Assembly (NCBI RefSeq): GCF_012277275.1 | Contig: NZ_CP051155.1 | Coordinates: 2,480,001-2,544,000 of the forward strand | Direction of reading: 5' to 3' | DNA length: 64,000 nucleotides | DNA from: Gephyromycinifex aptenodytis | GTDB taxonomy: Bacteria; Actinomycetota; Actinomycetes; Actinomycetales; Dermatophilaceae | Part shown: positions 1-64,000 of the stretch, in pieces | Numbering within the stretch: the first letter of the stretch is position 1 | Layout of the letters: every line of letters begins with the position of its first letter | Position numbers and translations under genes: made by a program | Notes under the pieces: generated by a model | Databases searched by the model: none | What the model was told of the DNA's origin: nothing | The model's input: only the letters and a program-made list of their open reading frames with translations

Positions 1-763
1 AGGTGCAGAAACCGATCGGGGCCACCACCGGCACCCCGGCATCGGAGAGCACCTTGGCCTCCACCCGATAGGTCGCCGACAACGTTTCGGTGGTCAGCAC
101 CTCTTCGGGGGTCCCGAACTGCACGGAACGCCCGTCGCGCAGCACCAGGAGCTGGTCGCAGAACCGCGCGGCGAGGTTGATGTCGTGCATCGGAACCAAG
201 GTGACCCCGCCGCTGCCGGCGGTGCGCTGGCGCACGAACGTCAGCACCTTGAGCTGGTGGTGCAGGTCCAACGCCGAGGTCGGTTCGTCCAGCAGCATGA
301 TCGGCGGTTTGCGCACCGTCATCTGGGCGATGCCGGCCAACTGCCGCTGCCCGCCGGAGAGCTCTCCCAGGTAGCGGTTCGCCAGCTGTTGAATGCCCAA
401 CTCGCCGAGCGCTTCGTAGGCGCGTTCGACGTCGCTACGGTTCGTGCGCCACAGCGAGCGGCGCGCGAGACCGACGATGACCGCCTCGATGACGGTCAGT
501 GCGACATCACCTGGTGGATCCTGCGGAACATAGCCGAGGGCGTCCCGACGCTCCCGCTCGCCGAGTTCGCGCCCGTCAGCGTCCCAGGCGCGGATCGTCC
601 CGCTACCGCGGTGGATACCGGCGATCAAGCGCATGAGGGTCGACTTTCCAGAACCGTTCGGTCCCAGAACCCCGACCACACCCTCGACCGGCGGTAGGTC
701 CACCCCGGCCAACGCGCGGTGGCGCCCATAGGAGTAGTGGATGTCCGACAGGGACAGCTTCAT
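1..763 (-). CDS. Iron-siderophore ABC transporter ATP-binding protein (FecE type, C-terminus cut by window edge)
   Basis: This is the cytoplasmic ATPase that would power iron-siderophore import. Translating the minus strand from the ATG at 763 gives an open frame to the window edge, about 254 residues, so the stop lies outside. Visible motifs in order are Walker A GPNGSGKST, the Q-loop region, the ABC signature LSGGQRQ, Walker B IMLLDEPTS and the H-loop in MHDIN. The FecE/FepC family usually has 250-270 residues, so little is missing. The start overlaps the permease stop as ATGA, meaning translational coupling, and the gene is third in the operon after the binding protein and permease. The iron box upstream of the operon suggests repression by iron. 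The actual siderophore cannot be told. Confidence 0.93.
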   Translation of the reverse strand, partial: MKLSLSDIHYSYGRHRALAGVDLPPVEGVVGVLGPNGSGKSTLMRLIAGIHRGSGTIRAWDADGRELGERERRDALGYVPQDPPGDVALTVIEAVIVGLARRSLWRTNRSDVERAYEALGELGIQQLANRYLGELSGGQRQLAGIAQMTVRKPPIMLLDEPTSALDLHHQLKVLTFVRQRTAGSGGVTLVPMHDINLAARFCDQLLVLRDGRSVQFGTPEEVLTTETLSATYRVEAKVLSDAGVPVVAPIGFCT

Positions 764-1863
764 CGTCCACCTCCGAAGGCGCTCCGGCGACGGAGCAGGA
801 TGATTGCGACGAAGACGGGAACACCGATGGTCGCGGTGAGGATCCCGACGGGGACGGCCACGCCCGGCACGATGACGAGGCTGACCGCGTGGGCGCCGGT
901 GAGCAGCGCCGCTCCGGTCAGCAGCGAGGCAGGCAGCAGATACCGCTGGTCTTCACCAACGAGTACCCGCGCCACGTGCGGCCCCACAAGACCGACGAAA
1001 CCGATAACCCCGACGAACGAGACCGCGATCGCGGCCAGCAGGGAAACGACCACCAGCGTGCCGACCCGCACCCGACGCACGTTGACACCGAGGGCCTGAG
1101 CACGCGCGTCGCCGAACCGCATGGCCGTCAGTCGCCAGCCGTTGACGATGAAGAACGGCACCGCAAGCACTAGGGACAGCCCCACGATCACGATGGCGGG
1201 CCAGGTGGCTCGCTGCATCGAGCCCATGCTCCAGAACACGATCTGCTGCAGGGATTCAACGCTGGCGTTGTATTGCATGAGCGTGAGCAATGCCTGGAAC
1301 AGGAACACCATCGCGATACCGAAAAGGACCACGGTCTCGGTGCTCGCGCCGCGCCAGGAGGAGATCGCCGAGATGATCAGCGCGGTGATCAGGGCCATCC
1401 CGCCCGCGCACACCGTGAGGGTGTACTGCTCGAGGTAGGGCATTTGGAACCGGGTGACGATCGCCAGCGCAGCGCCGAAGGCGGCTGCGGCCGAGACGCC
1501 CAGGGTGAACGGTTCCGCCAACGGGTTGTCCAGGATTGTCTGCATCTGCAGACCGCCGACCGACAGTGATGCGCCGACCAGCACCGCGAGCAAGGCGGGT
1601 GGGAGTCGCAAGTTCCAGACGACGGACTGCAGCTGAGGATCGACTCCCGATGGGTCGATGAGTGCTGCGGTGACTTCCTTGAGGCTGTAGTGCAGCGGCC
1701 CCACCGCCAGCCCTTGGGCGAATGCGTACACCACCAGGACGATCAGGATCACAACCACCGCCAGGCGGCGCAGAGTGCGCCGCCTGGCGATGTCGAGCTG
1801 GTCGCGCGCGCTGGGTGGCGCGCTGCTCGCTGGTGTCTCTTCGTGCTCGATAACTGTTGCCAC
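760..1863 (-). CDS. Iron-siderophore ABC transporter permease (FecCD family)
   Basis: Membrane channel subunit of the same importer. The protein is very hydrophobic with about nine or ten predicted membrane segments and carries the FecCD hallmarks: an R-L-P-P segment followed by GASLSVGGLQMQ, then NPLAEPFTLGVSAAAAFG, and near the end GFVGLVGPHVAR. I chose the GTG at 1863, six bases downstream of the binding protein's stop, giving 367 residues. An upstream ATG at 1938 would lie inside the binding-protein gene and add about 25 residues of non-membrane sequence unlike the family. No good ribosome binding site precedes 1863, so the exact start is uncertain. Only one permease is seen, so it probably works as a homodimer. 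Confidence 0.92.
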   Translation of the reverse strand: MATVIEHEETPASSAPPSARDQLDIARRRTLRRLAVVVILIVLVVYAFAQGLAVGPLHYSLKEVTAALIDPSGVDPQLQSVVWNLRLPPALLAVLVGASLSVGGLQMQTILDNPLAEPFTLGVSAAAAFGAALAIVTRFQMPYLEQYTLTVCAGGMALITALIISAISSWRGASTETVVLFGIAMVFLFQALLTLMQYNASVESLQQIVFWSMGSMQRATWPAIVIVGLSLVLAVPFFIVNGWRLTAMRFGDARAQALGVNVRRVRVGTLVVVSLLAAIAVSFVGVIGFVGLVGPHVARVLVGEDQRYLLPASLLTGAALLTGAHAVSLVIVPGVAVPVGILTATIGVPVFVAIILLRRRSAFGGGR

Positions 1864-1868
1864 GTCGC

Positions 1869-3083
1869 TCAGTCGATCGAGGCCACGACGGTGCCCTGCG
1901 CCGGGAACGGCATGAACTTCTCCGAGAAGTCCTTCCACGTCGCCGCCGGGTCAACATCGGTGAACTTTTCCGGGTGCTGCCACTTCGCGAACGCCTGGTA
2001 AGCGATGAAGTTGTACGGGGCGTCGTAGAACTGGTGGTAGATGCCGTGGACCTTCTTGTTCTCGAAGGCCTTCAGGTGGTCGAAGCCGGGCTGCTTGCCC
2101 AGGGCCTTCAGCGAGGCGGTGGCCGCGGCCTCGTCCGTGTCGTAACCCAGGTTGAGGTAGGACGTCTTGGACTTCTCGTCGATCTTCTGCTCCGACCAGG
2201 CGCCACCGGTGGCGATGAGGATGTCGGGCTGGCTGGCGAGCAACTGCTCGGGGGTCAGGTCGCCTTCTTCACCCTTGAGGAACTTCGCAGCCAGGTTGGT
2301 GCCGCCGACCTGAGCCAGCATCTGGCCGAAGTTGACGTCGTTCCAGGTGGAGCAGCAAGCCTTGAGGCCGGGGGCGCGCCACATGAAGGTGACCGGCTTA
2401 TCGGTGGCCTTCTCGCCCTCCTTGATGAGCGGGTCGACCACGGAGTCGTAGTACTTCAGGAACTCATCGGCCTTGTCCTCGCGGTCGAAGATCTGCCCCA
2501 GCAGCTTCATCGAGACGGCGGTGTTCGTCGCAGGCTTGACCCGGAAGTCGGTGACGACGTACGGGATCTTGGCCTTTTCGATCTTGTCCAGCAGGCCGTT
2601 CTGCTCTGCGGCGCGCATCGAGTCCAGGGTCATTACGTACACGTCCGGCTTGAGCTGGAGCAGCCCCTCGACCGAAAGGTCGCCCGAGTTGACCGAGCCG
2701 ATCTGCGGGATGTCCTTGGCCTCCGGCTCGGCCTTGAGGAGTTGGGCGTACATGTCGGGGGCGGCCCGTTCCATGTCCTTGCCCCAGGCGATGACCTTGT
2801 CGGTCGGGTCGTCCTTGTTGAGGATCATCGTGGCGTAGGCGGCGCGCTGTTCCCCCAGGACGATGCGCTCGGGCTTGTGGTCGAACGTCACGGTGCGGTC
2901 GGCAGCGTCGGTGACGCTGACGGCGGCCTCGGCGGCAGGCGAACTGGCGTCACCGCTGGCGGCGGCTTCGGATGTGGCCTCACCGTTCGCCGGGCTTTCG
3001 GCGCCTGAGTCAGAGCCGCCGCAGGCAGCGAGGAGTGGGGTTGCCGCGAGAGTGGCCACAAGGGCAATTGAACGAAGCTTCAC
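1869..3083 (-). CDS. Iron-siderophore ABC transporter substrate-binding lipoprotein
   Basis: Surface lipoprotein that captures ferric siderophore and delivers it to the permease. The N-terminus has a signal peptide with lipobox LAAC, predicted lipid-modified Cys21, followed by a low-complexity Ala/Ser/Glu linker to about residue 55. The mature part has the periplasmic-binding-protein type III layout: an opening segment VTDAADRTVTFDHKPERIV typical of FecB/FepB proteins, and later LLASQPDILIATGG. The start is a GTG at 3083, with AAGG seven bases upstream. It is the first gene of the operon and an iron box lies 30 bases upstream of its start. An unusual Cys pair (ACCSTW, around residue 239) sits in the mature domain. 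Ligand specificity is unknown. Confidence 0.93.
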   Translation of the reverse strand: MKLRSIALVATLAATPLLAACGGSDSGAESPANGEATSEAAASGDASSPAAEAAVSVTDAADRTVTFDHKPERIVLGEQRAAYATMILNKDDPTDKVIAWGKDMERAAPDMYAQLLKAEPEAKDIPQIGSVNSGDLSVEGLLQLKPDVYVMTLDSMRAAEQNGLLDKIEKAKIPYVVTDFRVKPATNTAVSMKLLGQIFDREDKADEFLKYYDSVVDPLIKEGEKATDKPVTFMWRAPGLKACCSTWNDVNFGQMLAQVGGTNLAAKFLKGEEGDLTPEQLLASQPDILIATGGAWSEQKIDEKSKTSYLNLGYDTDEAAATASLKALGKQPGFDHLKAFENKKVHGIYHQFYDAPYNFIAYQAFAKWQHPEKFTDVDPAATWKDFSEKFMPFPAQGTVVASID

Positions 3084-3112
3084 GAGTTGGCCTTACGGGT
3101 GGGGGAAATAGG

Positions 3113-3131
3113 TAAGGACAACCTAACCTAA
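3113..3131 (-). promoter_or_regulatory. Iron box (IdeR/DtxR-type operator) for the siderophore uptake operon
   Basis: On the minus strand the 19 bases read TTAGGTTAGGTTGTCCTTA. Against the consensus TTAGGTTAGGCTAACCTAA, 15 of 19 match, with a perfect left half. It lies 30 bases upstream of the binding-protein start. From knowledge of actinobacterial IdeR/DmdR regulation I infer Fe(II)-dependent repression; the regulator itself is not in this window. Confidence 0.8.
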
Positions 3132-3176
3132 TGTTCACGCCAATGTGAAGTCCGCCCCTGGGGTCGGCCTGTCGCG

Positions 3177-3698
3177 TCAGTGTCGGTGGCGAACGTCGAG
3201 GTCTGTCCGCGAGACGAGTTTGTCCAACAGGCGCACCAGCGTGGCCTGTTCGTCCTGGGTCAGGGCGGCGGTCCAGGCGACTTCGCGCTCATGCTGGGCA
3301 GCGAAGAGCGACTGGATCTCTCGCTCTCCCCGGGTGCTCAGGGACAGGATCACCGAGCGCCCGTCATGGGCAGCCGGTTCGCGATGCAGCAGACCCTCGC
3401 GCAGCAGCGGGCCGAGATGGTTGGAGACGGCAGCCCGCGTCAAGCCGGTGAGTTCGGCGACCCGGCGCGGTTCGAGATCGCCAGCGAGCCACAGCACGTA
3501 CAGGATGCGAAACGTCGCCCAGGAACGTCCCGCCGGGCGATGGACGCTCGCTTCCAGGTCGTAGGTGATGATCCCGGACGCGCGGTTGAGAGTGAGCAGG
3601 AGTTCGGTGGCGTGCGGGTCGCTGAACCCCTGCTGGGTCAGGCGCGTGCGCGCCAGGCGCACGAAAGACCAGAAATCCAGTTCTTCGTCGCTCGTCAT
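3177..3698 (-). CDS. MarR family transcriptional regulator
   Basis: A 173-residue winged-helix repressor. The central part (GRSWATFRILYVLWLAG, then RRVAELTGLTRAAVSNHL) is the MarR DNA-recognition region, followed by the wing DGRSVILSLSTRG. The N-terminal stretch of about 55 residues before it is longer than in minimal MarR proteins. It is transcribed divergently from hmgA, and the 90-base gap holds a perfect 7-4-7 inverted repeat over the likely hmgA promoter. I infer that it represses the homogentisate operon and itself, with an aromatic catabolite as inducer. The ligand is not evident from sequence. Confidence 0.88.
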   Translation of the reverse strand: MTSDEELDFWSFVRLARTRLTQQGFSDPHATELLLTLNRASGIITYDLEASVHRPAGRSWATFRILYVLWLAGDLEPRRVAELTGLTRAAVSNHLGPLLREGLLHREPAAHDGRSVILSLSTRGEREIQSLFAAQHEREVAWTAALTQDEQATLVRLLDKLVSRTDLDVRHRH

Positions 3699-3740
3699 TG
3701 CTTGTTCACCTCTGGCGCGGGTCCGGTCTGTCGGCTACCG

Positions 3741-3768
3741 TTGACAAGATAGTACAGAGATGTACTAC
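3741..3768 (+). promoter_or_regulatory. hmgA promoter with MarR-type operator
   Basis: TTGACA at 3741-3746 is followed after 16 bases by TACTAC at 3763-3768, a plausible -35/-10 pair for hmgA. Between and across them lies the perfect inverted repeat TAGTACA-GAGA-TGTACTA (3750-3767). Such a repeat inside the promoter next to a divergent marR gene is the usual arrangement for a MarR operator. The hmgA ribosome binding site AGGAGA is at 3778-3783. Confidence 0.7.
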
Positions 3769-3788
3769 AGGGATGACAGGAGAGTTCG

Positions 3789-5057
3789 ATGGCTTACTAC
3801 CGCAGTGTGGGCAGCATCCCGCCGAAGCGCCACACCCAGCACCGCACGCCTGAGGGGGAGCTCTACTACGAGGAGCTCATGGGTGAGGAGGGTTTCAGCT
3901 CCGACTCCAGCCTGCTCTACCACCGCGGTCTGCCCTCAGCGCTGAACGACATCCGTGAGTGGGACATCGGCGACCACAGCCTGACGCCCAACGCGCCCCT
4001 GACACCGCGGCACCACAAGCTGCACGACCTCTTCCCCGCCGGGGCGGAGCAGGGTGTGGACGCGGTTCGGGGCAGGCGTCTCGTGCTCGGCAACGCCGAC
4101 GTGCGCCTGGCCTATGTCGCCGCTGACACCATCAGCCCGTGGTACCGCAACGCCATCGGCGATGAGTGCGTCTATGTGGAGCGCGGAAACGCTCGCCTAG
4201 AAACCGTTTTCGGTGCGTTCGACGTGCGCGAGGGCCACTACGCGATCATCCCGCGCGCGACGACGCACCGGTGGCTGCCGGTGACGCCACGCGACGGCGA
4301 GGCCTACCGTGAGCCGTTTCGCGCCTACTTCATCGAAGCCAACAGCCACATCACCCCACCCCATCGCTACCTGAGCCGTTACGGGCAGTTGCTGGAGCAC
4401 AGCCCGTTCTGTGAACGCGACTATGTCGTTCCGAGCGAGCCGTTGCTGGCCGAGAACATCGGCGCCGACCCGGCCGAGGCGACCGAGGTCTACATCAAGC
4501 ATCGTGGTCGCGGTCCCAGCGGCATCGGGGGTTCGGTGCACACCCAGCCGCACCACCCGCTGGACGTGGTCGGCTGGGACGGCTGCCTCTACCCGTTCCT
4601 GCTGCACATCAGCGATTACGAGCCGATCACCGGCCGGGTGCACCAACCGCCGCCGGCGCACCAGGTGTGGGAGGGGCACAACTTCGTGGTGTGCAACTTC
4701 GTGCCTCGCAAGGTGGACTACCACCCGCTGGCTATCCCGGTGCCGTACTACCACTCCAACGTGGATTCCGATGAGGTGATGTTCTACGTCGCCGGTGACT
4801 ACGAGGCGCGTAAGGGCTCCGGCATCGGCCGCGGATCGATCTCGCTGCACCCGGCGGGGCACGCCCACGGCCCGCAGCCGGGCGCCATGGAGGCCTCCCT
4901 GGGGATGGAGGCCTTCGACGAGACCGCCGTCATGGTCGATACTTTCCGCCCGCTGGACCTGGGCGAGGCCGGCCTTGCCTGCGAGGATGAGAACTATCCG
5001 TGGTCCTGGAGCGGCGGCCGCCGCGTGTTGGCCAATGAGGAGAAGAAGACGCCATGA
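3789..5057 (+). CDS. hmgA: Homogentisate 1,2-dioxygenase
   Basis: Fe(II) enzyme that opens the ring of homogentisate to maleylacetoacetate in phenylalanine/tyrosine breakdown. The 422-residue product is of family length and has the double-cupin layout. The C-terminal iron site is visible: His322 with the acidic pair Asp328/Glu329 in HSNVDSDEVMFY, and His358/His360 in GHAHGPQPG. The start ATG at 3789 has AGGAGA seven bases upstream. The stop overlaps the next gene as ATGA, so the two are translationally coupled. A MarR operator sits in the promoter. The dioxygenase that makes homogentisate from 4-hydroxyphenylpyruvate is not in this window. Confidence 0.95.
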   Translation: MAYYRSVGSIPPKRHTQHRTPEGELYYEELMGEEGFSSDSSLLYHRGLPSALNDIREWDIGDHSLTPNAPLTPRHHKLHDLFPAGAEQGVDAVRGRRLVLGNADVRLAYVAADTISPWYRNAIGDECVYVERGNARLETVFGAFDVREGHYAIIPRATTHRWLPVTPRDGEAYREPFRAYFIEANSHITPPHRYLSRYGQLLEHSPFCERDYVVPSEPLLAENIGADPAEATEVYIKHRGRGPSGIGGSVHTQPHHPLDVVGWDGCLYPFLLHISDYEPITGRVHQPPPAHQVWEGHNFVVCNFVPRKVDYHPLAIPVPYYHSNVDSDEVMFYVAGDYEARKGSGIGRGSISLHPAGHAHGPQPGAMEASLGMEAFDETAVMVDTFRPLDLGEAGLACEDENYPWSWSGGRRVLANEEKKTP

Positions 5058-6001
5058 CGAGCATCCCCGCCGTCCTTCGAGGCCTGTGTGACGACGCCGC
5101 AATCTTCCCGCCCGGCAATAAGCCTCTTGTGCACGCTGTGCCCGACCACATCCTGCATCACCGCAGCGACTACGCCGCGCTGGTCGGCCCCTTTATCATC
5201 AGTGCCGCCAAACTCGTGGAGCTGCCGCCGCTGCTGAGCGGGCTGCCGCGTACCTCCTTGGCCGTGTCGGTGACGGTCCCTTCGCCGCAGGAGGCGCAGG
5301 CCGTCATCACCTCGGCAGCGTTGTTGCCGCCACTTCGCCTGGCCGGACTGGAGATCGCGGTGCCGGATTCGATGAGCGCCGAGGATGTCATTCCGGCCCT
5401 CGGACAGGCTCTGGCGGGGGTAGACGTCGAAGGCGGCGGGCTGGGCGTGTACGTGGAAATTCCGCGGGATCATCGACGCTCGAAGCTGATCGACCTGCTC
5501 GCGGGTACGCCCTATCGGGCCAAGTTCCGCACCGGCGGGATCCGCGCTGACCTTTACCCCTCAGAGAACGAACTTGCCGGCGCCATCCAGGCGGTCGTGC
5601 GTGCCGGGATCGCTTTCAAGGCCACCGCTGGGCTGCACCATGCGGTGCGCAACACCGAGCCCGAGCACCGCTTCGAGCAGCATGGTTTCCTGAACGTGAT
5701 GCTGGCCACCGACGCCGCCGCCCAGGGCGCCGAGCGCAGCGAGATCGCCGAACTGCTGGGCGAGCGCAACGGGCCGACTCTGGCCGAGCGCCTGCGCGCC
5801 CTGCCGACCGCGCGCGCCGAGCGCCTGCGGGCGTCATTCCGTTCCTACGGCACCTGCAGCATCGACGAACCGCTCGCCGAACTCCTGGAGTTGGGCTTGA
5901 TCGATCGTCGCGCCGCCGCTGAGCAGCCAGAACCCGGACCAGGTGGCGGGCCTGAGGTCCGTCTCACCGAGCACGGCCGTCACCGAGGAGCGGCCGACTA
6001 G
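5054..6001 (+). CDS. Protein of unknown function between hmgA and fahA (possible maleylacetoacetate isomerase)
   Basis: I do not recognise a characterised family. The 315-residue protein is soluble, without signal peptide or membrane segments. Its most family-like part lies in the second half: AKFRTGGIRADLYPSE, then IAFKATAGLHHAVR and HGFLNVMLATDAA, regions of tightly spaced polar residues that look like an active site. Its start overlaps the hmgA stop (ATGA) and fahA follows 55 bases later, so it is almost certainly part of the homogentisate operon. Between HmgA and FahA products one reaction is needed, maleylacetoacetate to fumarylacetoacetate, normally done by a glutathione S-transferase zeta enzyme; actinobacteria mostly lack glutathione and no such gene is here. 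Assigning it that step is inference from context only. Confidence 0.85.
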   Translation: MTSIPAVLRGLCDDAAIFPPGNKPLVHAVPDHILHHRSDYAALVGPFIISAAKLVELPPLLSGLPRTSLAVSVTVPSPQEAQAVITSAALLPPLRLAGLEIAVPDSMSAEDVIPALGQALAGVDVEGGGLGVYVEIPRDHRRSKLIDLLAGTPYRAKFRTGGIRADLYPSENELAGAIQAVVRAGIAFKATAGLHHAVRNTEPEHRFEQHGFLNVMLATDAAAQGAERSEIAELLGERNGPTLAERLRALPTARAERLRASFRSYGTCSIDEPLAELLELGLIDRRAAAEQPEPGPGGGPEVRLTEHGRHRGAAD

Positions 6002-6056
6002 CGCGGCCGCGTTCCTTTGATCCGCCCTCTACCGCTTTGACGTGGAAGGACCACCT

Positions 6057-7250
6057 ATGACCGACACCATCCGCCTGCATGTCCCCGAGAATTCGGGGTT
6101 CGGCATGTCCAACCTGCCTTATGGGGTGTATTCGGTCGGTGACGGCGTTAAGCGGGTCGCAACCCGAGTCGGGGACAACGTCGTCGACCTGGCCATGCTG
6201 CTGCCGCAGGAGGAAGAGGTTTTCGCCTGCGAACACCTCAACGCGTTCATGGCTCAGGGCTACCAGCGCTGGGTTCAGGTACGTGAGGCGATCCGCTCAG
6301 CGGTCGGCGGGGAGGTTCCGGCAGCGGCGGTGCACCCGGTCTCGCAGGTAAAGATGCACCTGCCGTTCGTGGTGGCGGACTACGTCGACTTCTACGCCAG
6401 CGAGAACCACGCCTCGAACTTGGGCCGGTTGTTCCGACCTGACAACCCCGACCCGTTGATGCCGAACTGGAAGCACCTTCCGGTGGGTTACCACGGCCGG
6501 TCCAGCACCATCGTCGTCTCCGGGGTGGACGTGGTGCGCCCGTGCGGGCAGCGCAAGGGTCCCAACGACCCGGCGCCGGTCTTCGGGCCCTCGACTCGGC
6601 TGGACATCGAGGCCGAGATGGGTTTCGTGGTGGGGGCCGGGAACGAGATGGGCACCTGCATCGGTACGGATGAGGCCGAGCAGCACCTCTTCGGTGCCGT
6701 GATCTTCAACGACTGGTCCGCGCGCGACATCCAGGCCTGGGAGTACGTGCCGCTCGGCCCGAACTTGGGCAAGAGCTTTGCGAGTTCGATCTCCCCATGG
6801 GTGGTGCCGATGCTGGCGTTGAAGCAGGCGCACTGCGCCACCCCGGTGCAGGACCCCGAACCGCTGCCGTACCTGCATATGGAAGAGCCGTGGGGGCTGG
6901 ACATCGCGCTGGAGGTGGAGTGGAACGGCGAGGTCGTCTCCCGGCCGCCGTACTCCACGATGTACTGGTCACCGGCACAGATGCTCGCGCACACCACCGT
7001 CAACGGCGCCGCCACCCGCACCGGCGACGTGTTCGCCTCGGGCACGATCTCAGGCCCGGACAAGAATGAGCGTGGCGCGTTCATCGAGTTGACCTGGGGC
7101 GGTAAAGAGCCGATCACGGTCGGCGGGCAGGAACGCACCTTCGTGCTCGACGGGGACACGATCACCCTGCGCGCCAGCGCCCCCGGCGAGGGCGGGGAAC
7201 GCATCGACTTCGGTGAGGTCACCACCACGATCCGCCCGGCGACCTGCTGA
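6057..7250 (+). CDS. fahA: Fumarylacetoacetase
   Basis: Last enzyme of the homogentisate pathway, hydrolysing fumarylacetoacetate to fumarate and acetoacetate. The 397-residue protein has the short N-terminal FAH domain and then the catalytic domain with DIEAEMGFVVG (paired metal-binding Glu) and FNDWSARDIQAWEYVPLG, followed by LGKSFASSISPWVVP. Length is near the usual 400-440. I chose ATG 6057, six bases after GGAAGGA at 6044-6050; a GTG at 6042 in frame would overlap that ribosome binding site. It is the third gene of the operon and a strong terminator follows 25 bases after the stop. Confidence 0.95.
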   Translation: MTDTIRLHVPENSGFGMSNLPYGVYSVGDGVKRVATRVGDNVVDLAMLLPQEEEVFACEHLNAFMAQGYQRWVQVREAIRSAVGGEVPAAAVHPVSQVKMHLPFVVADYVDFYASENHASNLGRLFRPDNPDPLMPNWKHLPVGYHGRSSTIVVSGVDVVRPCGQRKGPNDPAPVFGPSTRLDIEAEMGFVVGAGNEMGTCIGTDEAEQHLFGAVIFNDWSARDIQAWEYVPLGPNLGKSFASSISPWVVPMLALKQAHCATPVQDPEPLPYLHMEEPWGLDIALEVEWNGEVVSRPPYSTMYWSPAQMLAHTTVNGAATRTGDVFASGTISGPDKNERGAFIELTWGGKEPITVGGQERTFVLDGDTITLRASAPGEGGERIDFGEVTTTIRPATC

Positions 7251-7275
7251 GCGAACCGGCCGACGCAGACCGCGA

Positions 7276-7319
7276 GAGGCCCCCGCAGCGACAATCTCCA
7301 CGGTTGCTGCGGGGGCCTC
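7276..7319 (+). terminator. Terminator of the hmgA-fahA operon
   Basis: A perfect 14-bp stem (GAGGCCCCCGCAGC pairing with GCTGCGGGGGCCTC) around a loop of 16 bases, 25 bases after the fahA stop. There is no long T-run, as is common in actinobacteria. Confidence 0.85.
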
Positions 7320-7514
7320 CTCGTCTCACGATCACCCCGACCGGGCCCTGCCTGCGCTGGCGAACCACCCCGAATAGGCCGAAGCACGGAAAGCATTGCT
7401 CGGCTGCCTGCAGGTCTGCCGGTCAGACGGGGGCGGCGCGAGGAGCCGCGGGCAGCGGCCCCGACACCCAAGAGCCACCGTCCCGTCAGATGGCGGCAGC
7501 GAACGTCCAACTGC
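7320..7514. other. Gap between convergent transcription units
   Basis: About 195 bases between the fahA terminator and the end of the leftward membrane-protein genes. Only a short open frame with arginine-rich shadow composition runs through it. I see no gene, repeat or RNA element here. Confidence 0.5.
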
Positions 7515-7979
7515 CTAGCTGGCGACTGCCCCGACCTGGTGCGTAGCCGCGTCGCGGGTGCGCTTCAGCCAGCGCAGCACGAGCACCGGAAGTACAGCAG
7601 GCAACAGCAGGTAACCGATGCCGTAGTACGACCACACCGAAGCGTGCGGGAACCACTGCGGCACCGCGATGCTCAAGGTGCCGACGATGATCACGCCGGT
7701 CAGCTCCACGAGGCACAGCACGCGCATTGCCGCCCGGGAACCGGGATGGCCCCAGCGCAGCAGCAGGACGAAACCGACCACGTAGACGGCCGCTGCCAGC
7801 GCCGACAGTGAATACGCGACGGGTGCCTCGTCGAACTTCGTCGCCAACTCGACGACGGCGCGAGAGGTCGCCCCGACGGCGAAGATGCCGTAGAGCAGAG
7901 TGAAGATTCGTCCCGGACCCTCGCTGGGGGCCGAGACCGCGCGGTGCGAGGCGGAATCAGACGATCTGGAATCAGACAT
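7515..7979 (-). CDS. Small integral membrane protein, unknown function
   Basis: A 154-residue protein with a short polar N-terminus (about 20 residues rich in Ser) and four hydrophobic segments, roughly residues 23-45, 55-75, 85-105 and 118-136. The C-terminus is basic (LRWLKRTRD), as expected for a cytoplasmic end. I do not recognise the family. Its start lies 8 bases inside the end of the preceding small membrane gene, so the two are cotranscribed and coupled. The group also contains an ABC ATPase and a methionine aminopeptidase upstream. It resembles no ABC permease that I know. Confidence 0.75.
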   Translation of the reverse strand: MSDSRSSDSASHRAVSAPSEGPGRIFTLLYGIFAVGATSRAVVELATKFDEAPVAYSLSALAAAVYVVGFVLLLRWGHPGSRAAMRVLCLVELTGVIIVGTLSIAVPQWFPHASVWSYYGIGYLLLPAVLPVLVLRWLKRTRDAATHQVGAVAS

Positions 7980-8346
7980 TGATGTATCCGAACGGGATGC
8001 CGAGGGTCTGCACTTGTCGTACCACCATGATCGCGGCGATGAGGGTGGCGACTCCTACGATAAGCAACCCCCACCGGTCGAACTTCTTGTAGGTCAGCGC
8101 GAAACCAGCCGGGATGATGAGCGGCGTCGAGACCAGGTAGCTGATGTGGGTAGCAAGTCCTGGGGTGCGGAACCCGCTTGCCACGAGGGCCACATCAACC
8201 AGGACGGCTGCCACCGTGACGAACTCGGCCAACGCGAGGACGCCGAGTGTCACCGGACGCGGGAGTCGCCCGATCGCCGCACCCACGAGCAGGACGGCCC
8301 CGAGTACCGCGACTATCGACGCAGCGGCTTCGATGGCGGCGATCAC
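7972..8346 (-). CDS. Small integral membrane protein, unknown function
   Basis: A 124-residue protein with four membrane segments (about residues 5-27, 33-57, 67-83 and 91-110) and almost no soluble part. Its last codons overlap the start of the next small membrane gene. Its start lies 21 bases after the stop of the ABC ATPase gene, with AAGGAGA shortly upstream of the ATG. The proximity suggests that this protein and its neighbour are membrane partners of that ATPase, but they lack the EAA loop region of classical importer permeases. Function unknown. Confidence 0.75.
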   Translation of the reverse strand: MIAAIEAAASIVAVLGAVLLVGAAIGRLPRPVTLGVLALAEFVTVAAVLVDVALVASGFRTPGLATHISYLVSTPLIIPAGFALTYKKFDRWGLLIVGVATLIAAIMVVRQVQTLGIPFGYINV

Positions 8347-8367
8347 GATGTCTCCTTCAACGTGTGC

Positions 8368-9123
8368 TCAACGCGACAGGATGGTCGAGAGGAAGGCGCG
8401 GGCTCGCTCGGTGCGTGGCGAGGCGAAGAACTCCTGCGGGGTGTTCTCCTCCACGATGGCACCCTCGGCCATGAAGACGATGCGATCAGCGGCACGTCGC
8501 GCAAAACCCATCTCGTGTGTCACGGCCACCATTGTCATTCCTGTGCCGGCCAGACTGGCCATAACGGCCACCACTTCGGCGATCATCTCTGGATCCAAGG
8601 CTGAGGTGGGTTCGTCGAACAGCATGATTTCGGGGTCCATAGCCAGCGAACGGGCGATGGCCACGCGCTGCTGTTGACCGCCGGAGAGAGCACCGGGCAA
8701 TTTTCCTGCCTGGTTGGCCACCCCGACCCGCTCCAGGACCAGGCGGGCCTCCTCGCGTGCCTGCTCTGCCGGCTTGCCCAGGACGCGGGTGGGGCCCAGG
8801 GTGACGTTCTCCAGCACGCTCAACTCGGTGAAGAGATTGAAGTCCTGGAAGACCATGCCGATGTTGGTGCGCAAGTGCGCCAGCTCGCGAGGATCCTGCG
8901 GCAGTGGTTGACCGCAAACCGTGATGCTGCCGGAGTCGATCGATTCAAGACCGTTGATGGTGCGGACCAGCGTTGATTTCCCGGCCCCCGAGGGGCCCAG
9001 CAGGACGACGACCTCGCCCTGGCGCACCTGCAGGTCCACGCCGTCCAACACCCGCAGGTCACCGTAGTTCTTCACGACCCCCGACAGCTCCACAAGGACT
9101 GGCCGGGTGTCCACGGCGTTCAC
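8368..9123 (-). CDS. Amino-acid-type ABC transporter ATP-binding protein (GlnQ/HisP family), orphan
   Basis: A 251-residue ATPase of the polar amino acid uptake class. Walker [13 protein letters not shown]-loop VFQDFNLF, signature [14 protein letters not shown], Walker [14 protein letters not shown] and H-loop VTHEMGFA are all intact, and VFQDFNLF and THEMGFA are typical of GlnQ/HisP. I set the start at GTG 9123, which overlaps the map stop as GTGA; a longer frame upstream lies inside map and has non-family composition. No amino acid permease or binding protein is nearby. The following two genes encode small membrane proteins, which may be its partners, or it may serve a transporter encoded elsewhere. 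Confidence 0.9.
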
Positions 9124-9884
9124 CGGGCGGTGAGCACGATCGGGTCGCCTTCGGTGATGGCGATCGTGTGCTCGGAGTGGGCCCCGCGGGAGCCGTCGGC
9201 GCTGCGCAGCGTCCAGCCGTCCGGGTCGGTGACCAGTTCGTCCGTGCCAGCCATGAACCACGGTTCGATCGCGATGACCAGCCCGGGCCGCAGCTTCATG
9301 CCGCGCTTGGCGGTGCCATCGTTGGGCACGTGGGGGTCGCCGTGCATGGTGCGGCCCACGCCGTGCCCGCCGAACTGGGTGTTGACGCGGTATCCGGCGG
9401 CGCGCGCGACAGCGCCGATAGCCGCTGAGATATCACCGAGCTTGTTACCCGGGCGTGCCATGGCGATGGCGCGCTCGAGCGCGACCTCCGTAGTGGTGAT
9501 GAGTTGCAGATCCTCCTCGCGCGGAGTCCCGACGACGAAGCTCAGCGCCGAATCAGCCACCCAGCCCTCCACCGAGACGGCGAAGTCCAGGCTCACCAGA
9601 TCGCCGTCAGCAAGCCGATAGTCGTGCGGGAGTCCGTGCAGCACCGCGTCGTTGACAGAAGTGCAGATGACCCGCCCGAACGGGGAGGCGCCGAACGATG
9701 GGTGGTAGTCGATGTAGCAACTCGTCGCGCCTCGCTCGCGAATCATCGCGTGCGCTTGAGCGTCGATGTCCAGCAGGTTGGTTCCCACCTCGACCTGCGA
9801 GGCCAGGGTTGTCAGTACGTGGGCCACGAACTCACCGGCAGGTCGCATTTGCTCGACCTCGCGGTGATTGAAGTACTCGATCAC
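9120..9884 (-). CDS. map: Type I methionine aminopeptidase
   Basis: Removes the initiator methionine from new proteins. The five metal ligands of the family are in place: Asp in LVSLDFAVS, Asp in WVADSALSF, His in [10 protein letters not shown], Glu in IAIEPWF and Glu in [10 protein letters not shown] chose the GTG at 9884 because AAGGAG lies six bases upstream, giving 254 residues, normal for a type Ia enzyme; a longer frame to 9932 adds 16 residues with no such site. The stop overlaps the start of the ABC ATPase gene, an unusual partner. Many actinobacteria carry two map genes, and whether this is the housekeeping copy cannot be judged here. Confidence 0.93.
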
Positions 9885-10149
9885 ACCGTCTCCTTGCTGG
9901 GCTGCGCCCGGGATAGCGAGCGCACCGCTCATCGTAGGCGGCTGCCCCGATATGGGCTGCCTGAGCGTCGCCGATCAGGTGCACGCCCGCCCGAACCGGG
10001 GTGGTGTTGCATGGCAGTTCCTGGACGGGCGTTTGGTTGAGAATCTGACGGCTCGTAAGCTTGCATCGATTCGCTCGTGAGGGGGAACGCTATCGGCGAC
10101 CGGCAAAGGTCGGGCGACACGGGCGGCGAAGACTTTGGGGAGGGTGAGA

Positions 10150-11445
10150 ATGGCGCGTGGACTGAGCGCGTTAGCCAAGCGAGCCAGCTGGAATGTCATC
10201 GATCAGGGCATGTCGGCACTGGCCAACATGCTCCTGATGGTCGTGGTCGCTCGTGCTGTCAACGACGAAGGTGCTTTCGGCGCGTTCGCCATCGCCTTCG
10301 TCGTCTACGGCGTGGGCGTGGCCGTCGCCAAGGCGATGGTCGGCCAGCCGCTGCAGATGAAATACAGCGACACCACCGGTGAGGATTTCCGTCGCGCGGT
10401 ACGTAACTCTCAGGGAACCGCCGCTCTGATCGGCATCCTCGGGGGGTTGACGAGTGCCGGGGCCGGCCTGGCCATCGGTGGATCGGTGGGAGCTGCCCTC
10501 ATTGCGCTGGCGCCATGTCTACCGGCGCTGCTGATGCAGGACTCCTGCCGGATGGCGTTCTTCGCCAACGGACGAGCCGACTATGCCGCGCTCATCGACT
10601 TCGTCCGGATGGTGCTGCAGTTCGCCTTCCTGTTCCTGGCGATCTTCGCCGGCTACCAGAACGTCGGCATCCTCACGCTCACCTGGGGTGTGGCGGGGGC
10701 CATCTCCGCCGGTGTCGGGCTGTACCTGCTGCGCGCTGCGCCTCGGATGCGCGGCGCCATGGTCTGGGTGCGCGAACAGCGTGAGTTGAACGGCTACCTG
10801 ATGGCGGAGTACCTGCTGGGTCTGGGCGCAGCCCAGTTCGGCATCCTGCTCGTCGCGCCGCTGGCCAGCGAAGCCGACGTGGGCGCGCTGCGCGCCGCCC
10901 AGACGGTACTGGGCCCGTTGAACATCCTGGGCACCGCCGCGTTCGCGTTCGCGATCCCGGAGCTGGCGCGGCGCTCGCACCTCGGCTTCAAAGCACGCAT
11001 GCAGGCCATGGTGGCCGTCTCGGGGTTCATGGGGATCATCTCCACCGTGTGGGTAGTGGGATTGCTGCTGCTGCCGGACGCCGTCGGTGACGCGCTTTTC
11101 CGGGCGTCCTGGCGCGGGGCCCAAGAGGTGCTGCTGCCGATGGGGCTGAACTCGATCGCCTCCTGCCTGGGTGTCGGGGCGGCCGTGTCGCTGTACGGGA
11201 TGGCCTTGGCCAACAAGACTTTCCGCCTGAACATGTTCCGCGCCCCGATCCTGCTGGGTCTGATGGTGTGGGGAACCCTGGAGGCCGGGGCGACCGGGGC
11301 GGCATGGGCGCTGGCCTGCGTGGAAACGCTGTTCCTGCCGTTCTGGGCGATCACCGCAGTGCGCAGCTCCCGCGAGCACGCGGAGCGGATGGCGGCTCGC
11401 AAGCCCGAGGACGACCTCATCGATGAGAGCGTCGACCCGACCTGA
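10150..11445 (+). CDS. Flippase-like multispanning membrane protein (MOP superfamily)
   Basis: A 431-residue protein with about 12-13 hydrophobic segments and a basic, polar C-terminus (EHAERMAARKPEDD). The opening NVIDQGMSALANMLLMVVVARA with the later GAFAIAFVVYGVG resembles Wzx/polysaccharide-export flippases and related MOP transporters. The start is ATG 10150, preceded by GGGGAGGGTGAG. No glycosyltransferase or polymerase genes are adjacent, so the transported lipid-linked glycan or other substrate is unknown. A gap of 265 bases separates it from the divergent map gene. Confidence 0.8.
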   Translation: MARGLSALAKRASWNVIDQGMSALANMLLMVVVARAVNDEGAFGAFAIAFVVYGVGVAVAKAMVGQPLQMKYSDTTGEDFRRAVRNSQGTAALIGILGGLTSAGAGLAIGGSVGAALIALAPCLPALLMQDSCRMAFFANGRADYAALIDFVRMVLQFAFLFLAIFAGYQNVGILTLTWGVAGAISAGVGLYLLRAAPRMRGAMVWVREQRELNGYLMAEYLLGLGAAQFGILLVAPLASEADVGALRAAQTVLGPLNILGTAAFAFAIPELARRSHLGFKARMQAMVAVSGFMGIISTVWVVGLLLLPDAVGDALFRASWRGAQEVLLPMGLNSIASCLGVGAAVSLYGMALANKTFRLNMFRAPILLGLMVWGTLEAGATGAAWALACVETLFLPFWAITAVRSSREHAERMAARKPEDDLIDESVDPT

Positions 11446-11497
11446 TCGCCGCGAGGCGGTTTGCGTTGCACGTCGATTCGCCCGCCAGAATGGGGGT

Positions 11498-11785
11498 ATG
11501 AATATCGTCGCCCTGCTCGACAAGCTCGCTGCGGATCTCACCACCGACGACCGGCAGGTCGCGCGGGAGCCCGAGGGTCTGGCCTTCCAGGGGCAGCTGT
11601 TCGCCAAGCTGCACCAGGAGGGCATGGCGTTCCGGCTGGGTGCCGACAGTCCCGCACGAGAGGCTGCGCTGGAGCGCGAAGCCGCGCGCGGCCGCGACGC
11701 GGGATGGGTGTATTCGCCGGCTTCCGACGTTGGTCAATGGCCCACCCTGGCCGAGCAGGCGCTGGCAGCGGTATACCGGCCCTGA
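11498..11785 (+). CDS. Small conserved-looking protein, unknown function
   Basis: A 95-residue acidic soluble protein. It begins MNIVALLDKLAADL after a purine-rich GGGGGT, contains GLAFQGQLFAKLHQEGMAFRLG, and ends in a WPTLAEQALAAVY segment. The pattern of a small beta-hairpin with F/G residues is faintly like the TfoX N-terminal domain, but I would not assign it. It sits alone, 52 bases after the flippase gene and 145 bases before tpl. Codon use matches the neighbours. Confidence 0.6.
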   Translation: MNIVALLDKLAADLTTDDRQVAREPEGLAFQGQLFAKLHQEGMAFRLGADSPAREAALEREAARGRDAGWVYSPASDVGQWPTLAEQALAAVYRP

Positions 11786-11816
11786 CTCGCCAGTACGACA
11801 GTATGTGCAGTGATGA

Positions 11817-13301
<1,485 letters not shown>

Positions 13302-13343
13302 CCAGCGCCTAGCCGGCGCTGTCCCCCACTCAGACGGTGCTCG

Positions 13344-13376
13344 CTGCTCCCCCGCGGCTCGGCGGCGGGGGAGCAG
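13344..13376 (+). terminator. Terminator after tpl
   Basis: A 12-bp perfect stem CTGCTCCCCCGC / GCGGGGGAGCAG with a nine-base loop, 43 bases after the tpl stop and before the histidine kinase gene. Confidence 0.75.
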
Positions 13377-13435
13377 ACGCGTGTGCGACCGCAGACGGAC
13401 GACTGCGTAGGCGCTGGCGACCTAGGCTCGGTACC

Positions 13436-14668
13436 ATGAGGCGACTGACGGCGTTGCGAGGCTGGATCGCTCAGCGACCCATGGCCGGAGACGCCGTCCT
13501 GATGGTGCTGCTCAGCCCCCTCATCCTGTCGATCGCCGCCCAGACTGATCTCGGCACCGAGACAGGGCGGGCCGTGCCGTTGCTGATGTTCGCGCTCTTC
13601 ACGCTCCCGCTGCTGTGGCGGCGCACCGCCCCGGTGGGGGCCGCCTGGGTGCTGGTGCTCGCGCATCTGCTGCAGATAGAGCTCATCGACATCCCATCTG
13701 GCAGCAACGTCACAGCGCCGGTCATCCTCTACGCGGTGGCACGCTGGTCCAAACCCGGGGCGGGACGGCGGTCGATCTTCTTCGTCGCCATCGCCGGATC
13801 GGCTCTCGGGGCGCTGCGCTGGAGTGCGGGAGCGACCTACGGCGGCAGTGGCGCAGTCGGCTTCATCGTCAACACCACGTTCTTCCTCGTTCTGAACCTC
13901 TCGGTCGTCGCCGCGTCCTGGCTGCTGGGAAGCAACGCCCGCCAGCGCGCAGCTGCCTTGGAGCAGGTCCGAGACAAGGCCCGGGCCGCTGAGCGAGAAC
14001 GAGAACAAGGCCTGCGGATCGCGGCCCAGGAGGAGCGGGCGCGGATCGCCCGCGAGATGCACGACATCGTCGCCCACTCGCTTTCGGTCATCGTCGTCCA
14101 AGCCGACGGGGCCGCCTATGCGCTGGGCGGTGACAGCGAGCGTGGCGGGGGACACGCTCAACAGGTTGCCGAGCAGGCGTTGATGACCATCGGCAACACC
14201 GCTCGCGAGGCCTTGGCCGACACCAGGCGACTGGTGGCTGTACTGCGCGACGAAAGCGAGCAGACGCTCTACACCCCCGCCGCCGGCGTGGAGTCGTTGG
14301 ATGAGCTGATCCAGCCGCTGCGCGCCGCTGGTCGGGATATTGCGCTGGGCGTGCACGGTCAACCGCGGGAGCTGCCGCGGGGGGCGAACCTAGCCGTCTA
14401 CCGCGTCGTACAGGAGTCGTTGACAAACGTCATCAAGCACGCCGGACCGTCGGCCGCGGTCGAGATCAGTCTGGATTATCAGGATGCGCTGTTGGTCGTC
14501 AGTGTCAGGGATGACGGGCTGGGGGTGGACAGCGTGCCCGATGGGGCCGGCCACGGACTGGTCGGCATGCGGGAACGGGTGGCCGCCTTCGGGGGCACCC
14601 TGCACGTCGGCCCGCGACAGGCCGGCGGCTTCGAGGTCACCGCCCACCTACCCTATGACCAGCAGTGA
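13436..14668 (+). CDS. Two-component sensor histidine kinase (NarL/DesK-type, HisKA_3)
   Basis: Membrane sensor that autophosphorylates and passes phosphate to the neighbouring regulator. The first ~165 residues hold five or six membrane segments with little extracellular domain. A linker coiled coil (residues ~165-200) leads to the dimerisation helix REMHDIVAHSLS with phospho-acceptor His209, and the ATPase domain ends with DDGLGVD, GHGLVGMRERV and a beta strand. The start ATG 13436 gives 410 residues; a longer frame to 13337 runs through the tpl terminator and is unlikely. The response regulator gene begins 50 bases downstream. The signal is unknown, but such kinases in actinobacteria often sense envelope stress. 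Confidence 0.92.
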   Translation: MRRLTALRGWIAQRPMAGDAVLMVLLSPLILSIAAQTDLGTETGRAVPLLMFALFTLPLLWRRTAPVGAAWVLVLAHLLQIELIDIPSGSNVTAPVILYAVARWSKPGAGRRSIFFVAIAGSALGALRWSAGATYGGSGAVGFIVNTTFFLVLNLSVVAASWLLGSNARQRAAALEQVRDKARAAEREREQGLRIAAQEERARIAREMHDIVAHSLSVIVVQADGAAYALGGDSERGGGHAQQVAEQALMTIGNTAREALADTRRLVAVLRDESEQTLYTPAAGVESLDELIQPLRAAGRDIALGVHGQPRELPRGANLAVYRVVQESLTNVIKHAGPSAAVEISLDYQDALLVVSVRDDGLGVDSVPDGAGHGLVGMRERVAAFGGTLHVGPRQAGGFEVTAHLPYDQQ

Positions 14669-14718
14669 CTTGTCAATTCGCTGCCCTCGCGGGTGGCGCC
14701 GCCTGCACCGGAGGATCA

Positions 14719-15396
14719 ATGAACAGCACGGACAACCCCATCAGATTGCTGCTGGTCGATGACCAGGAGTTGGTCCGGGCCGGTTTCCGGATGGTGCTGG
14801 ATGCTCAGTCCGACATGACGGTCACGGCCGAGGCCAGTGATGGCCAGCGGGCTGTAGAAGTCGCCGCCACAGCGGAATTCGATGTGGTGCTGATGGATAT
14901 TCGGATGCCGAGACTGGACGGGGTACAAGCCACTAAGCGAATCGCCGCCATGCCGGACGCGCCTCGGGTGCTCGTCCTGACGACCTTCGATCTGGATGAG
15001 TACGTGTTCGCCGCGCTCAAGGCCGGGGCCGCCGGGTTCCTGCTCAAGGACGCCGGCCCCGATGAGCTGCTCAACGCCATCCGGGCGGTGCATGCCGGGG
15101 ACGCGGTCGTGGCCCCGAGCACCACCCGCCGACTGCTGGAACGCTTCGTTCCCTCGATGCCCGAACCGGGGGCCTCGCCGGACGCCAAGCTGTCGGTCCT
15201 GACCGCGCGCGAGCGTGAGGTGCTGCTGGCGGTCGGAAAGGGGATGACAAACGCGGAGATCGCAGCCGCGCTCTTCCTAGCCGAAGCGACAGTGAAGACC
15301 CATATCGGTCGTATCTTGGCAAAGCTGCAGCTGCGAGACCGGGTGCAGATGGTGGTGATGGCCTACGAAACAGGCTTGGTCCGTACCGGCTGCTGA
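14719..15396 (+). CDS. NarL/FixJ family response regulator
   Basis: DNA-binding partner of the upstream kinase. The 225-residue protein has a receiver domain (LLLVDDQELVRAGFR, phospho-acceptor Asp60 in DVVLMDIRMP, conserved Lys in LLKDAGPDELL) and a C-terminal LuxR helix-turn-helix (LTAREREVLLAVGKGMTNAE, then TVKTHIGRILAKL). I chose ATG 14719 with GGAGG five bases upstream; the longer frame from 14665 adds residues unlike a receiver domain. Target genes are not evident. Confidence 0.93.
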   Translation: MNSTDNPIRLLLVDDQELVRAGFRMVLDAQSDMTVTAEASDGQRAVEVAATAEFDVVLMDIRMPRLDGVQATKRIAAMPDAPRVLVLTTFDLDEYVFAALKAGAAGFLLKDAGPDELLNAIRAVHAGDAVVAPSTTRRLLERFVPSMPEPGASPDAKLSVLTAREREVLLAVGKGMTNAEIAAALFLAEATVKTHIGRILAKLQLRDRVQMVVMAYETGLVRTGC

Positions 15397-15405
15397 GGTC
15401 GGACC

Positions 15406-16842
15406 TCAGTCGCCCTTGGTCCGTGCCCGGCCTTCGTGGAAGTCCGCTTGCGTGCGGACCTCCTCCGTCATGCTGGCGCGTTCCGCGGCTTGCCGCGCGA
15501 CGTAGTCGGGGTCGACCTCGCCCACCTTCTTAGGCATGGACTCCAGCTCCGCAGTTTCCTTCTTGAGTTCATCGTCGAGCGCATTCTCACCGGCCAGTTC
15601 CTTGGGGGAATTGGTCAGTGCCGAGGCGTTCTCGGCGAGCATCGGGAACTTGTCGTGACCGGTCAGGTACAGCGTGACCGTATTGGCCACAGCCATCACG
15701 GGCACCGCGAACAGGGCGCCGACGATACCCATGAGGTAGGAACCGACCGCGACGCCGAGCAGGGTCGCCAGCGGGTGCAACGCGACAGCCTTGCTCATCA
15801 GCACCGGCTGCAGGACGTTGCCCTCCAACTGCTGTACGGCGATGACGACACCCATCATGATCAGCGCCGGCACCACGCCCTTGACGACGAGGGCGAGGAT
15901 GACGGCCAGGGCCCCGGAGACGACTGCGCCGACGATGGGCACGGCCGAGGCGAAGAAGATGATCAGACCCAGGGGCAGCACCAGCGGCAGACCGAGAGCG
16001 AAAGCACCTGCCGAGATGAGCACCGCGTCGACCGCGGCAACCAGTGCCTGCGTCTTGACGTAAGAACCCAACGAGACCCAGCCGCGGCGGAATCCTTCGT
16101 GGACCGGGGTGCGTACTTCGCGGGGCAGCAGCGAGACGAGCCAGGACCAGATCTGGTCACCCTCGGCCAGGAAGAAGAAGGTGACGAACAGGGCGATGAT
16201 CGCGCCCGCGGCCATCGTTCCCGCTGTGGTGCCGGCAGACAGGACGCCGCTGGTCAGGGATCCGCTGTTGTCGCTGACCCATTGGCGGCCCTGGCCGATC
16301 ATGTCGTTGAGCTGGTCGCCGCCGATCTTCAGGGGACCGTTGGCCAGCCAGTACTGGATCTGGTTCAAGCCCTGTTCGACGCTCTGCCCGAGCTGGCTCA
16401 CCCCGCTCACGATCTGGCCGCCGGCCAGGGTGATGAGGCCTACGACCAGGACGATGCCGCCCACGAGAGCTACCAGCGCGGCCAGGTGGCGGGGGAAGTG
16501 CAGCTTGTGATTGAGCAGCACCACCAGCGGCATCAGCAGCGCGGTCAGCAGGATCGCGACACCGATCGGAATCACGACCGTACTGGTGGCAGCGAAGATC
16601 TTGAACAGGCCCCAGATTGCGGCAGCCAAGACGAGAAGACGCCAGGAGATGCCCGCTGCGACACGCAGCGAAAACGGTACGGCGTCGTCCGCCCGGCGCG
16701 AGTCACTGAACCGCAGCGGACTCGGACCCACCACGGGTGGTGGTACCGGGGCAGGCTCAGAACGCAGCAGACGGCGGCGAAGCTCTTGGATTGAGGGCGA
16801 ATCGGGGCTGGAACCGGATTCGGGGCGCGAGAACAGTTTCAT
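15406..16842 (-). CDS. AI-2E family transporter (UPF0118 membrane protein)
   Basis: A 478-residue membrane protein with the PF01594 layout: two N-terminal membrane helices (around 73-115), a third after a short loop, then a long soluble stretch and a C-terminal cluster of four or five helices. The family-typical segments VTFFFLAEGDQIWSWL, VQQLEGNVLQPVLMSKAVALHP and VAVGSYLMGIVGALFAVP are clear. The N-terminal 60 residues and C-terminal 80 residues are charged and poorly conserved. The start at 16842 is chosen because sequence upstream is not family-like, although no strong ribosome binding site is seen. Substrates vary in the family (AI-2, Na+/H+, auxin) and cannot be inferred. The gene ends 9 bases from the convergent regulator. 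Confidence 0.9.
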   Translation of the reverse strand: MKLFSRPESGSSPDSPSIQELRRRLLRSEPAPVPPPVVGPSPLRFSDSRRADDAVPFSLRVAAGISWRLLVLAAAIWGLFKIFAATSTVVIPIGVAILLTALLMPLVVLLNHKLHFPRHLAALVALVGGIVLVVGLITLAGGQIVSGVSQLGQSVEQGLNQIQYWLANGPLKIGGDQLNDMIGQGRQWVSDNSGSLTSGVLSAGTTAGTMAAGAIIALFVTFFFLAEGDQIWSWLVSLLPREVRTPVHEGFRRGWVSLGSYVKTQALVAAVDAVLISAGAFALGLPLVLPLGLIIFFASAVPIVGAVVSGALAVILALVVKGVVPALIMMGVVIAVQQLEGNVLQPVLMSKAVALHPLATLLGVAVGSYLMGIVGALFAVPVMAVANTVTLYLTGHDKFPMLAENASALTNSPKELAGENALDDELKKETAELESMPKKVGEVDPDYVARQAAERASMTEEVRTQADFHEGRARTKGD

Positions 16843-16856
16843 CAGGATGAGTGTCA

Positions 16857-16872
16857 CATGACAGGCGTCATG
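16857..16872. promoter_or_regulatory. Short inverted repeat upstream of the AI-2E gene
   Basis: CATGAC-AGGC-GTCATG is a perfect 6-4-6 inverted repeat located 15 bases before the chosen start of the AI-2E-type gene. It could be a regulator site. Its small size means chance is possible. Confidence 0.3.
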
Positions 16873-16894
16873 GCGCACAACATGGCCCGAGGAC

Positions 16895-16940
16895 ACGCAG
16901 CGAGGCCCACCGTACCGGGTGGCGGTGAGCCCCGCTGCGT
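16895..16940 (-). terminator. Possible terminator of the peptidase E-like gene
   Basis: ACGCAGCG (16895-16902) pairs with CGCTGCGT (16933-16940), and the enclosed sequence can form an inner GC-rich hairpin (CCACC / GGTGG). It lies 45 bases downstream of the stop. The fold is imperfect. Confidence 0.4.
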
Positions 16941-16984
16941 TTCGGCTGAATCAGGGTCGCGACTCAATCAGAGCAGCCGGGTGT

Positions 16985-17695
16985 TCAGAGCAGTCGGGTG
17001 TCCTGCTCGGCAATGGTGGCGCCGTTCTCGTCCTGCTCGACGCGGTAGACGCTGGCACCTTCCTTCTCGGTGACGCAGTCGGCGAACTTGCCATCGACGT
17101 AGTGCAGGGCCGCCCCGTCGTCGACGCCCCAGCCGCTGGGCAGCTGCGTGGTGTCGATGAACTCCTTGAACTGGGGGGCGCGCTCCGGCTCGGAGTCGTA
17201 GTGCGGGCAGAAGCTGCCGGGGACGACGCCCAGGCCGTGGTTGAGCGCGGCCACGCCACTGCCGAAGGAGTCCGTCGTGCACCCTTCGTGCCAGATAGCG
17301 CCTCCGGCCGAGACGCCGGCAAGCACCAGGTCGTGGCTGGAGTCGGCCGCAAGGTCACGGAACCTGCGCGAGACCCCGTGTGCGTTCCACAGCGCCAGCA
17401 TGTTCAAGGTGTTGCCACCGCCGACGACGAAGACGTCGACCTCTTCCATGCGGGCGATCGCGTCGGCCGCGCCGCTCCACAAGGTGAGGACGCAGGTGCG
17501 AACGCCGAGGGGGCTGTAGGCGTTGATGAACCGCGAGACGTAAATCCCGTCGTCGGCCGACGCCGTTGGAACGAAGCAGACCAACGGGTTGGTTGCGTCG
17601 GTCAAGGAGAGGATGTACCGGTCAAGACTGGTGGCCGCGTACCCCTCGGATGAGGAGAAGCCGCCACCGCCCATAGCGACGAGGTGAGTGCTCAT
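16985..17695 (-). CDS. Peptidase E-like protein (family S51)
   Basis: Predicted cytoplasmic serine peptidase related to dipeptidase E (Asp-X dipeptides) and cyanophycinase. From ATG 17695 the product has 236 residues, matching peptidase E. The N-terminus AMGGGGFS, the strand-turn VDVFVVGGGNTLNMLALW and the nucleophile elbow AGVSAGGAIWHEG (Ser in GxSAG) are typical, and a His follows in FCPHYDSEP. A longer frame to 17758 adds basic residues unlike the family. It is monocistronic. A hairpin at 16895-16940 may terminate it. Confidence 0.88.
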   Translation of the reverse strand: MSTHLVAMGGGGFSSSEGYAATSLDRYILSLTDATNPLVCFVPTASADDGIYVSRFINAYSPLGVRTCVLTLWSGAADAIARMEEVDVFVVGGGNTLNMLALWNAHGVSRRFRDLAADSSHDLVLAGVSAGGAIWHEGCTTDSFGSGVAALNHGLGVVPGSFCPHYDSEPERAPQFKEFIDTTQLPSGWGVDDGAALHYVDGKFADCVTEKEGASVYRVEQDENGATIAEQDTRLL

Positions 17696-17788
17696 ACCCC
17701 GACCGTAGCCCTTTGGGGTACCCCGGTGGCCCCGGAGCAATCGTGGCGCTGCTCGCAATTACGGCGGCACGTAGTCCACCCCAGCACA

Positions 17789-17827
17789 AAGTGACCGCAT
17801 CCAGGTCGCGCCCGGATGCGGTCACTT
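17789..17827 (-). terminator. Terminator after the DUF4235 gene
   Basis: A perfect 14-bp stem AAGTGACCGCATCC / GGATGCGGTCACTT with an 11-base loop. It begins 16 bases past the stop of the leftward DUF4235 gene. Confidence 0.8.
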
Positions 17828-17843
17828 CCTGTCGCAGGTGTGC

Positions 17844-18122
17844 TCAGGCGATGTCGTTGGGGTTGCTCGGCTTCTTGCCTGCCGACTTGGTGTAGTAACG
17901 CGTCCACTGGCGGCTGGCGACCATTCGGGCCAGCGCGATGAGGGCGCCGGAGACCGCTGCCCACAGGATCGCCTCGTACAGCTCGGTGTCGGGGTCCTCC
18001 GGGTTGGCCGGCGGGTCCGTGGCCATGACGGCCTTCCAGCCGCCCTCGCTGAACTTCTTCGCAAGGACGCCTGCGCCGACGGCAGCCGCCGTTCCCACGA
18101 GCTTGAACACCTTGTCACCCAT
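17844..18122 (-). CDS. DUF4235 small membrane protein
   Basis: A 92-residue protein beginning MGDKVFKLVGTAAAVGAGVLAKK, with a hydrophobic helix near the N-terminus, a polar loop with NPEDPDTELYEA, and a second membrane helix (ILWAAVSGALIALARMVASR) followed by a basic tail. This is the pattern of actinobacterial DUF4235. I chose ATG 18122; the open frame continues upstream to 18314 but that part overlaps the riboswitch region and is not protein-like. The role is unknown. It is transcribed away from the thiamine transporter operon. Confidence 0.85.
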   Translation of the reverse strand: MGDKVFKLVGTAAAVGAGVLAKKFSEGGWKAVMATDPPANPEDPDTELYEAILWAAVSGALIALARMVASRQWTRYYTKSAGKKPSNPNDIA

Positions 18123-18259
18123 GTCGGGCCTGCCCTTCGTCGATGGTTCGTGCGTCGGGCACAGTCTGCCAGGCATGTCCACCTGCCACCACGGCGCACT
18201 GCCCGTTTTCCCGGGGGGCATGTGCACTTTGCGCCAGAACAGGTAAGGTGCGCCGTGTA

Positions 18260-18346
18260 TCGACAGGGGAGCGCTTCGGCGCTGAGAGTGCGGCCCGCCC
18301 GCAGACCCTCGCACCTGATCCGGTTCGCACCGGCGTAGGGAGTCGA
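18260..18346 (+). ncRNA. TPP (thiamine pyrophosphate) riboswitch
   Basis: The conserved THI-box elements appear in order: GGGGAGC at 18266-18272, CTGAGA at 18282-18287, and ACCTGATCCGGTTCGCACC running into GGCGTAGGGA to 18341. The closing P1 stem is TCGAC (18260-18264) with GTCGA (18342-18346). It lies 76 bases upstream of the ykoE start. In high-GC Gram-positive bacteria such elements usually mask the ribosome binding site when TPP is bound; the expression platform between 18347 and 18422 was not resolved. Confidence 0.93.
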
Positions 18347-18422
18347 GTTCTCAGGTGTACCGCACGTCGGGCCACCTCCCCCGAGGCGACCGGAGCGATC
18401 CGGCAGACCACGGGAGACGCGC

Positions 18423-19106
18423 ATGTCACAACAGTTCGCCCACCCAACGGCTGGGCGCCACACCGCCCTGGCCAAACACGGGCCGTTCGCCTGGCGGGCT
18501 CTGGACCTGATCACCTTGGCGGTGCTCGGTGTCGCGCTGGGTGTCGCCTTCTGGGGTTTCGACACCTTTCTGTACTACCCGCTCAAGGCACTCCTGGCCG
18601 GATTCCCGCCGGCGCAACAGCTCATGCTCGGCATCTGGATCCTGCCGGCCGTGGCCGGGATGTTGTTGGTGCGCCGCCCGGGCGCGGCGCTGCTGTGCGA
18701 GATGGTGGCGGCCTCGGTCGAGATGCTGCTGGGGACCGAGTGGGCTTCGCTGGTGTTGCTGGCGGGCCTGCTGCAGGCGATGGGTGTCGAGGTAGTCGCG
18801 GCGCTGTGGCGCTGGCGCCGCTTCGATCTGATGCTGGCGGTGCTCGGCGGTGTCCTGGGGGCGGTCTTCCAGATCGTGCTCTACCAATGGTGGTTCGCGG
18901 CTCGCGAGTTCTCGTGGGCGTGGAAGCTGATCTACCTCGCCGCCGGGATGATTTCCGGGGCGGTCATCGCCGGTCTGGGCGGGCGCGCCCTCATACGTGC
19001 GCTTGCTGCCACCGGAGCGGTCAACGCCTTCCCGCCCGGAGAGGAACACCTCATCGCCACCGGCGAGCTGACGACTGACATGGTCCCGGTCGGCGAAAAA
19101 GAATGA
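18423..19106 (+). CDS. ykoE: ECF transporter S component YkoE (thiamine/HMP uptake)
   Basis: Substrate-binding membrane subunit of the thiamine-related ECF importer. The 227-residue protein has six hydrophobic segments and the YkoE signature: a first helix after LDLITLAVLGVALGVAFWGF, then PLKALLAGFPPAQQL and a WILPAVAG segment. It begins at ATG 18423 after GGAG and is directly behind a TPP riboswitch, so expression should fall when TPP is plentiful. Its stop overlaps the ykoD start (ATGA). Substrate is thiamine or its pyrimidine moiety HMP by family knowledge. Confidence 0.92.
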   Translation: MSQQFAHPTAGRHTALAKHGPFAWRALDLITLAVLGVALGVAFWGFDTFLYYPLKALLAGFPPAQQLMLGIWILPAVAGMLLVRRPGAALLCEMVAASVEMLLGTEWASLVLLAGLLQAMGVEVVAALWRWRRFDLMLAVLGGVLGAVFQIVLYQWWFAAREFSWAWKLIYLAAGMISGAVIAGLGGRALIRALAATGAVNAFPPGEEHLIATGELTTDMVPVGEKE

Positions 19107-20704
19107 ACCTCGCGGGCCAGATCCGCACCCGGGAGTTGTCCTGGACCCCGCTGGGGCGGCGCACCCCCGTGCTGCCCGGCCTCGACCTGGAGATCGAGCC
19201 GGGGCAGCGGGTACTCGTGGCCGGCGCCGGCGGTTGCGGCAAATCGACGCTGCTGCGGGCGCTGGCCGGGGTGCTCGCCGAGAACGAGCCGGGCACCCTG
19301 GGCGGTGAGGTCTTCATCGATGGACGCCCGGTGACGCCCGGAGACGGACGAGTCGGGTTGCTACTGCAAGACCCGGACGACGCCCGCGTCGCCGGACGGG
19401 TCGGTCGCGATGTCGCCTTCGGCCCGGAGAACCTCGGGGTGCCCCGCCAGGAGTTGCGCGCCCGGATCGATGAGGCATTGGTTGCGGTCGGGTTTCCGTA
19501 CGGGGTGGAGCACCCGACCGGTGCCTTGTCCGGGGGTGAGGCACAGCGCCTGGCCCTGGCCGGCGTGCTGGCGATGCGCCCCGGGGTGCTCCTGCTCGAC
19601 GAACCGACCTCGATGCTGGACGACGGGTGTGCCGAGACCGTGCGTTCGGCAGTCCAGACCGTATGCCGCGAGCGGGGAACCACCCTTGTCGTCGTCGAAC
19701 ACCGCCTCGCCGGCTGGGTCGACATCGTCGACCGGCTCATCGTCCTGGGTGCCGACGGACGCGTCCTGGCCGACGGGCCGGCGCGCGAGACGCTCACCGA
19801 GCGCGCCGATGAGCTACTGGCAGCAGGAGTCTGGGTGCCGGGTTATCCGGCGCCGGTGCCGACCCAGATCGATCCCGCCTTGTTCACCCCCACCCGACCC
19901 ACCCGCGCGGGTGAGCTGCTGCTCGAGGCGTGTGGGCTCGGGCTCACCCGGCGTCCGCGCCGCGGCCTGGCGGTCAGCCGCCGCCCCCCGACGCCGCGAC
20001 CGGCGTTGGTGGACGTGGACCTGGCGGTGCGGGCAGGGCAGATGCATGCGCTTCGGGGCGTCAGCGGAGCAGGCAAGTCGACGTTGCTGTCGGTACTCAT
20101 CGGGCTCGATAGCGCCACCTCGGGGCAGGTGCGGGCGCATCCGGCATTGGCCGGGGAGCTGCCGGAGGCGCCGGCGCGGTGGACCTCGCGCAAACTGGCG
20201 GCCCGGATGGCGTGGGTGCCGCAACGGGCCGAGCTGACCATCGCCGGTGGGACCGTGCTGGATTCACTGCTCGCCACGAGCCGAGCCCTGGAGTTCGACG
20301 CCGACGAAGCGAGCGCGCGCGCCGAGCACCTGCTGGACCTGCTGGGCCTGAGCGGGACCCAACAACGACACCCGCAGACCCTCTCCGGGGGTCAGACGCG
20401 CCGCCTTGCGCTGGCCAGCGCCCTGCTGCACGGCCCGCAGGTGCTGGCCCTGGACGAACCCACCGTCGGCCAGGACCGCCTGGTGTGGGGGGTCGTGGCG
20501 GGGCTGGCGCTCTCGTGCGCCCAGGCCGATGCGGCCGTTCTGCTCAGCACGCACGACCCCGATCTGGCCGAGCATGTCGACGTCACGACCCACCTGCACG
20601 ACGGTCGGGTCGTGGTTGCCGACGCCGGTGAGGTTCGACGTCGGTCCGGGTCGGGCGCTATACGCACGGCTGAAGACACGATCACGAACGGCGGAGGTCA
20701 CTGA
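19103..20704 (+). CDS. ykoD: ECF transporter double ATPase YkoD
   Basis: A 533-residue protein with two fused ABC ATPase domains. Domain 1 has Walker A AGAGGCGKST, signature LSGGEAQRLALA and Walker B VLLLDEPTSMLDD. Domain 2 has Walker A SGAGKST, signature LSGGQTRRLALA and Walker B VLALDEPTVGQD. Both sites look intact. This fused EcfA1/A2 arrangement is standard for YkoD. It overlaps ykoE by ATGA and ykoC by TGATG, so all three are translated together. It drives uptake by the YkoE/YkoC membrane complex. Confidence 0.94.
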   Translation: MNLAGQIRTRELSWTPLGRRTPVLPGLDLEIEPGQRVLVAGAGGCGKSTLLRALAGVLAENEPGTLGGEVFIDGRPVTPGDGRVGLLLQDPDDARVAGRVGRDVAFGPENLGVPRQELRARIDEALVAVGFPYGVEHPTGALSGGEAQRLALAGVLAMRPGVLLLDEPTSMLDDGCAETVRSAVQTVCRERGTTLVVVEHRLAGWVDIVDRLIVLGADGRVLADGPARETLTERADELLAAGVWVPGYPAPVPTQIDPALFTPTRPTRAGELLLEACGLGLTRRPRRGLAVSRRPPTPRPALVDVDLAVRAGQMHALRGVSGAGKSTLLSVLIGLDSATSGQVRAHPALAGELPEAPARWTSRKLAARMAWVPQRAELTIAGGTVLDSLLATSRALEFDADEASARAEHLLDLLGLSGTQQRHPQTLSGGQTRRLALASALLHGPQVLALDEPTVGQDRLVWGVVAGLALSCAQADAAVLLSTHDPDLAEHVDVTTHLHDGRVVVADAGEVRRRSGSGAIRTAEDTITNGGGH

Positions 20705-21417
20705 TGTGGGGCTTGCTCTCTCGGTGCGGACCGTTGTCCGTGCTGGCCGCGACGTTCCTGCTGACCATCGGTGGGCTGTTCGTCGGAGAACTACAGGCCG
20801 TGCTTGTCGGTCTGGCGATCGAGGCGGTGCTGATCCCGATCCTCGTCGGGCGCGCCGGGATCCCGCCGCTGCGGTTGCTGCCGGGGATCGTCGCGATGGT
20901 GTCGGTGACCTGGTCGAACTGGTTGCTGGCTGAACCCCGTTCGTGGGAGATCGCGCTGCTGGCCGGGGGGCGGGTGGCGTTCTTCGTGCTGCCGGCGCTG
21001 GTCCTGGTGTGTTTCCTGGACCCCTTCACCCTCGGTGACCATCTCGGGCAACGGCTGCGGCTTCCTGCCCGCCCGGTGCTGGCCGCCGTGGCCGCCCTAC
21101 AGCGGCTGGAATCCCTCTCCGCTGACTGGGAGACGCTGGATCGAGCTCGGCGGGTGCGCGGGTTGGGGCCAGGCCGCGGGCCGCTGGCGCGAGGCAGGCA
21201 CCTGGCCTCGATGACGCTCGCTCTGCTCGTGGAGGCCGTGCGCCAAGCCGGTCGGATGACGGTCGCGATGGAGGCGCGGGGCTACTCGGCCCACGTCGGC
21301 GGCGGTCGCCCGCGCACCTGGCTGGAGACTGCCCCGTGGACCCGCGAGGACTCCGTTCTCATCGGCCTCATCACGGCTGTGGCGGCGGTGCCCGCCCTCA
21401 TCCAGCTCTTCGGCTGA
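20704..21417 (+). CDS. ykoC: ECF transporter T component YkoC
   Basis: Transmembrane coupling subunit linking YkoE to the YkoD ATPase. The 237-residue product has four or five hydrophobic segments in the first 125 residues and the two Ala-Arg-Gly coupling regions of EcfT proteins: DRARRVRGLGPGRG and MEARGYSAH. The start overlaps the ykoD stop by one base (TGATG). It closes the operon; a strong hairpin lies at 21603-21655 in the gap to the convergent next gene. Confidence 0.92.
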   Translation: MWGLLSRCGPLSVLAATFLLTIGGLFVGELQAVLVGLAIEAVLIPILVGRAGIPPLRLLPGIVAMVSVTWSNWLLAEPRSWEIALLAGGRVAFFVLPALVLVCFLDPFTLGDHLGQRLRLPARPVLAAVAALQRLESLSADWETLDRARRVRGLGPGRGPLARGRHLASMTLALLVEAVRQAGRMTVAMEARGYSAHVGGGRPRTWLETAPWTREDSVLIGLITAVAAVPALIQLFG

Positions 21418-21602
21418 GGCTTGCCAGCGACGGCTGCGCCCTACCTGCTCGTTCGGTCCCCAGGCCGCGCCCAGGGGATGCCTCATGCCCCGGCCTCGAC
21501 GCGGTGACTAGGAGCAGCGAGGACCACCCCTTCAGGCTGCGGGCGGCGGCGCTGGTCGAGGCTGGCGTCAATACCGAAGACGTGCCGGTGCCGACAACGA
21601 AC

Positions 21603-21655
21603 GCCGACGCCCGGGGAGCGCTCTCAGAGATCGAGAACAGTCCCCGGGCGTCGGC
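21603..21655. terminator. Bidirectional terminator between ykoC and the PPi-PEPCK-like gene
   Basis: A 15-bp perfect stem GCCGACGCCCGGGGA / TCCCCGGGCGTCGGC with a 23-base loop, 18 bases past the end of the leftward gene and 186 bases after ykoC. The rest of the gap (21418-21602) shows no gene. Confidence 0.75.
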
Positions 21656-21672
21656 CTTGCGCGCCTCGGCTG

Positions 21673-24600
21673 TCAGCGAGCCAAGCTCGGTTCCCGGCCG
21701 AGGGTTCCGATGAGGCTCTGCCGGAACTGTGGGGAGCAGACGCGGGCGAGGGTGTCCTCGGCCTTGCGCAGGCGCCCGACGAGCCCGAGACGGGCGACGA
21801 CACCCTCGTTGTCCGGACGTTCGATGAACCCGCGCAGCGTCGCCACAGCTCGCTCGGCGCGTTCGATCTCGCCGGCCTGGAACGAGGCGAGCCGGTCGGC
21901 GTACCAGTCGGAGGCCAGCACGCTCTCGCGGGTGAACTGCTCCCGCAGCTCCGGGGAGTCCAGCCTCCAGCCCTCGCTGGTCACGCCGTTGGCCATGACC
22001 TCCAACAGCGCGCGCAGCGGCGGGCAGGCGTAGGCGATCGTGCCGTCGTCGATGTAGGCCTGCGCGACCCGCTCGTGGGTGGTCACCATCGTGGCCATCG
22101 TCTCGGCGAAGACGCCCAGGTCCTGCTCCTCGGGGCGCAGCATCTCGGGGGTGAACACGACCTGCGGGTGCATGAAGACCCGTCCGAAGAACGTCGTCGC
22201 AAACTTCGCCGTCATGCGATAGCCGAGCCGGCTGGCCAGCACCGGGCGTCCGTCATGCTCGAAGTCCTCCAACCGCTCTAGACAACCCGACTCCACCAGA
22301 TTCCCGGCGTCACGCTCCTCGTCGGTCATCCGCGACAGCACCTCGGGCACCAGCAGGCTGAAGTCGTGGTCGACGCGCGCCTTCGGACCGACGTACCCGG
22401 CCGCGGAGATCCACCCGTCGTAATCACCGAGCACGTAGGCCAGGAACGCCGAGTTCAGGTCCATCGTCGCCGGCATCGCGTTGAACGGGGCCTTGGTCAG
22501 CGCGCCCTCCGACCCGGCGCCTGTCGTCGAGGGCGACTTGCCTGTCATCGAGCTGATGAACTCCATGAACAGCTCAGGCAATTCCAGGTAGTGCAGCGGG
22601 TTGAAGGCGCACAGCGGCGGCACCCCCGGCTCCGGTGGGTTGTTACGCCGTCCCGCCGCGATCACGTCGACCTCGTGCGGCACCTGACGCCGCAGCGGCA
22701 GGTCCAGGTACAGGTGACGGGACAAATCCGCCGCCGCGGTGGCCAGCGGGTTCGCGTGGTCGGGACGCATCTGCAGGTAGCGGGGGTTCTTGGAGCGTTT
22801 CCCCTCGACGATGCGCGGCTCCGAGGAGGAGACCGCGTACTGCGGGGAGGTGCCCTCGGGTTCGGCGGCGAAGTCCTCCAGCAGCGAGCGCATCGGGTCG
22901 CTGTACCGGCTGAACGCGATGGCGTCGGTCTGCATGGCCGCCACGTCGGCGCGCGACAGTGCCTCGAAGTTGGACAGGAACGTGCCGGGCCGGGCGATGT
23001 CGACTTCGGCCTGGGTGTCGTAGCCGCGGTGGATCGCGTCGTCCGGGCGCTGGAACAGCAGGTTCTCGCAGTTCTCCACCACCTTGCGCGATGGCGGCGT
23101 CCCGCCGGCAACGGCTGCCCCGGGGACGACGATGCTCGCGGTGATGTCGTCCTCGGTCTGGACCTTCACGGCGGGGCTGAAGTCGGGACGCAACCCGAAC
23201 AGTCGCCACGACCCGTCCGGCTCGAACCCGACCCGCAGCATCCGGGTGCGGATCTTCTCGTTGTCCAGGCGGACCTGGTTGCCGGCGCGGCCGTTGATGA
23301 TGCCGACCGTGTAGTGGCTGCGCCAGTCATCGCCCCACTCGGGACGGAAGTCGCTCTTGATGACGTAGACGAGTTCCTTGACGTGCTGCGGGATCGACTC
23401 CAGCCAGGCGTTGTACTCCGCGGAGTACTCCGCACGCGGGGTGAGCAGCTTGATGACGCTGCCGACGCTGCGGCGCGAGGACAGCACCGAGCGCTGGTCC
23501 TCGCCGCGGCGGGCCTCGTCAGCGAACCGATCGGAGTAGTCCCGGGCCAGGACTTCCTCGACGATGTCCAGGTCCGCGCTCAGGTCGGCGGTGTAGCTCG
23601 TGCCGTCGACGAAGGCATCCGAGATCGCCTTGGAGATCTCCGACTTACCGCCGCCGGAGACGGTGCTCGGCTTGTGGCAGGAGGTCGCACGAGCCGAGGT
23701 TCCGACGAGTCGCCACGTGGTGCGCGAGTTCGGGTCCTGTTCGAGCTGAACGCGGTACCCGCCGGGACCGAAGTAGGTGCGGTCGGCGCGCAGCGGGATG
23801 GTGCGCTGCTCGCCGCCGGCGTCCTGCCAAGTGATGGACTGCTCGCGCAGCCGGTAGGTGGCGTAGGCGGGGATGAGCACGAACTCGGGGTGCTCGCGGT
23901 CGAACGCGTGCCCCTCGGGCTGCATCTCGAACCGATCAGGGTCGCGGGCGACGACCTCTTCGACGCTCTGGCCCGGCTCGACGTAGGTGTCGGTGAATTT
24001 ACGACCCAGGGTGTAGCTGGGGAACACCAGGGCTCCGCCGGAGTGCTCTTCCTCGACGGCGCCGTGCAGGTTGGCCGAGTACCCGATCTGGGTCTTGACC
24101 TCTTTCTTGCAGTACCCGAAGTAGTTGTCGGCGATGACGGTGACGATGACGCCGCGTTCGTCGCGGGCACACGCCTTGAACGCCGCTCCGTTGTTGTACC
24201 GCTCGTCCTCACGCTCCCAGCACATGCCGTCGCGACGCTGCCGCTCGGTTGCCTCCGAGACATGGGGCAGGCCGAGTTCCTTCTTCGTGAGTCGCACCAG
24301 GTGCGGGGCGAGGATGACGCAGCCGGTCGTGCCGGTCCAGCTCGCGGGGTCCAGGGCGGCGTCGTTGTCGGGCAGGTAGGGGTCGCCGCCGTTACCGAAG
24401 ATGCCTTCGACGAAGTCCAGGTTCGAGACCAGTCCACCGGGCACGATGAACCGGATCTCCATCCGCTTCTCCCGGGTGTGGCCCAGCACGCCGGGCACGA
24501 CGAGCGGACGCAACATGAGAGAGACGAAGCAGGCGGCCTTCTGTTCCTGCCGGGAGGTGTACGGCAGCTCCAGGTACTCCTGCGGCGGCTGCATCGCGTG

Positions 24601-25068
24601 CTCCAGCAGACGCCCGAACACGGCGGCGGGCACGGCGCGCTTGTCGTCGGGGATCGGCAACCCACCCTCGGCGATGTGGAACACCCCGGCCGTGGTGCGA
24701 CGGTCGTTCGCCGGGTTGTGCAACACCCCGTTCGCGAGGCGGTAGCTGCTCACAAGGGGTGAGCGGAACTCGTCGCCGTCGACCGGCAGCGACAGTTCAC
24801 GGGCCAGACCCGGACGGTCCAGCACCAGACTGCGCCGAGGCAGCGACGGTGAGACGCCGGTGTCTTTCAGGTAGTCGGTGAGGAAGTCCTCGATGCGCTG
24901 GTCGGCGTGACAGAGCCGGTCGGAGAGCCGCCGGGAGAACTCGCGCTGACGCGCCAGCACCGGCGCGACGAGGTCGTCGAAGCCGTTGGGATCGTGGGTG
25001 CCGACCCCGGGCAGGCCCAACAGGGCGAGACGGACGTTGATCATCGCGGGGACATCGGGAAGCGCCAT
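21673..25068 (-). CDS. Very large soluble protein, probable PPi-dependent phosphoenolpyruvate carboxykinase
   Basis: A 1131-residue protein without signal peptide or membrane segments. Its size (about 125 kDa) and general appearance fit the PPi-type PEPCK described from Entamoeba and Propionibacterium freudenreichii, which interconverts oxaloacetate plus PPi and PEP plus CO2 plus phosphate and is unlike ATP- or GTP-PEPCK overall. Likely catalytic segments are NYFGYCKKEVKTQIGYSANL with EEEHSGGALVFPSY (around residues 315-355), and SGGGKSEISK (around 470-480), comparable to substrate and phosphate-binding loops. ATG 25068 follows AAGAAGGAC. The gene is single, framed by hairpin terminators. I recall the family rather than a specific alignment, so the function is provisional; the gene itself is certain. 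Confidence 0.9.
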   Translation of the reverse strand: MALPDVPAMINVRLALLGLPGVGTHDPNGFDDLVAPVLARQREFSRRLSDRLCHADQRIEDFLTDYLKDTGVSPSLPRRSLVLDRPGLARELSLPVDGDEFRSPLVSSYRLANGVLHNPANDRRTTAGVFHIAEGGLPIPDDKRAVPAAVFGRLLEHAMQPPQEYLELPYTSRQEQKAACFVSLMLRPLVVPGVLGHTREKRMEIRFIVPGGLVSNLDFVEGIFGNGGDPYLPDNDAALDPASWTGTTGCVILAPHLVRLTKKELGLPHVSEATERQRRDGMCWEREDERYNNGAAFKACARDERGVIVTVIADNYFGYCKKEVKTQIGYSANLHGAVEEEHSGGALVFPSYTLGRKFTDTYVEPGQSVEEVVARDPDRFEMQPEGHAFDREHPEFVLIPAYATYRLREQSITWQDAGGEQRTIPLRADRTYFGPGGYRVQLEQDPNSRTTWRLVGTSARATSCHKPSTVSGGGKSEISKAISDAFVDGTSYTADLSADLDIVEEVLARDYSDRFADEARRGEDQRSVLSSRRSVGSVIKLLTPRAEYSAEYNAWLESIPQHVKELVYVIKSDFRPEWGDDWRSHYTVGIINGRAGNQVRLDNEKIRTRMLRVGFEPDGSWRLFGLRPDFSPAVKVQTEDDITASIVVPGAAVAGGTPPSRKVVENCENLLFQRPDDAIHRGYDTQAEVDIARPGTFLSNFEALSRADVAAMQTDAIAFSRYSDPMRSLLEDFAAEPEGTSPQYAVSSSEPRIVEGKRSKNPRYLQMRPDHANPLATAAADLSRHLYLDLPLRRQVPHEVDVIAAGRRNNPPEPGVPPLCAFNPLHYLELPELFMEFISSMTGKSPSTTGAGSEGALTKAPFNAMPATMDLNSAFLAYVLGDYDGWISAAGYVGPKARVDHDFSLLVPEVLSRMTDEERDAGNLVESGCLERLEDFEHDGRPVLASRLGYRMTAKFATTFFGRVFMHPQVVFTPEMLRPEEQDLGVFAETMATMVTTHERVAQAYIDDGTIAYACPPLRALLEVMANGVTSEGWRLDSPELREQFTRESVLASDWYADRLASFQAGEIERAERAVATLRGFIERPDNEGVVARLGLVGRLRKAEDTLARVCSPQFRQSLIGTLGREPSLAR

Positions 25069-25273
25069 GGGCGTCCTTCTTTTCGTGATGGTGTACGGCC
25101 ACGGAAGAACTGCGACGGTGCAGGACTGGGGTCGTGCGGTTCTGTAATGAGGCTACCCACACACCTGGAGGAAGCTCGCCTCGGTAGGTGTACGTCCGGG
25201 ACGCTCGCCAGCAGTCACAGGGCATCGCCGCCATCGGGTCACGAGGGGGGTGCCGCCGAACTGGCCCCCAGTG

Positions 25274-25317
25274 CGAAGGGGGTGGCCCCGAGCATCAGCT
25301 CGGGGCCACCCCCTTCG
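25274..25317 (-). terminator. Strong terminator after the PhzF-like gene
   Basis: A perfect 20-bp stem (CGAAGGGGGTGGCCCCGAGC and its complement) around the loop ATCA. It lies 51 bases past the PhzF-like stop and insulates the downstream large gene. The remaining gap (25069-25273) holds the likely promoter of the PPi-PEPCK-like gene but no feature I can define. Confidence 0.9.
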
Positions 25318-25367
25318 TCGACGAACCTCGCCGCCTATCGGCGGCCGCGGATCAGTCCGCTACCGGT

Positions 25368-26213
25368 TCACACCGTGAACGTGCCGGTGGCGACCTGGTT
25401 GACGTGCCCGCCGACGTGAACCCCGCCGTCCTCATCGACCGTCAGGTCCAGGAAGGAGGGTCGACCGACCGCAGCGCCCTGGGAGATGCGGGTCCGACCG
25501 AAACGGCCGTTCTCGGCCATCCAGTGCCCGAGGTTCGCCGCGCCGGAGCCGGTGGCCGCGACTTCGACGATGCCGCCTTGGGGGCCGTAGAACATCCGGG
25601 ACTCGATCTCGCCCTCGCCGCTGTCGGCCCACACGTAAACCTGCGGTTCGGTGTTGAGCAGCATCGCGTAGGAGTGCAACATGCGGGCGTCCAGGTGTGC
25701 CTTGCGCACGTCCTCGACGGTTTTGACCGGCAGCACGATTCCGGAACGTCCGGAGTCCACGACCATCACTTCGCCCTTGATCGACTCCAACCGGAGCCCG
25801 ACGAGGGAGGCCAGGATCTGCGGGGTCGACTTCAGGTGACGCACCTCGGCGTGGGTGGCCTTGATGACCCAGTTGTCGACACCTTCCGGCCGCACGGTCA
25901 CATCGTCGACCGTCTTGGCCTCCAGGTGCAGCTCTTGGCGCTCGCCGCCGTTCAACTCGCACACGACATGCGCGGCACCAAGCGAGGCGCTACCCGCGAA
26001 GCGCCCTTCGCCGCCGGGGGAGAAGACCCGCATCCGGGCGGAAGAAGGCGAGTGGTCGCGAATGAAGACCGTTTCGAGGTTGACCTGCTGCGCTAGGTGC
26101 TGCATGAGGTCGTCCTCGAGGTCTCCGGCGTCCTCGAATACACAAAGGGCGTTGCCCGAGAACGGGTCGTCCTTCGTGGCGAACACGTTGATGATCCGAT
26201 ACGTGAGGTCCAT
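25368..26213 (-). CDS. PhzF family isomerase-like protein
   Basis: A 281-residue protein of the PhzF/diaminopimelate epimerase fold. The N-terminus (YRIINVFATKDDPFSGNALCVFEDA) and the catalytic Glu context NLETVFI, equal to LSETTF in phenazine PhzF, are visible. FSPGGEGRFAGSASLGAAHV and AATGSGAANLGHW are the paired substrate-binding Gly-rich turns. No phenazine genes are nearby, so this is one of the many PhzF-like enzymes of unknown substrate. It forms a likely leftward pair with the thioesterase gene 50 bases upstream. Confidence 0.9.
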   Translation of the reverse strand: MDLTYRIINVFATKDDPFSGNALCVFEDAGDLEDDLMQHLAQQVNLETVFIRDHSPSSARMRVFSPGGEGRFAGSASLGAAHVVCELNGGERQELHLEAKTVDDVTVRPEGVDNWVIKATHAEVRHLKSTPQILASLVGLRLESIKGEVMVVDSGRSGIVLPVKTVEDVRKAHLDARMLHSYAMLLNTEPQVYVWADSGEGEIESRMFYGPQGGIVEVAATGSGAANLGHWMAENGRFGRTRISQGAAVGRPSFLDLTVDEDGGVHVGGHVNQVATGTFTV

Positions 26214-26263
26214 TCTCTGAGCCTATGCGCCCGGGGGCCTCTTCGGGCGTCCTGGGGCGCAAC

Positions 26264-27097
26264 TCACCCTGCAGAGGACGGGATCTGCCTCACGGTGAGG
26301 ATCTGCTCGGCGCGTCCGACGGCTCCGTGCACGTCGTAGAGCACCGAGGAGGTGAGCCCGACCCCGCTGTGACCGAAGACGACGTCGGTGTCGAACCCGA
26401 CCCAGCCCGCGCTCGGGGCGCGGAACATGTGGATCGTCAGGTCGAGGTTGGGGAACATCCATTCACCTGGATGCTCACGGGTGGCGACCCCGTTGGCGGT
26501 GTCGACGATGCCGATGTAGGAGGCCAGGTCGCTGGCCGGGGTGTTCTCGATGAGGCTCTTGCGGGGCTTGATCCACATGCGTCCAGAGCCGGGCACCGAG
26601 TCAGGGTCGGCCCGGAAATCCAGCGAGGCGATGTAGCCGCCGCCCCACAGCCGGGTGCCGTCCCAGACCGGGAAGGTCTGGGGGTCCGGCAGCGGCTGGG
26701 GAAAACCGCCGGAGACCGACGAGGTGTCCTGCTTGGACAGTCGCCACCCGGTGGCGCGCACGACATCGCGGCCGTTGACGCTCATCACGGCCTCGTCGAG
26801 TTCGATGGTGCGCCCGGGCCTGATCGTGCGGCACTGGATGGTGCTGGGGGCGGCGGGGATCATCCCGAGGATCTCGTAGGTGACCCGGGACAGTTGCATG
26901 TCTTCGCGCCCGTTGAACGTCTCCAGGCAGTGCGCGATCAGCCCGGAGACGGGGGCCATGTGCTGCTCGAAAGGCTGCCAGGCGCCTTGAGCGTGCAAGG
27001 TCGGCTGGTAGGTGTGCTCATCGAGTCGGCGGTAGTAGCTGCCGGAGTCGGCGTCGAGTTCGCCCGGGTCGGGCACACCGTCGGGAAGGGTCGTCAC
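26264..27097 (-). CDS. Acyl-CoA thioesterase-like double-hotdog protein
   Basis: A 277-residue soluble protein starting at a GTG, MTTLPDGVPDPGE. The layout of two hotdog repeats (first around MQLSRVTYEILGMIP with RTIRPGRTIELDEAVMSVNG; second around NLDLTIHMFRAPSAGWVGFD with a final VLYDVHGAVGRAEQILTVRQ) matches the TesB-like thioesterase family of actinobacteria. It would hydrolyse acyl-CoA thioesters; chain-length preference cannot be judged. It is followed 50 bases later by the PhzF-like gene. Confidence 0.82.
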   Translation of the reverse strand: MTTLPDGVPDPGELDADSGSYYRRLDEHTYQPTLHAQGAWQPFEQHMAPVSGLIAHCLETFNGREDMQLSRVTYEILGMIPAAPSTIQCRTIRPGRTIELDEAVMSVNGRDVVRATGWRLSKQDTSSVSGGFPQPLPDPQTFPVWDGTRLWGGGYIASLDFRADPDSVPGSGRMWIKPRKSLIENTPASDLASYIGIVDTANGVATREHPGEWMFPNLDLTIHMFRAPSAGWVGFDTDVVFGHSGVGLTSSVLYDVHGAVGRAEQILTVRQIPSSAG

Positions 27098-27174
27098 GCC
27101 AGGCAGACTAGACGCTGAGCCTGCCCGGGCGGCGCACCAGCGTTTGCCCAGTAAGGCCCGTTACTCTCGCCACC

Positions 27175-27963
27175 GTGAACGCTGCCGACCGACCTCTCAC
27201 TGAGCGCCCAGCACGCGCTACGTCTCGGACGCAGGTCATCGAGACGCTGCTCGTGCTCGGGGTCTCCCTCGGTTCTTCGGCCGTGTACGCGGTGCTGGCG
27301 ATCATCCGGCGGTTGACTGCCTCGGTGCCGCTGTCGGCGCAGACCTCCCAGCTCAACACGGCGGTGACCCCGGATCGGCCCTGGCTGGACCTGGCCTACC
27401 AGCTCGCCGGGATCGGGTTCGGTGTGGTTCCGGCGCTGCTGGCGGCGTACCTGCTGTGGCGCGACGATGCTGCCGCGCTGCGCCGCATCGGGCTCGACCT
27501 GCACCGCCCGGTGTCCGACCTGGCCCGCGGGGCGCTGCTGGCGGCACTCATCGGAATCCCCGGGCTGGGCCTGTACTTCGCAGCCCGGGAGCTGGGCCTG
27601 AACACGACGGTGCAAGCCTCCGGCCTGAACGCGGTGTGGTGGGCGGTGCCCGTGCTCGTCCTCGCCGCCGTGCAGAACGCGGTCCTGGAAGAAGTTGTCA
27701 TGATCGGCTACCTGTTCACCCGGTGGACCCAGGCGGGCTGGTCCACGACGGCGATCGTGCTCACTTCGGCGCTGGTGCGCGGCAGCTACCACCTATACCA
27801 GGGCTTCGGCGGGTTCGTCGGCAACGTCGCGATGGGGCTGATCGTCGCGGTGGCCTATCGGCGCTGGGGCCGGGTGGGCCCGCTGATCGTCGCCCACACC
27901 GTGCTCGACGTCGTGGCCTTCGTCGGCTACGCCCTGCTGGCCGGGCGGGTCGGCTGGTTGTAG
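27175..27963 (+). CDS. CPBP family intramembrane metalloprotease
   Basis: A 262-residue membrane protein with about seven hydrophobic segments. The CPBP/Rce1 (Abi) motifs are present: the paired glutamates in NAVLEEVVMIGYLF, SALVRGSYHLYQG with a conserved His, and VAHTVLD with the last His. These residues form the metal-bound active site in the family. The start is GTG 27175. It stands between a divergent thioesterase gene and a convergent DUF4921 gene. Bacterial members act in bacteriocin immunity, signal peptide or protein processing; the target here is unknown. Confidence 0.88.
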   Translation: MNAADRPLTERPARATSRTQVIETLLVLGVSLGSSAVYAVLAIIRRLTASVPLSAQTSQLNTAVTPDRPWLDLAYQLAGIGFGVVPALLAAYLLWRDDAAALRRIGLDLHRPVSDLARGALLAALIGIPGLGLYFAARELGLNTTVQASGLNAVWWAVPVLVLAAVQNAVLEEVVMIGYLFTRWTQAGWSTTAIVLTSALVRGSYHLYQGFGGFVGNVAMGLIVAVAYRRWGRVGPLIVAHTVLDVVAFVGYALLAGRVGWL

Positions 27964-27991
27964 CCCCGCCTCGCGCCGGCGGTTCGACAGC

Positions 27992-29320
27992 TCAGCCTCG
28001 GCTGTAGCGCAGCTGCGCGACCGGGCATTCTGCGCCTAGGGCGATCTTGGGTGCGATGCGCCCCTGTTCGCGTAGCTGCATCAAGTTCGCGAGCACCTGA
28101 TCGCGTAACGCCCCCGGGCTGATCGTGTTGAGGTAGATCCGCGACCCCCCTTCGAAACCGGCCAGGGTCGAGATCCGCCACTTGAGTTGGATGCGCCACG
28201 GCATCGGGGTGCTGCAGCTCGGCGGTTGGTGTTGCCACTCCTCGTTGCACGGGATCGCCGGGCCGGTGGCGGCGTGCATGGCGTGCACCAGGTCGCTCAT
28301 CGCGTCCTGCTCGGGCAGGCTCGCCTCCCACGGACGCCCGTGGGTGCTGCGGCTGTACACCTCCAACGTCGGATAGCGATGTCCGAACCCGGCGAAGGCC
28401 ACGGCGTGCTCGTTTTCGGCCAACACCAAACCCTCGCGGGCCGCGTAATCCAGCGCCAGCGCGTTGTAAAGGTCGGGGTCTGCCTGAGCTTTGGGCAGTT
28501 CAGCCTCGATCTGCCGCCCGAACTCATCGATCGCCACCAGCTGCTTGTGCAGGTGGTCGAAGGAGGCGCCGGCCGGTTTGAGCCAGTTCTGGAAGGCGAC
28601 GACGTAGCGCGCAGCAGGGATTTTGGCGTACAGGTCAGCCATCGCCTCGATGGTGAAACGCAGGTAGTGGCGGTGTTCCTCGACCTGCAGCGAACCGGAG
28701 GAAGCCAGCGCGTCCGCGGTGTCGGCGCCGTCGCGCAGATGGCGCCGGGCGACGATGACGTCGTGACCGCCGGCGAAGAATCGGGTCGTCAGCGCTACCC
28801 GCTCCGCCTCCGGGAGCAGGTCCCACTCCGACTGGGTGCCGCCGGCGGCTTGGAAGCGGCGCCAGGCGATGCCGAAGGCGTGCTCGCGTCCGCTGGGGCA
28901 GGACAGGTAGGCGTCGCGGTGGGCCAGCGCCTGCGCGTCCGCCTGTACCCCGTGGTTGGCTCGCCAGTAGTCGTACCCGACGATCTCGAACAGGTTGGCG
29001 ATCCGCCGGAACTCGGCCGTCGTCGCGTGCAGTTCCGAAGGGGAGACCCCCCGCAGGGTGCGCCAATGTTCACCTTCGCGCACGACGCGGGCCTTCTCCG
29101 GCGGGGTCTGTTCGTAGCATTCGGCGCAGAACGCGCACAGCGCGTCGCGGGTACCCGGCTCAATCGGTTTGGCCGGCGTGGGTGCGACGTCAAGGGGTCG
29201 TTGACCGCGCCCTGGCACCGTCCACACCTGGGTTCCGCTGAGCAGGTTGATCTGCTTGATCGTGCCGTCGGGCAGGAGCGTGATCGGCACCGGCCGCCGA
29301 GGCGCGTACGGATCATCCAC
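27992..29320 (-). CDS. DUF4921 family protein (GalT/HIT-like fold)
   Basis: A 442-residue cytoplasmic protein. A Cys pair near residue 62 (CAFCAEC) could bind zinc, and SFDHLHKQLVAID later resembles the histidine triad of galactose-1-phosphate uridylyltransferase-type enzymes. The actinobacterial DUF4921 family carries this combination and has no established substrate. Start GTG 29320. It is monocistronic and convergent with the CPBP gene. A nucleotidyl transfer or phosphorylase reaction on a sugar or nucleotide is the best guess from the fold. Confidence 0.8.
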   Translation of the reverse strand: MDDPYAPRRPVPITLLPDGTIKQINLLSGTQVWTVPGRGQRPLDVAPTPAKPIEPGTRDALCAFCAECYEQTPPEKARVVREGEHWRTLRGVSPSELHATTAEFRRIANLFEIVGYDYWRANHGVQADAQALAHRDAYLSCPSGREHAFGIAWRRFQAAGGTQSEWDLLPEAERVALTTRFFAGGHDVIVARRHLRDGADTADALASSGSLQVEEHRHYLRFTIEAMADLYAKIPAARYVVAFQNWLKPAGASFDHLHKQLVAIDEFGRQIEAELPKAQADPDLYNALALDYAAREGLVLAENEHAVAFAGFGHRYPTLEVYSRSTHGRPWEASLPEQDAMSDLVHAMHAATGPAIPCNEEWQHQPPSCSTPMPWRIQLKWRISTLAGFEGGSRIYLNTISPGALRDQVLANLMQLREQGRIAPKIALGAECPVAQLRYSRG

Positions 29321-29410
29321 AGCGCACGCTCCGGTCCCGAATGTTCACGACAGGAACGCTACACGGCGGGCACAACCCAGCCTGCGGGCAACTGCGCTGT
29401 CGCGACCGCC

Positions 29411-29839
29411 TCAGAGACGGATGTCGGCGCGGGCGCGTCCGCGGGCATCGAGCCAGGCCAGAGCCGCGTCGAAGACCTCACCGGAGTAGGGGTTGGTGAA
29501 GCCGGGGCGCTGCTCGCCGAACTTCTCCAATTCGGCGGCGGCGTTGCGCAGATAGACCCCGGTGACGTGCTGGTTGGGTGCCAGTTCCCCGGTGCGACGA
29601 TCCAGGGCCAACTGTTGGGCGAAGGCGCTCGCGGCGCCGGCGCGGTCGATGAGGCCGGGTTCGACGACCTCGCCGGTCACATCGCGCAGCAGGTCCTTGT
29701 CGGAGTCAGTCAGATAGCGAAAGTCGTTGAGTACCGAGAAGGTGCCCGCCGGCGGGGCTACTGGCCGGGCCGGGGCTACCGGGGCAGGCGCCGTGGGGCG
29801 CGGTGTCGCGCCAACGTCGTACGACGATTGAATCCGCAT
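29411..29839 (-). CDS. Hypothetical 142-residue protein
   Basis: I do not recognise the family. After MRIQSSYDVG there is a Pro/Ala-rich linker (residues ~12-32) and then a folded-looking part with LNDFRYLTDSDKDLLRDVTG, an Ala-rich helix and GVYLRNAAAELEKFGEQRPG. GGAG lies six bases upstream of ATG 29839. The C-terminal part reads like a small helical domain of a secreted or cytoplasmic accessory protein; no signal peptide is seen. Although the open frame continues upstream to 31459, that part is antisense to an MFS gene. Confidence 0.65.
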   Translation of the reverse strand: MRIQSSYDVGATPRPTAPAPVAPARPVAPPAGTFSVLNDFRYLTDSDKDLLRDVTGEVVEPGLIDRAGAASAFAQQLALDRRTGELAPNQHVTGVYLRNAAAELEKFGEQRPGFTNPYSGEVFDAALAWLDARGRARADIRL

Positions 29840-30025
29840 GGTGGCTCCGAAGGGGTGAGCGAGGGTCGGCCGTCGAAGACCTATCGGCCCGATCGCCCCT
29901 GCGCTGAGCATTCCTGTTCTCGCAGCGACAGATTCGCCGCGCCAGACCGGGCAGGAGCGGTGCCCGACCGGTCCCGACGACGGTGGTGAACCGGTGCCTC
30001 GCGGGCCGCTCATACTGGTGAGGCC

Positions 30026-31336
30026 ATGGCCGATCACCTTGTACCCGAGACCCCGCAGCGACCCGAATCGGGTCCCGCTCCGAAGCCCGCACTCGCAGCC
30101 GCAGCGCAGCCCGCTGCCCGCCCCGGAGCCGCGGCGCCGCCCGAGGTCGTCCCGCGGGAGATCAAGGTCCTCATTGCTTCCGCGTTCGTCATCGCGCTCG
30201 GCTATGGCCTGGTCGCACCGGTGCTGCCGCAGTACGCGCAGAGCTTCGGCGTCGGCGTCGCGGCAGCGAGCGTCATCGTCAGTGTCTTCGCTTTGGCCCG
30301 GCTGGTCTTCGCCCCGGGCGGGGGAGCGCTCATCACCCGCTTCGGGGAGCGGCCGATCTACCTCACCGGTCTGGTCATCGTCGCCCTGTCCACCGGCGCT
30401 GCCGCCTTCGCGAACAGCTACGGCCAACTGCTGCTGTTCCGGGGACTCGGTGGGGTCGGCTCCACGATGTTCACCGTCTCGGCGATGGGTTTGATCGTGC
30501 GATTGTCGCCGCCGGGCATTCGGGGACGGATCTCCTCCTACTACGGTTCGGCGTTCCTCATCGGCAATATCGCCGGCCCCTTGGTGGGAAGCCTGCTCGC
30601 CGGTTGGGGTTACCGTGCGCCGTTCCTCATCTATTCGGTGGCGCTGATGATCGCCGCGACCGTGGTGGCGGTGTTCCTCAGCGGCGCCTCGCTGCGCCCC
30701 AAGCCCGGAACGATCCCGTTGCCGCCCATGACATTCCGCGAAGCGCTCAGCGACAGTGCCTACCGCAGCGCCCTCGTCTCGGGGTTCGCCAACGGCTGGG
30801 CCAACTTCGGCACCCGCATCGCTGTGCTGCCGCTGTTCGCTGCCGCCACCACCGGGATCGGTGCGGGGGTGGCCGGTGCCGGTCTGGCCGTCTTCGCCGG
30901 CGGTAACGCCCTGGCGCTGCAGGCGGGTGGTCGCCTGGTCGACAGCTCCGGCCGCAAACGGGTTCTCATGACCGGGCTGCTCATCAGTGCCGCAGCGACG
31001 GTGACCTTCGGCTATGCGGCCAATCTGGCGATGTTCTTCGGCCTGTCTTTCGTCGCCGGAGCCGGTGCCGGTCTGCTCAACCCGGCCCAGCAGGCATGCG
31101 TTGCCGACGTGGTCGGTTCCGAACGTAACGGCGGCAAGGTGCTGGCCGCCTTCCAGATGTCGCAGGACGTGGGAACGATCACCGGGCCGATCCTGGCCGG
31201 GTTCATCGCCGACCGCTACGGCTTCGGACCAGCCTTCGCCGTCACGGGTGGGGTTCTGCTGGTGGCCGCCCTGGCGTGGCTGCCTGCACGGGAGACGAGG
31301 CCGGTGTCGGCTCCGTCGAAGAAGAGTCCTCGCTGA
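30026..31336 (+). CDS. MFS transporter (DHA1-type drug efflux family)
   Basis: A 436-residue 12-helix transporter with a Pro/Ala-rich N-terminal tail of about 45 residues. The segment FAPGGGALITRFGERPIYLTG is the loop 2-3 motif A of MFS proteins, and GLGGVGSTMFTVSAMGLIVR together with GAGAGLLNPAQQACVADVV corresponds to motif C-like regions. Substrate unknown. Its last 95 bases overlap the end of the convergent MFS gene, so the two transcripts are antisense at their 3' ends. Confidence 0.88.
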   Translation: MADHLVPETPQRPESGPAPKPALAAAAQPAARPGAAAPPEVVPREIKVLIASAFVIALGYGLVAPVLPQYAQSFGVGVAAASVIVSVFALARLVFAPGGGALITRFGERPIYLTGLVIVALSTGAAAFANSYGQLLLFRGLGGVGSTMFTVSAMGLIVRLSPPGIRGRISSYYGSAFLIGNIAGPLVGSLLAGWGYRAPFLIYSVALMIAATVVAVFLSGASLRPKPGTIPLPPMTFREALSDSAYRSALVSGFANGWANFGTRIAVLPLFAAATTGIGAGVAGAGLAVFAGGNALALQAGGRLVDSSGRKRVLMTGLLISAAATVTFGYAANLAMFFGLSFVAGAGAGLLNPAQQACVADVVGSERNGGKVLAAFQMSQDVGTITGPILAGFIADRYGFGPAFAVTGGVLLVAALAWLPARETRPVSAPSKKSPR

Positions 31337-32594
31337 GGGGGCGGTCGATGCCGGCCCAGGCCGGCAGCAGGGTGGGCCACATCGTGGCCAGGATGTAGAG
31401 GCCGCCCACGATCCACAAGGTTGTGGCCAAACCCATACCGGAGACCAACACCCCGGCAAGCAGCCCCCCGAAGGGCAGCAGCGACCAAGCCAGCGCCATC
31501 ACCAGAGAGTTGACCCGGCCCATCAGATGCGGCGGGATCCGCTCCATGACGATCGCGCCCAGGATCGGGTTGATGAACCCGCCGGCCAACCCGCCGATGG
31601 CCAACACGAACAACACCACCGGCAGCGGCGCGCCGAAGGCCAGCACCGCGAACCGGGGCAGGCCCACCAGTAGATACCCGACGATATAGATCGGACGCCG
31701 ACGCAGCCGTTCCGCCAACGCCGCCGCCGCCAGCGAACCCAACACGGCCGCCGCCGAAGAGGTGGCGAAGATCAGACCGACAGCGCTGGGGCCCTCACCG
31801 TGGGTCAACGCCCACACCGGCACCAGCACCGCCGCGTACGCCTGCTCCAGCAGGTTCGTCACGCTGAGCATGAGCACTAACGCCAGCAGTACCGCATCGG
31901 TACGCAGGAAGACCCACCCGTCGCGCAACTCCCTCAGGTATGAGGAGGTCGCCGCTCGCGGCGGACGAGCCGGGCGTTCCACGCCGCGCAACGCCGGCAC
32001 CAGGCCGAGGGTCAGGACCAGGGAGGACAGCAGGAACGCGGCCACCGTCACCCACAGGGCCAGGACGCCGCCGACTGCCGCGACGATGAAGCCGCCCAGT
32101 GCAGTCCCCAGGGTTGCCGCCAACCGATCGACGACCCCGAACGCCCCGCTGACCCGCTCCAAAGACGCGCCACTGACCTGCGAAACCTCCGGAATGAGGG
32201 TGGCCTTCGCGCCGTCGCCGGGCCCGCGCAGCACACCGATGAGCGCCACCAGGGCCAACAGCACGGGGAAGGAGACAAACCCCAGGGCATGCAGTATCGG
32301 TATCAGCGACACCGCGAACGCGCTCGCCACGTCGCTCCCGACGGCTACCCGGCTGGCCCCCACCCGGTCGATGAGCGGACCGCCGACGGCTTTGACCACG
32401 ACGTAGGGCAGCAGCTCCGCCAAGGCGACGGCGCCCGTCGCGGTCGCCGAGTGCGTGGTGGTGAGCACGAACCAGGGGATGGCCACCGTGGAAAGCCGGG
32501 TCCCGGCGTACGAGGCGACCGTGGCCATGACGAACAGCGGCAAGGCATGTCGACTGCCCAGATCGCTCCCCGTTGCCGCGCCGGTTTCTGCCAC
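31242..32594 (-). CDS. MFS transporter (macrolide-efflux/enterobactin-exporter-like)
   Basis: A 450-residue transporter with twelve hydrophobic segments. TRLSTVAIPWFVLTTTHSATATGAV and VVVKAVGGPLIDRVGASRVAVG resemble the MFS_3/MefA and EntS-type exporters. The last ~35 residues after PAWAGIDRPL are a polar Ser/Pro-rich tail encoded in the stretch that overlaps the convergent MFS gene. Start GTG 32594. Substrate unknown. No regulator is adjacent. Confidence 0.87.
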   Translation of the reverse strand: MAETGAATGSDLGSRHALPLFVMATVASYAGTRLSTVAIPWFVLTTTHSATATGAVALAELLPYVVVKAVGGPLIDRVGASRVAVGSDVASAFAVSLIPILHALGFVSFPVLLALVALIGVLRGPGDGAKATLIPEVSQVSGASLERVSGAFGVVDRLAATLGTALGGFIVAAVGGVLALWVTVAAFLLSSLVLTLGLVPALRGVERPARPPRAATSSYLRELRDGWVFLRTDAVLLALVLMLSVTNLLEQAYAAVLVPVWALTHGEGPSAVGLIFATSSAAAVLGSLAAAALAERLRRRPIYIVGYLLVGLPRFAVLAFGAPLPVVLFVLAIGGLAGGFINPILGAIVMERIPPHLMGRVNSLVMALAWSLLPFGGLLAGVLVSGMGLATTLWIVGGLYILATMWPTLLPAWAGIDRPLSEDSSSTEPTPASSPVQAATPGRPPAEPHP

Positions 32595-32725
32595 CGCCCC
32601 AACCTAGGCGGGTGGGCCAACCTCCCCGGGGCTACCGGAGCAGTCTTTACCCTCCCCTGACCGACACTTGCCCGGCAGCAGAGGGTGTCGGTGTCCAAGC
32701 GCATCGGGCAGGAGATGCTAAGGGC

Positions 32726-33484
32726 ATGGAGTGCCTCATACCGCCCACCGTTCTGGAACTCGCACGGCGTGCCCGCGCCGTCACCGTGCTCACCGGGGCG
32801 GGGATGTCCGCCGAAAGTGGCATCCCCACTTTCCGCGACCCCGCCACCGGGTTGTGGTCCAGGTTCGACCCGATGAGTTTGGCCAGTCAGGACGGCTGGG
32901 AGGCCGACCCCGAGCTGGTGTGGGCCTGGTACGCCTGGCGGGTGGGGCGGGTACGCAGCGTCGAACCCAACGCCGGGCATCATGCGCTGGCCAGGTGGGC
33001 CCAGCGCGATGACGTGAGGCTGCACATCGCCACCCAGAACATCGACGACCTACACGAACGCGCCGGCAGCGAGGTCCTGGCCCACGTCCACGGCAGCCTG
33101 CTGGCCTTCCGCTGTTCGGTCTGCCAGGAGCCCTACCAGGCACCGATCGAGGTCCCGGCGGAGCCGGTGGAGCGGTTGGAGCCGCCGGTGTGCGACTGCG
33201 GTCAGTATGTGCGCCCCGGCGTGGTGTGGTTCGGGGAGATGCTGCCGCAGGGTGCCTTCGACGCCGCGCTGGATGCGTGCCTGGAAGCCGACCTGGTGCT
33301 CGTCGTGGGCACCTCCGGGATCGTCTACCCCTTCGCCTCGTTGCCCGACATCGCTCGCGGGCACGGGGTGCCGGTGGTGGAGATCAACCCCGAAGAAACC
33401 AACCTCAGCGACCACGTGGACCACATCTGGCGAGCCAGCGCTGCCGCAGCGCTGCCGGCGTTGGTCGAGGCGCTCGGCAACTGA
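32726..33484 (+). CDS. cobB: NAD-dependent protein deacylase, sirtuin class III (SIRT5/CobB-like)
   Basis: Removes acyl groups from protein lysines using NAD+. From ATG 32726 the product has 252 residues. Motifs: NAD-binding GAGMSAESGIPTFRD (residues 24-38), TQNIDDLH (103-110) and the catalytic His122 in VHGS. Zinc ligands are Cys130, Cys133, Cys156 and Cys158. Tyr69 and Arg72 in WYAWR form the YxxR signature that binds negatively charged acyl groups, so desuccinylase or demalonylase activity is likely. The frame extends upstream to 32573, but the sequence there is not sirtuin-like. Confidence 0.92.
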   Translation: MECLIPPTVLELARRARAVTVLTGAGMSAESGIPTFRDPATGLWSRFDPMSLASQDGWEADPELVWAWYAWRVGRVRSVEPNAGHHALARWAQRDDVRLHIATQNIDDLHERAGSEVLAHVHGSLLAFRCSVCQEPYQAPIEVPAEPVERLEPPVCDCGQYVRPGVVWFGEMLPQGAFDAALDACLEADLVLVVGTSGIVYPFASLPDIARGHGVPVVEINPEETNLSDHVDHIWRASAAAALPALVEALGN

Positions 33485-33538
33485 ACCAGACCGCGCGACG
33501 CTTTCGATGCAGCGAGGCGGGGTTCGTCACCGGCCGTC

Positions 33539-33940
33539 TCAAAACTGGCCGGTGACGACCGTGCCCTGGTGATACGACGCCACCCAACCGGCCGCCGTGC
33601 GTTGCCAGAGCGTGACCCGGCGGGTCAACCGACTGCCTTGATCGAGCAGGTATGTCAACAGCCAGTACCCATCGCCGATCGGGCGGCATTCCTCCTGCGC
33701 GGTGGCCCACTGCGGCGTGGGCAGCTCCCCGCGCCGTCGGCGCTGCACGACGCCCCAGATCACATCGACGTCGTAGCGGCCACCAGAGGCGCCGACCTCC
33801 CAATAGCCGGGTGCCACACCGCGTTCGAAGTCCGCGCGGGTCCCCTCCGGGGCGTGCAGCAGACGCTCGCACTCCAACAACTCGGCGAGCTGCACCGCCT
33901 CCTCAGGTCGGCCCGCCCGGGGCTGCTGCGCGCTAGCCAT
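33539..33940 (-). CDS. NTF2-like (DUF4440-type) small protein
   Basis: A 133-residue soluble protein. Features of a cone-shaped NTF2-like fold are seen: an N-terminal helix with LLECERLLHAPEGTRADFE, a WEVGASGGRYDVDVIW segment, and terminal strands YWLLTYLLDQGSRLTRRVTLW and WVASYHQGTVV, typical of DUF4440 proteins. I chose ATG 33940; the frame continues upstream through the preceding gene and is not protein-like there. The start lies 8 bases inside the end of the preceding gene, so they are coupled. Ligand unknown. Confidence 0.75.
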   Translation of the reverse strand: MASAQQPRAGRPEEAVQLAELLECERLLHAPEGTRADFERGVAPGYWEVGASGGRYDVDVIWGVVQRRRRGELPTPQWATAQEECRPIGDGYWLLTYLLDQGSRLTRRVTLWQRTAAGWVASYHQGTVVTGQF

Positions 33941-34259
33941 TGACCGGGGCCGGGGGGCTCTGGGGAAGCTTGTCCACTTGCCGCTGCAGTTGCGTGATTT
34001 CGGTGCGTAGTTGGCTGATCTCGCCAGAATCGGAGTTGGCGCATCCGCCGAAGGCGGCCAGCACCGCCCACAACAACACCCACCCGGTGCGGGTGCGCAG
34101 GAAGGCGATCTCCTTGCGTTGCTCGCGCACCAGGGCCGTGAGTTCGCCGACCTGCTCCTCGAGGCCTCCGGAGGGGTAGCTGCCGGCACCGACACCATCT
34201 CCGCGCCCCGGCGGCCGGGACCCGATCGGGGGGATGGGGGAGCTCGGAGGCTGGGACAT
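33933..34259 (-). CDS. Small single-pass membrane protein with coiled coils
   Basis: A 108-residue protein. Order: Pro/Gly-rich N-terminus (1-32), a helix rich in Glu/Leu (LEEQVGELTALVREQRKEIA), one membrane helix (TGWVLLWAVLAAFGGCA), and a second coiled-coil segment (ISQLRTEITQLQRQVDKL). It overlaps the NTF2-like gene by 8 bases, suggesting the pair works together. Function unknown. Confidence 0.75.
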   Translation of the reverse strand: MSQPPSSPIPPIGSRPPGRGDGVGAGSYPSGGLEEQVGELTALVREQRKEIAFLRTRTGWVLLWAVLAAFGGCANSDSGEISQLRTEITQLQRQVDKLPQSPPAPVNG

Positions 34260-34351
34260 GCCTCAACTCTAGAAGCACGAAAACGACCCGCAAGGTGTCT
34301 CGGTGGGACCCGCATGAGGGAAATCTGGTCGGGACAGCGGACAATCACGGG

Positions 34352-35704
34352 GTGGATGGCTTGTTTCTCAATATTGCTCTGGTATTCGCCTTCATCCTTG
34401 TCGGCGGTGTTTTTGCCGCTTCGGAGATCGCGCTGGTCTCACTACGCGACGGACAAATCAAAGCCATGGCCGAACGCGGCGGCTCCGGCGTGGTCGTGCA
34501 GCGTCTCACCTCCGACTCCAACCGGTTCCTTTCGGCGGTGCAGGTGGGGGTGACTCTGGCGGGGTTCTTCTCGGCTTCCTATGGCGCCGCGACCATCGCC
34601 CCTTACCTGGTGCCGCTGCTGGAGGAGGCCGGAACTCCCGTCCGCGTGGCCGGTACGGCCGCCTTCGTCGGGGTCACGCTCGTCGTCTCCTACCTCTCCC
34701 TGGTTTTCGGTGAGCTGCTGCCCAAGCGGTTGGCCATGCAGGCCGCTGAACCGTTCGCGCTGTTCGTGGCGCGCCCGCTAGACGCGATCGCCACGGTGAT
34801 GCGGCCGGTCATCTGGCTGCTGGGGGCCTCCACGAACGTCGCCATGCGCCTGCTGGGGCGCGACCCGAGCGCGCAGAAAGAGACGATGGACGCGGCCGAG
34901 CTGCGCAGCCTCGTCGCCGAGCATGAAGGCCTGGGTGAGGACGAGCGCGGCATGGTCGTGGACATCCTGGCCGCCGGGGGGCGCACCGTCTCCGAGATCA
35001 TGACGCCCCGGACCGAGGTCGACTTCCTCGAAGCCGACACCTCGGTGCGGGAGGCGCGCGAACTCGTCGGCACCCTGGAACGCTCCCGCTACCCCGTTCG
35101 AGGCCAGGACGCCGACGACATCGTCGGATTCCTGCACAGTCGGGACCTGCTCTCAGCCGCAGCCGACAACCTGCTCGTCGCGGACCTGGTGCGGGAGATT
35201 CTCGTGCTGCCGGGCAGCAAACCGCTGTTCGGCGCGCTGACCCAGATGCGTGAGGCGCGCAGCCACCTGGCCCTGGTCGTGGACGAGTACGGCGGCACCG
35301 ACGGCATCGTCACCCTCGAAGACGTCATGGAGGAGTTCGTCGGGGACATCGAGGACGAATACGACCACGAGGTTCCCACGACCGTCGTGCGGCTGGGGCG
35401 CCGTGAAGTCTCCGGTCTGCTCGGGCGCGGCGAAGCGGCCAAGACGTTCGGCATCGAACTGCCCGAAGGCCCCTTCGACACCCTGGGCGGGCTGATCATG
35501 CACAACCTGGGGCATCTACCCCAGGTCGGGGATCGGGTGCAGTGGGATGCCTACGAGCTGACCGTGCTGACATTGGACGGGCGCCGGGTGGACCGGGTGG
35601 AGGCGCGTCGTGCCCCCGTGCGGTTGAAGTCACCCGAGGCCGGAGAGCGAGTACACGCTGCCGCAGCCGGCATCCGGGATGATCGGATGAACCCACCGAA
35701 GTAA
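34352..35704 (+). CDS. CNNM/CorC family protein (hemolysin C-like, DUF21-CBS-CorC_HlyC)
   Basis: A membrane protein of about 450 residues in the family linked to magnesium/cobalt efflux. Three to four N-terminal membrane helices form the DUF21 domain (ASEIALVSL, VQVGVTLAGFFSASYG, then LPKRLAMQAAEPFA). Two CBS domains follow (ISEIMTPRTEVDFLEAD; LALVVDEYGGTDGIVTLEDV) and a C-terminal CorC_HlyC domain (EVSGLLGRGEAAKTFG). I set the start at GTG 34352; no clear ribosome binding site is seen and a GTG at 34295 is possible. ftsH follows 80 bases downstream. Confidence 0.9.
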   Translation: MDGLFLNIALVFAFILVGGVFAASEIALVSLRDGQIKAMAERGGSGVVVQRLTSDSNRFLSAVQVGVTLAGFFSASYGAATIAPYLVPLLEEAGTPVRVAGTAAFVGVTLVVSYLSLVFGELLPKRLAMQAAEPFALFVARPLDAIATVMRPVIWLLGASTNVAMRLLGRDPSAQKETMDAAELRSLVAEHEGLGEDERGMVVDILAAGGRTVSEIMTPRTEVDFLEADTSVREARELVGTLERSRYPVRGQDADDIVGFLHSRDLLSAAADNLLVADLVREILVLPGSKPLFGALTQMREARSHLALVVDEYGGTDGIVTLEDVMEEFVGDIEDEYDHEVPTTVVRLGRREVSGLLGRGEAAKTFGIELPEGPFDTLGGLIMHNLGHLPQVGDRVQWDAYELTVLTLDGRRVDRVEARRAPVRLKSPEAGERVHAAAAGIRDDRMNPPK

Positions 35705-35784
35705 AAGAACGGGAAAGATCGGCAGCGTTCATGCGTTGTCACCTGTGCCATCCGCCAGCTTCACCGCCAGCTCGAAGGAACCTC

Positions 35785-37806
35785 ATGCCAGCTACGGCCC
35801 ACCCGCCCGCCGACCGGCGCGACGACCCTTCGCCCACCCCGTGGCGCACCGAGGGCCTACCGGAGGCGAAGAAGAACGACAGCTCCGCTGCCGGACCGAA
35901 GAAACCCAACTGGCGGCGAATGCTCTTCTGGATCGCCACCCTTTACCTCATCGTGTTCGCGCTGACCTCGTTGCAGGACTCGGCAAACGGACCTAAAGAG
36001 GTCAGCTACACCGAGTTCACCAAGCAGGTCGACGCGGGCAACGTCAAAGAGGTGTACGCCAAGGGCGACACGATTCAGGGCACGCTGCGTGACGGCAAGA
36101 ACCACCCCACCCTCGAAGGGGTGACCTACACCGACTTCTCGACCGAGATCCCGTCCTTCGCCGGTGAAGGCCTGGAACAGCGCCTGGCCGAGCACAACAC
36201 GACCGTCACGGCTGAGCCGGTGGTCTCCCAGCGGGGCATCATCGGCAATCTGCTCATCTCGTTCCTGCCGATCCTGTTGCTGATCGCCTTCTGGATCTGG
36301 TTGTTCCGCAAGCAGGCCTCCATGATGGGCGGCGGCGGGCTCATGGGCGGCAAGAAGAAGGCTCCGGTGGACCCGGAGACGGTGCGGGTCACCTTCGATG
36401 ATGTGGCCGGAATCGATGAGGTCGAGAACGAGATCTACGAGATCGTCGACTTCCTGAAGAACCCCGAGAAGTACCGCAAGGTCGGGGCGCGGGCACCTAA
36501 GGGTGTGCTGCTGGCTGGTGCTCCCGGTACCGGCAAGACGCTGCTGGCCCGGGCCACGGCCGGCGAGGCCGGGGTGCCGTTCTTCTCGGCCAGCGCCAGC
36601 GAGTTCATCGAGATGATCGTCGGTGTCGGCGCGCAGCGGGTCCGGCAGCTTTTCGAGGAGGCCCGCAAGGTTGCCCCCGCGATCATCTTCATCGATGAGA
36701 TCGACACCATCGGCCGCTCCCGCGGCGGCTCGCGGGCGATGGGTGGGCACGACGAACGTGAACAGACCCTCAACCAGATCCTCACCGAGATGGACGGGTT
36801 CTCCGGCAGCGAAGGGGTCGTGGTGTTGGCGGCCACCAACCGCGCCGATGTGCTGGACGCGGCGCTGCTGCGCCCGGGCCGCTTCGACCGCACGATCCAG
36901 GTGCACGCCCCGGATGCTGCTGGGCGCGAGCAGATCCTGGCTGTCCACAGCCGGGAGGTGCCGCTGGCCGAGGACGTCGACCTCGGCGCCATCGCCAAGT
37001 CCACCCCGGGGATGACCGGCGCGGAGTTGGCCAACCTGGTCAACGAAGCGGCGCTGCTCGCGGCCCGCAACGACCGCACCCAGGTGACGTCCGCTGACAT
37101 GTTCGAGGCCCTGGAGAAGGTGCAACTCGGCGCCGCGCGCAATGTCGTCATGCCTCCGGAGGAACGTCGCCGAACGGCCTACCACGAGGCCGGGCACGCC
37201 CTGTTGGGGATGCTGCAGCCCGGGGCCGACCCGGTGCGCAAGGTCTCGATCATTCCGCGCGGGCGGGCGCTGGGTGTCACCTTGTCCACGCCGGACACCG
37301 ACCGGTACGGCTACGACGAGGAGTACCTGCGCGGACGCATCATCGGTGCGCTGGGCGGGATGGCCGCCGAGGAGGTCGTCTTCGGGGTCATCACCACCGG
37401 CGCCGAATCGGACCTGGACTCCAGCACCAACATCGCGCGCCAGATGGTGGGGCGTTGGGGGATGAGCGAGAAGGTCGGGCCGGTGCAGATCTACCCCACC
37501 GACGGCGACCCGCGCTCGGCAGGCTTCTCGGATTCGATCCTGGCTGCTGCCGATGATGAGGTTCGCCGGATCGTCGACGAGTGCTACGCCGAGGCGGTAC
37601 GCCTGCTGCGGGAGCACCGCGACAAACTGGAACGCATCACGGGCGCCGTGCTGGAGAAGGAGACCCTGGACGAGGCCGAGGTGTACGCCGCCGCCGGCAT
37701 CGAACGGCAACTGCCGGTAGAGGACTCCCCGATCCAGGGCAGCCCCGCCGTCCCGACGCGCGAACCGGCCCCGGCCGGGGAGGGTGCGCCTGCGTCGCAG
37801 GACTGA
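35785..37806 (+). CDS. ftsH: ATP-dependent zinc metalloprotease FtsH
   Basis: Membrane-anchored AAA protease that degrades damaged membrane and regulatory proteins. The 673-residue product has a short cytoplasmic N-terminus, a membrane helix near residue 50, an extracytoplasmic domain, and a second helix near residue 165. The AAA module has Walker A GAPGTGKT (245-252), Walker [12 protein letters not shown], the pore segment and SRH with RPGRFDR; the protease carries HEAGH (467-471). I chose ATG 35785 with GAAGGA upstream; an in-frame ATG at 35731 lacks this. Length and domain order are standard. A hairpin follows 16 bases after the stop. Usual neighbours such as folE/folP are not in the window. 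Confidence 0.96.
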
Positions 37807-37821
37807 TCAGGCTGGCCGGAG

Positions 37822-37851
37822 GCGGCCATCCGGCATCTGCCGGGTGGCCGC
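37822..37851. terminator. Bidirectional terminator between ftsH and the TetR gene
   Basis: A nearly perfect hairpin, GCGGCCATCCGGCA / TGCCGGGTGGCCGC, with one G-T wobble and a tight loop, followed on the plus strand by CTTTCT. It lies in the 65-base gap between convergent genes. Confidence 0.8.
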
Positions 37852-37871
37852 TTTCTCGTATCGGCAGCCGG

Positions 37872-38534
37872 CTACTTCGCGGCCGCGGGCGGTTGCAGAA
37901 CCTGCGCGAACGCCAGCTGCAGGGTGTCGGCGATCGGCGGGTGCTGCGGGGCGTACTGGGCGTGCACGAAGGCCGCCCGGGTCACCGCGAGGGTGGCGGC
38001 GGCGATGAGGCGCGGGTAGGGGTCGTTGGGGTCGGCCTCGAGTCGTTGCGCGACGGCCGCAGAGAGCACCTTCTCCAGTTCCATCGTCATGCCGATCGTG
38101 GTCACGGACAGCTCCGGGTGGCGGGCGAAAACGTCGCGGCGGCGGCGGCGTAGCGCTTCGTCGCTGGTCAGAGTGCCGAAAGCAGCCAGCAGCACGGCCC
38201 GCAGCGCAGTGAGGATGTCCTCTGCTGCCGGACGCTTCAGCAGGTGCGCGGCCAGCCGCTCCGGCAGGTCGGGGCTGGCGCCGACGATCGCGGCGTCCTT
38301 GGTGGGGAAGTAGTTGAAAAAGGTGCGCGGGCTGACCTCGGCGGCGGCTGCGATCTGTTCGGTGGTGATGCCGGCGATGCCGTGTTCGGCGACCAGGTCC
38401 AAGGCGCAGTGGTGGATGCGGCGCCGCGTTTCGCGTTTCTTGCGTTCGCGAAGACCCTCGGTCTGTTCGCAGGACGGAAGCCCGTCGGGCTCTGAGTCGG
38501 GGGTCGCAGATGCGTCGAACGCGGGTGACGTCAT
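37872..38534 (-). CDS. TetR family transcriptional regulator
   Basis: Likely local repressor of the divergent MFS exporter. The 220-residue protein has the TetR helix-turn-helix at about residues 30-80 (ALDLVAEHGIAGITTEQIAA and VSPRTFFNYFPTKDAAI), and a C-terminal helical ligand-binding domain. I chose ATG 38534; upstream in-frame starts would run across the operator. The 62-base intergenic gap holds an 18-base perfect palindrome, a strong candidate for its binding site. Confidence 0.92.
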   Translation of the reverse strand: MTSPAFDASATPDSEPDGLPSCEQTEGLRERKKRETRRRIHHCALDLVAEHGIAGITTEQIAAAAEVSPRTFFNYFPTKDAAIVGASPDLPERLAAHLLKRPAAEDILTALRAVLLAAFGTLTSDEALRRRRRDVFARHPELSVTTIGMTMELEKVLSAAVAQRLEADPNDPYPRLIAAATLAVTRAAFVHAQYAPQHPPIADTLQLAFAQVLQPPAAAK

Positions 38535-38550
38535 GCCCCCATTATGCACC

Positions 38551-38568
38551 CACTGCAAATTTGCAGTG
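38551..38568. promoter_or_regulatory. TetR operator, perfect 18-base palindrome
   Basis: CACTGCAAATTTGCAGTG reads the same on both strands. It sits 16 bases before the TetR start and 28 bases before the MFS start, in the divergent gap. A perfect uninterrupted palindrome in this place is the usual TetR-type operator, probably controlling both promoters. A third TGCA follows at 38571, which may weaken or extend the site. Confidence 0.82.
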
Positions 38569-38596
38569 ACTGCACCTTTGGTTCTATCCTCACGGA

Positions 38597-40666
38597 GTGA
38601 CATCGACTCGAACAGACGCCGCAGCGTCGACACCGCCCACGGCGGAATACCAGCTTGATCCCGCAGGTAAGCGGGTCTTCATCGGCCTCATGCTCGGCAT
38701 GTTGGTCGCCTCCATCAGCCAGACGATCGTCTCCCCGGCCATGCCGCGCATCGTCGCCGAACTCGGCGGGATGGAGCACTACAGCTGGCTTGCCACCTCG
38801 GCGATGCTCGTCTCGGCGATCGCCGTCCCGATCGTCGGCAAGTTGTCGGACCTGTACGGACGCCGCCCGTTCTACATCGGCGGCCTCATCGTCTTCATGC
38901 TCGGCTCGGTTCTGGCCGGCCTGTCGCAGAGCTTCTGGTTCCTCGTTTTCGCCCGGGTGATCCAAGGCCTCGGCATGGGTACCCTGATGCCGCTGTCGCA
39001 GACGATCATCGGCGACATCATCCCGCCGCGTCAGCGCGGTAAGTATCAGGGCCTGATGGGTGCGGTCTTCGGGCTGAGCTCCATCGTCGGGCCGCTGGTC
39101 GGCGGTTTCGTCACCGACCACTGGGGCTGGCGCTGGTTGTTCTACATCAGCCTGCCGGTCGGCCTGGCTGCGCTGGGCGCCATCGTGCGCTTCCTGCACC
39201 TGGAGCACGAACCACGCCACGCCAAGATCGACTTCCTCGGCATCACGCTGCTCACCGCCACCTTGCTCTGCCTGTTGCTCGCCACCTCCCTGGGCGGCAC
39301 CACGTGGGCCTGGAGTTCCACCCAGATCGTCACCCTGTACGTTGCCGGGGTCGTGCTGCTCGGGCTCTTCATCTTCGCTGAGACCCGCGCCTCCGAGCCG
39401 GTCATCCCGCTGAGGCTGTTCCGCAGCACGGTGTTCACGTTCAGCAACCTGGCCAGCTTCGGGGTCTCGATGCTCATGTTCGGCGCCCTCATCTACATCC
39501 CGGTCTTCGCCCAGGGTGTCCTCGGGGTCAACGCCACCCAGTCCGGCCTCATCGTTATGCCGATGAGCGTGGCCATGATCGGGATGAGCATCATCTCGGG
39601 TCTGCTCATCACCAAGTTCGGCCGCTACAAGGAACTGACGATCGCCGGCGTGCTCATCATGGGGGTGGGCTACTGGCTGCTGACCCGGCTCGAATACAGC
39701 TCCTCGACCTTGCAGCTGACCGCGGCGATGATCGTCTTCGGTCTCGGCCTGGGCACTTCCATGCAGGTCTACACGCTGGTCGTGCAGAACGCGGTCATGC
39801 GTTCCGACCTGGGGGTGGCGACCGCCTCCACCCAGTTCTTCCGCAACGTCGGCTCGACGATCGGCATCGCGGTCTTCGGCACGGTCATGACGACCCGAAT
39901 GACTACCGCGATCCCGGAGCACCTGCCCAAGGGTGCAGCCGCCAAGATGCCCCCCGGCGGCCTGGACGCCGGCGCCGTGCTCGACCCGGCATCGTTGAGC
40001 TCATTGCCGGGCCCGATCGCGGTCGCCGTCCGGCAGGGCCTGGCCGACGGTCTGCACGACGTGTTCCTGCTCGGCCTGCCGATCGTGGCGTTCGTCCTCA
40101 TCGTCACGCTGCTCATCAAGGCGTTGCCGCTGCGCGACACCGTGCACACCCCGGAAGAAGCCGGTCGAGAGATGCTGGACGGCCTGGGTCAGTCCAGCGC
40201 CGATGACCAGCGCGTCCCGCTGGGACGTGAATCGGGCGCGACCCGAACCAAGGAGCGCCTGCTCGGTCTTCGGCTGCAGCTGGTCTGCCGTCAGGCCTCG
40301 CGTACGGACACCCCACTGCTGCGAGCGGCAGTTAGCGAACTCGGCAGCGGCGACTTCGGGCGCGGCCTGGCTCTGCTGGAACGCACCGCGCACATGCTCA
40401 CGACCGAAGACCACGAGTCGGCCGCGCGAGCCGAGCGGTACGCGATCGACGTGGCCAAGATGGGCTCGCGCAAGGGCGGGGTGTTGTCTGCGCAACTGCG
40501 CGAAACCCTTGCTGCTGCGGCGACCGATCTGGAGGACAACCAGGTGTTGGCCGGCCCGGAACCGACCGTGGCTGATCGTTACGAGGGCGTCGACATGGAG
40601 GCCCTCACTCAGGTCGGGACCGAGCTGACCAGCGCGCTGCTCGTCGATCTGCACCGGCGGCCCTAG
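38597..40666 (+). CDS. MFS multidrug exporter (DHA2, EmrB/QacA type) with long cytoplasmic tail
   Basis: A 689-residue transporter with about 14 membrane helices (residues ~25-510). Motif A is visible as GKLSDLYGRRPFYIGG, motif C-like as GLSSIVGPLVGGFVTDHWGWRW. The last ~175 residues are soluble and helical, beginning after LPLRDTVHTPEEAG; typical DHA2 exporters lack such a tail. The start is a GTG at 38597. It lies behind a palindromic operator next to a TetR gene, so induction by a substrate is expected. The stop is 9 bases from the AAA protein gene, implying cotranscription. Confidence 0.92.
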   Translation: MTSTRTDAAASTPPTAEYQLDPAGKRVFIGLMLGMLVASISQTIVSPAMPRIVAELGGMEHYSWLATSAMLVSAIAVPIVGKLSDLYGRRPFYIGGLIVFMLGSVLAGLSQSFWFLVFARVIQGLGMGTLMPLSQTIIGDIIPPRQRGKYQGLMGAVFGLSSIVGPLVGGFVTDHWGWRWLFYISLPVGLAALGAIVRFLHLEHEPRHAKIDFLGITLLTATLLCLLLATSLGGTTWAWSSTQIVTLYVAGVVLLGLFIFAETRASEPVIPLRLFRSTVFTFSNLASFGVSMLMFGALIYIPVFAQGVLGVNATQSGLIVMPMSVAMIGMSIISGLLITKFGRYKELTIAGVLIMGVGYWLLTRLEYSSSTLQLTAAMIVFGLGLGTSMQVYTLVVQNAVMRSDLGVATASTQFFRNVGSTIGIAVFGTVMTTRMTTAIPEHLPKGAAAKMPPGGLDAGAVLDPASLSSLPGPIAVAVRQGLADGLHDVFLLGLPIVAFVLIVTLLIKALPLRDTVHTPEEAGREMLDGLGQSSADDQRVPLGRESGATRTKERLLGLRLQLVCRQASRTDTPLLRAAVSELGSGDFGRGLALLERTAHMLTTEDHESAARAERYAIDVAKMGSRKGGVLSAQLRETLAAAATDLEDNQVLAGPEPTVADRYEGVDMEALTQVGTELTSALLVDLHRRP

Positions 40667-40675
40667 CCTGGTCAG

Positions 40676-41944
40676 GTGAGCCCCGCCTCGGATCCCCTCG
40701 TCGCGAGCCTGCTGAGCGCTGTGCAGGCCGCCCCCGATGACGTCCCGCTGCGACTGCACCTGGTCGCATTGCTGCAGGATCGGGGTGAGCCTGTCGAAGC
40801 TGTGCGTCAGACGGCCGCAGCGTTGGCTATCGATCCTGGCAACACCGAAGCACGCACGCAGATGCTGCGGCTACTGCGACCCGCTTCCGATACGAACGCC
40901 GATTCCGCACCGCTTGCCGGTGCGGGGTCGGCGTTCGCCGTCTCTGCCGAGACTGCTGCTCCCCACCAGGGCCAGTCGGCTGCGAGCGACGCGCGCTCGC
41001 CGGAGTCGCAGACCCCAGACTCCAGCCCGCTGGCCGAATCCACCCCGTCCGCCGACACCGACATGTCGAATGAGGCGACCGAGGAGGAACCGGACGATGC
41101 GCCCTGGGGCGTGGAGGACTCCGATGTGACCTTGGCCGACGTCGGCGGGATGTCGGTGGCCAAGGAAAACCTGGAAGCTGCCGTGCTCGCGCCGATGCGC
41201 AACCCCGAGCTGCGCCGGCTCTATCACCAGAGCCGTCGCGGTGGGGTGCTCATGTACGGGCCTCCCGGCTGCGGCAAAACCTTCTTGGCCCGCGCCGTCG
41301 CCGGTGAACTCGAAGCTCGTTTCCTGGCGGTCTGCCTGGGTGCGCTGAACGAGGAGAACGCCGAGTCCGAGATCGAAGCGGTCTTCGCCACCGCCCGCGA
41401 GCAGGCCCCGGTGCTGCTCTACCTCAAGCAGCTCGAAGCGCTCGGACGCCGGGGTCCCGCCCGCCGTGCCGCTACCGGGCGGGCCGTCAGCCAGCTCGCC
41501 GCCGAGCTCGACAAGGGCCCCGCCGGGAACTACGGGGTCACCGTGCTGGCCGCCAGCGACGCGCCCTGGGATGTCGACCCGGTGTTGCGCCGGCCCGGTC
41601 GCCTGGAGCGGACCCTGCTGGTACTACCGCCGGATCTGGAAGCCCGCGCGGTGATCTTCCAGCAGCATCTCGGCGCCGACGCCGCCCAGGTGGACGTGCA
41701 CGAATTGGCGCTGTTCGCCGAGGGCTACTCCGGCGCAGACATCGCCGGGGCTGCCGAAGACGCCCGCAGCCGCGCCCGCGAAGAAGGACGCCCGGTCAGT
41801 CTCGAACAGGTACGCGCCGCCCTGCAACGGATCGAGCCCAGCGCCGACGCCTGGCTGGAGAAGGCGCAAGGAGCCTCGGGGCTGGACGCCGACGAGAGCG
41901 CCTATGTGGGACTGCGCGAGTACCTCAAATCACGCCCGCGCTGA
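40676..41944 (+). CDS. AAA family ATPase with substituted Walker B, N-terminal TPR-like region
   Basis: A 422-residue protein starting at GTG 40676. The first ~65 residues look like a short TPR (two helices with ALAIDPGNTEARTQML), then a Ser/Glu-rich linker to about residue 150, then one AAA module. Walker A GPPGCGKT (195-202) and the arginine-finger region RRPGRLER are intact. The Walker B stretch reads VLLYLKQLEALG (246-257): the D-E of the family is Lys251-Gln252, so hydrolysis should be weak or absent while nucleotide binding may remain. The C-terminal lid with FAEGYSGADIAGAAEDA is present. Its place 9 bases after the MFS exporter gene suggests an accessory role, but that is inference. 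Confidence 0.88.
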   Translation: MSPASDPLVASLLSAVQAAPDDVPLRLHLVALLQDRGEPVEAVRQTAAALAIDPGNTEARTQMLRLLRPASDTNADSAPLAGAGSAFAVSAETAAPHQGQSAASDARSPESQTPDSSPLAESTPSADTDMSNEATEEEPDDAPWGVEDSDVTLADVGGMSVAKENLEAAVLAPMRNPELRRLYHQSRRGGVLMYGPPGCGKTFLARAVAGELEARFLAVCLGALNEENAESEIEAVFATAREQAPVLLYLKQLEALGRRGPARRAATGRAVSQLAAELDKGPAGNYGVTVLAASDAPWDVDPVLRRPGRLERTLLVLPPDLEARAVIFQQHLGADAAQVDVHELALFAEGYSGADIAGAAEDARSRAREEGRPVSLEQVRAALQRIEPSADAWLEKAQGASGLDADESAYVGLREYLKSRPR

Positions 41945-41960
41945 AGCGGCGGCAGGGCGT

Positions 41961-42488
41961 TCAGTCTGCTGAGTCGGCCGCGCCCTCAGCGCCGGTCGCG
42001 AGTTCGGTGCGCAGCAACGAGCGGAAGACATCGGCGATGGTGAGCTTGCGCTGCAAGGTCTCCCATCGCAGGTCAACATCCTTGGTCACGGCGCTGAGTC
42101 GTTCCCGGGCTGCTTCCCGTTGACTGGGCTCGGCCTCGGCGTCGCGCAGGGTGTCCAGGTCGTTCAGGACCGTTCGCATCGCTTCCAGCGTGAAGTCCAG
42201 CGGTTTCATCTGCATGATCGATAGCAGCCGCTGCACGTCGACCTCGGAGTACATCCGGAAGCCGCCGCTGGTTCGACCGGCCGGGGTGATCAGCCCCGCC
42301 TCTTCGTAGTAGCGGATGCTGCGCACGGACAGCCCGATCCGCTTGGCCACCTCGCCGATTCGAAACCGCGGGGACAAATCGATCTCGGCCAGTTCAGCGC
42401 CGGTGAGAGCACGCTCCGGGGGACTCGTGAACGAGATGTCGAGGGCCGAGGCGCTGGAAGGCTCAGCGGGGCCACAAGTCTTGGTCAC
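41961..42488 (-). CDS. MerR family transcriptional regulator
   Basis: A 175-residue regulator. The MerR helix-turn-helix begins around residue 42 (FRIGEVAKRIGLSVRSIRYYEEAGL) with the wing TSGGFRMYSEVDVQRL, followed by an antiparallel coiled-coil dimerisation helix. No Cys pattern for metal sensing is seen in the C-terminal part; its ligand is unknown. The N-terminal ~40 residues are an unusual extension. I chose GTG 42488, preceded by AGGAG; the frame continues far upstream but there overlaps another gene. It is convergent with the AAA gene. Confidence 0.85.
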   Translation of the reverse strand: MTKTCGPAEPSSASALDISFTSPPERALTGAELAEIDLSPRFRIGEVAKRIGLSVRSIRYYEEAGLITPAGRTSGGFRMYSEVDVQRLLSIMQMKPLDFTLEAMRTVLNDLDTLRDAEAEPSQREAARERLSAVTKDVDLRWETLQRKLTIADVFRSLLRTELATGAEGAADSAD

Positions 42489-42553
42489 GATGCTCCTGGT
42501 CGCAGGTTGCACTGGGTAGGTAATGCTAACCGAGCCCTGAGCCCTACGGGTCA

Positions 42554-44080
42554 TCAGTTGGGCCTTGGTGGGTCGCTCATCGCGGGCTTCAGTGGCGGCG
42601 CGACCCGCTGCACCCCGAACCAGGTGGTCGTCTTCACCTTCTCCAGCGCGTTGGCGGCGATCGCGGCGAAGGCTTGCAGCGTGGCCGTCCCCGGGTTGTA
42701 GTACGTCTCGTGCCCGAAGGTGGGAAGCAGAAAGGCACGTGCACCGTCGGGGCCGGTGATGGCGCGCGCGTACGGGGAGATGAACTTGATGCCGGGGATC
42801 TGCAAGACCTGACCGCCGAAGATGCCCAGAAGAGGCACGACGTCGCCGGGGGAGGCAGCAACGTACATGCGCCCGGGCGGCAACCGCAGGGTATGCAGAT
42901 CGTTGGTGAACAACCCGGGACAACCAGAGACCATCGCCACGTCGAAGGCGTCCGTCTCGGCCAGGGCAAGTCCGACCACGGCGCCGCCGTAAGAGTGCCC
43001 GGAAGCCACCAGCCAGGCATCCTGTCGACACACCAGGCGCACGCCCTGCGCGCAACGCACCAGGTCAGGGGCGGCTTCGCGGGCGTAGCGGTCGTCTGCG
43101 GCCTGCCCCGGCATGATCAGGGAGAGTTTGCTGTCACCCAGCGCAGTGCGCACCGCGATGTCATAAGGAGCCTGATACCCGATCCAGTCGATGACGGCGA
43201 CCTGCTCGGTGCCGCCGGCGTACCGGGCGGCCTCGTTGCGCAGGTTCGACATCCACTCCGCCTCTCGGAACAGGCGCAGGTCGACGGTCGTGGTGGCGCC
43301 GGGCACATGCACCACGACATGGGTGGCCGTCTCCAGCTCACCCAGCACGATCGCCGTCTTCAGCGGATAGGCGCGGGCATCCAACAGATACAGGTAGCGC
43401 TCGTGCAGTGGGGTGGTGACCTTCTCCAGCGCGGTGACGGTGCGGTCCTTCAGGCCCTTGGAATCGGCGGCGTCCTGACTGTCCTCCTCGGCTTGGGAAG
43501 CCGGGTCGAGCAGGGCCCGCAGTTTGAGCAAGCCGCGCAGGTCACGCAGTTCCTCCTCGCTGGGTCCTTCACCCTCCGGCATCCCGCCAGGTTCGGCCTG
43601 GGTCGCGCGACGCTCGATCTCGGCCTCCAACAGCACCATGTTGGCGCGGTGTCTGGCCAGGACAGGGAGACCGTCAGCCTGCCCGACCCAGGCGGGGGAG
43701 TGCACGATGATGTCTTCGCGGGTCGCCTCGTCCAGGCCTTGCCACCAGCGGTGAACGACGTCAGGGTTGTCGTTCGGCGGACGCAACGGGCGGTGCGCCC
43801 CGGTCGCGTCCAGCTCCGGGAACCGTTCGCGGGCCCCGAGGCTCTCGGTGCGCAGGTGCTCCACGAGCAGGCCTGCGGCGTACAGCGCGACATGGGTGCG
43901 CCGGTGGCGGACCTCTTCGGAGACCGCGTCGATTCCGCGCTGGGGTGCAGCCGTGCAGGCCCGCACATACTGCTCGTGCGCCGCAGTTGCTTCCACCAGG
44001 ACCGCTTCGAGATCGGCGGCAGCTCGTTCCAGTGCCGCCGCCAGTGTGTCCTCCTCGCGCGAAGGGATCGCTTCAGCCAC
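42554..44080 (-). CDS. DUF1023 alpha/beta hydrolase
   Basis: A 508-residue protein, actinobacterial DUF1023. The N-terminal ~200 residues are helical with coiled-coil character. The C-terminal domain has the nucleophile elbow ASGHSYGGAVVG and the later TFGHETYYNPGTATL with the likely catalytic His. No signal peptide is evident. I chose GTG 44080 because GGAGGGAG lies upstream; a GTG at 44107 is also in frame. Substrate unknown; WXG100-secretion-associated proteins often carry this domain. Confidence 0.85.
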   Translation of the reverse strand: MAEAIPSREEDTLAAALERAAADLEAVLVEATAAHEQYVRACTAAPQRGIDAVSEEVRHRRTHVALYAAGLLVEHLRTESLGARERFPELDATGAHRPLRPPNDNPDVVHRWWQGLDEATREDIIVHSPAWVGQADGLPVLARHRANMVLLEAEIERRATQAEPGGMPEGEGPSEEELRDLRGLLKLRALLDPASQAEEDSQDAADSKGLKDRTVTALEKVTTPLHERYLYLLDARAYPLKTAIVLGELETATHVVVHVPGATTTVDLRLFREAEWMSNLRNEAARYAGGTEQVAVIDWIGYQAPYDIAVRTALGDSKLSLIMPGQAADDRYAREAAPDLVRCAQGVRLVCRQDAWLVASGHSYGGAVVGLALAETDAFDVAMVSGCPGLFTNDLHTLRLPPGRMYVAASPGDVVPLLGIFGGQVLQIPGIKFISPYARAITGPDGARAFLLPTFGHETYYNPGTATLQAFAAIAANALEKVKTTTWFGVQRVAPPLKPAMSDPPRPN

Positions 44081-44107
44081 GGGTCTGCTCCCTCCAACTG
44101 TGAACAC

Positions 44108-44440
44108 TCAACGGTATCCGCCCGTGTGGCCGGATGGCAGAGGCTGACCCTGGTGTCGAATGCTGAAACGGCCGCATGTCGTCAGGTGAGACATCGCTGT
44201 GTGGTAACAGCCAAGTGACCAGCAGATGATTTCTTTCTGGTGCGGCCGAAGCGCCGAGCCCGGTCCGTGTCGGCTCGAATCCGTTGCGTCCCAACCAGAT
44301 CACTGCCGCCGCCTGAATCGAAGGTCTTCGAGCCGGACAACCGCGGCCCAAGAAGCCTCCTCGGGGGCGGGGTCGGGACGCTCGCAGGTGCCGTAAGTTG
44401 CCAAGCAATCCCCTCCGGCGCTCAACCATAGGACCGTTTC
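44108..44440. other. Intergenic region before the GH26-like gene
   Basis: About 330 bases between divergently transcribed genes. It must hold both promoters. I see short GC-rich hairpin-forming stretches but no open frame and no riboswitch consensus that I can defend; the length leaves room for a leader RNA for the secreted enzyme. Confidence 0.4.
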
Positions 44441-45508
44441 ATGCCCGCTTTGCGTCTGCTCAGCACCACGAGTGCCCTCGCGATCGCTGCTGTCTTCATC
44501 CCCTCCGCCGCCCAAGCCGCACCCGAGACCACCGCGGTGGTGCAGGCGGGCGGGGGCGAGGCGAACAAGCGACCCGGCGCGCAGGCCCGCCGCTACCTGG
44601 GCGCCTCCGCTTCCCGAAACGCCTGGCATTCCGGCGCCTGGACCGGGGGGCACCTGGACGCCAAACGCGCCACCCGGTGGGGGACCTGGCGCGGTACCCC
44701 CTCCGACGTGGCGACCACCTACCCCGAGCGCCAGACCTGGCGCAAGATCAGCAACTCGACCTGGCACATCGACACCTACCGCGGTTTCCGCGGCCGCCTC
44801 ATGTACGGGATGCCCCTCCTGCCGGCCGATGGCTCGGCGAACCTGGCCGACGTGGCCCGCGGTAAGCACGACGCCGTCTTTCGCAAGGTCGCCCGTGATC
44901 TGAAGTCACGCGGTCGGGGCAACGCCATCGTGCGTATCGGCTGGGAAGGCAACGGCCACTGGTATCCCTGGAGCGCCGACGCGAACAGCGCCAAGAACTA
45001 CCAGGCGGCCTTTCGCCGCGCCTCCCGGGTCATGAAAAGCGCCGCGCCTGGTCTGGTCATCGACTTCGACATCAACTGCGGCTCGCCGCTGCGCGGGCAG
45101 AGCAACCGACTGGACAGCCTCACCAAGCTCTACCCCGGGGACGCCTATGTCGACCTCATCGGCTGCGATGTCTATGACTGGCACACCACCGGGGCGATCG
45201 ACGAGGCGAGCTGGCGCAGGGCGTTGACGCCCAAGGATGCCCCCGGCCTGGCCGATGTGGCCCGCTTTGCCCGCGCTCGCGGCAAGGGAATGTCGGTGCC
45301 TGAGTGGGGGCTGGCCGCACCGCACGCCGGTGGCCACGGCGACAACCCGTTCTACATCACCAAGATGCGCCAGTTCTTCACGGCCAACGCCGACGTACTC
45401 GCCGTGGAGAGTTACTTCAACGAGCCCAAGGAGTACATCCGTAACTCGCTGTGGACCGAAGCTCCGCAGAACCCACTCTCGGCACAGGCTTACCGCCGCC
45501 TTTGGTGA
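44441..45508 (+). CDS. Secreted glycoside hydrolase family 26-like protein
   Basis: A 355-residue protein with a cleavable signal peptide (hydrophobic core to residue 20, likely cut after AAQA). The mature part follows GH26 beta-mannanase-like layout: a putative acid/base Glu169 in IVRIGWEGNGHWYPW and nucleophile Glu288 in MSVPEWGLAAPH, with GCDVYDWH between. It would act on a beta-linked glycan outside the cell; whether mannan or another polymer is unknown. No binding module is attached. A strong hairpin terminator follows 18 bases after the stop. Confidence 0.83.
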   Translation: MPALRLLSTTSALAIAAVFIPSAAQAAPETTAVVQAGGGEANKRPGAQARRYLGASASRNAWHSGAWTGGHLDAKRATRWGTWRGTPSDVATTYPERQTWRKISNSTWHIDTYRGFRGRLMYGMPLLPADGSANLADVARGKHDAVFRKVARDLKSRGRGNAIVRIGWEGNGHWYPWSADANSAKNYQAAFRRASRVMKSAAPGLVIDFDINCGSPLRGQSNRLDSLTKLYPGDAYVDLIGCDVYDWHTTGAIDEASWRRALTPKDAPGLADVARFARARGKGMSVPEWGLAAPHAGGHGDNPFYITKMRQFFTANADVLAVESYFNEPKEYIRNSLWTEAPQNPLSAQAYRRLW

Positions 45509-45526
45509 TCGCCCGCTTGCACACGC

Positions 45527-45570
45527 GAGGCGGCCCCCACCCGGATCAGTCGATGGGTGGGGGCCGCCTC
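45527..45570. terminator. Terminator between the GH26-like and glycosyltransferase genes
   Basis: A perfect 16-bp stem GAGGCGGCCCCCACCC / GGGTGGGGGCCGCCTC with a 12-base loop, between convergent genes, so it can serve both. Confidence 0.88.
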
Positions 45571-45608
45571 ATGTGTTCGCACCGCTGGGCGCCGCGGCCC
45601 AGAAGGCC

Positions 45609-46790
45609 TCAGGCGGCGTGACGCCGATTGGCCGGTGCTGCCGTGATCGCCTCGCGGTACAGGCCCTCGAATCGGTCCAGGGTCGCTTCGAGGTCGTGGG
45701 AGCGCACGATCTCCTGGCTGGCCAGCCCCATCCGATGCCGCAGCTCGGCGTCGGAGAGCAGCGTCGACAGGCGCAGCGTCAACTCCCCGATATCGCCGGG
45801 GGTGTACAGCCATCCGTTGCGCCCCGGGTGCACCAGGTGCGGCAGGGCCATCGCGTCGGCGGCCACCACAGGCTTGCCGGCGGCCATCGCCTCCAACGTC
45901 ACCAGGCTCTGCAGCTCAGCGATGCCAGGCATGCAGAAAACGTCGCAGCGGCCGTACGCCGCCAGCAGCTCCTCCTCGGAGATGAAACCCCGAAAGACCG
46001 TGCGGTCGCTGATACCGCGCTGTTGGACCTGGGCCTTCCACTGTTCACGCATGGTGCCGTCACCCACGATCTCCAACTGGACCGGCAGCGAATCCGGCAG
46101 TGCGGCAACGGCGTCGATGAGTTCTCCGACCCGCTTCTCCTGATCCAGGCGCCCGACGAACAGGATGGTCGGCACGCTGGAAGGCGTCGCGTTCAAAGCT
46201 GCCTTGGCGTAAGGGGCGGCGTCGATCCCGCACGAGATGGGCAGCGCATCGGGGATTCCGGCCGAGGCAGCCAGCAACTCGGTCGCCCGAGGCGTGGGTG
46301 CGGTCACGACCTGTGCGTCGCCGAACACCCGCCTGAGGTCCCGCCAGGCCAGGCGTGATGCCAGGCGCCCCAACACTCCCGGGACCGGTATCGGCAACTG
46401 GTCGGTGAGGTTCTCCGGCATGAAGTGGTTGGTCGCCACCAACGGGATTCCCTGTTCGTGCGCCGACCGGCAGACGTAGCGCCCGACGATGAAGTGCGCC
46501 TGGGCGTGCACCACGTCTGGGCGCAGAGCGCGCACCAGCGAGGCGACCTCAGGCTTGGTCGACCACGGGGGGCTGATCCGGAACTCTTCGTGGAGGGGGT
46601 AACGCAGCGAACGGATACGGTGCACCACCACCCCGTCACGTTCCTCGACTCCGACGGGGCCGGTCGTTGAGGGGGCCGCGACATGCACCTCGTGGCCTCG
46701 CCCCACTAGACCGATGGACAACCGTTCGGCGAACCGGGCGGCGCCGTTGACGTCGGTTGGGTAAGTGTCGCAACCGAGCAGGATCTTCAC
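45609..46790 (-). CDS. Glycosyltransferase family 4 (GT-B fold; mannosyltransferase-like)
   Basis: A 393-residue cytoplasmic GT-B enzyme. The N-terminal domain opens with MKILLGCDTYPTDVNGAARF, typical of GT4 lipid mannosyltransferases (MgtA/PimB-like). The C-terminal nucleotide-sugar domain has ILFVGRLDQEKRV and the E-X7-E motif in GIAELQSLVTLEAMA. The acceptor is likely a lipid or envelope glycan. The gene starts with GTG 46790 and overlaps the upstream DMT transporter stop as GTGA, so the two are coupled. Confidence 0.9.
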   Translation of the reverse strand: MKILLGCDTYPTDVNGAARFAERLSIGLVGRGHEVHVAAPSTTGPVGVEERDGVVVHRIRSLRYPLHEEFRISPPWSTKPEVASLVRALRPDVVHAQAHFIVGRYVCRSAHEQGIPLVATNHFMPENLTDQLPIPVPGVLGRLASRLAWRDLRRVFGDAQVVTAPTPRATELLAASAGIPDALPISCGIDAAPYAKAALNATPSSVPTILFVGRLDQEKRVGELIDAVAALPDSLPVQLEIVGDGTMREQWKAQVQQRGISDRTVFRGFISEEELLAAYGRCDVFCMPGIAELQSLVTLEAMAAGKPVVAADAMALPHLVHPGRNGWLYTPGDIGELTLRLSTLLSDAELRHRMGLASQEIVRSHDLEATLDRFEGLYREAITAAPANRRHAA

Positions 46791-47716
46791 GGACAGCTTC
46801 CTCTCTCACAGCGTTCGACCGGGGCGGCCGAGGTGGCAGGTAGGTGGTCAGATTCGGGGTGGTGGCGGGCGAGTAGGACGACCCCGACCGAGGCGACGAA
46901 GCCGGCAGCGAGCATCGACGCGGTGTGAACGGGGGCCAGGCGTGAGCCTTCGCCGAGGAAGGCGATCCCGAAGATGACCGCGATCATGGGGTCCACAACC
47001 GTCAAACAACCCAGGATCACCGCCGGCGGGCCGTTGGCGTGGGCGTGCTGGATCATCCAGCCGCCGACGGCGAAACCGGTCAGGACGGTGAGCGCGAGCC
47101 ACAACACCGGGCCGGTCCAGGCCTCCCCTTGGGCGATAAGCATCGTGTCGGCGCGCAGCAACGCCGAGGACAGTCCGTAGATGACTGCGCCTCCGGTGGC
47201 CCAGGCCAGGCATCGTGACCAGCGGGGACCGAAACCGCCCACTGCGGCCAGGAACGCTGCCACCGCAGCCAAACCGGCGGCAGCGACCGCGATGTCGGAG
47301 GCGTCCAGTCGCGGGGCGCTGTGCCCATCACTTGCCGCTATCGCCACGAACACCACGACCGCCAGGACCGTCAACGCCACCGCACCGGCGACGCCCCGGC
47401 CGGGCAGAGCGCGGGCGCGGTGCGCCGCCAGCAGTACCGCAAACGGGATCGCCAGCACACCCACGGGCTGCACGATCGAGATCGGAGCCAAGGTCAAGGC
47501 GAGGATGTGCAGTAGCCCCCCGACGATCATGATCCCGACGCTGCCCAGCCAGCGCCCCGAGCGCAGCAGCGTGGCCATCTGGCGCACACCCACCACGCCA
47601 CTGGTGTTGTTGTGGTCGCTGACCGTGCGCCCCACCGCCCGCGACTGCACCGTGGCCCCCAAGGCGAACACGGCTGCGGCGACCATCGCCAAAAGGACAG
47701 CGATGATGATGTTCAT
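46787..47716 (-). CDS. DMT superfamily (EamA-like) membrane transporter
   Basis: A 309-residue protein with about nine to ten hydrophobic segments from the very N-terminus (MNIIIAVLLAMVAAAVFALGA). Features of the drug/metabolite transporter group are the paired segments LLHILALTLAPISIVQPVG and CLTVVDPMIAVIFGIAFLGE. The C-terminal 30 residues are polar and His-rich. Start ATG 47716. It is translationally coupled to the downstream glycosyltransferase, which hints at a role in supply of a precursor or lipid carrier, but the substrate is unknown. Confidence 0.83.
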   Translation of the reverse strand: MNIIIAVLLAMVAAAVFALGATVQSRAVGRTVSDHNNTSGVVGVRQMATLLRSGRWLGSVGIMIVGGLLHILALTLAPISIVQPVGVLAIPFAVLLAAHRARALPGRGVAGAVALTVLAVVVFVAIAASDGHSAPRLDASDIAVAAAGLAAVAAFLAAVGGFGPRWSRCLAWATGGAVIYGLSSALLRADTMLIAQGEAWTGPVLWLALTVLTGFAVGGWMIQHAHANGPPAVILGCLTVVDPMIAVIFGIAFLGEGSRLAPVHTASMLAAGFVASVGVVLLARHHPESDHLPATSAAPVERCERGSCP

Positions 47717-47970
47717 CGCGCTATCCCCCCGATCTGGTATCGCCTGGTCGTCGTCGTGGCGACGGTGTGGCCCTGCGACCGCGGTTCCGTCCGGGGCCAG
47801 CTTACGGGCGCGGCGCAGCCACGACTTCGGGGAATCCCCGGATCCCACCCCGAATACATGCAGTTCACAGGCACTGCCCAGAGTGGAGCGAGCACGGCTG
47901 CCCGCTATCCTCGTTCAGCTTGATGGCTCGCCGCGTGGCGGGAACGAACGGGACCAGAACGGGAGGTGAC

Positions 47971-49677
47971 GTGGAAGCGTCCAGGACGTCTGCCGGCGCC
48001 ACCGCCCACGTCGCTGACGGTCTCGTCCAGGCGAAGCTGACCAGTCCCGGGCTCACCGGCGCCACCGTGATGACCTGGGTGGCGCTCTCGCCCAGCCTCA
48101 TCCCGCGCACCTGGTGGATGACGATGTTCAACGTCGGCCTGTGCGCCACCTACGGCTACGGCTTAGGTCTGCTGCTTGCGGTGCTGCTTCGGGCGATGGG
48201 CGCTCGGATCGGCCTGGTGGTTCGAGTCCGGGAGCGCCCAGCGATTTGGCTGCGGCGGCTCTGGTACCTCACGTTGGTGTTCAGCACGCTCTACTGGTGG
48301 TGGCAGAGCGTGCATTCTCAAGTTCGGATCGCCCGGCGGGTCGGGGTCAGCGCTGCACCGGTGGGGGACCAGGCGCTCGGCTTCGTTGCCGGTCTGGCGC
48401 TGTTCTGGCTGTTCCTCATGTTGGCGCGCGGAGTGCGCCTGCTGGGCCGGGTCGTGGGCCAGCTGCTGCGCCCGTTCACCCCGAGCCTGGTGGCCACGAG
48501 CGCCTCCGTGCTCATCGTCGCGATGCTGGTCGGGTTCGTCTCTAACGACGTGCTCTACGCCAACTTCGTCAAGGCGGCCACGAAGAAAGCCATCCAGGTC
48601 AACGCACAGACCCCCCCGGGGCGTCGTCCGCCCCACTCGTCGACCCGTTCGGCCGGACCCGGCTCGCCGGAGAGTTGGGCCAGTCTGGGTCGACAGGGGC
48701 AGGGCATCGTGGCCGACGGCCCGACCAAGGAACGCATCGAACAGGTGACGGGCCGCCCCGCCAAGGACCCGATCCGGGTTTACGCCGGGGAGAACGACGG
48801 CCGCAGCCTGGAGCAGACCGCGGACGCGGTCGTCGCCGAGTTGCACCGCACCCGGGCCTTCGATCGCAAGGTGCTCGTCGTCATCGTCCCCGCCGGCGAG
48901 GGGTGGATCCCGGAATGGCACCCCAGCGCGGTGGAGTTCCTCACCGGAGGCGACAGCGCTATCGCCTCCATGCAGTACACGTATCTGCCGAGCGCGCTCG
49001 CCTTCTACACCGACCTGGAGACCGCGCGTAAGGCCGGGCGGGTCCTCTTCGAGCGGGTAGAGGCCGCAGTGCAGGAACGACCCGCGCAGCGGCGCCCGAA
49101 GCTGTACATCGCGGGGGAGTCCCTTGGTGCCTACGGCGGCCAGGCGGCGTTCTCCAGCCCGGAGGATCTCCTGCAGCGCGTCGACGGGGCCGTCTGGACC
49201 GGTACCCCCCGGTTGAGCCCGATGTGGCAGACCCTGACGGCCCGGCGTCGAGAAGGCACCCCGGAGATCGCGCCGGTCGTTGACGATGGGCGCCACTTCC
49301 GCTTCTTCCTCCGCCCCGAGAATCTCGTCAACGACTTCTACGGCCGGCCTTTCGGTGCCTGGTCCAGCCCGCGGGTGGTGTTTGCGCAGTATCCGACCGA
49401 CCCGATCGTGTGGTGGTCGTGGGATCTGATGTGGAAGGAACCGGACTGGGTGCGTGAGCGGGCCAGCCAGAAGGTGTCCCACATGCGGTGGGCGCCGTGG
49501 GTGACGTTCTGGCAGATCATGAGTGACATGCCGCGCTCGGTGCGGGTGCCCGGAGGCGAAGGCCACCGCTACCAAGAGGACCTGGTGCCGATGTGGGCCG
49601 GGGTGCTGGGGATGGATCCGCTGGCTGACTACGGGTCGATCCAGCGCGCGATGCGCGCCGACTACCGGGTGTACTGA
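47971..49677 (+). CDS. DUF2319 membrane alpha/beta hydrolase
   Basis: A 568-residue protein with four or five N-terminal membrane helices (to about residue 195) and a C-terminal hydrolase domain. The nucleophile elbow is IAGESLGAYGG, and the family features NDGRSLEQTADAVVAELHRT and EWHPSAVEFLTGGDSAIASMQYTYLPS are clear. This matches the actinobacterial alpha/beta-hydrolase family with N- and C-terminal PF15420/PF10081 domains. I chose GTG 47971 after GGGAGG; upstream in-frame starts run through the divergent gene's promoter. Lipid or ester substrates are likely; no function is established. Its end overlaps the convergent HELAH gene by 16 bases. Confidence 0.87.
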   Translation: MEASRTSAGATAHVADGLVQAKLTSPGLTGATVMTWVALSPSLIPRTWWMTMFNVGLCATYGYGLGLLLAVLLRAMGARIGLVVRVRERPAIWLRRLWYLTLVFSTLYWWWQSVHSQVRIARRVGVSAAPVGDQALGFVAGLALFWLFLMLARGVRLLGRVVGQLLRPFTPSLVATSASVLIVAMLVGFVSNDVLYANFVKAATKKAIQVNAQTPPGRRPPHSSTRSAGPGSPESWASLGRQGQGIVADGPTKERIEQVTGRPAKDPIRVYAGENDGRSLEQTADAVVAELHRTRAFDRKVLVVIVPAGEGWIPEWHPSAVEFLTGGDSAIASMQYTYLPSALAFYTDLETARKAGRVLFERVEAAVQERPAQRRPKLYIAGESLGAYGGQAAFSSPEDLLQRVDGAVWTGTPRLSPMWQTLTARRREGTPEIAPVVDDGRHFRFFLRPENLVNDFYGRPFGAWSSPRVVFAQYPTDPIVWWSWDLMWKEPDWVRERASQKVSHMRWAPWVTFWQIMSDMPRSVRVPGGEGHRYQEDLVPMWAGVLGMDPLADYGSIQRAMRADYRVY

Positions 49678-50264
49678 GCCTGGGAAGTGCCTGCCGCCGA
49701 ACGGGTCGCCTCGATGAGGTCGCAGGGCACCAGGGGGTAGCGCGGATCGGCGGGCAGCCCCGCGCAGGCGACGCTGCTCTCGGCGAAGATCTCGGACGGG
49801 GCGGTGAACTCGGATCGGGTCTGCCAGGCGCTCTGGCCGATGGCGCGAGCGAAAGCGACCCGCAGTTGCGGGGGCCAGGTGGAGGCGTGCGCGTGCGCGA
49901 GCTCGTGCTGGGCCGCGGCGGCCAACCGGGGACGGCCGCGCACCAGCACGATCTTTCGCTCGGACAACCGTGACATCGCCACCCCGTCCCGCCCGCCGAC
50001 GGCTGCGACCCACTCCGGGGGAAGGGCGTCCTGGCAGGAGATGGACCACCCTGGGGGCAGCAGGGTGCGGTAGCTCAGCGCGACCTGCTCACAGTCCTGC
50101 GGTGCGGGTCGGCTCGGCGTTGCGGAGGCTGCGGGCGCTGACTGCACAGCCGGCGTTGACGGCGGAGGTGGCGGGCTCGGCTCGGCTGAGACGGAGCTCC
50201 CGATGATCACGAGCAGGACGGTTGCGACGAGGGCGAGACACGCAGGGCGAAGGAAATAGGGCAT
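49662..50264 (-). CDS. Small secreted protein with HELAH zinc-protease-like motif
   Basis: A 200-residue protein with a signal peptide (residues ~1-27, cleavage near VSA), a Pro/Ser/Ala linker to about 55 and a compact domain. HELAH at 120-124 is an HExxH zinc site, and Glu162 in FAESSVACAG could be the third ligand. Four cysteines (58, 77, 167, 181) may form two disulfides. It is too short for a known metallopeptidase family that I can name, so the activity is a hypothesis. Transcribed towards the DUF2319 gene with 16 bases overlap. Confidence 0.75.
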   Translation of the reverse strand: MPYFLRPACLALVATVLLVIIGSSVSAEPSPPPPPSTPAVQSAPAASATPSRPAPQDCEQVALSYRTLLPPGWSISCQDALPPEWVAAVGGRDGVAMSRLSERKIVLVRGRPRLAAAAQHELAHAHASTWPPQLRVAFARAIGQSAWQTRSEFTAPSEIFAESSVACAGLPADPRYPLVPCDLIEATRSAAGTSQAQYTR

Positions 50265-50385
50265 GAGGGGCCTCCGGTAGCGGAAGCCAGCAGCATGGCC
50301 CGGCCGGGCCCACCGAGGTCAGCACAATCCACAGGCGCAGGTGGTGCGGCGCCTTCCGGGTGCCCGCGGGCGCCGGGCAATCAGC

Positions 50386-50808
50386 TCACGGCTGGGGGAA
50401 CATGCTCTTCCACGGTTGGTGCAACCGGAACTTCATGCCGGAGACCTCGGTGGGGGAGATCACCACGACATGCTGCTTCTCCGAACGGATCCACGGCCGC
50501 AACCGCATCTGGTCGGCCCAGAGCGCTTCTTCGTGGGCGAGTTCGCTCGCCTTGCCGCGCACAATGATGCTTGCTGCCCACTCCGGGCCGATGTCGTCCA
50601 CCTCGAAGACGACGTCGGGGTTCTGCAGCACCCCGAGCAGTTTGTTGCCCTCACCTGTCCGGAATACGAGACGACGATCTTCGACCGCATAGTTGATCGG
50701 CGCGATGTTCACCTGGCCGTCGAGCTGGTAGGCCAGCCGCCCGAACTCCTTGCTCCCCAGCAGGTCCCAGCACTCGTCGGGGGTGAAAGAGACGATCTCT
50801 TTGGCCAT
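50386..50808 (-). CDS. Pyridoxamine 5'-phosphate oxidase-like FMN-binding protein
   Basis: A 140-residue split-barrel flavoprotein. MAKEIVSFTPDECWDLLGSKEFGRLAYQLDGQVNIAPINYAVEDRRLVFRTGEG is cut here to its parts: the N-terminal helix, then the segment GRLAYQLDGQVNIAPINYAV, a typical PNPOx_2 strand pair, and LVFRTGEGNKL with the flavin-phosphate contact region. ATG 50808 has GAGGA upstream; longer frames add a basic non-family stretch. Such proteins reduce cofactors, F420 or nitro compounds, or bind haem; activity here is unknown. Confidence 0.86.
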   Translation of the reverse strand: MAKEIVSFTPDECWDLLGSKEFGRLAYQLDGQVNIAPINYAVEDRRLVFRTGEGNKLLGVLQNPDVVFEVDDIGPEWAASIIVRGKASELAHEEALWADQMRLRPWIRSEKQHVVVISPTEVSGMKFRLHQPWKSMFPQP

Positions 50809-51100
50809 GGCGCGTCCTCGATGCATCGGTGGCCGCACCGTCGCGGCCGAGGGCTTCAAGCCTACGGCGAGTACGGCCGCGAAAGGCGAGTCGTTAGGCT
50901 GTGGTCATACGCACCCCGAGATCGATGGGTGCGGTGCGCCCCCGAGGGGGCGTGTTCCCCGGTTGTGGGCCACTGCTGGTCCCCCGGCGCGCGCGATGCG
51001 AAGTCTGAGTTGGATTGCTGTTGCGCGGCTGATTACGCAATGACGCGTGCATGTCCTATGCGCCGACCGGGCGAAATGACCGTTACTACGTGAGGACTGT
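50809..51100. other. Divergent promoter region before the BCCT gene
   Basis: About 290 bases. It contains CGCACCC / GGGTGCG (50910-50916 with 50927-50933) and next to it CGCCCCC / GGGGGCG (50937-50943 with 50946-50952). These may form a leader hairpin of the BCCT transcript. Otherwise no gene is seen. Confidence 0.4.
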
Positions 51101-52792
51101 ATGAGTTCATCTCCACCGCCATCGTCATCCGAGGTGCAGGACGAGGTCAGTCCCGACGGGCCCGGTCGGCTTTACCCGCGGGTCTTCATCCCCGCCGCTG
51201 CCCTCATCATCGCTTTCGTCGCCCTGGCCGCGCTGGCTCCGACATGGCTGGCCAGCGTCCTGGACAAGGCCAACACCACCGTCGTCAACGGCCTCGGCTG
51301 GTACTACGTCCTTCTTGTCACCGGCTTCGTGGTCTTCTGCATCGTCCTGGGCTTTTCGCGGCTAGGCGATGTACGGCTGGGCCGAACCGATGACGAGGAG
51401 CCCGAGTACGGGCTGTTCTCGTGGTTCTCCATGCTCTTCGCTGCCGGTATGGGTATCGGTCTGGTGTTCTGGGGCGTTGCCGAGCCGCTCAACCACTTCG
51501 CCGCGCCGCCGCCGGGGGCACCGCAGGGTTCGCCCGCCGAGATGGCGCAGAGTGCGATGACCACGACCTTCCTGCACTGGGGTCTGCACGCCTGGGCGAT
51601 CTATGTCGTCGTCGGGCTCTCGGTGGCCTACGCCGTACACCGCAAGGGCCGCCCGGTCTCCATCCGGTGGGCTCTGGAGCCGCTGCTCGGTAAGCACGCC
51701 GAAGGCTGGATCGGTGACGCAATCGACGTCGTCGCGATCGTCGGCACATTGTTCGGCGTCGCCACCTCGTTGGGCTTCGGCGTCACCCAGCTCGCAGCGG
51801 GTCTGTCCTACCTGGGCATCATCGAGCCCAGCATCTGGCTGCTGCTCGGCCTCATCGTCATCATCACCGTATTGGCGGTGACCTCGGTCGTCAGCGGCCT
51901 GGACAAGGGCATCAAATGGCTGTCCACCGGCAACCTCGTGCTCGCCGGAGTGCTCATGCTCGCGCTGCTGCTGTTGGCGCCCTCACCGGTGTTCATCCTG
52001 CGTGAGTTCGTCCAGAACATCGGCGCCTATATCCAGAACTTCGTCGGTCTGAGCTTCCGCACCATGCCCTACCAGGGTGGGGCCGGTGAGACTTGGCTCG
52101 GTGGCTGGACCACCTACTACTGGGGCTGGTGGATCAGCTGGTCTCCCTTCGTCGGTATCTTCATCGCCCGCATCTCGCGGGGCCGTACGGTGCGTCAGTT
52201 CGTCGCCGGTGTGCTGCTCGTCCCGACGATGTTGACCTTCCTGTGGTTCTCCATCCTCGGCGGGCTCGGCCTGTACCGGCAGGTCTTCGGCGAGAAGGAC
52301 CTCATCGACGCCGAAGGCGGCGTGGACACCAACTCCTCGCTGTTCCACGTCATCGACAACCTGCCGGCCTCCGCCCTGATCGCCGGGTTGTTCCTCATCC
52401 TCATCGTCGTCTTCTTCGTGACCAGCTCGGACTCGGGCTCGTTCGTGGTCGACATGCTCGCCAACGGCGGCAGCCCCAACCCTCCGGTGTGGAGCCGGAT
52501 GTTCTGGGGCGTCCTGGAGGGCGCCGTCGCCGCGGTGGTTCTCTACGCCGGGTATACAACGGGCGAACTGGAAAGCGGACTACGCGCCTTGCAGATCCTG
52601 GCGATCCTGGTGGCAGCACCGTTCTCGTTGGTCATGATCGCCATGTGCATTTCGACCGCACGCGCGCTGCACGGTGAGTACGTCGCCACCGAACGCCGCC
52701 GCCGCCTCATCGAGCACCGCGAGCTGCAGCAGGTCATCGACGACGAGGACGAAAGCGGAAGCACGGCTGTGCAGCCGCCCGCGCGCGTCTGA
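51101..52792 (+). CDS. BCCT family transporter (betaine/carnitine/choline)
   Basis: A 563-residue transporter with twelve membrane helices that imports quaternary-ammonium osmolytes such as glycine betaine. Family hallmarks are GMGIGLVFWGVAEPLNHF and the Trp-rich segment TTYYWGWWISWSPFVGIFIA followed by RISRGRTVRQF, and TSSDSGSFVVDML. GAGGA lies upstream of ATG 51101. The N-terminal 30 and C-terminal 50 residues are polar; such tails sense osmotic stress in BetP-like members. It is monocistronic, ending 47 bases before the acylase gene. Confidence 0.94.
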   Translation: MSSSPPPSSSEVQDEVSPDGPGRLYPRVFIPAAALIIAFVALAALAPTWLASVLDKANTTVVNGLGWYYVLLVTGFVVFCIVLGFSRLGDVRLGRTDDEEPEYGLFSWFSMLFAAGMGIGLVFWGVAEPLNHFAAPPPGAPQGSPAEMAQSAMTTTFLHWGLHAWAIYVVVGLSVAYAVHRKGRPVSIRWALEPLLGKHAEGWIGDAIDVVAIVGTLFGVATSLGFGVTQLAAGLSYLGIIEPSIWLLLGLIVIITVLAVTSVVSGLDKGIKWLSTGNLVLAGVLMLALLLLAPSPVFILREFVQNIGAYIQNFVGLSFRTMPYQGGAGETWLGGWTTYYWGWWISWSPFVGIFIARISRGRTVRQFVAGVLLVPTMLTFLWFSILGGLGLYRQVFGEKDLIDAEGGVDTNSSLFHVIDNLPASALIAGLFLILIVVFFVTSSDSGSFVVDMLANGGSPNPPVWSRMFWGVLEGAVAAVVLYAGYTTGELESGLRALQILAILVAAPFSLVMIAMCISTARALHGEYVATERRRRLIEHRELQQVIDDEDESGSTAVQPPARV

Positions 52793-52839
52793 GCGTGGTG
52801 TGATGCTCCCGGAACCGTCGTATCCGGGAGGGGGCCCCC

Positions 52840-55266
<2,427 letters not shown>

Positions 55267-55455
55267 GCATGGCTGCCCACCGACAGCAGGTCGCCTCCGG
55301 CTGCCCCCGCCTGGGCGAGACTGCGGGGGCGCGCCCCCGGGCCAGGAACGATCCGTTCCGGCCCGGGCTGAAGCAGGCAGAGGGTGTGGGTAGGATCACC
55401 AGGCGCGTGACCGCAGCCCGGCTTCCGCCGTGCTTGCCCCGGCGGAAGGACCCCG

Positions 55456-56478
55456 ATGAGTGATAACGCCACCTACCGACTTGCGAACACCACCCTGCTC
55501 GCGGCCTGCTCGGTAGACGCCCCAGAGGTCATCACCTCCGAAGATCTCGACGCCCGGCTGGCGCCCGCCTACGAGCGGTTCGGCCTCAAGGGAGGTCGCA
55601 TCGAGGGCTTGGCCGGGGTGGCCGAACGACGCTGGTGGCCCAAGGGTGAGGACTACACCGACGGCGCCATCGAGGTCGGACGCCTCGCGTTGCAGGAAGC
55701 CGGGGTCGACCCCGACGAGGTGGGGCTGCTCATCAACGCCTCCGTCACCCGGCCGCATCTGGAACCCTCGATCGCCTCCCGAGTCCACCACCACCTCGGC
55801 CTGCCGACCCGATGCCTCAACTTCGACATCACCAACGCCTGCCTCGGTGTGGTCAACGCCCTGCAGGTGGCCGGCACCATGATCGATGCCGGCCAGATCG
55901 AGTACGCGCTCATCGTCGCCTCCGAGGGCGCGCGCAGCATGCAGGAAGACACCATCGAGCGGCTGCTGCGTGATGACGCCCGCCGTGAAGAGGTCAAAGA
56001 AGCCTTCGCCACGATGACGCTGGGCTCCGGCGCCGTCGGGCTGGTCCTGGCCCGAGCCGACCGGCACGAGGAAGGCCACCGGATCATCGGCGGGCTCAGC
56101 CGTGCCGGCACCGCCCACCACGAGCTGTGCGTCGGGTCGATGTCGGGCATGCGTACAAACTCCCGGAAGCTCTTCGTCGAAGGCCTGGCGTTGGCGACGG
56201 AGGCGTGGAAGGACGCCCTGGCGGACTTCGACTGGCAGGACATGGACTGGTACGTCGCCCACCAGACCTCCCTGGTGCACATCGACGGGCTGTGCCAGAC
56301 CCTCGGGCTGGACCGGGCCAAGTTCCCCACCACCATCGAGCGGTACGGCAACATCGGCCCGGCCGCGCTGCCGTTCACCCTGGCCAAGCAGGTACCGAAC
56401 ATCGAGCGGGGGCAACGGGTGCTGCTGATGGGGATCGGGTCGGGGCTGAACACTTCCTTCACCGAGCTCGCGTGGTGA
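55456..56478 (+). CDS. oleA: OleA, acyl-CoA head-to-head condensing enzyme (thiolase family)
   Basis: First enzyme of long-chain olefin synthesis, joining two fatty acyl-CoA into a 2-alkyl-3-ketoacyl acid. The 340-residue protein has the FabH-like fold; Cys129 in ITNACLGVVNAL is the nucleophile, and WYVAHQTSLVHIDGL and ERYGNIGPAALPFTLAK give the His and Asn. It begins MSDNATYRLANTTLLAACSV after GGAAGGA. Its stop overlaps the oleBC start, so they are coupled. The rest of the pathway follows directly. Confidence 0.95.
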   Translation: MSDNATYRLANTTLLAACSVDAPEVITSEDLDARLAPAYERFGLKGGRIEGLAGVAERRWWPKGEDYTDGAIEVGRLALQEAGVDPDEVGLLINASVTRPHLEPSIASRVHHHLGLPTRCLNFDITNACLGVVNALQVAGTMIDAGQIEYALIVASEGARSMQEDTIERLLRDDARREEVKEAFATMTLGSGAVGLVLARADRHEEGHRIIGGLSRAGTAHHELCVGSMSGMRTNSRKLFVEGLALATEAWKDALADFDWQDMDWYVAHQTSLVHIDGLCQTLGLDRAKFPTTIERYGNIGPAALPFTLAKQVPNIERGQRVLLMGIGSGLNTSFTELAW

Positions 56479-59204
56479 ACTCCCAAAACTCCGTAGCTGC
56501 CGAGGCGCCGCAGCTTGGGCGCCTGCCCGGTATGGACCCGGCCTGGTCCCAGTTCGTTGCGGCCCCCGACGCCGAAGGCATCACTCGGCGCTGGCACGTG
56601 CTGATGACCGGCACCGGTGAAGCGGGCACCTTGCTCGCCGTGCACGGCAACCCCACCTGGAGCTACCTGTGGCGGGGCCTGCTGGCAGCCGCCCCGGCAG
56701 GGTGGCGGGTGATCGCTGTCGACCAGCTCGGCATGGGCTACTCCGAACACCCCGGCGGTGACCTGGCGCACCCGCGCCGGTTGCTCCAACGCATCGGCGA
56801 CCTCAGTGGGCTGACCGACGCGCTCGGAATCACCGGCGAGCACCGCGAGCCGGGCAATCGTGCCCCGGTCATCGTCGCCGGTCACGACTGGGGCGGCCTG
56901 GTCGCGACCGGCTGGGCCGGTCGCCACCGCGACGTCCTCTCCGGGATCGTGTTGGCCAACACGGCCGTGCATCACGACTTCGATTCCGGCCTGCCCGCCC
57001 CGCTCACCTTCGCCCACTCTCAGCGCCTGCTGCGGCGGGTGTGCGTGGACACGCCGCTGTTCGTCGCCGGAGCCACCGCGATCAGCAGTCCGCGCCCCAG
57101 CGCCCAGATCCGCCAGGCCTACGCCGCCCCTTACCGCAGTGCGGCACAGCGGGAGTTCGTGGGCCAGTTCGTCGCCGACATCCCCGCCGCGCCCTCCCAC
57201 CCCACTCGAGCCGGGTTCGCCGAGGTCGCCGAGGCGGCCTCACGGCTGGGCGCTGCCGGAGTGCCCGCGCTGCTGTTGCGCGGCGCCAAAGATCCGGTCT
57301 TCTCCGAGGCGCATTTGCGCGACCTCATCGCCCGCATGCCGCAGGCCGACGTGCACCGCTACGAAGGCGCCTCCCACCTGGTGCTCGAAGACGCCCCGCG
57401 CAGCGCCACCGACATCTGGACCTGGGTCGGGGCGCGGATCGAGGGCCGCCGCGATACCGACCCGGCAGGTGACCCGCAACGGTTACCGCAATCGGATGGG
57501 GCGATCGGCACCGCGCAGGAGCCGTGGCTGCTGCTGCGCCGCCGCGCCGAGCAGACACCGCAGGACATCTGCGTTGCGGAGGTCCGTTCGGGGCGCCGCG
57601 TCACCTTCGCGCAGTTCGAACAGGACGTGCTCGCCGTCGCCCACGGGCTGCGCGAGGCGGGAGTGGCCGCCGGCGATCGGGTCGCGTTGCTGGTGCCGCC
57701 CGGTATCGACCTCACCGTCGTGGTGTACGCCTGTTGGCGCCTGGGCGCGGTCATCGTCGTCGCCGACGCCGGCCTGGGGCTGGCCTCGATGGGACGTGCC
57801 CTGCGAGGTGCAGGTCCGGCCCATGTGGTGACCATCCCTAAGGGCCTCGCCGCCGTGATGGCCATGCGCGTCCCGGGACAGCGCATCGTTGTGGGCCAGG
57901 TGCCCGCCGGGGTGCGTCGCGCCGCCGGGGTCAGCACCGACCTAGAGCAGATCCGCAGTCGCGGGCGGGCGCTGGCCGCCTGCGAACCGGACCTCGTCCC
58001 GCAACCGCCGCTATCGGACAACCCCGACGCGGCGGTGCTGTTCACCTCCGGGGCGACCGGCCCGAGCAAGGGCGTGGTGTACCGCCTGGAGCAGCTCCGG
58101 GCCCAGATCGGGCATGTCGGGCAGGTCTTCGGCCTGGTGGACGCCCCCCGGGATCGGCGGCTCGTGGCCGCCTTCGCGCCGTTCGCCCTGTACGGACCGG
58201 CGTTAGGGGTCGGGGCGGTCGTGCCCGACATGGACGTCACGGCGCCGGGTTCTTTGAGCGCCGCCGCGCTCGCTGAGGCGGTGCGCACCCTGCAGGCCAG
58301 CACGGTGTTCGCCTCACCGGCGGCGCTGCGCAACGTCTTGCGCACCAGCACTGACCTGAGCGCTGCGGACCAGGAGGCGCTGAACGGGGTGCGGTTGTTG
58401 ACCTCGGCGGGCGCGCCGGTGCCCTCGGATCTGCTGCGCGAGCTGCGGGCCGTCTTCCCGAACGCGAGCATGCACACCCCGTACGGGATGACCGAGTGTC
58501 TGCCCGTCGCCGACATCACCCTTGAAGAGATCGACGAGTTGGAAGCTCGCGGACTCACTGGCCAGATGGGCGGGACCGCCGGCGGGGTCGCCGTCGGACA
58601 CCCGCTGCCGGGCGTGCAGGTGATGATCGCCCCGTTGCCGAAGAACCCGGACGAAGCCGACGGTGAACTCACCAGCAGGCCGGGGGTCACCGGTGAGATC
58701 TGTGTGCGCGCCACCCACGTCAAGGACCGCTACGACCGGTTGTGGGCCACCGAGCAGGCCAGCGCCGCGCACCCGCCCGGTTGGCATCGCACCGGCGACG
58801 TCGGCCACCTCGACGAGCAGGGTCGGTTGTGGGTCGAAGGTCGGCGGGTGCACGTCGTGCACACCGCAGAGGGCCCGGTGACGCCGGTCGCGCTCGAGCA
58901 GCGCTGCGAACGCCTGCCGGAGGTGGCCTCGGCCGCCGTCGTGGGGGTCGGCCCGATCGGCGCCCAGCAGGTGGTCGTCGTTCTCACTTTGGAACAGGCC
59001 GGGTCCCGGCCGCCGGTCCTGGCGCCACCCTCGGTGGCCGAAGAAGTGCGCCGGTTGGCGGGGGAGATGGGGCAGGCGGTGGCGGCTGTCCTCGTGGCTG
59101 CCCGGATGCCGGTCGACATCCGTCACCAGAGCAAGATCGACCGGAGCTTGCTGGCCCGTTGGGCCCAGGACGTTCTTGCCGGTCGTAAACCCCCCAGCTG
59201 GTGA
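56475..59204 (+). CDS. oleBC: OleBC fusion: beta-lactone decarboxylase plus beta-lactone synthetase
   Basis: Two pathway enzymes in one 909-residue chain. The N-terminal ~320 residues are OleB, an alpha/beta hydrolase related to haloalkane dehalogenases: HGNPTWSYLWRGLL and nucleophile Asp138 in AGHDWGG; it removes CO2 from a beta-lactone to give a cis-olefin. From about residue 345 comes OleC, an acyl-CoA synthetase-like enzyme with the loop LFTSGATGPSKG (~522-533), PYGMTECLP and HRTGDVGHLDEQG; it closes the beta-hydroxy acid to the lactone. Fusion is known in actinobacteria. Start GTG 56475 overlaps the oleA stop. An in-frame stretch upstream lies inside oleA and was excluded. Confidence 0.95.
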   Translation: MNSQNSVAAEAPQLGRLPGMDPAWSQFVAAPDAEGITRRWHVLMTGTGEAGTLLAVHGNPTWSYLWRGLLAAAPAGWRVIAVDQLGMGYSEHPGGDLAHPRRLLQRIGDLSGLTDALGITGEHREPGNRAPVIVAGHDWGGLVATGWAGRHRDVLSGIVLANTAVHHDFDSGLPAPLTFAHSQRLLRRVCVDTPLFVAGATAISSPRPSAQIRQAYAAPYRSAAQREFVGQFVADIPAAPSHPTRAGFAEVAEAASRLGAAGVPALLLRGAKDPVFSEAHLRDLIARMPQADVHRYEGASHLVLEDAPRSATDIWTWVGARIEGRRDTDPAGDPQRLPQSDGAIGTAQEPWLLLRRRAEQTPQDICVAEVRSGRRVTFAQFEQDVLAVAHGLREAGVAAGDRVALLVPPGIDLTVVVYACWRLGAVIVVADAGLGLASMGRALRGAGPAHVVTIPKGLAAVMAMRVPGQRIVVGQVPAGVRRAAGVSTDLEQIRSRGRALAACEPDLVPQPPLSDNPDAAVLFTSGATGPSKGVVYRLEQLRAQIGHVGQVFGLVDAPRDRRLVAAFAPFALYGPALGVGAVVPDMDVTAPGSLSAAALAEAVRTLQASTVFASPAALRNVLRTSTDLSAADQEALNGVRLLTSAGAPVPSDLLRELRAVFPNASMHTPYGMTECLPVADITLEEIDELEARGLTGQMGGTAGGVAVGHPLPGVQVMIAPLPKNPDEADGELTSRPGVTGEICVRATHVKDRYDRLWATEQASAAHPPGWHRTGDVGHLDEQGRLWVEGRRVHVVHTAEGPVTPVALEQRCERLPEVASAAVVGVGPIGAQQVVVVLTLEQAGSRPPVLAPPSVAEEVRRLAGEMGQAVAAVLVAARMPVDIRHQSKIDRSLLARWAQDVLAGRKPPSW

Positions 59205-59234
59205 GGTCGAGATGCGCGTGATCGGTGGAGGTGG

Positions 59235-60239
59235 ATGGTGAAGGTACTCGTCACCGGAGCATCCGGGATGCTCGGCGCCGGGATCGCCCACGCCCTGGCC
59301 CGACGCGGCGACGAAGTCACCGTGCTGCAGCGCCGCCCGAGCGGTTCGGGGCTGCGTGAGGTGCTGGGCGACGTCAGCGACGAGGCCGTGGTGCGTCGCG
59401 CGGTCCGCGGGCAGGACGCCGTGGTGCATCTGGCCGCCAAGGTCGGGGTCACCGGCGCCTGGCCGCAGTTCGTGCGCGCCAACGTCGTCGGTACCCGAGC
59501 TGTGGTCCAGGCATGCCGCCTGGAAGGGGTGACCCGCCTGGTGCACACCTCCAGCCCCTCGGTGGCACACGCCGGGGCCTCGCTGGTCGGGGAAGGTGCC
59601 GCTCCCGCCGACCCGGAACGCGCCCGCGGAAACTACGCCCGCAGCAAGGCCATCGCCGAGCGGATCGCGCTGGCTGCTGATGCCCGTGCCCAACGCGACG
59701 GCGCCGGCCCGGCGGTGGTGGCGATCCGCCCGCATCTGGTGTGGGGGCCCGAAGACACCCAACTCGTGGCCCGTTTCATCCGCCGCGCCCAAGCGGGACG
59801 GCTACCGATCATCGGTAGCGGTGCACCGCTGGTGGATACGACGTATATCGATAACGCGGTAGAGGCGTTCGTGGCCGCCCTGGACCGGTGCGAACAGGTC
59901 CGCGGGCAGGCGTTCGTCATCACCAACGGGGAGCCGCGCCCGATCGGGGAACTCATTACGGCCTGGGTGCAGGCCGGCGGTGCGCCGGCGCCGACCCGGC
60001 ACGTGCCCACCTCGTTGGCTTTGGGCGCAGGCACCCTCGTGGACGGCATCACGGCGGTGCGCGAACGTCTGGGCACCCTGAACGAGGCGGATCCGCCGCT
60101 GACCCGGTTCCTGGTCGAGCAACTCTCCACCGCGCACTGGTTCGATCAACGCCGCACTCGTGCGGCGTTGGACTGGACGCCGCGGGTCAGCCTCGATGAA
60201 GGTTTCGCGCGGGTGGCGCGGCACTACGCGACGTCGTGA
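59235..60239 (+). CDS. oleD: OleD, NADPH-dependent 2-alkyl-3-oxoacid reductase (SDR)
   Basis: Reduces the OleA product to the beta-hydroxy acid that OleC activates. The 334-residue short-chain dehydrogenase has a Rossmann motif TGASGMLG (7-14), an active-site YARSK (YxxxK) and VWGPEDTQLVARFIRRAQAG typical of this extended SDR group. ATG 59235 follows GGAGGTGG. It lies 30 bases after oleBC, completing the order oleA-oleBC-oleD. Its last 16 bases overlap the convergent DUF421 gene. Confidence 0.94.
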   Translation: MVKVLVTGASGMLGAGIAHALARRGDEVTVLQRRPSGSGLREVLGDVSDEAVVRRAVRGQDAVVHLAAKVGVTGAWPQFVRANVVGTRAVVQACRLEGVTRLVHTSSPSVAHAGASLVGEGAAPADPERARGNYARSKAIAERIALAADARAQRDGAGPAVVAIRPHLVWGPEDTQLVARFIRRAQAGRLPIIGSGAPLVDTTYIDNAVEAFVAALDRCEQVRGQAFVITNGEPRPIGELITAWVQAGGAPAPTRHVPTSLALGAGTLVDGITAVRERLGTLNEADPPLTRFLVEQLSTAHWFDQRRTRAALDWTPRVSLDEGFARVARHYATS

Positions 60240-60763
60240 CCTGAGTTGTGGGTGGGGATTCCGGTCATGTTCTCCAACGTGGAACCGGAACCGAGCTGGG
60301 AGCGGCTGATCACGGAGAGCTGCCCATCGCTTTCCAGCACGACCGCTGCCACGTCCTCGATCCCGCCGGTGCCGGTGCGTCGGATGGCTTGCTGCACCTC
60401 GGCTTCGGCGATCCGCTGCTCGCGCATCCGCGCGGTGAGGAGTTGGCCGTCCCAGACGAGCGCGGTGGGCTCGGAGACGATGATCGAGCGGGTCCAGGGC
60501 AGGCGCACCAGCGACTGAGCGACCAGCCACTGCACGCTCATCAGCAGCAGCATCGCCAGCAGGCCTTCCAGGAAGGCGACATCCGAACTGAGTAGCACGC
60601 TGGCCAGCACCGAACCCAGGGCGACGGTGACAACCAGGTCGAACGCGTTGAGTTTGGCGAGGGTGCGTTTGCCGAAGATGCGGGTGAGGATGACCAGCGC
60701 CAGATAGGCACTGCCGCCCACCGCGAGGATGCGCACCAGGTCGAAAGTCGAGTCGAACCACAT
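60224..60763 (-). CDS. DUF421 membrane protein (YetF/YcaP-like)
   Basis: A 179-residue protein with three N-terminal membrane helices (about residues 8-28, 40-60 and 65-85) and a C-terminal soluble domain. LTRIFGKRTLAKLNAFDLVVTVALGS is the DUF421 signature in shortened form, and the soluble part contains ALVWDGQLLTARMREQRI. Members are linked to membrane or spore envelope functions in Bacillus; no role is known here. Confidence 0.88.
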   Translation of the reverse strand: MWFDSTFDLVRILAVGGSAYLALVILTRIFGKRTLAKLNAFDLVVTVALGSVLASVLLSSDVAFLEGLLAMLLLMSVQWLVAQSLVRLPWTRSIIVSEPTALVWDGQLLTARMREQRIAEAEVQQAIRRTGTGGIEDVAAVVLESDGQLSVISRSQLGSGSTLENMTGIPTHNSGHDVA

Positions 60764-60814
60764 GGCCCCATCCTGCCTGCTGGTGGTTCAGCGCGCCCGG
60801 GGGCGAAGCTTGCG

Positions 60815-61924
60815 CTAGCTGGGGGAGTCCACGGCCTCGAGTTGGGTTCGCAGCCTCTGCAGCTTGCGGGCGCTCTGGGCTCGCTCGGTTTCGGCCGCCT
60901 CAGCGGCGGCCTGCGCGTCCTGGGCTTCGCGGCGCGCCTGGGTCAGAAGCGCCTGCAGTTCGTCGGCCCGAGCCGTGGCCCGCTGCGCGAGGCGGGTGCA
61001 TTCGGCGTGCTGCAGCGAAGCCTGCGCCAGCGCGTGCTCGACTTCCTGCACAGCCCGTTCAAGGCGTTCGCGTTCGCGGGCGTTCTGCTGCGCCCGCAGC
61101 AGGTTGGCGCGGGCGCGTTTGGCGGCGTCGCGCTGCTCGGCGTGCTTCCGGGTGCGCCGGGCTGGTTGGGGCACAGCCTCGGGCGCCGAGGACGATGCCG
61201 AAGCGATGGCGGGGGTTTGGGGTCGCTCGGCCGAAAGCGCTTCAGCGGGTGGGTCGGCCGGAGCCGGTCGGGGCGCTGCCTCGGGCTTGTCGCCCCGGTC
61301 GGGAATCTCGCTTACGCCGCCACTCTCGCCCCCTTCGGGTGTCCGGCCCGCCTCGGGCGTCTGGCTCGCGCGAGTTCTCTCGGCGCGCGCGGCGTCGGCT
61401 GCTCGCTGCGCGGAGGCCGTCAGCACCTCGGCGGCGACGGCGTCATCGAGGTCGACCTCGCCGAAGCCGGCGTAGGTCAAAGGGCGCACCAGGTGCCCGG
61501 AGAACACTGCTTGTTGGGCCGCCTCATCGGCCAGGGCCGCCACCAGGGTCATCCGTACCTCGTCCACCACGGCGGGGGTCAGCGGTCGTTCGTGGCGTTC
61601 GGCGACGAACTCCACGCCGGTCAGGACCGCGCCCAGGACCGCTTCACGTTCCTCGCGCAGGTCTCGCATCGCGCGGGCGTCCAGGGTGGATTGGGCTTGA
61701 CGCAGTCGGGCCGCGAACTCGACGAACGCCTCGATGTCCACGGGGCGTTCGAGCACGAGGGCGTTCAGGGCCCAAGCGGCGACGGTGGGCTTGCGCAGGG
61801 CGCTGATCGCCTGGGCCGAGTCACGATCGCCCGCGGCACGGGCGGCTTTGGCCAGGGCGGTGCGGGTGGCGACGAACTCTTCGGGGGCCACCGCGTACAG
61901 CGCATCGAGCACGTCCGCTTTCAC
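60815..61924 (-). CDS. Conserved-looking coiled-coil protein, unknown function
   Basis: A 369-residue cytoplasmic protein without membrane segments. The N-terminal ~185 residues form a helical, folded domain (MKADVLDALYAVAPEEFVAT, then LRKPTVAAWALNALV). A low-complexity Pro/Glu/Ala linker to about 260 is followed by a long Arg/Ala/Glu-rich coiled coil to the C-terminus. It is found in many actinobacteria as an uncharacterised family, as I recall. Start GTG 61924. Confidence 0.75.
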   Translation of the reverse strand: MKADVLDALYAVAPEEFVATRTALAKAARAAGDRDSAQAISALRKPTVAAWALNALVLERPVDIEAFVEFAARLRQAQSTLDARAMRDLREEREAVLGAVLTGVEFVAERHERPLTPAVVDEVRMTLVAALADEAAQQAVFSGHLVRPLTYAGFGEVDLDDAVAAEVLTASAQRAADAARAERTRASQTPEAGRTPEGGESGGVSEIPDRGDKPEAAPRPAPADPPAEALSAERPQTPAIASASSSAPEAVPQPARRTRKHAEQRDAAKRARANLLRAQQNARERERLERAVQEVEHALAQASLQHAECTRLAQRATARADELQALLTQARREAQDAQAAAEAAETERAQSARKLQRLRTQLEAVDSPS

Positions 61925-62071
61925 GCCGTCATCACGGGCTTATCGTCGCACCGTGCCCGCCGTCAGGGTCGGCAACGGCGCCGGGCGGTGCAGGGGCGAC
62001 GTCCTGCCTTTCGACATCGGGAGCGGGTGAGGCGATGCGTCCGCTCGGGCCGGGCGGCCTAGGCTTATCCG

Positions 62072-62488
62072 ATGAGTGATCTGACCCCTGAGGAGTTGGC
62101 CGTTATCGCTTCCGCGTTCGATATGGCGCGGGAGGGTCAGGCGGAGGAGCTCGCGGACTTCGTGGATTCCGGGCTGCCGGTCAACCTCACCAACGAGGTC
62201 GGCGACACCCTGCTCATCCTCGGTGCCTACTACCGCAACGCGGAGGTGGTGCGGGCCTTGCTGGCGCGCGGAGCCGACACCTCGCGGGTCAACGACCGCG
62301 GCCAGAGCGCAGTCGGTGCAGCCGTCTTCCGGCAGGACGAACAGATCGTCCGGATGCTGCTGGCCGCAGGCGCTGACCCGGGCCTGGGCGCCCAGAGCGG
62401 GCACGCCGTCGCCGACTACTTCAACCTGCCCGAGATGAAGGCCCTGCTGTCCGAGGCGGCTGCCGAACCGGGCGACGCCGTGCCGTGA
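62072..62488 (+). CDS. Ankyrin repeat protein
   Basis: A 138-residue soluble protein with three ankyrin repeats. Typical pieces are LVNLTNEVGDTLLIL-like starts at about residue 37, VVRALLARGADTSRVNDRGQ, IVRMLLAAGADPGLGAQSGH and a final helix. No export signal. It is single and divergent from the coiled-coil gene with 147 bases between. Protein-protein binding is the only role that can be stated; small single-domain ankyrin proteins of this kind in actinobacteria have no known partner. Confidence 0.88.
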   Translation: MSDLTPEELAVIASAFDMAREGQAEELADFVDSGLPVNLTNEVGDTLLILGAYYRNAEVVRALLARGADTSRVNDRGQSAVGAAVFRQDEQIVRMLLAAGADPGLGAQSGHAVADYFNLPEMKALLSEAAAEPGDAVP

Positions 62489-62574
62489 CCGGGTCTGGGG
62501 CGTTCGACACGTCGATGGCCGCAGGTGCAGCTGCCCGCTGAGGGGTGTGCCGTACCTGCGGGCGACGGCCTCGG

Positions 62575-63369
62575 TTATTCGCTGCGCACTCCCGGCTCTT
62601 CGGGCAGCGGTTCCAGGCGGGCGGCTGCGTCCAGGGCCAACTCCAGCGCTGTTTGGCGGAACTGGCGACCCCATAGCCGCGGGTCGTGGTCCTCCTCGGC
62701 CAGGGTGTCGGCGGTGTAGAGGATCTGGCCGAACCGCGCGCCGCGGAAGCTCGCGCAGGCCGCCAACGAGGCGCACTCCATGTCGACGACCTGGCAGCCT
62801 TCCTCGCGGCGGGCGTTGACCTTGGCGCGGGTCTCGCGGTAGAAGGCGTCCGTGGTCCAGGTCGGCGCTTCGAGATAGCGCAGCTCAGCGGCCTGTACCG
62901 CGGCCGCGCAGGCGGCGCGGACCTGCGGGTCCAGCTCTACCCAGCGCCCGGGTGGCAGGTAGTGGTGAGAGGTGCCATCGTCGCGCAGTGCCTTCGTCGG
63001 CAGGACGAACTGCCCTTCGTCGAAGTGCACCAGACCACCGCAGGAACCGACCGCGACCAGGGTGCGCGCCCCCAATGCCAGCAGGTGCTCCAGGACGATC
63101 ACCGCCCCCGGTCCGCCGAGCGGGATCTCGGTCAACGCCACGCTTCTGCCGGCGTGTTCACCTACCCAGACGGGGAAGACCCGGGTGATCATCTCGACCT
63201 CGTGCACGGCCTGGAAGCCGTGCTGCTGCGCCCAATCGGAGGAGACGGTGCCGAGCAGGGTGAGCACCGCGGCATCCGGCAGCCTCACCCCCGTCCGGGA
63301 CCGGATGCTGCCGGATATCGCGTCGCGAGGGTCTGGGTCGAATTCGGTGAGGGGAATGTCAGTGGCCAC
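62575..63369 (-). CDS. Nucleoside phosphorylase family protein (PNP/UDP)
   Basis: A 264-residue enzyme of the phosphorylase family that splits purine nucleosides or uridine with phosphate. LLALGARTLVAVGSCGGL contains the conserved Gly-rich phosphate/ribose region and CQVVDMECASLAACASFRG the active-site Met-Glu pair (typical MEMA-like motif) that binds ribose. It begins with GTG 63369, MATDIPLTEFDPDPR. Length and motifs fit uridine or purine nucleoside phosphorylase, but which base it uses cannot be told. No neighbouring nucleoside genes. Confidence 0.87.
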   Translation of the reverse strand: MATDIPLTEFDPDPRDAISGSIRSRTGVRLPDAAVLTLLGTVSSDWAQQHGFQAVHEVEMITRVFPVWVGEHAGRSVALTEIPLGGPGAVIVLEHLLALGARTLVAVGSCGGLVHFDEGQFVLPTKALRDDGTSHHYLPPGRWVELDPQVRAACAAAVQAAELRYLEAPTWTTDAFYRETRAKVNARREEGCQVVDMECASLAACASFRGARFGQILYTADTLAEEDHDPRLWGRQFRQTALELALDAAARLEPLPEEPGVRSE

Positions 63370-63804
63370 GTCGCCATTGTTGCGCGGCCCGCGGCGGCCC
63401 AGGTGACACGGTGAGCCCGTGGGTGTGCCCGATAGGTAGGTCGTGATCGGTGGCGGTCAAGCAGATCTGGCCGCGGGTGCTATCTGCACCGCGCCGGGCT
63501 CAGGCCGCGCGCGAGGCTCATCGCCCGCGCCCGCGCGCTACCCGGCCTGGGCGCGTCGGTGCAAGCCGAGCTGCTGTGGTTTGCGATCAGCCGGTGCCGT
63601 GCGCTGAGGGTCGCCCGCAAGAGGTCGAAGTTCACCGTGATGCGAGTGCTCGGGCAGTGCCGTTGCGGGCTGTCGGCCAGCGGCGCCCACCTCGTCGCGC
63701 TTGGGGTGCTGAGCTGCCCTGACGACCTCGCCTAGCTGAGTCTCGACGCACTCGACGCGCTCGTCGAGAGCCTCACGGCACGATCCAGGTGTGTTGGGCG
63801 GGCC
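63370..63804. other. Gap with an open stretch but no convincing gene
   Basis: About 435 bases. A plus-strand open stretch from around 63444 to a TAG at 63735 reads as arginine-rich peptides in several frames; the most protein-like frame contains LLWFAISRCRALRVARK and has no ordinary start codon. It may be a decayed gene or simply high-GC shadow. No repeat or RNA was found. Confidence 0.35.
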
Positions 63805-64000
63805 TCAGCGGCCCCAGTCGCCCAGCGCGCCTTCCAGGGCGCCGAGGGCGGCCTCGACCAGAGCATGCCGTTCGTCATCGGGCATGCCGCGTTCCACCCA
63901 GGCCGCGCAGGCGGCGTCGATGAACCCGAAATACCCCCACAGCGCATACGTGCGTCGCGGCCCGGGATCAGGTCCGAGCAGGTTCGCCAGTCGCTGCACA
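63805..64000 (-). CDS. C-terminal end of a TetR-like regulator (cut by window edge)
   Basis: The minus frame is open to the window end; about 65 residues are visible, ending GDWGR. The piece LWGYFGFIDAACAAWVERGMPDDERHALVEAALGALEGAL is described here by its parts: GYFGFIDAACAAWVERG and DDERHALVEAALGALEGALG, helices typical of the C-terminal ligand-binding domain of TetR regulators. The DNA-binding half and the start lie outside the window. No target is visible. Confidence 0.6.
   Translation of the reverse strand, partial: VQRLANLLGPDPGPRRTYALWGYFGFIDAACAAWVERGMPDDERHALVEAALGALEGALGDWGR

Follow-up and report, generated by a model that had tools for sequence, protein, structure and literature searches.

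A predicted glutathione-independent maleylacetoacetate isomerase encoded between hmgA and fahA in Actinomycetes

Gene organization at the homogentisate locus

The window, by which the whole analyzed stretch of 64,000 nucleotides is meant, is part of the complete genome (3.45 Mb) of Gephyromycinifex aptenodytis. It contains an operon for the degradation of tyrosine via homogentisate, with the following features in and upstream of it:

760-3083, reverse strand: ABC permease and substrate-binding protein genes upstream of the operon, of siderophore type by reading of the sequence
3177..3698, reverse strand: gene for a MarR-family regulator (PF12802, 1.2e-8), divergent from hmgA
3750..3767: perfect inverted repeat TAGTACA-GAGA-TGTACTA (7 + 7) between marR and hmgA
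3789..5057, forward strand: hmgA, encoding a divergent homogentisate 1,2-dioxygenase of actinobacterial type (Pfam/NCBIfam)
5054..6001, forward strand: gene X, an open reading frame of 315 amino acids, predicted maleylacetoacetate isomerase with a DERA-like (beta/alpha)8 barrel
6057..7250, forward strand: fahA, fumarylacetoacetase (TIGR01266, 427.7 bits, over the cut-off; Pfam/NCBIfam)

In the proposed pathway, HmgA would convert homogentisate to 4-maleylacetoacetate (MAA), protein X would change the cis double bond of MAA to trans, and FahA would split fumarylacetoacetate into fumarate and acetoacetate. The HmgA protein of this organism scores 55.8 bits against TIGR01015, the cut-off of which is 510.75. 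The TGA stop codon of hmgA is located within an ATGA sequence shared with the start of gene X at 5054, and 55 bases separate the stop codon of X from the ATG at 6057. The latter codon, which is preceded by GGAAGGACC, is taken as the start of fahA; the GTG at 6042 at which the open reading frame begins mechanically is less likely. Overlap and gap were both found again upon re-reading the DNA. The original prediction had concluded from them that all three proteins are made together. This holds in that the genes form an operon, but it does not guarantee that fahA is expressed to the same level: a hairpin (5990-6010; seven pairs, G+C, with a weak T tail) is positioned over the stop codon of X. The hairpin is not above chance, as 1.6 such sites are expected; it could possibly serve as an attenuator between X and fahA.

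None of 100 shuffles of the DNA gave an inverted repeat such as that at 3750-3767, immediately upstream of which a TTGACA sequence is present. Sites resembling the repeat precede hmgA in four other loci (L001, L003, L004, and L145). The repeat is probably the operator of the divergently encoded MarR protein, which probably controls the hmgA-X-fahA operon.

Conservation of gene order

Whether homologues of X keep the order hmgA-X-fahA had been put forward as a check on the original prediction, and they do so to a large extent. The three genes are contiguous in 19 of 27 close homologues, and X is linked to the pathway in 23; the four additional linked copies are next to one of hmgA and fahA. The other four, all from Kitasatospora, are solitary: their gene context is uninformative, while the key residues described below are kept. 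An even sample of 297 genomes of the class Actinomycetes contains 95 genomes with X, 127 with hmgA of this type, and 156 with fahA. Ninety of the 95 X-bearing genomes carry hmgA and the same number carry fahA, with hypergeometric p values, relatedness being ignored, of 5e-39 and 1e-26, respectively. The distance of X to hmgA or fahA is less than 500 bp in 89 of the 95 genomes; it touches both genes in 79, only fahA in five, only hmgA in five, and neither in six. Sampling of the whole phylum revealed X in five genomes from other classes, each time beside fahA. Two of these five genes are located within an hmgA-X-fahA cluster and one (L143) follows an hmgA that is nearer to the canonical kind. 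A comparable arrangement is seen in L016, one of the four copies linked to a single gene, in which an X-fahA pair has a canonical hmgA on its far side. The pairing of X with these other types of HmgA indicates that X follows the pathway rather than one type of dioxygenase.

In Bacillota and Cyanobacteria, X has been found in plasmid records only. The Priestia megaterium plasmid carries the order hppD-X-fahA-aminotransferase-hmgA, and in the cyanobacterium Kovacikia X overlaps fahA by four bases with hmgA and hppD adjoining. Across phyla, X proteins share approximately 27 % identity, and the neighbor gene is nevertheless kept. Plasmid-borne operons with the order hmgA-X-fahA also occur in Streptomyces, Pseudonocardia, Rhodococcus, and Tsukamurella, and a further Streptomyces plasmid record contains an X-fahA pair. 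Complete homogentisate modules with X are plasmid-borne in six records from these four genera and Priestia (L121, L123, L124, L125, L126, and L129); the module, therefore, probably moves between hosts. Mobilicoccus massiliensis (L001, L008) has two copies of X on one contig, one located after hmgA and the other before fahA.

Predicted fold and conserved residues

Protein X had no significant match in sequence searches of Pfam, NCBIfam, or the PDB, and a profile built from 25 of its members gave chance matches only against the PDB. In particular, no match was obtained with the zeta-class glutathione S-transferase (GST) isomerase profile TIGR01262 in NCBIfam up to an E value of 10, with PF11716 (MDMPI_N) in Pfam, or with DeoC in Pfam or NCBIfam. 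The closest proteins are those of Mobilicoccus (64 % identity) and Agilicoccus (59 %). A search of openly licensed papers did not yield a description of the family. HmgX of Aspergillus fumigatus is likewise the product of an uncharacterized gene in a tyrosine-degradation cluster, but its gene of 771 bp is required at the HppD step, upstream of homogentisate in the pathway; by this description, the two differ (PMC3203155). The A. fumigatus cluster also carries a maiA gene of its own (PMC3203155).

According to AlphaFold2, protein X folds into a (beta/alpha)8 barrel; the model has a pLDDT of 90.4, with low confidence in the tail past residue 290. The original prediction had called for a comparison of the predicted structure with known folds, and the outcome is an enzyme-like barrel that is most similar in structure to deoxyribose-5-phosphate aldolase (DERA), a Schiff-base enzyme. 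The best DERA match has a Z score of 13.8 (3.8 A over 209 residues), other DERAs follow down to 12.6, and homocitrate synthase comes next at 12.3. A similar result was obtained with a model (pLDDT 91.7) of the pathway-linked protein of L140, which is 32 % identical to X: each of the 42 best matches was a DERA or a design derived from one (Z 14.5 to 12.8), the best one at Z 14.5 and 3.4 A over 209 residues, with other barrels starting from 12.1. Both models are thus of the DERA type. As modeled, the barrel differs from the thioredoxin-like plus all-helical fold of GSTs as well as from the metal-binding four-helix bundle of DinB proteins.

Ten residues of protein X stand out: D13, E100, E135, K157, R159, K189, T191, H195, N214, and C268. 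Eight of these (D13, E100, E135, K157, R159, K189, H195, and C268) are invariant across three phyla (alignment A2). The polar core that had looked conserved in the single sequence, including HGFLNV, is indeed conserved in alignments A1 and A2. In the model, D13 is located at or after the C-terminal end of strand 1, E100 of strand 4, E135 of strand 5, K157 and R159 of strand 6, K189 and T191 of strand 7, and C268 of strand 8; H195 comes after K189 and T191. The two invariant lysines are in strands 155-159 (K157, sixth) and 188-191 (K189, seventh). DERA has its Schiff-base lysine on strand 6 and another lysine on strand 7. By strand position in the model, the two lysines of X and its acidic residue on strand 4 may follow the same strand order as in DeoC/DERA, whereas the invariant cysteine after strand 8, the motifs KxRTGG and FKxTAGLHH, and the gene context set X apart. 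Comparison of the X and DeoC profiles with hhalign was not significant (E 0.2, probability 0.3 %), and because the profiles do not match, only a resemblance to DERA, and no common descent, is claimed. The titles of some of the matched DERA entries refer to variants engineered for Michael additions or to Schiff bases with cinnamaldehydes, which indicates that the DERA scaffold is able to activate an unsaturated carbonyl.

When all loci are compared, 73 of the 77 copies linked to the pathway retain K157, K189, and C268 together, against five of the 11 unlinked copies. C12 was also considered as the catalytic thiol and was rejected, V, I, F, or L being present at this position in many members.

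Proposed function and alternative explanations

Glutathione-independent homogentisate pathways have been recognized biochemically in Gram-positive bacteria since the 1970s. In glutathione-free bacteria, the isomerase is the missing step in the breakdown of tyrosine and homogentisate. According to a paper of 2018 on Bacillus thuringiensis, which has an operon of hppD, fahA, and hmgA, the gene for MAA isomerization cannot be identified in the genome (PMC6193087). HmgA and HmgB were detected by proteomics in Rhodococcus globerulus, and the available part of that paper does not name an isomerase among the detected proteins (PMC11889516). In Rhodococcus opacus R7, an enoyl-CoA hydratase-isomerase gene flanking hmgA/fahA was named "mai"; it shares with X the step assigned to it and its position beside these genes and differs in being named as an enoyl-CoA hydratase, and the part of the paper available to us contains no assay of it (PMC4591350). 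The accessions given there for hmgA (AII08874) and fahA (AII08876) leave room for one gene in between that this part does not mention (PMC4591350), and which would presumably be X.

The original prediction was that X is a glutathione-independent MAA isomerase, and we consider it probable that X performs this step of the tyrosine/homogentisate operon without a thiol cofactor and represents a new family. The proposal is supported by the linkage of X to the pathway in three phyla and to either type of HmgA, by the barrel with its invariant Lys, Lys, Cys, His, and acidic residues, and by the absence of the zeta-class GST isomerase: the TIGR01262 profile detected no maiA gene in the genome of G. 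aptenodytis or in any of the 297 Actinomycetes genomes at 1e-20, and a single match, below the family cut-off, in 71 chosen genomes at 1e-3. Protein X resembles the zeta-class enzyme (MaiA/HmgC) in the proposed reaction and in the slot between HmgA and FahA; it differs in its predicted TIM barrel, in the lack of any sequence match, and in its proposed independence of glutathione.

It had been stated earlier that neither a GST nor a DinB-type isomerase is to be seen, and that either one elsewhere in the genome, if it did this step, would refute the proposal. The absence is correct genome-wide for zeta-GST, but for DinB proteins it is restricted to the window: the genome encodes six proteins that score above the Pfam cut-off for MDMPI_N/DinB. 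In actinobacteria, the cis-trans step of gentisate breakdown is carried out by a mycothiol-dependent maleylpyruvate isomerase of this kind (DinB, PF11716), a step analogous to that proposed for X by an enzyme of another fold and family. One of the six might do the same with MAA, in which case X would be an accessory protein that, for example, stabilizes FahA or handles MAA in its enol or lactone form. Such a division of labor would also suit the genomes in which hmgA and fahA occur without X, as these need some unlinked isomerase, and the operons in which a degenerate X is kept, which suggest a role that does not require K157 and C268 in some lineages. None of the six genes is near the hmgA-X-fahA operon, however, and the short stretches examined around them contain fatty-acid and other genes and no recognizable genes for aromatic catabolism. 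A model built from these DinB proteins detected none within approximately 6 kb of hmgA/fahA in 40 loci without X, which is a weak test. The full set of active-site-like residues in X is, moreover, retained across phyla, including the Bacillota, which produce bacillithiol instead of mycothiol. We therefore regard a DinB isomerase with X as accessory as unlikely, although it is the strongest of the alternatives.

Because the nearest fold belongs to a class I aldolase and X, like DERA, carries lysines on its predicted strands 6 and 7, X could instead be a Schiff-base lyase or hydrolase that acts on an intermediate or side product of the pathway and does not isomerize anything. The pathway has no aldol step, however; FahA is encoded next door, the isomerase is the sole enzyme missing, and an aldolase alone would not require an invariant C268, so that this explanation appears somewhat less likely still. 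That FahA cuts MAA directly, with X as a ligand-binding or regulatory protein and no need for an isomerase, would fit the hmgA- and fahA-containing genomes without a known isomerase and the few degenerate copies of X, but is improbable given the conserved polar residues at the strand ends, which are typical of catalysis, the MarR regulator and probable operator already in place, and the retention of the same residues in the solitary Kitasatospora copies.

Most likely, then, X is the MAA isomerase in many glutathione-free and some other bacteria; the reaction is a known one, and the family would be new and unrelated to the zeta-GST and DinB isomerases. The chemistry that we consider most likely is based on the DERA-like barrel. 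The C4 ketone of MAA would be converted to an iminium by K157, K189 would tune this iminium, and the thiol of C268 would add to the activated alkene, the bond then rotating and the thiol leaving; the protein itself would thus provide the thiol that glutathione provides in the GST enzyme. Even if the isomerase activity is assumed, these particular roles of K157, K189, and C268 are tentative. A DERA-like barrel that isomerizes MAA with its own Lys and Cys, without glutathione, mycothiol, or bacillithiol, is by itself conceivable, at somewhat less than even chances, and if true would mean that MAA isomerization has been solved by separate evolution in a family that extends across Actinomycetota, Bacillota, and Cyanobacteria. 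As an isomerase, X would be one named gene, with residues to mutate, that closes the isomerase gap in many genomes.

Two observations keep our confidence in the isomerase function moderate: the genomes without X and the loss of key residues in some operon copies. In the sample of 297, 35 genomes with hmgA and fahA contain neither X nor zeta-GST, which implies a further, unlinked solution in part of the class. Most of the sampled genomes of one family (f23) have fahA and lack X, and in many of the 35 genomes hmgA is directly adjacent to fahA. In the 40 loci mentioned above (L067-L106), hmgA is present, mostly together with fahA, while X and zeta-GST are both absent, and the isomerase is apparently unlinked. 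No replacement isomerase was found beside hmgA-fahA among the neighbors examined in genomes without X: assignment by Pfam gave a serpin and proteins of the HAD, PH-domain, RF-1, and siderophore-interacting kinds, and inspection by eye added IclR-type regulators and a CoA-transferase.

As to the operon copies, that of L150 has A157, D195, and R268, and those of L138 and L152 carry the single changes T189 and R189, respectively. In three loci from one taxonomic family of the class, degenerate X-like genes occupy the slot before fahA; the N-terminal motif is partly kept and the Lys and Cys motifs are lost:

L091, 6222-6878, reverse strand: degenerate X-like gene
L094, 6628-7452, forward strand: degenerate X-like gene
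L136, 6725-7468, forward strand: degenerate X-like gene

Either the lineages whose operon copies have lost key residues rely on the other solution, or X serves a second function. Paralogues that are not linked to the pathway have Arg in place of the key Cys:

L130, 5857-6912: unlinked X paralogue
L131, 5777-6838: unlinked X paralogue
L139, 5795-6889: unlinked X paralogue

These paralogues may possibly have a different function, and they are repeatedly located near genes for NlpC/P60 peptidases.
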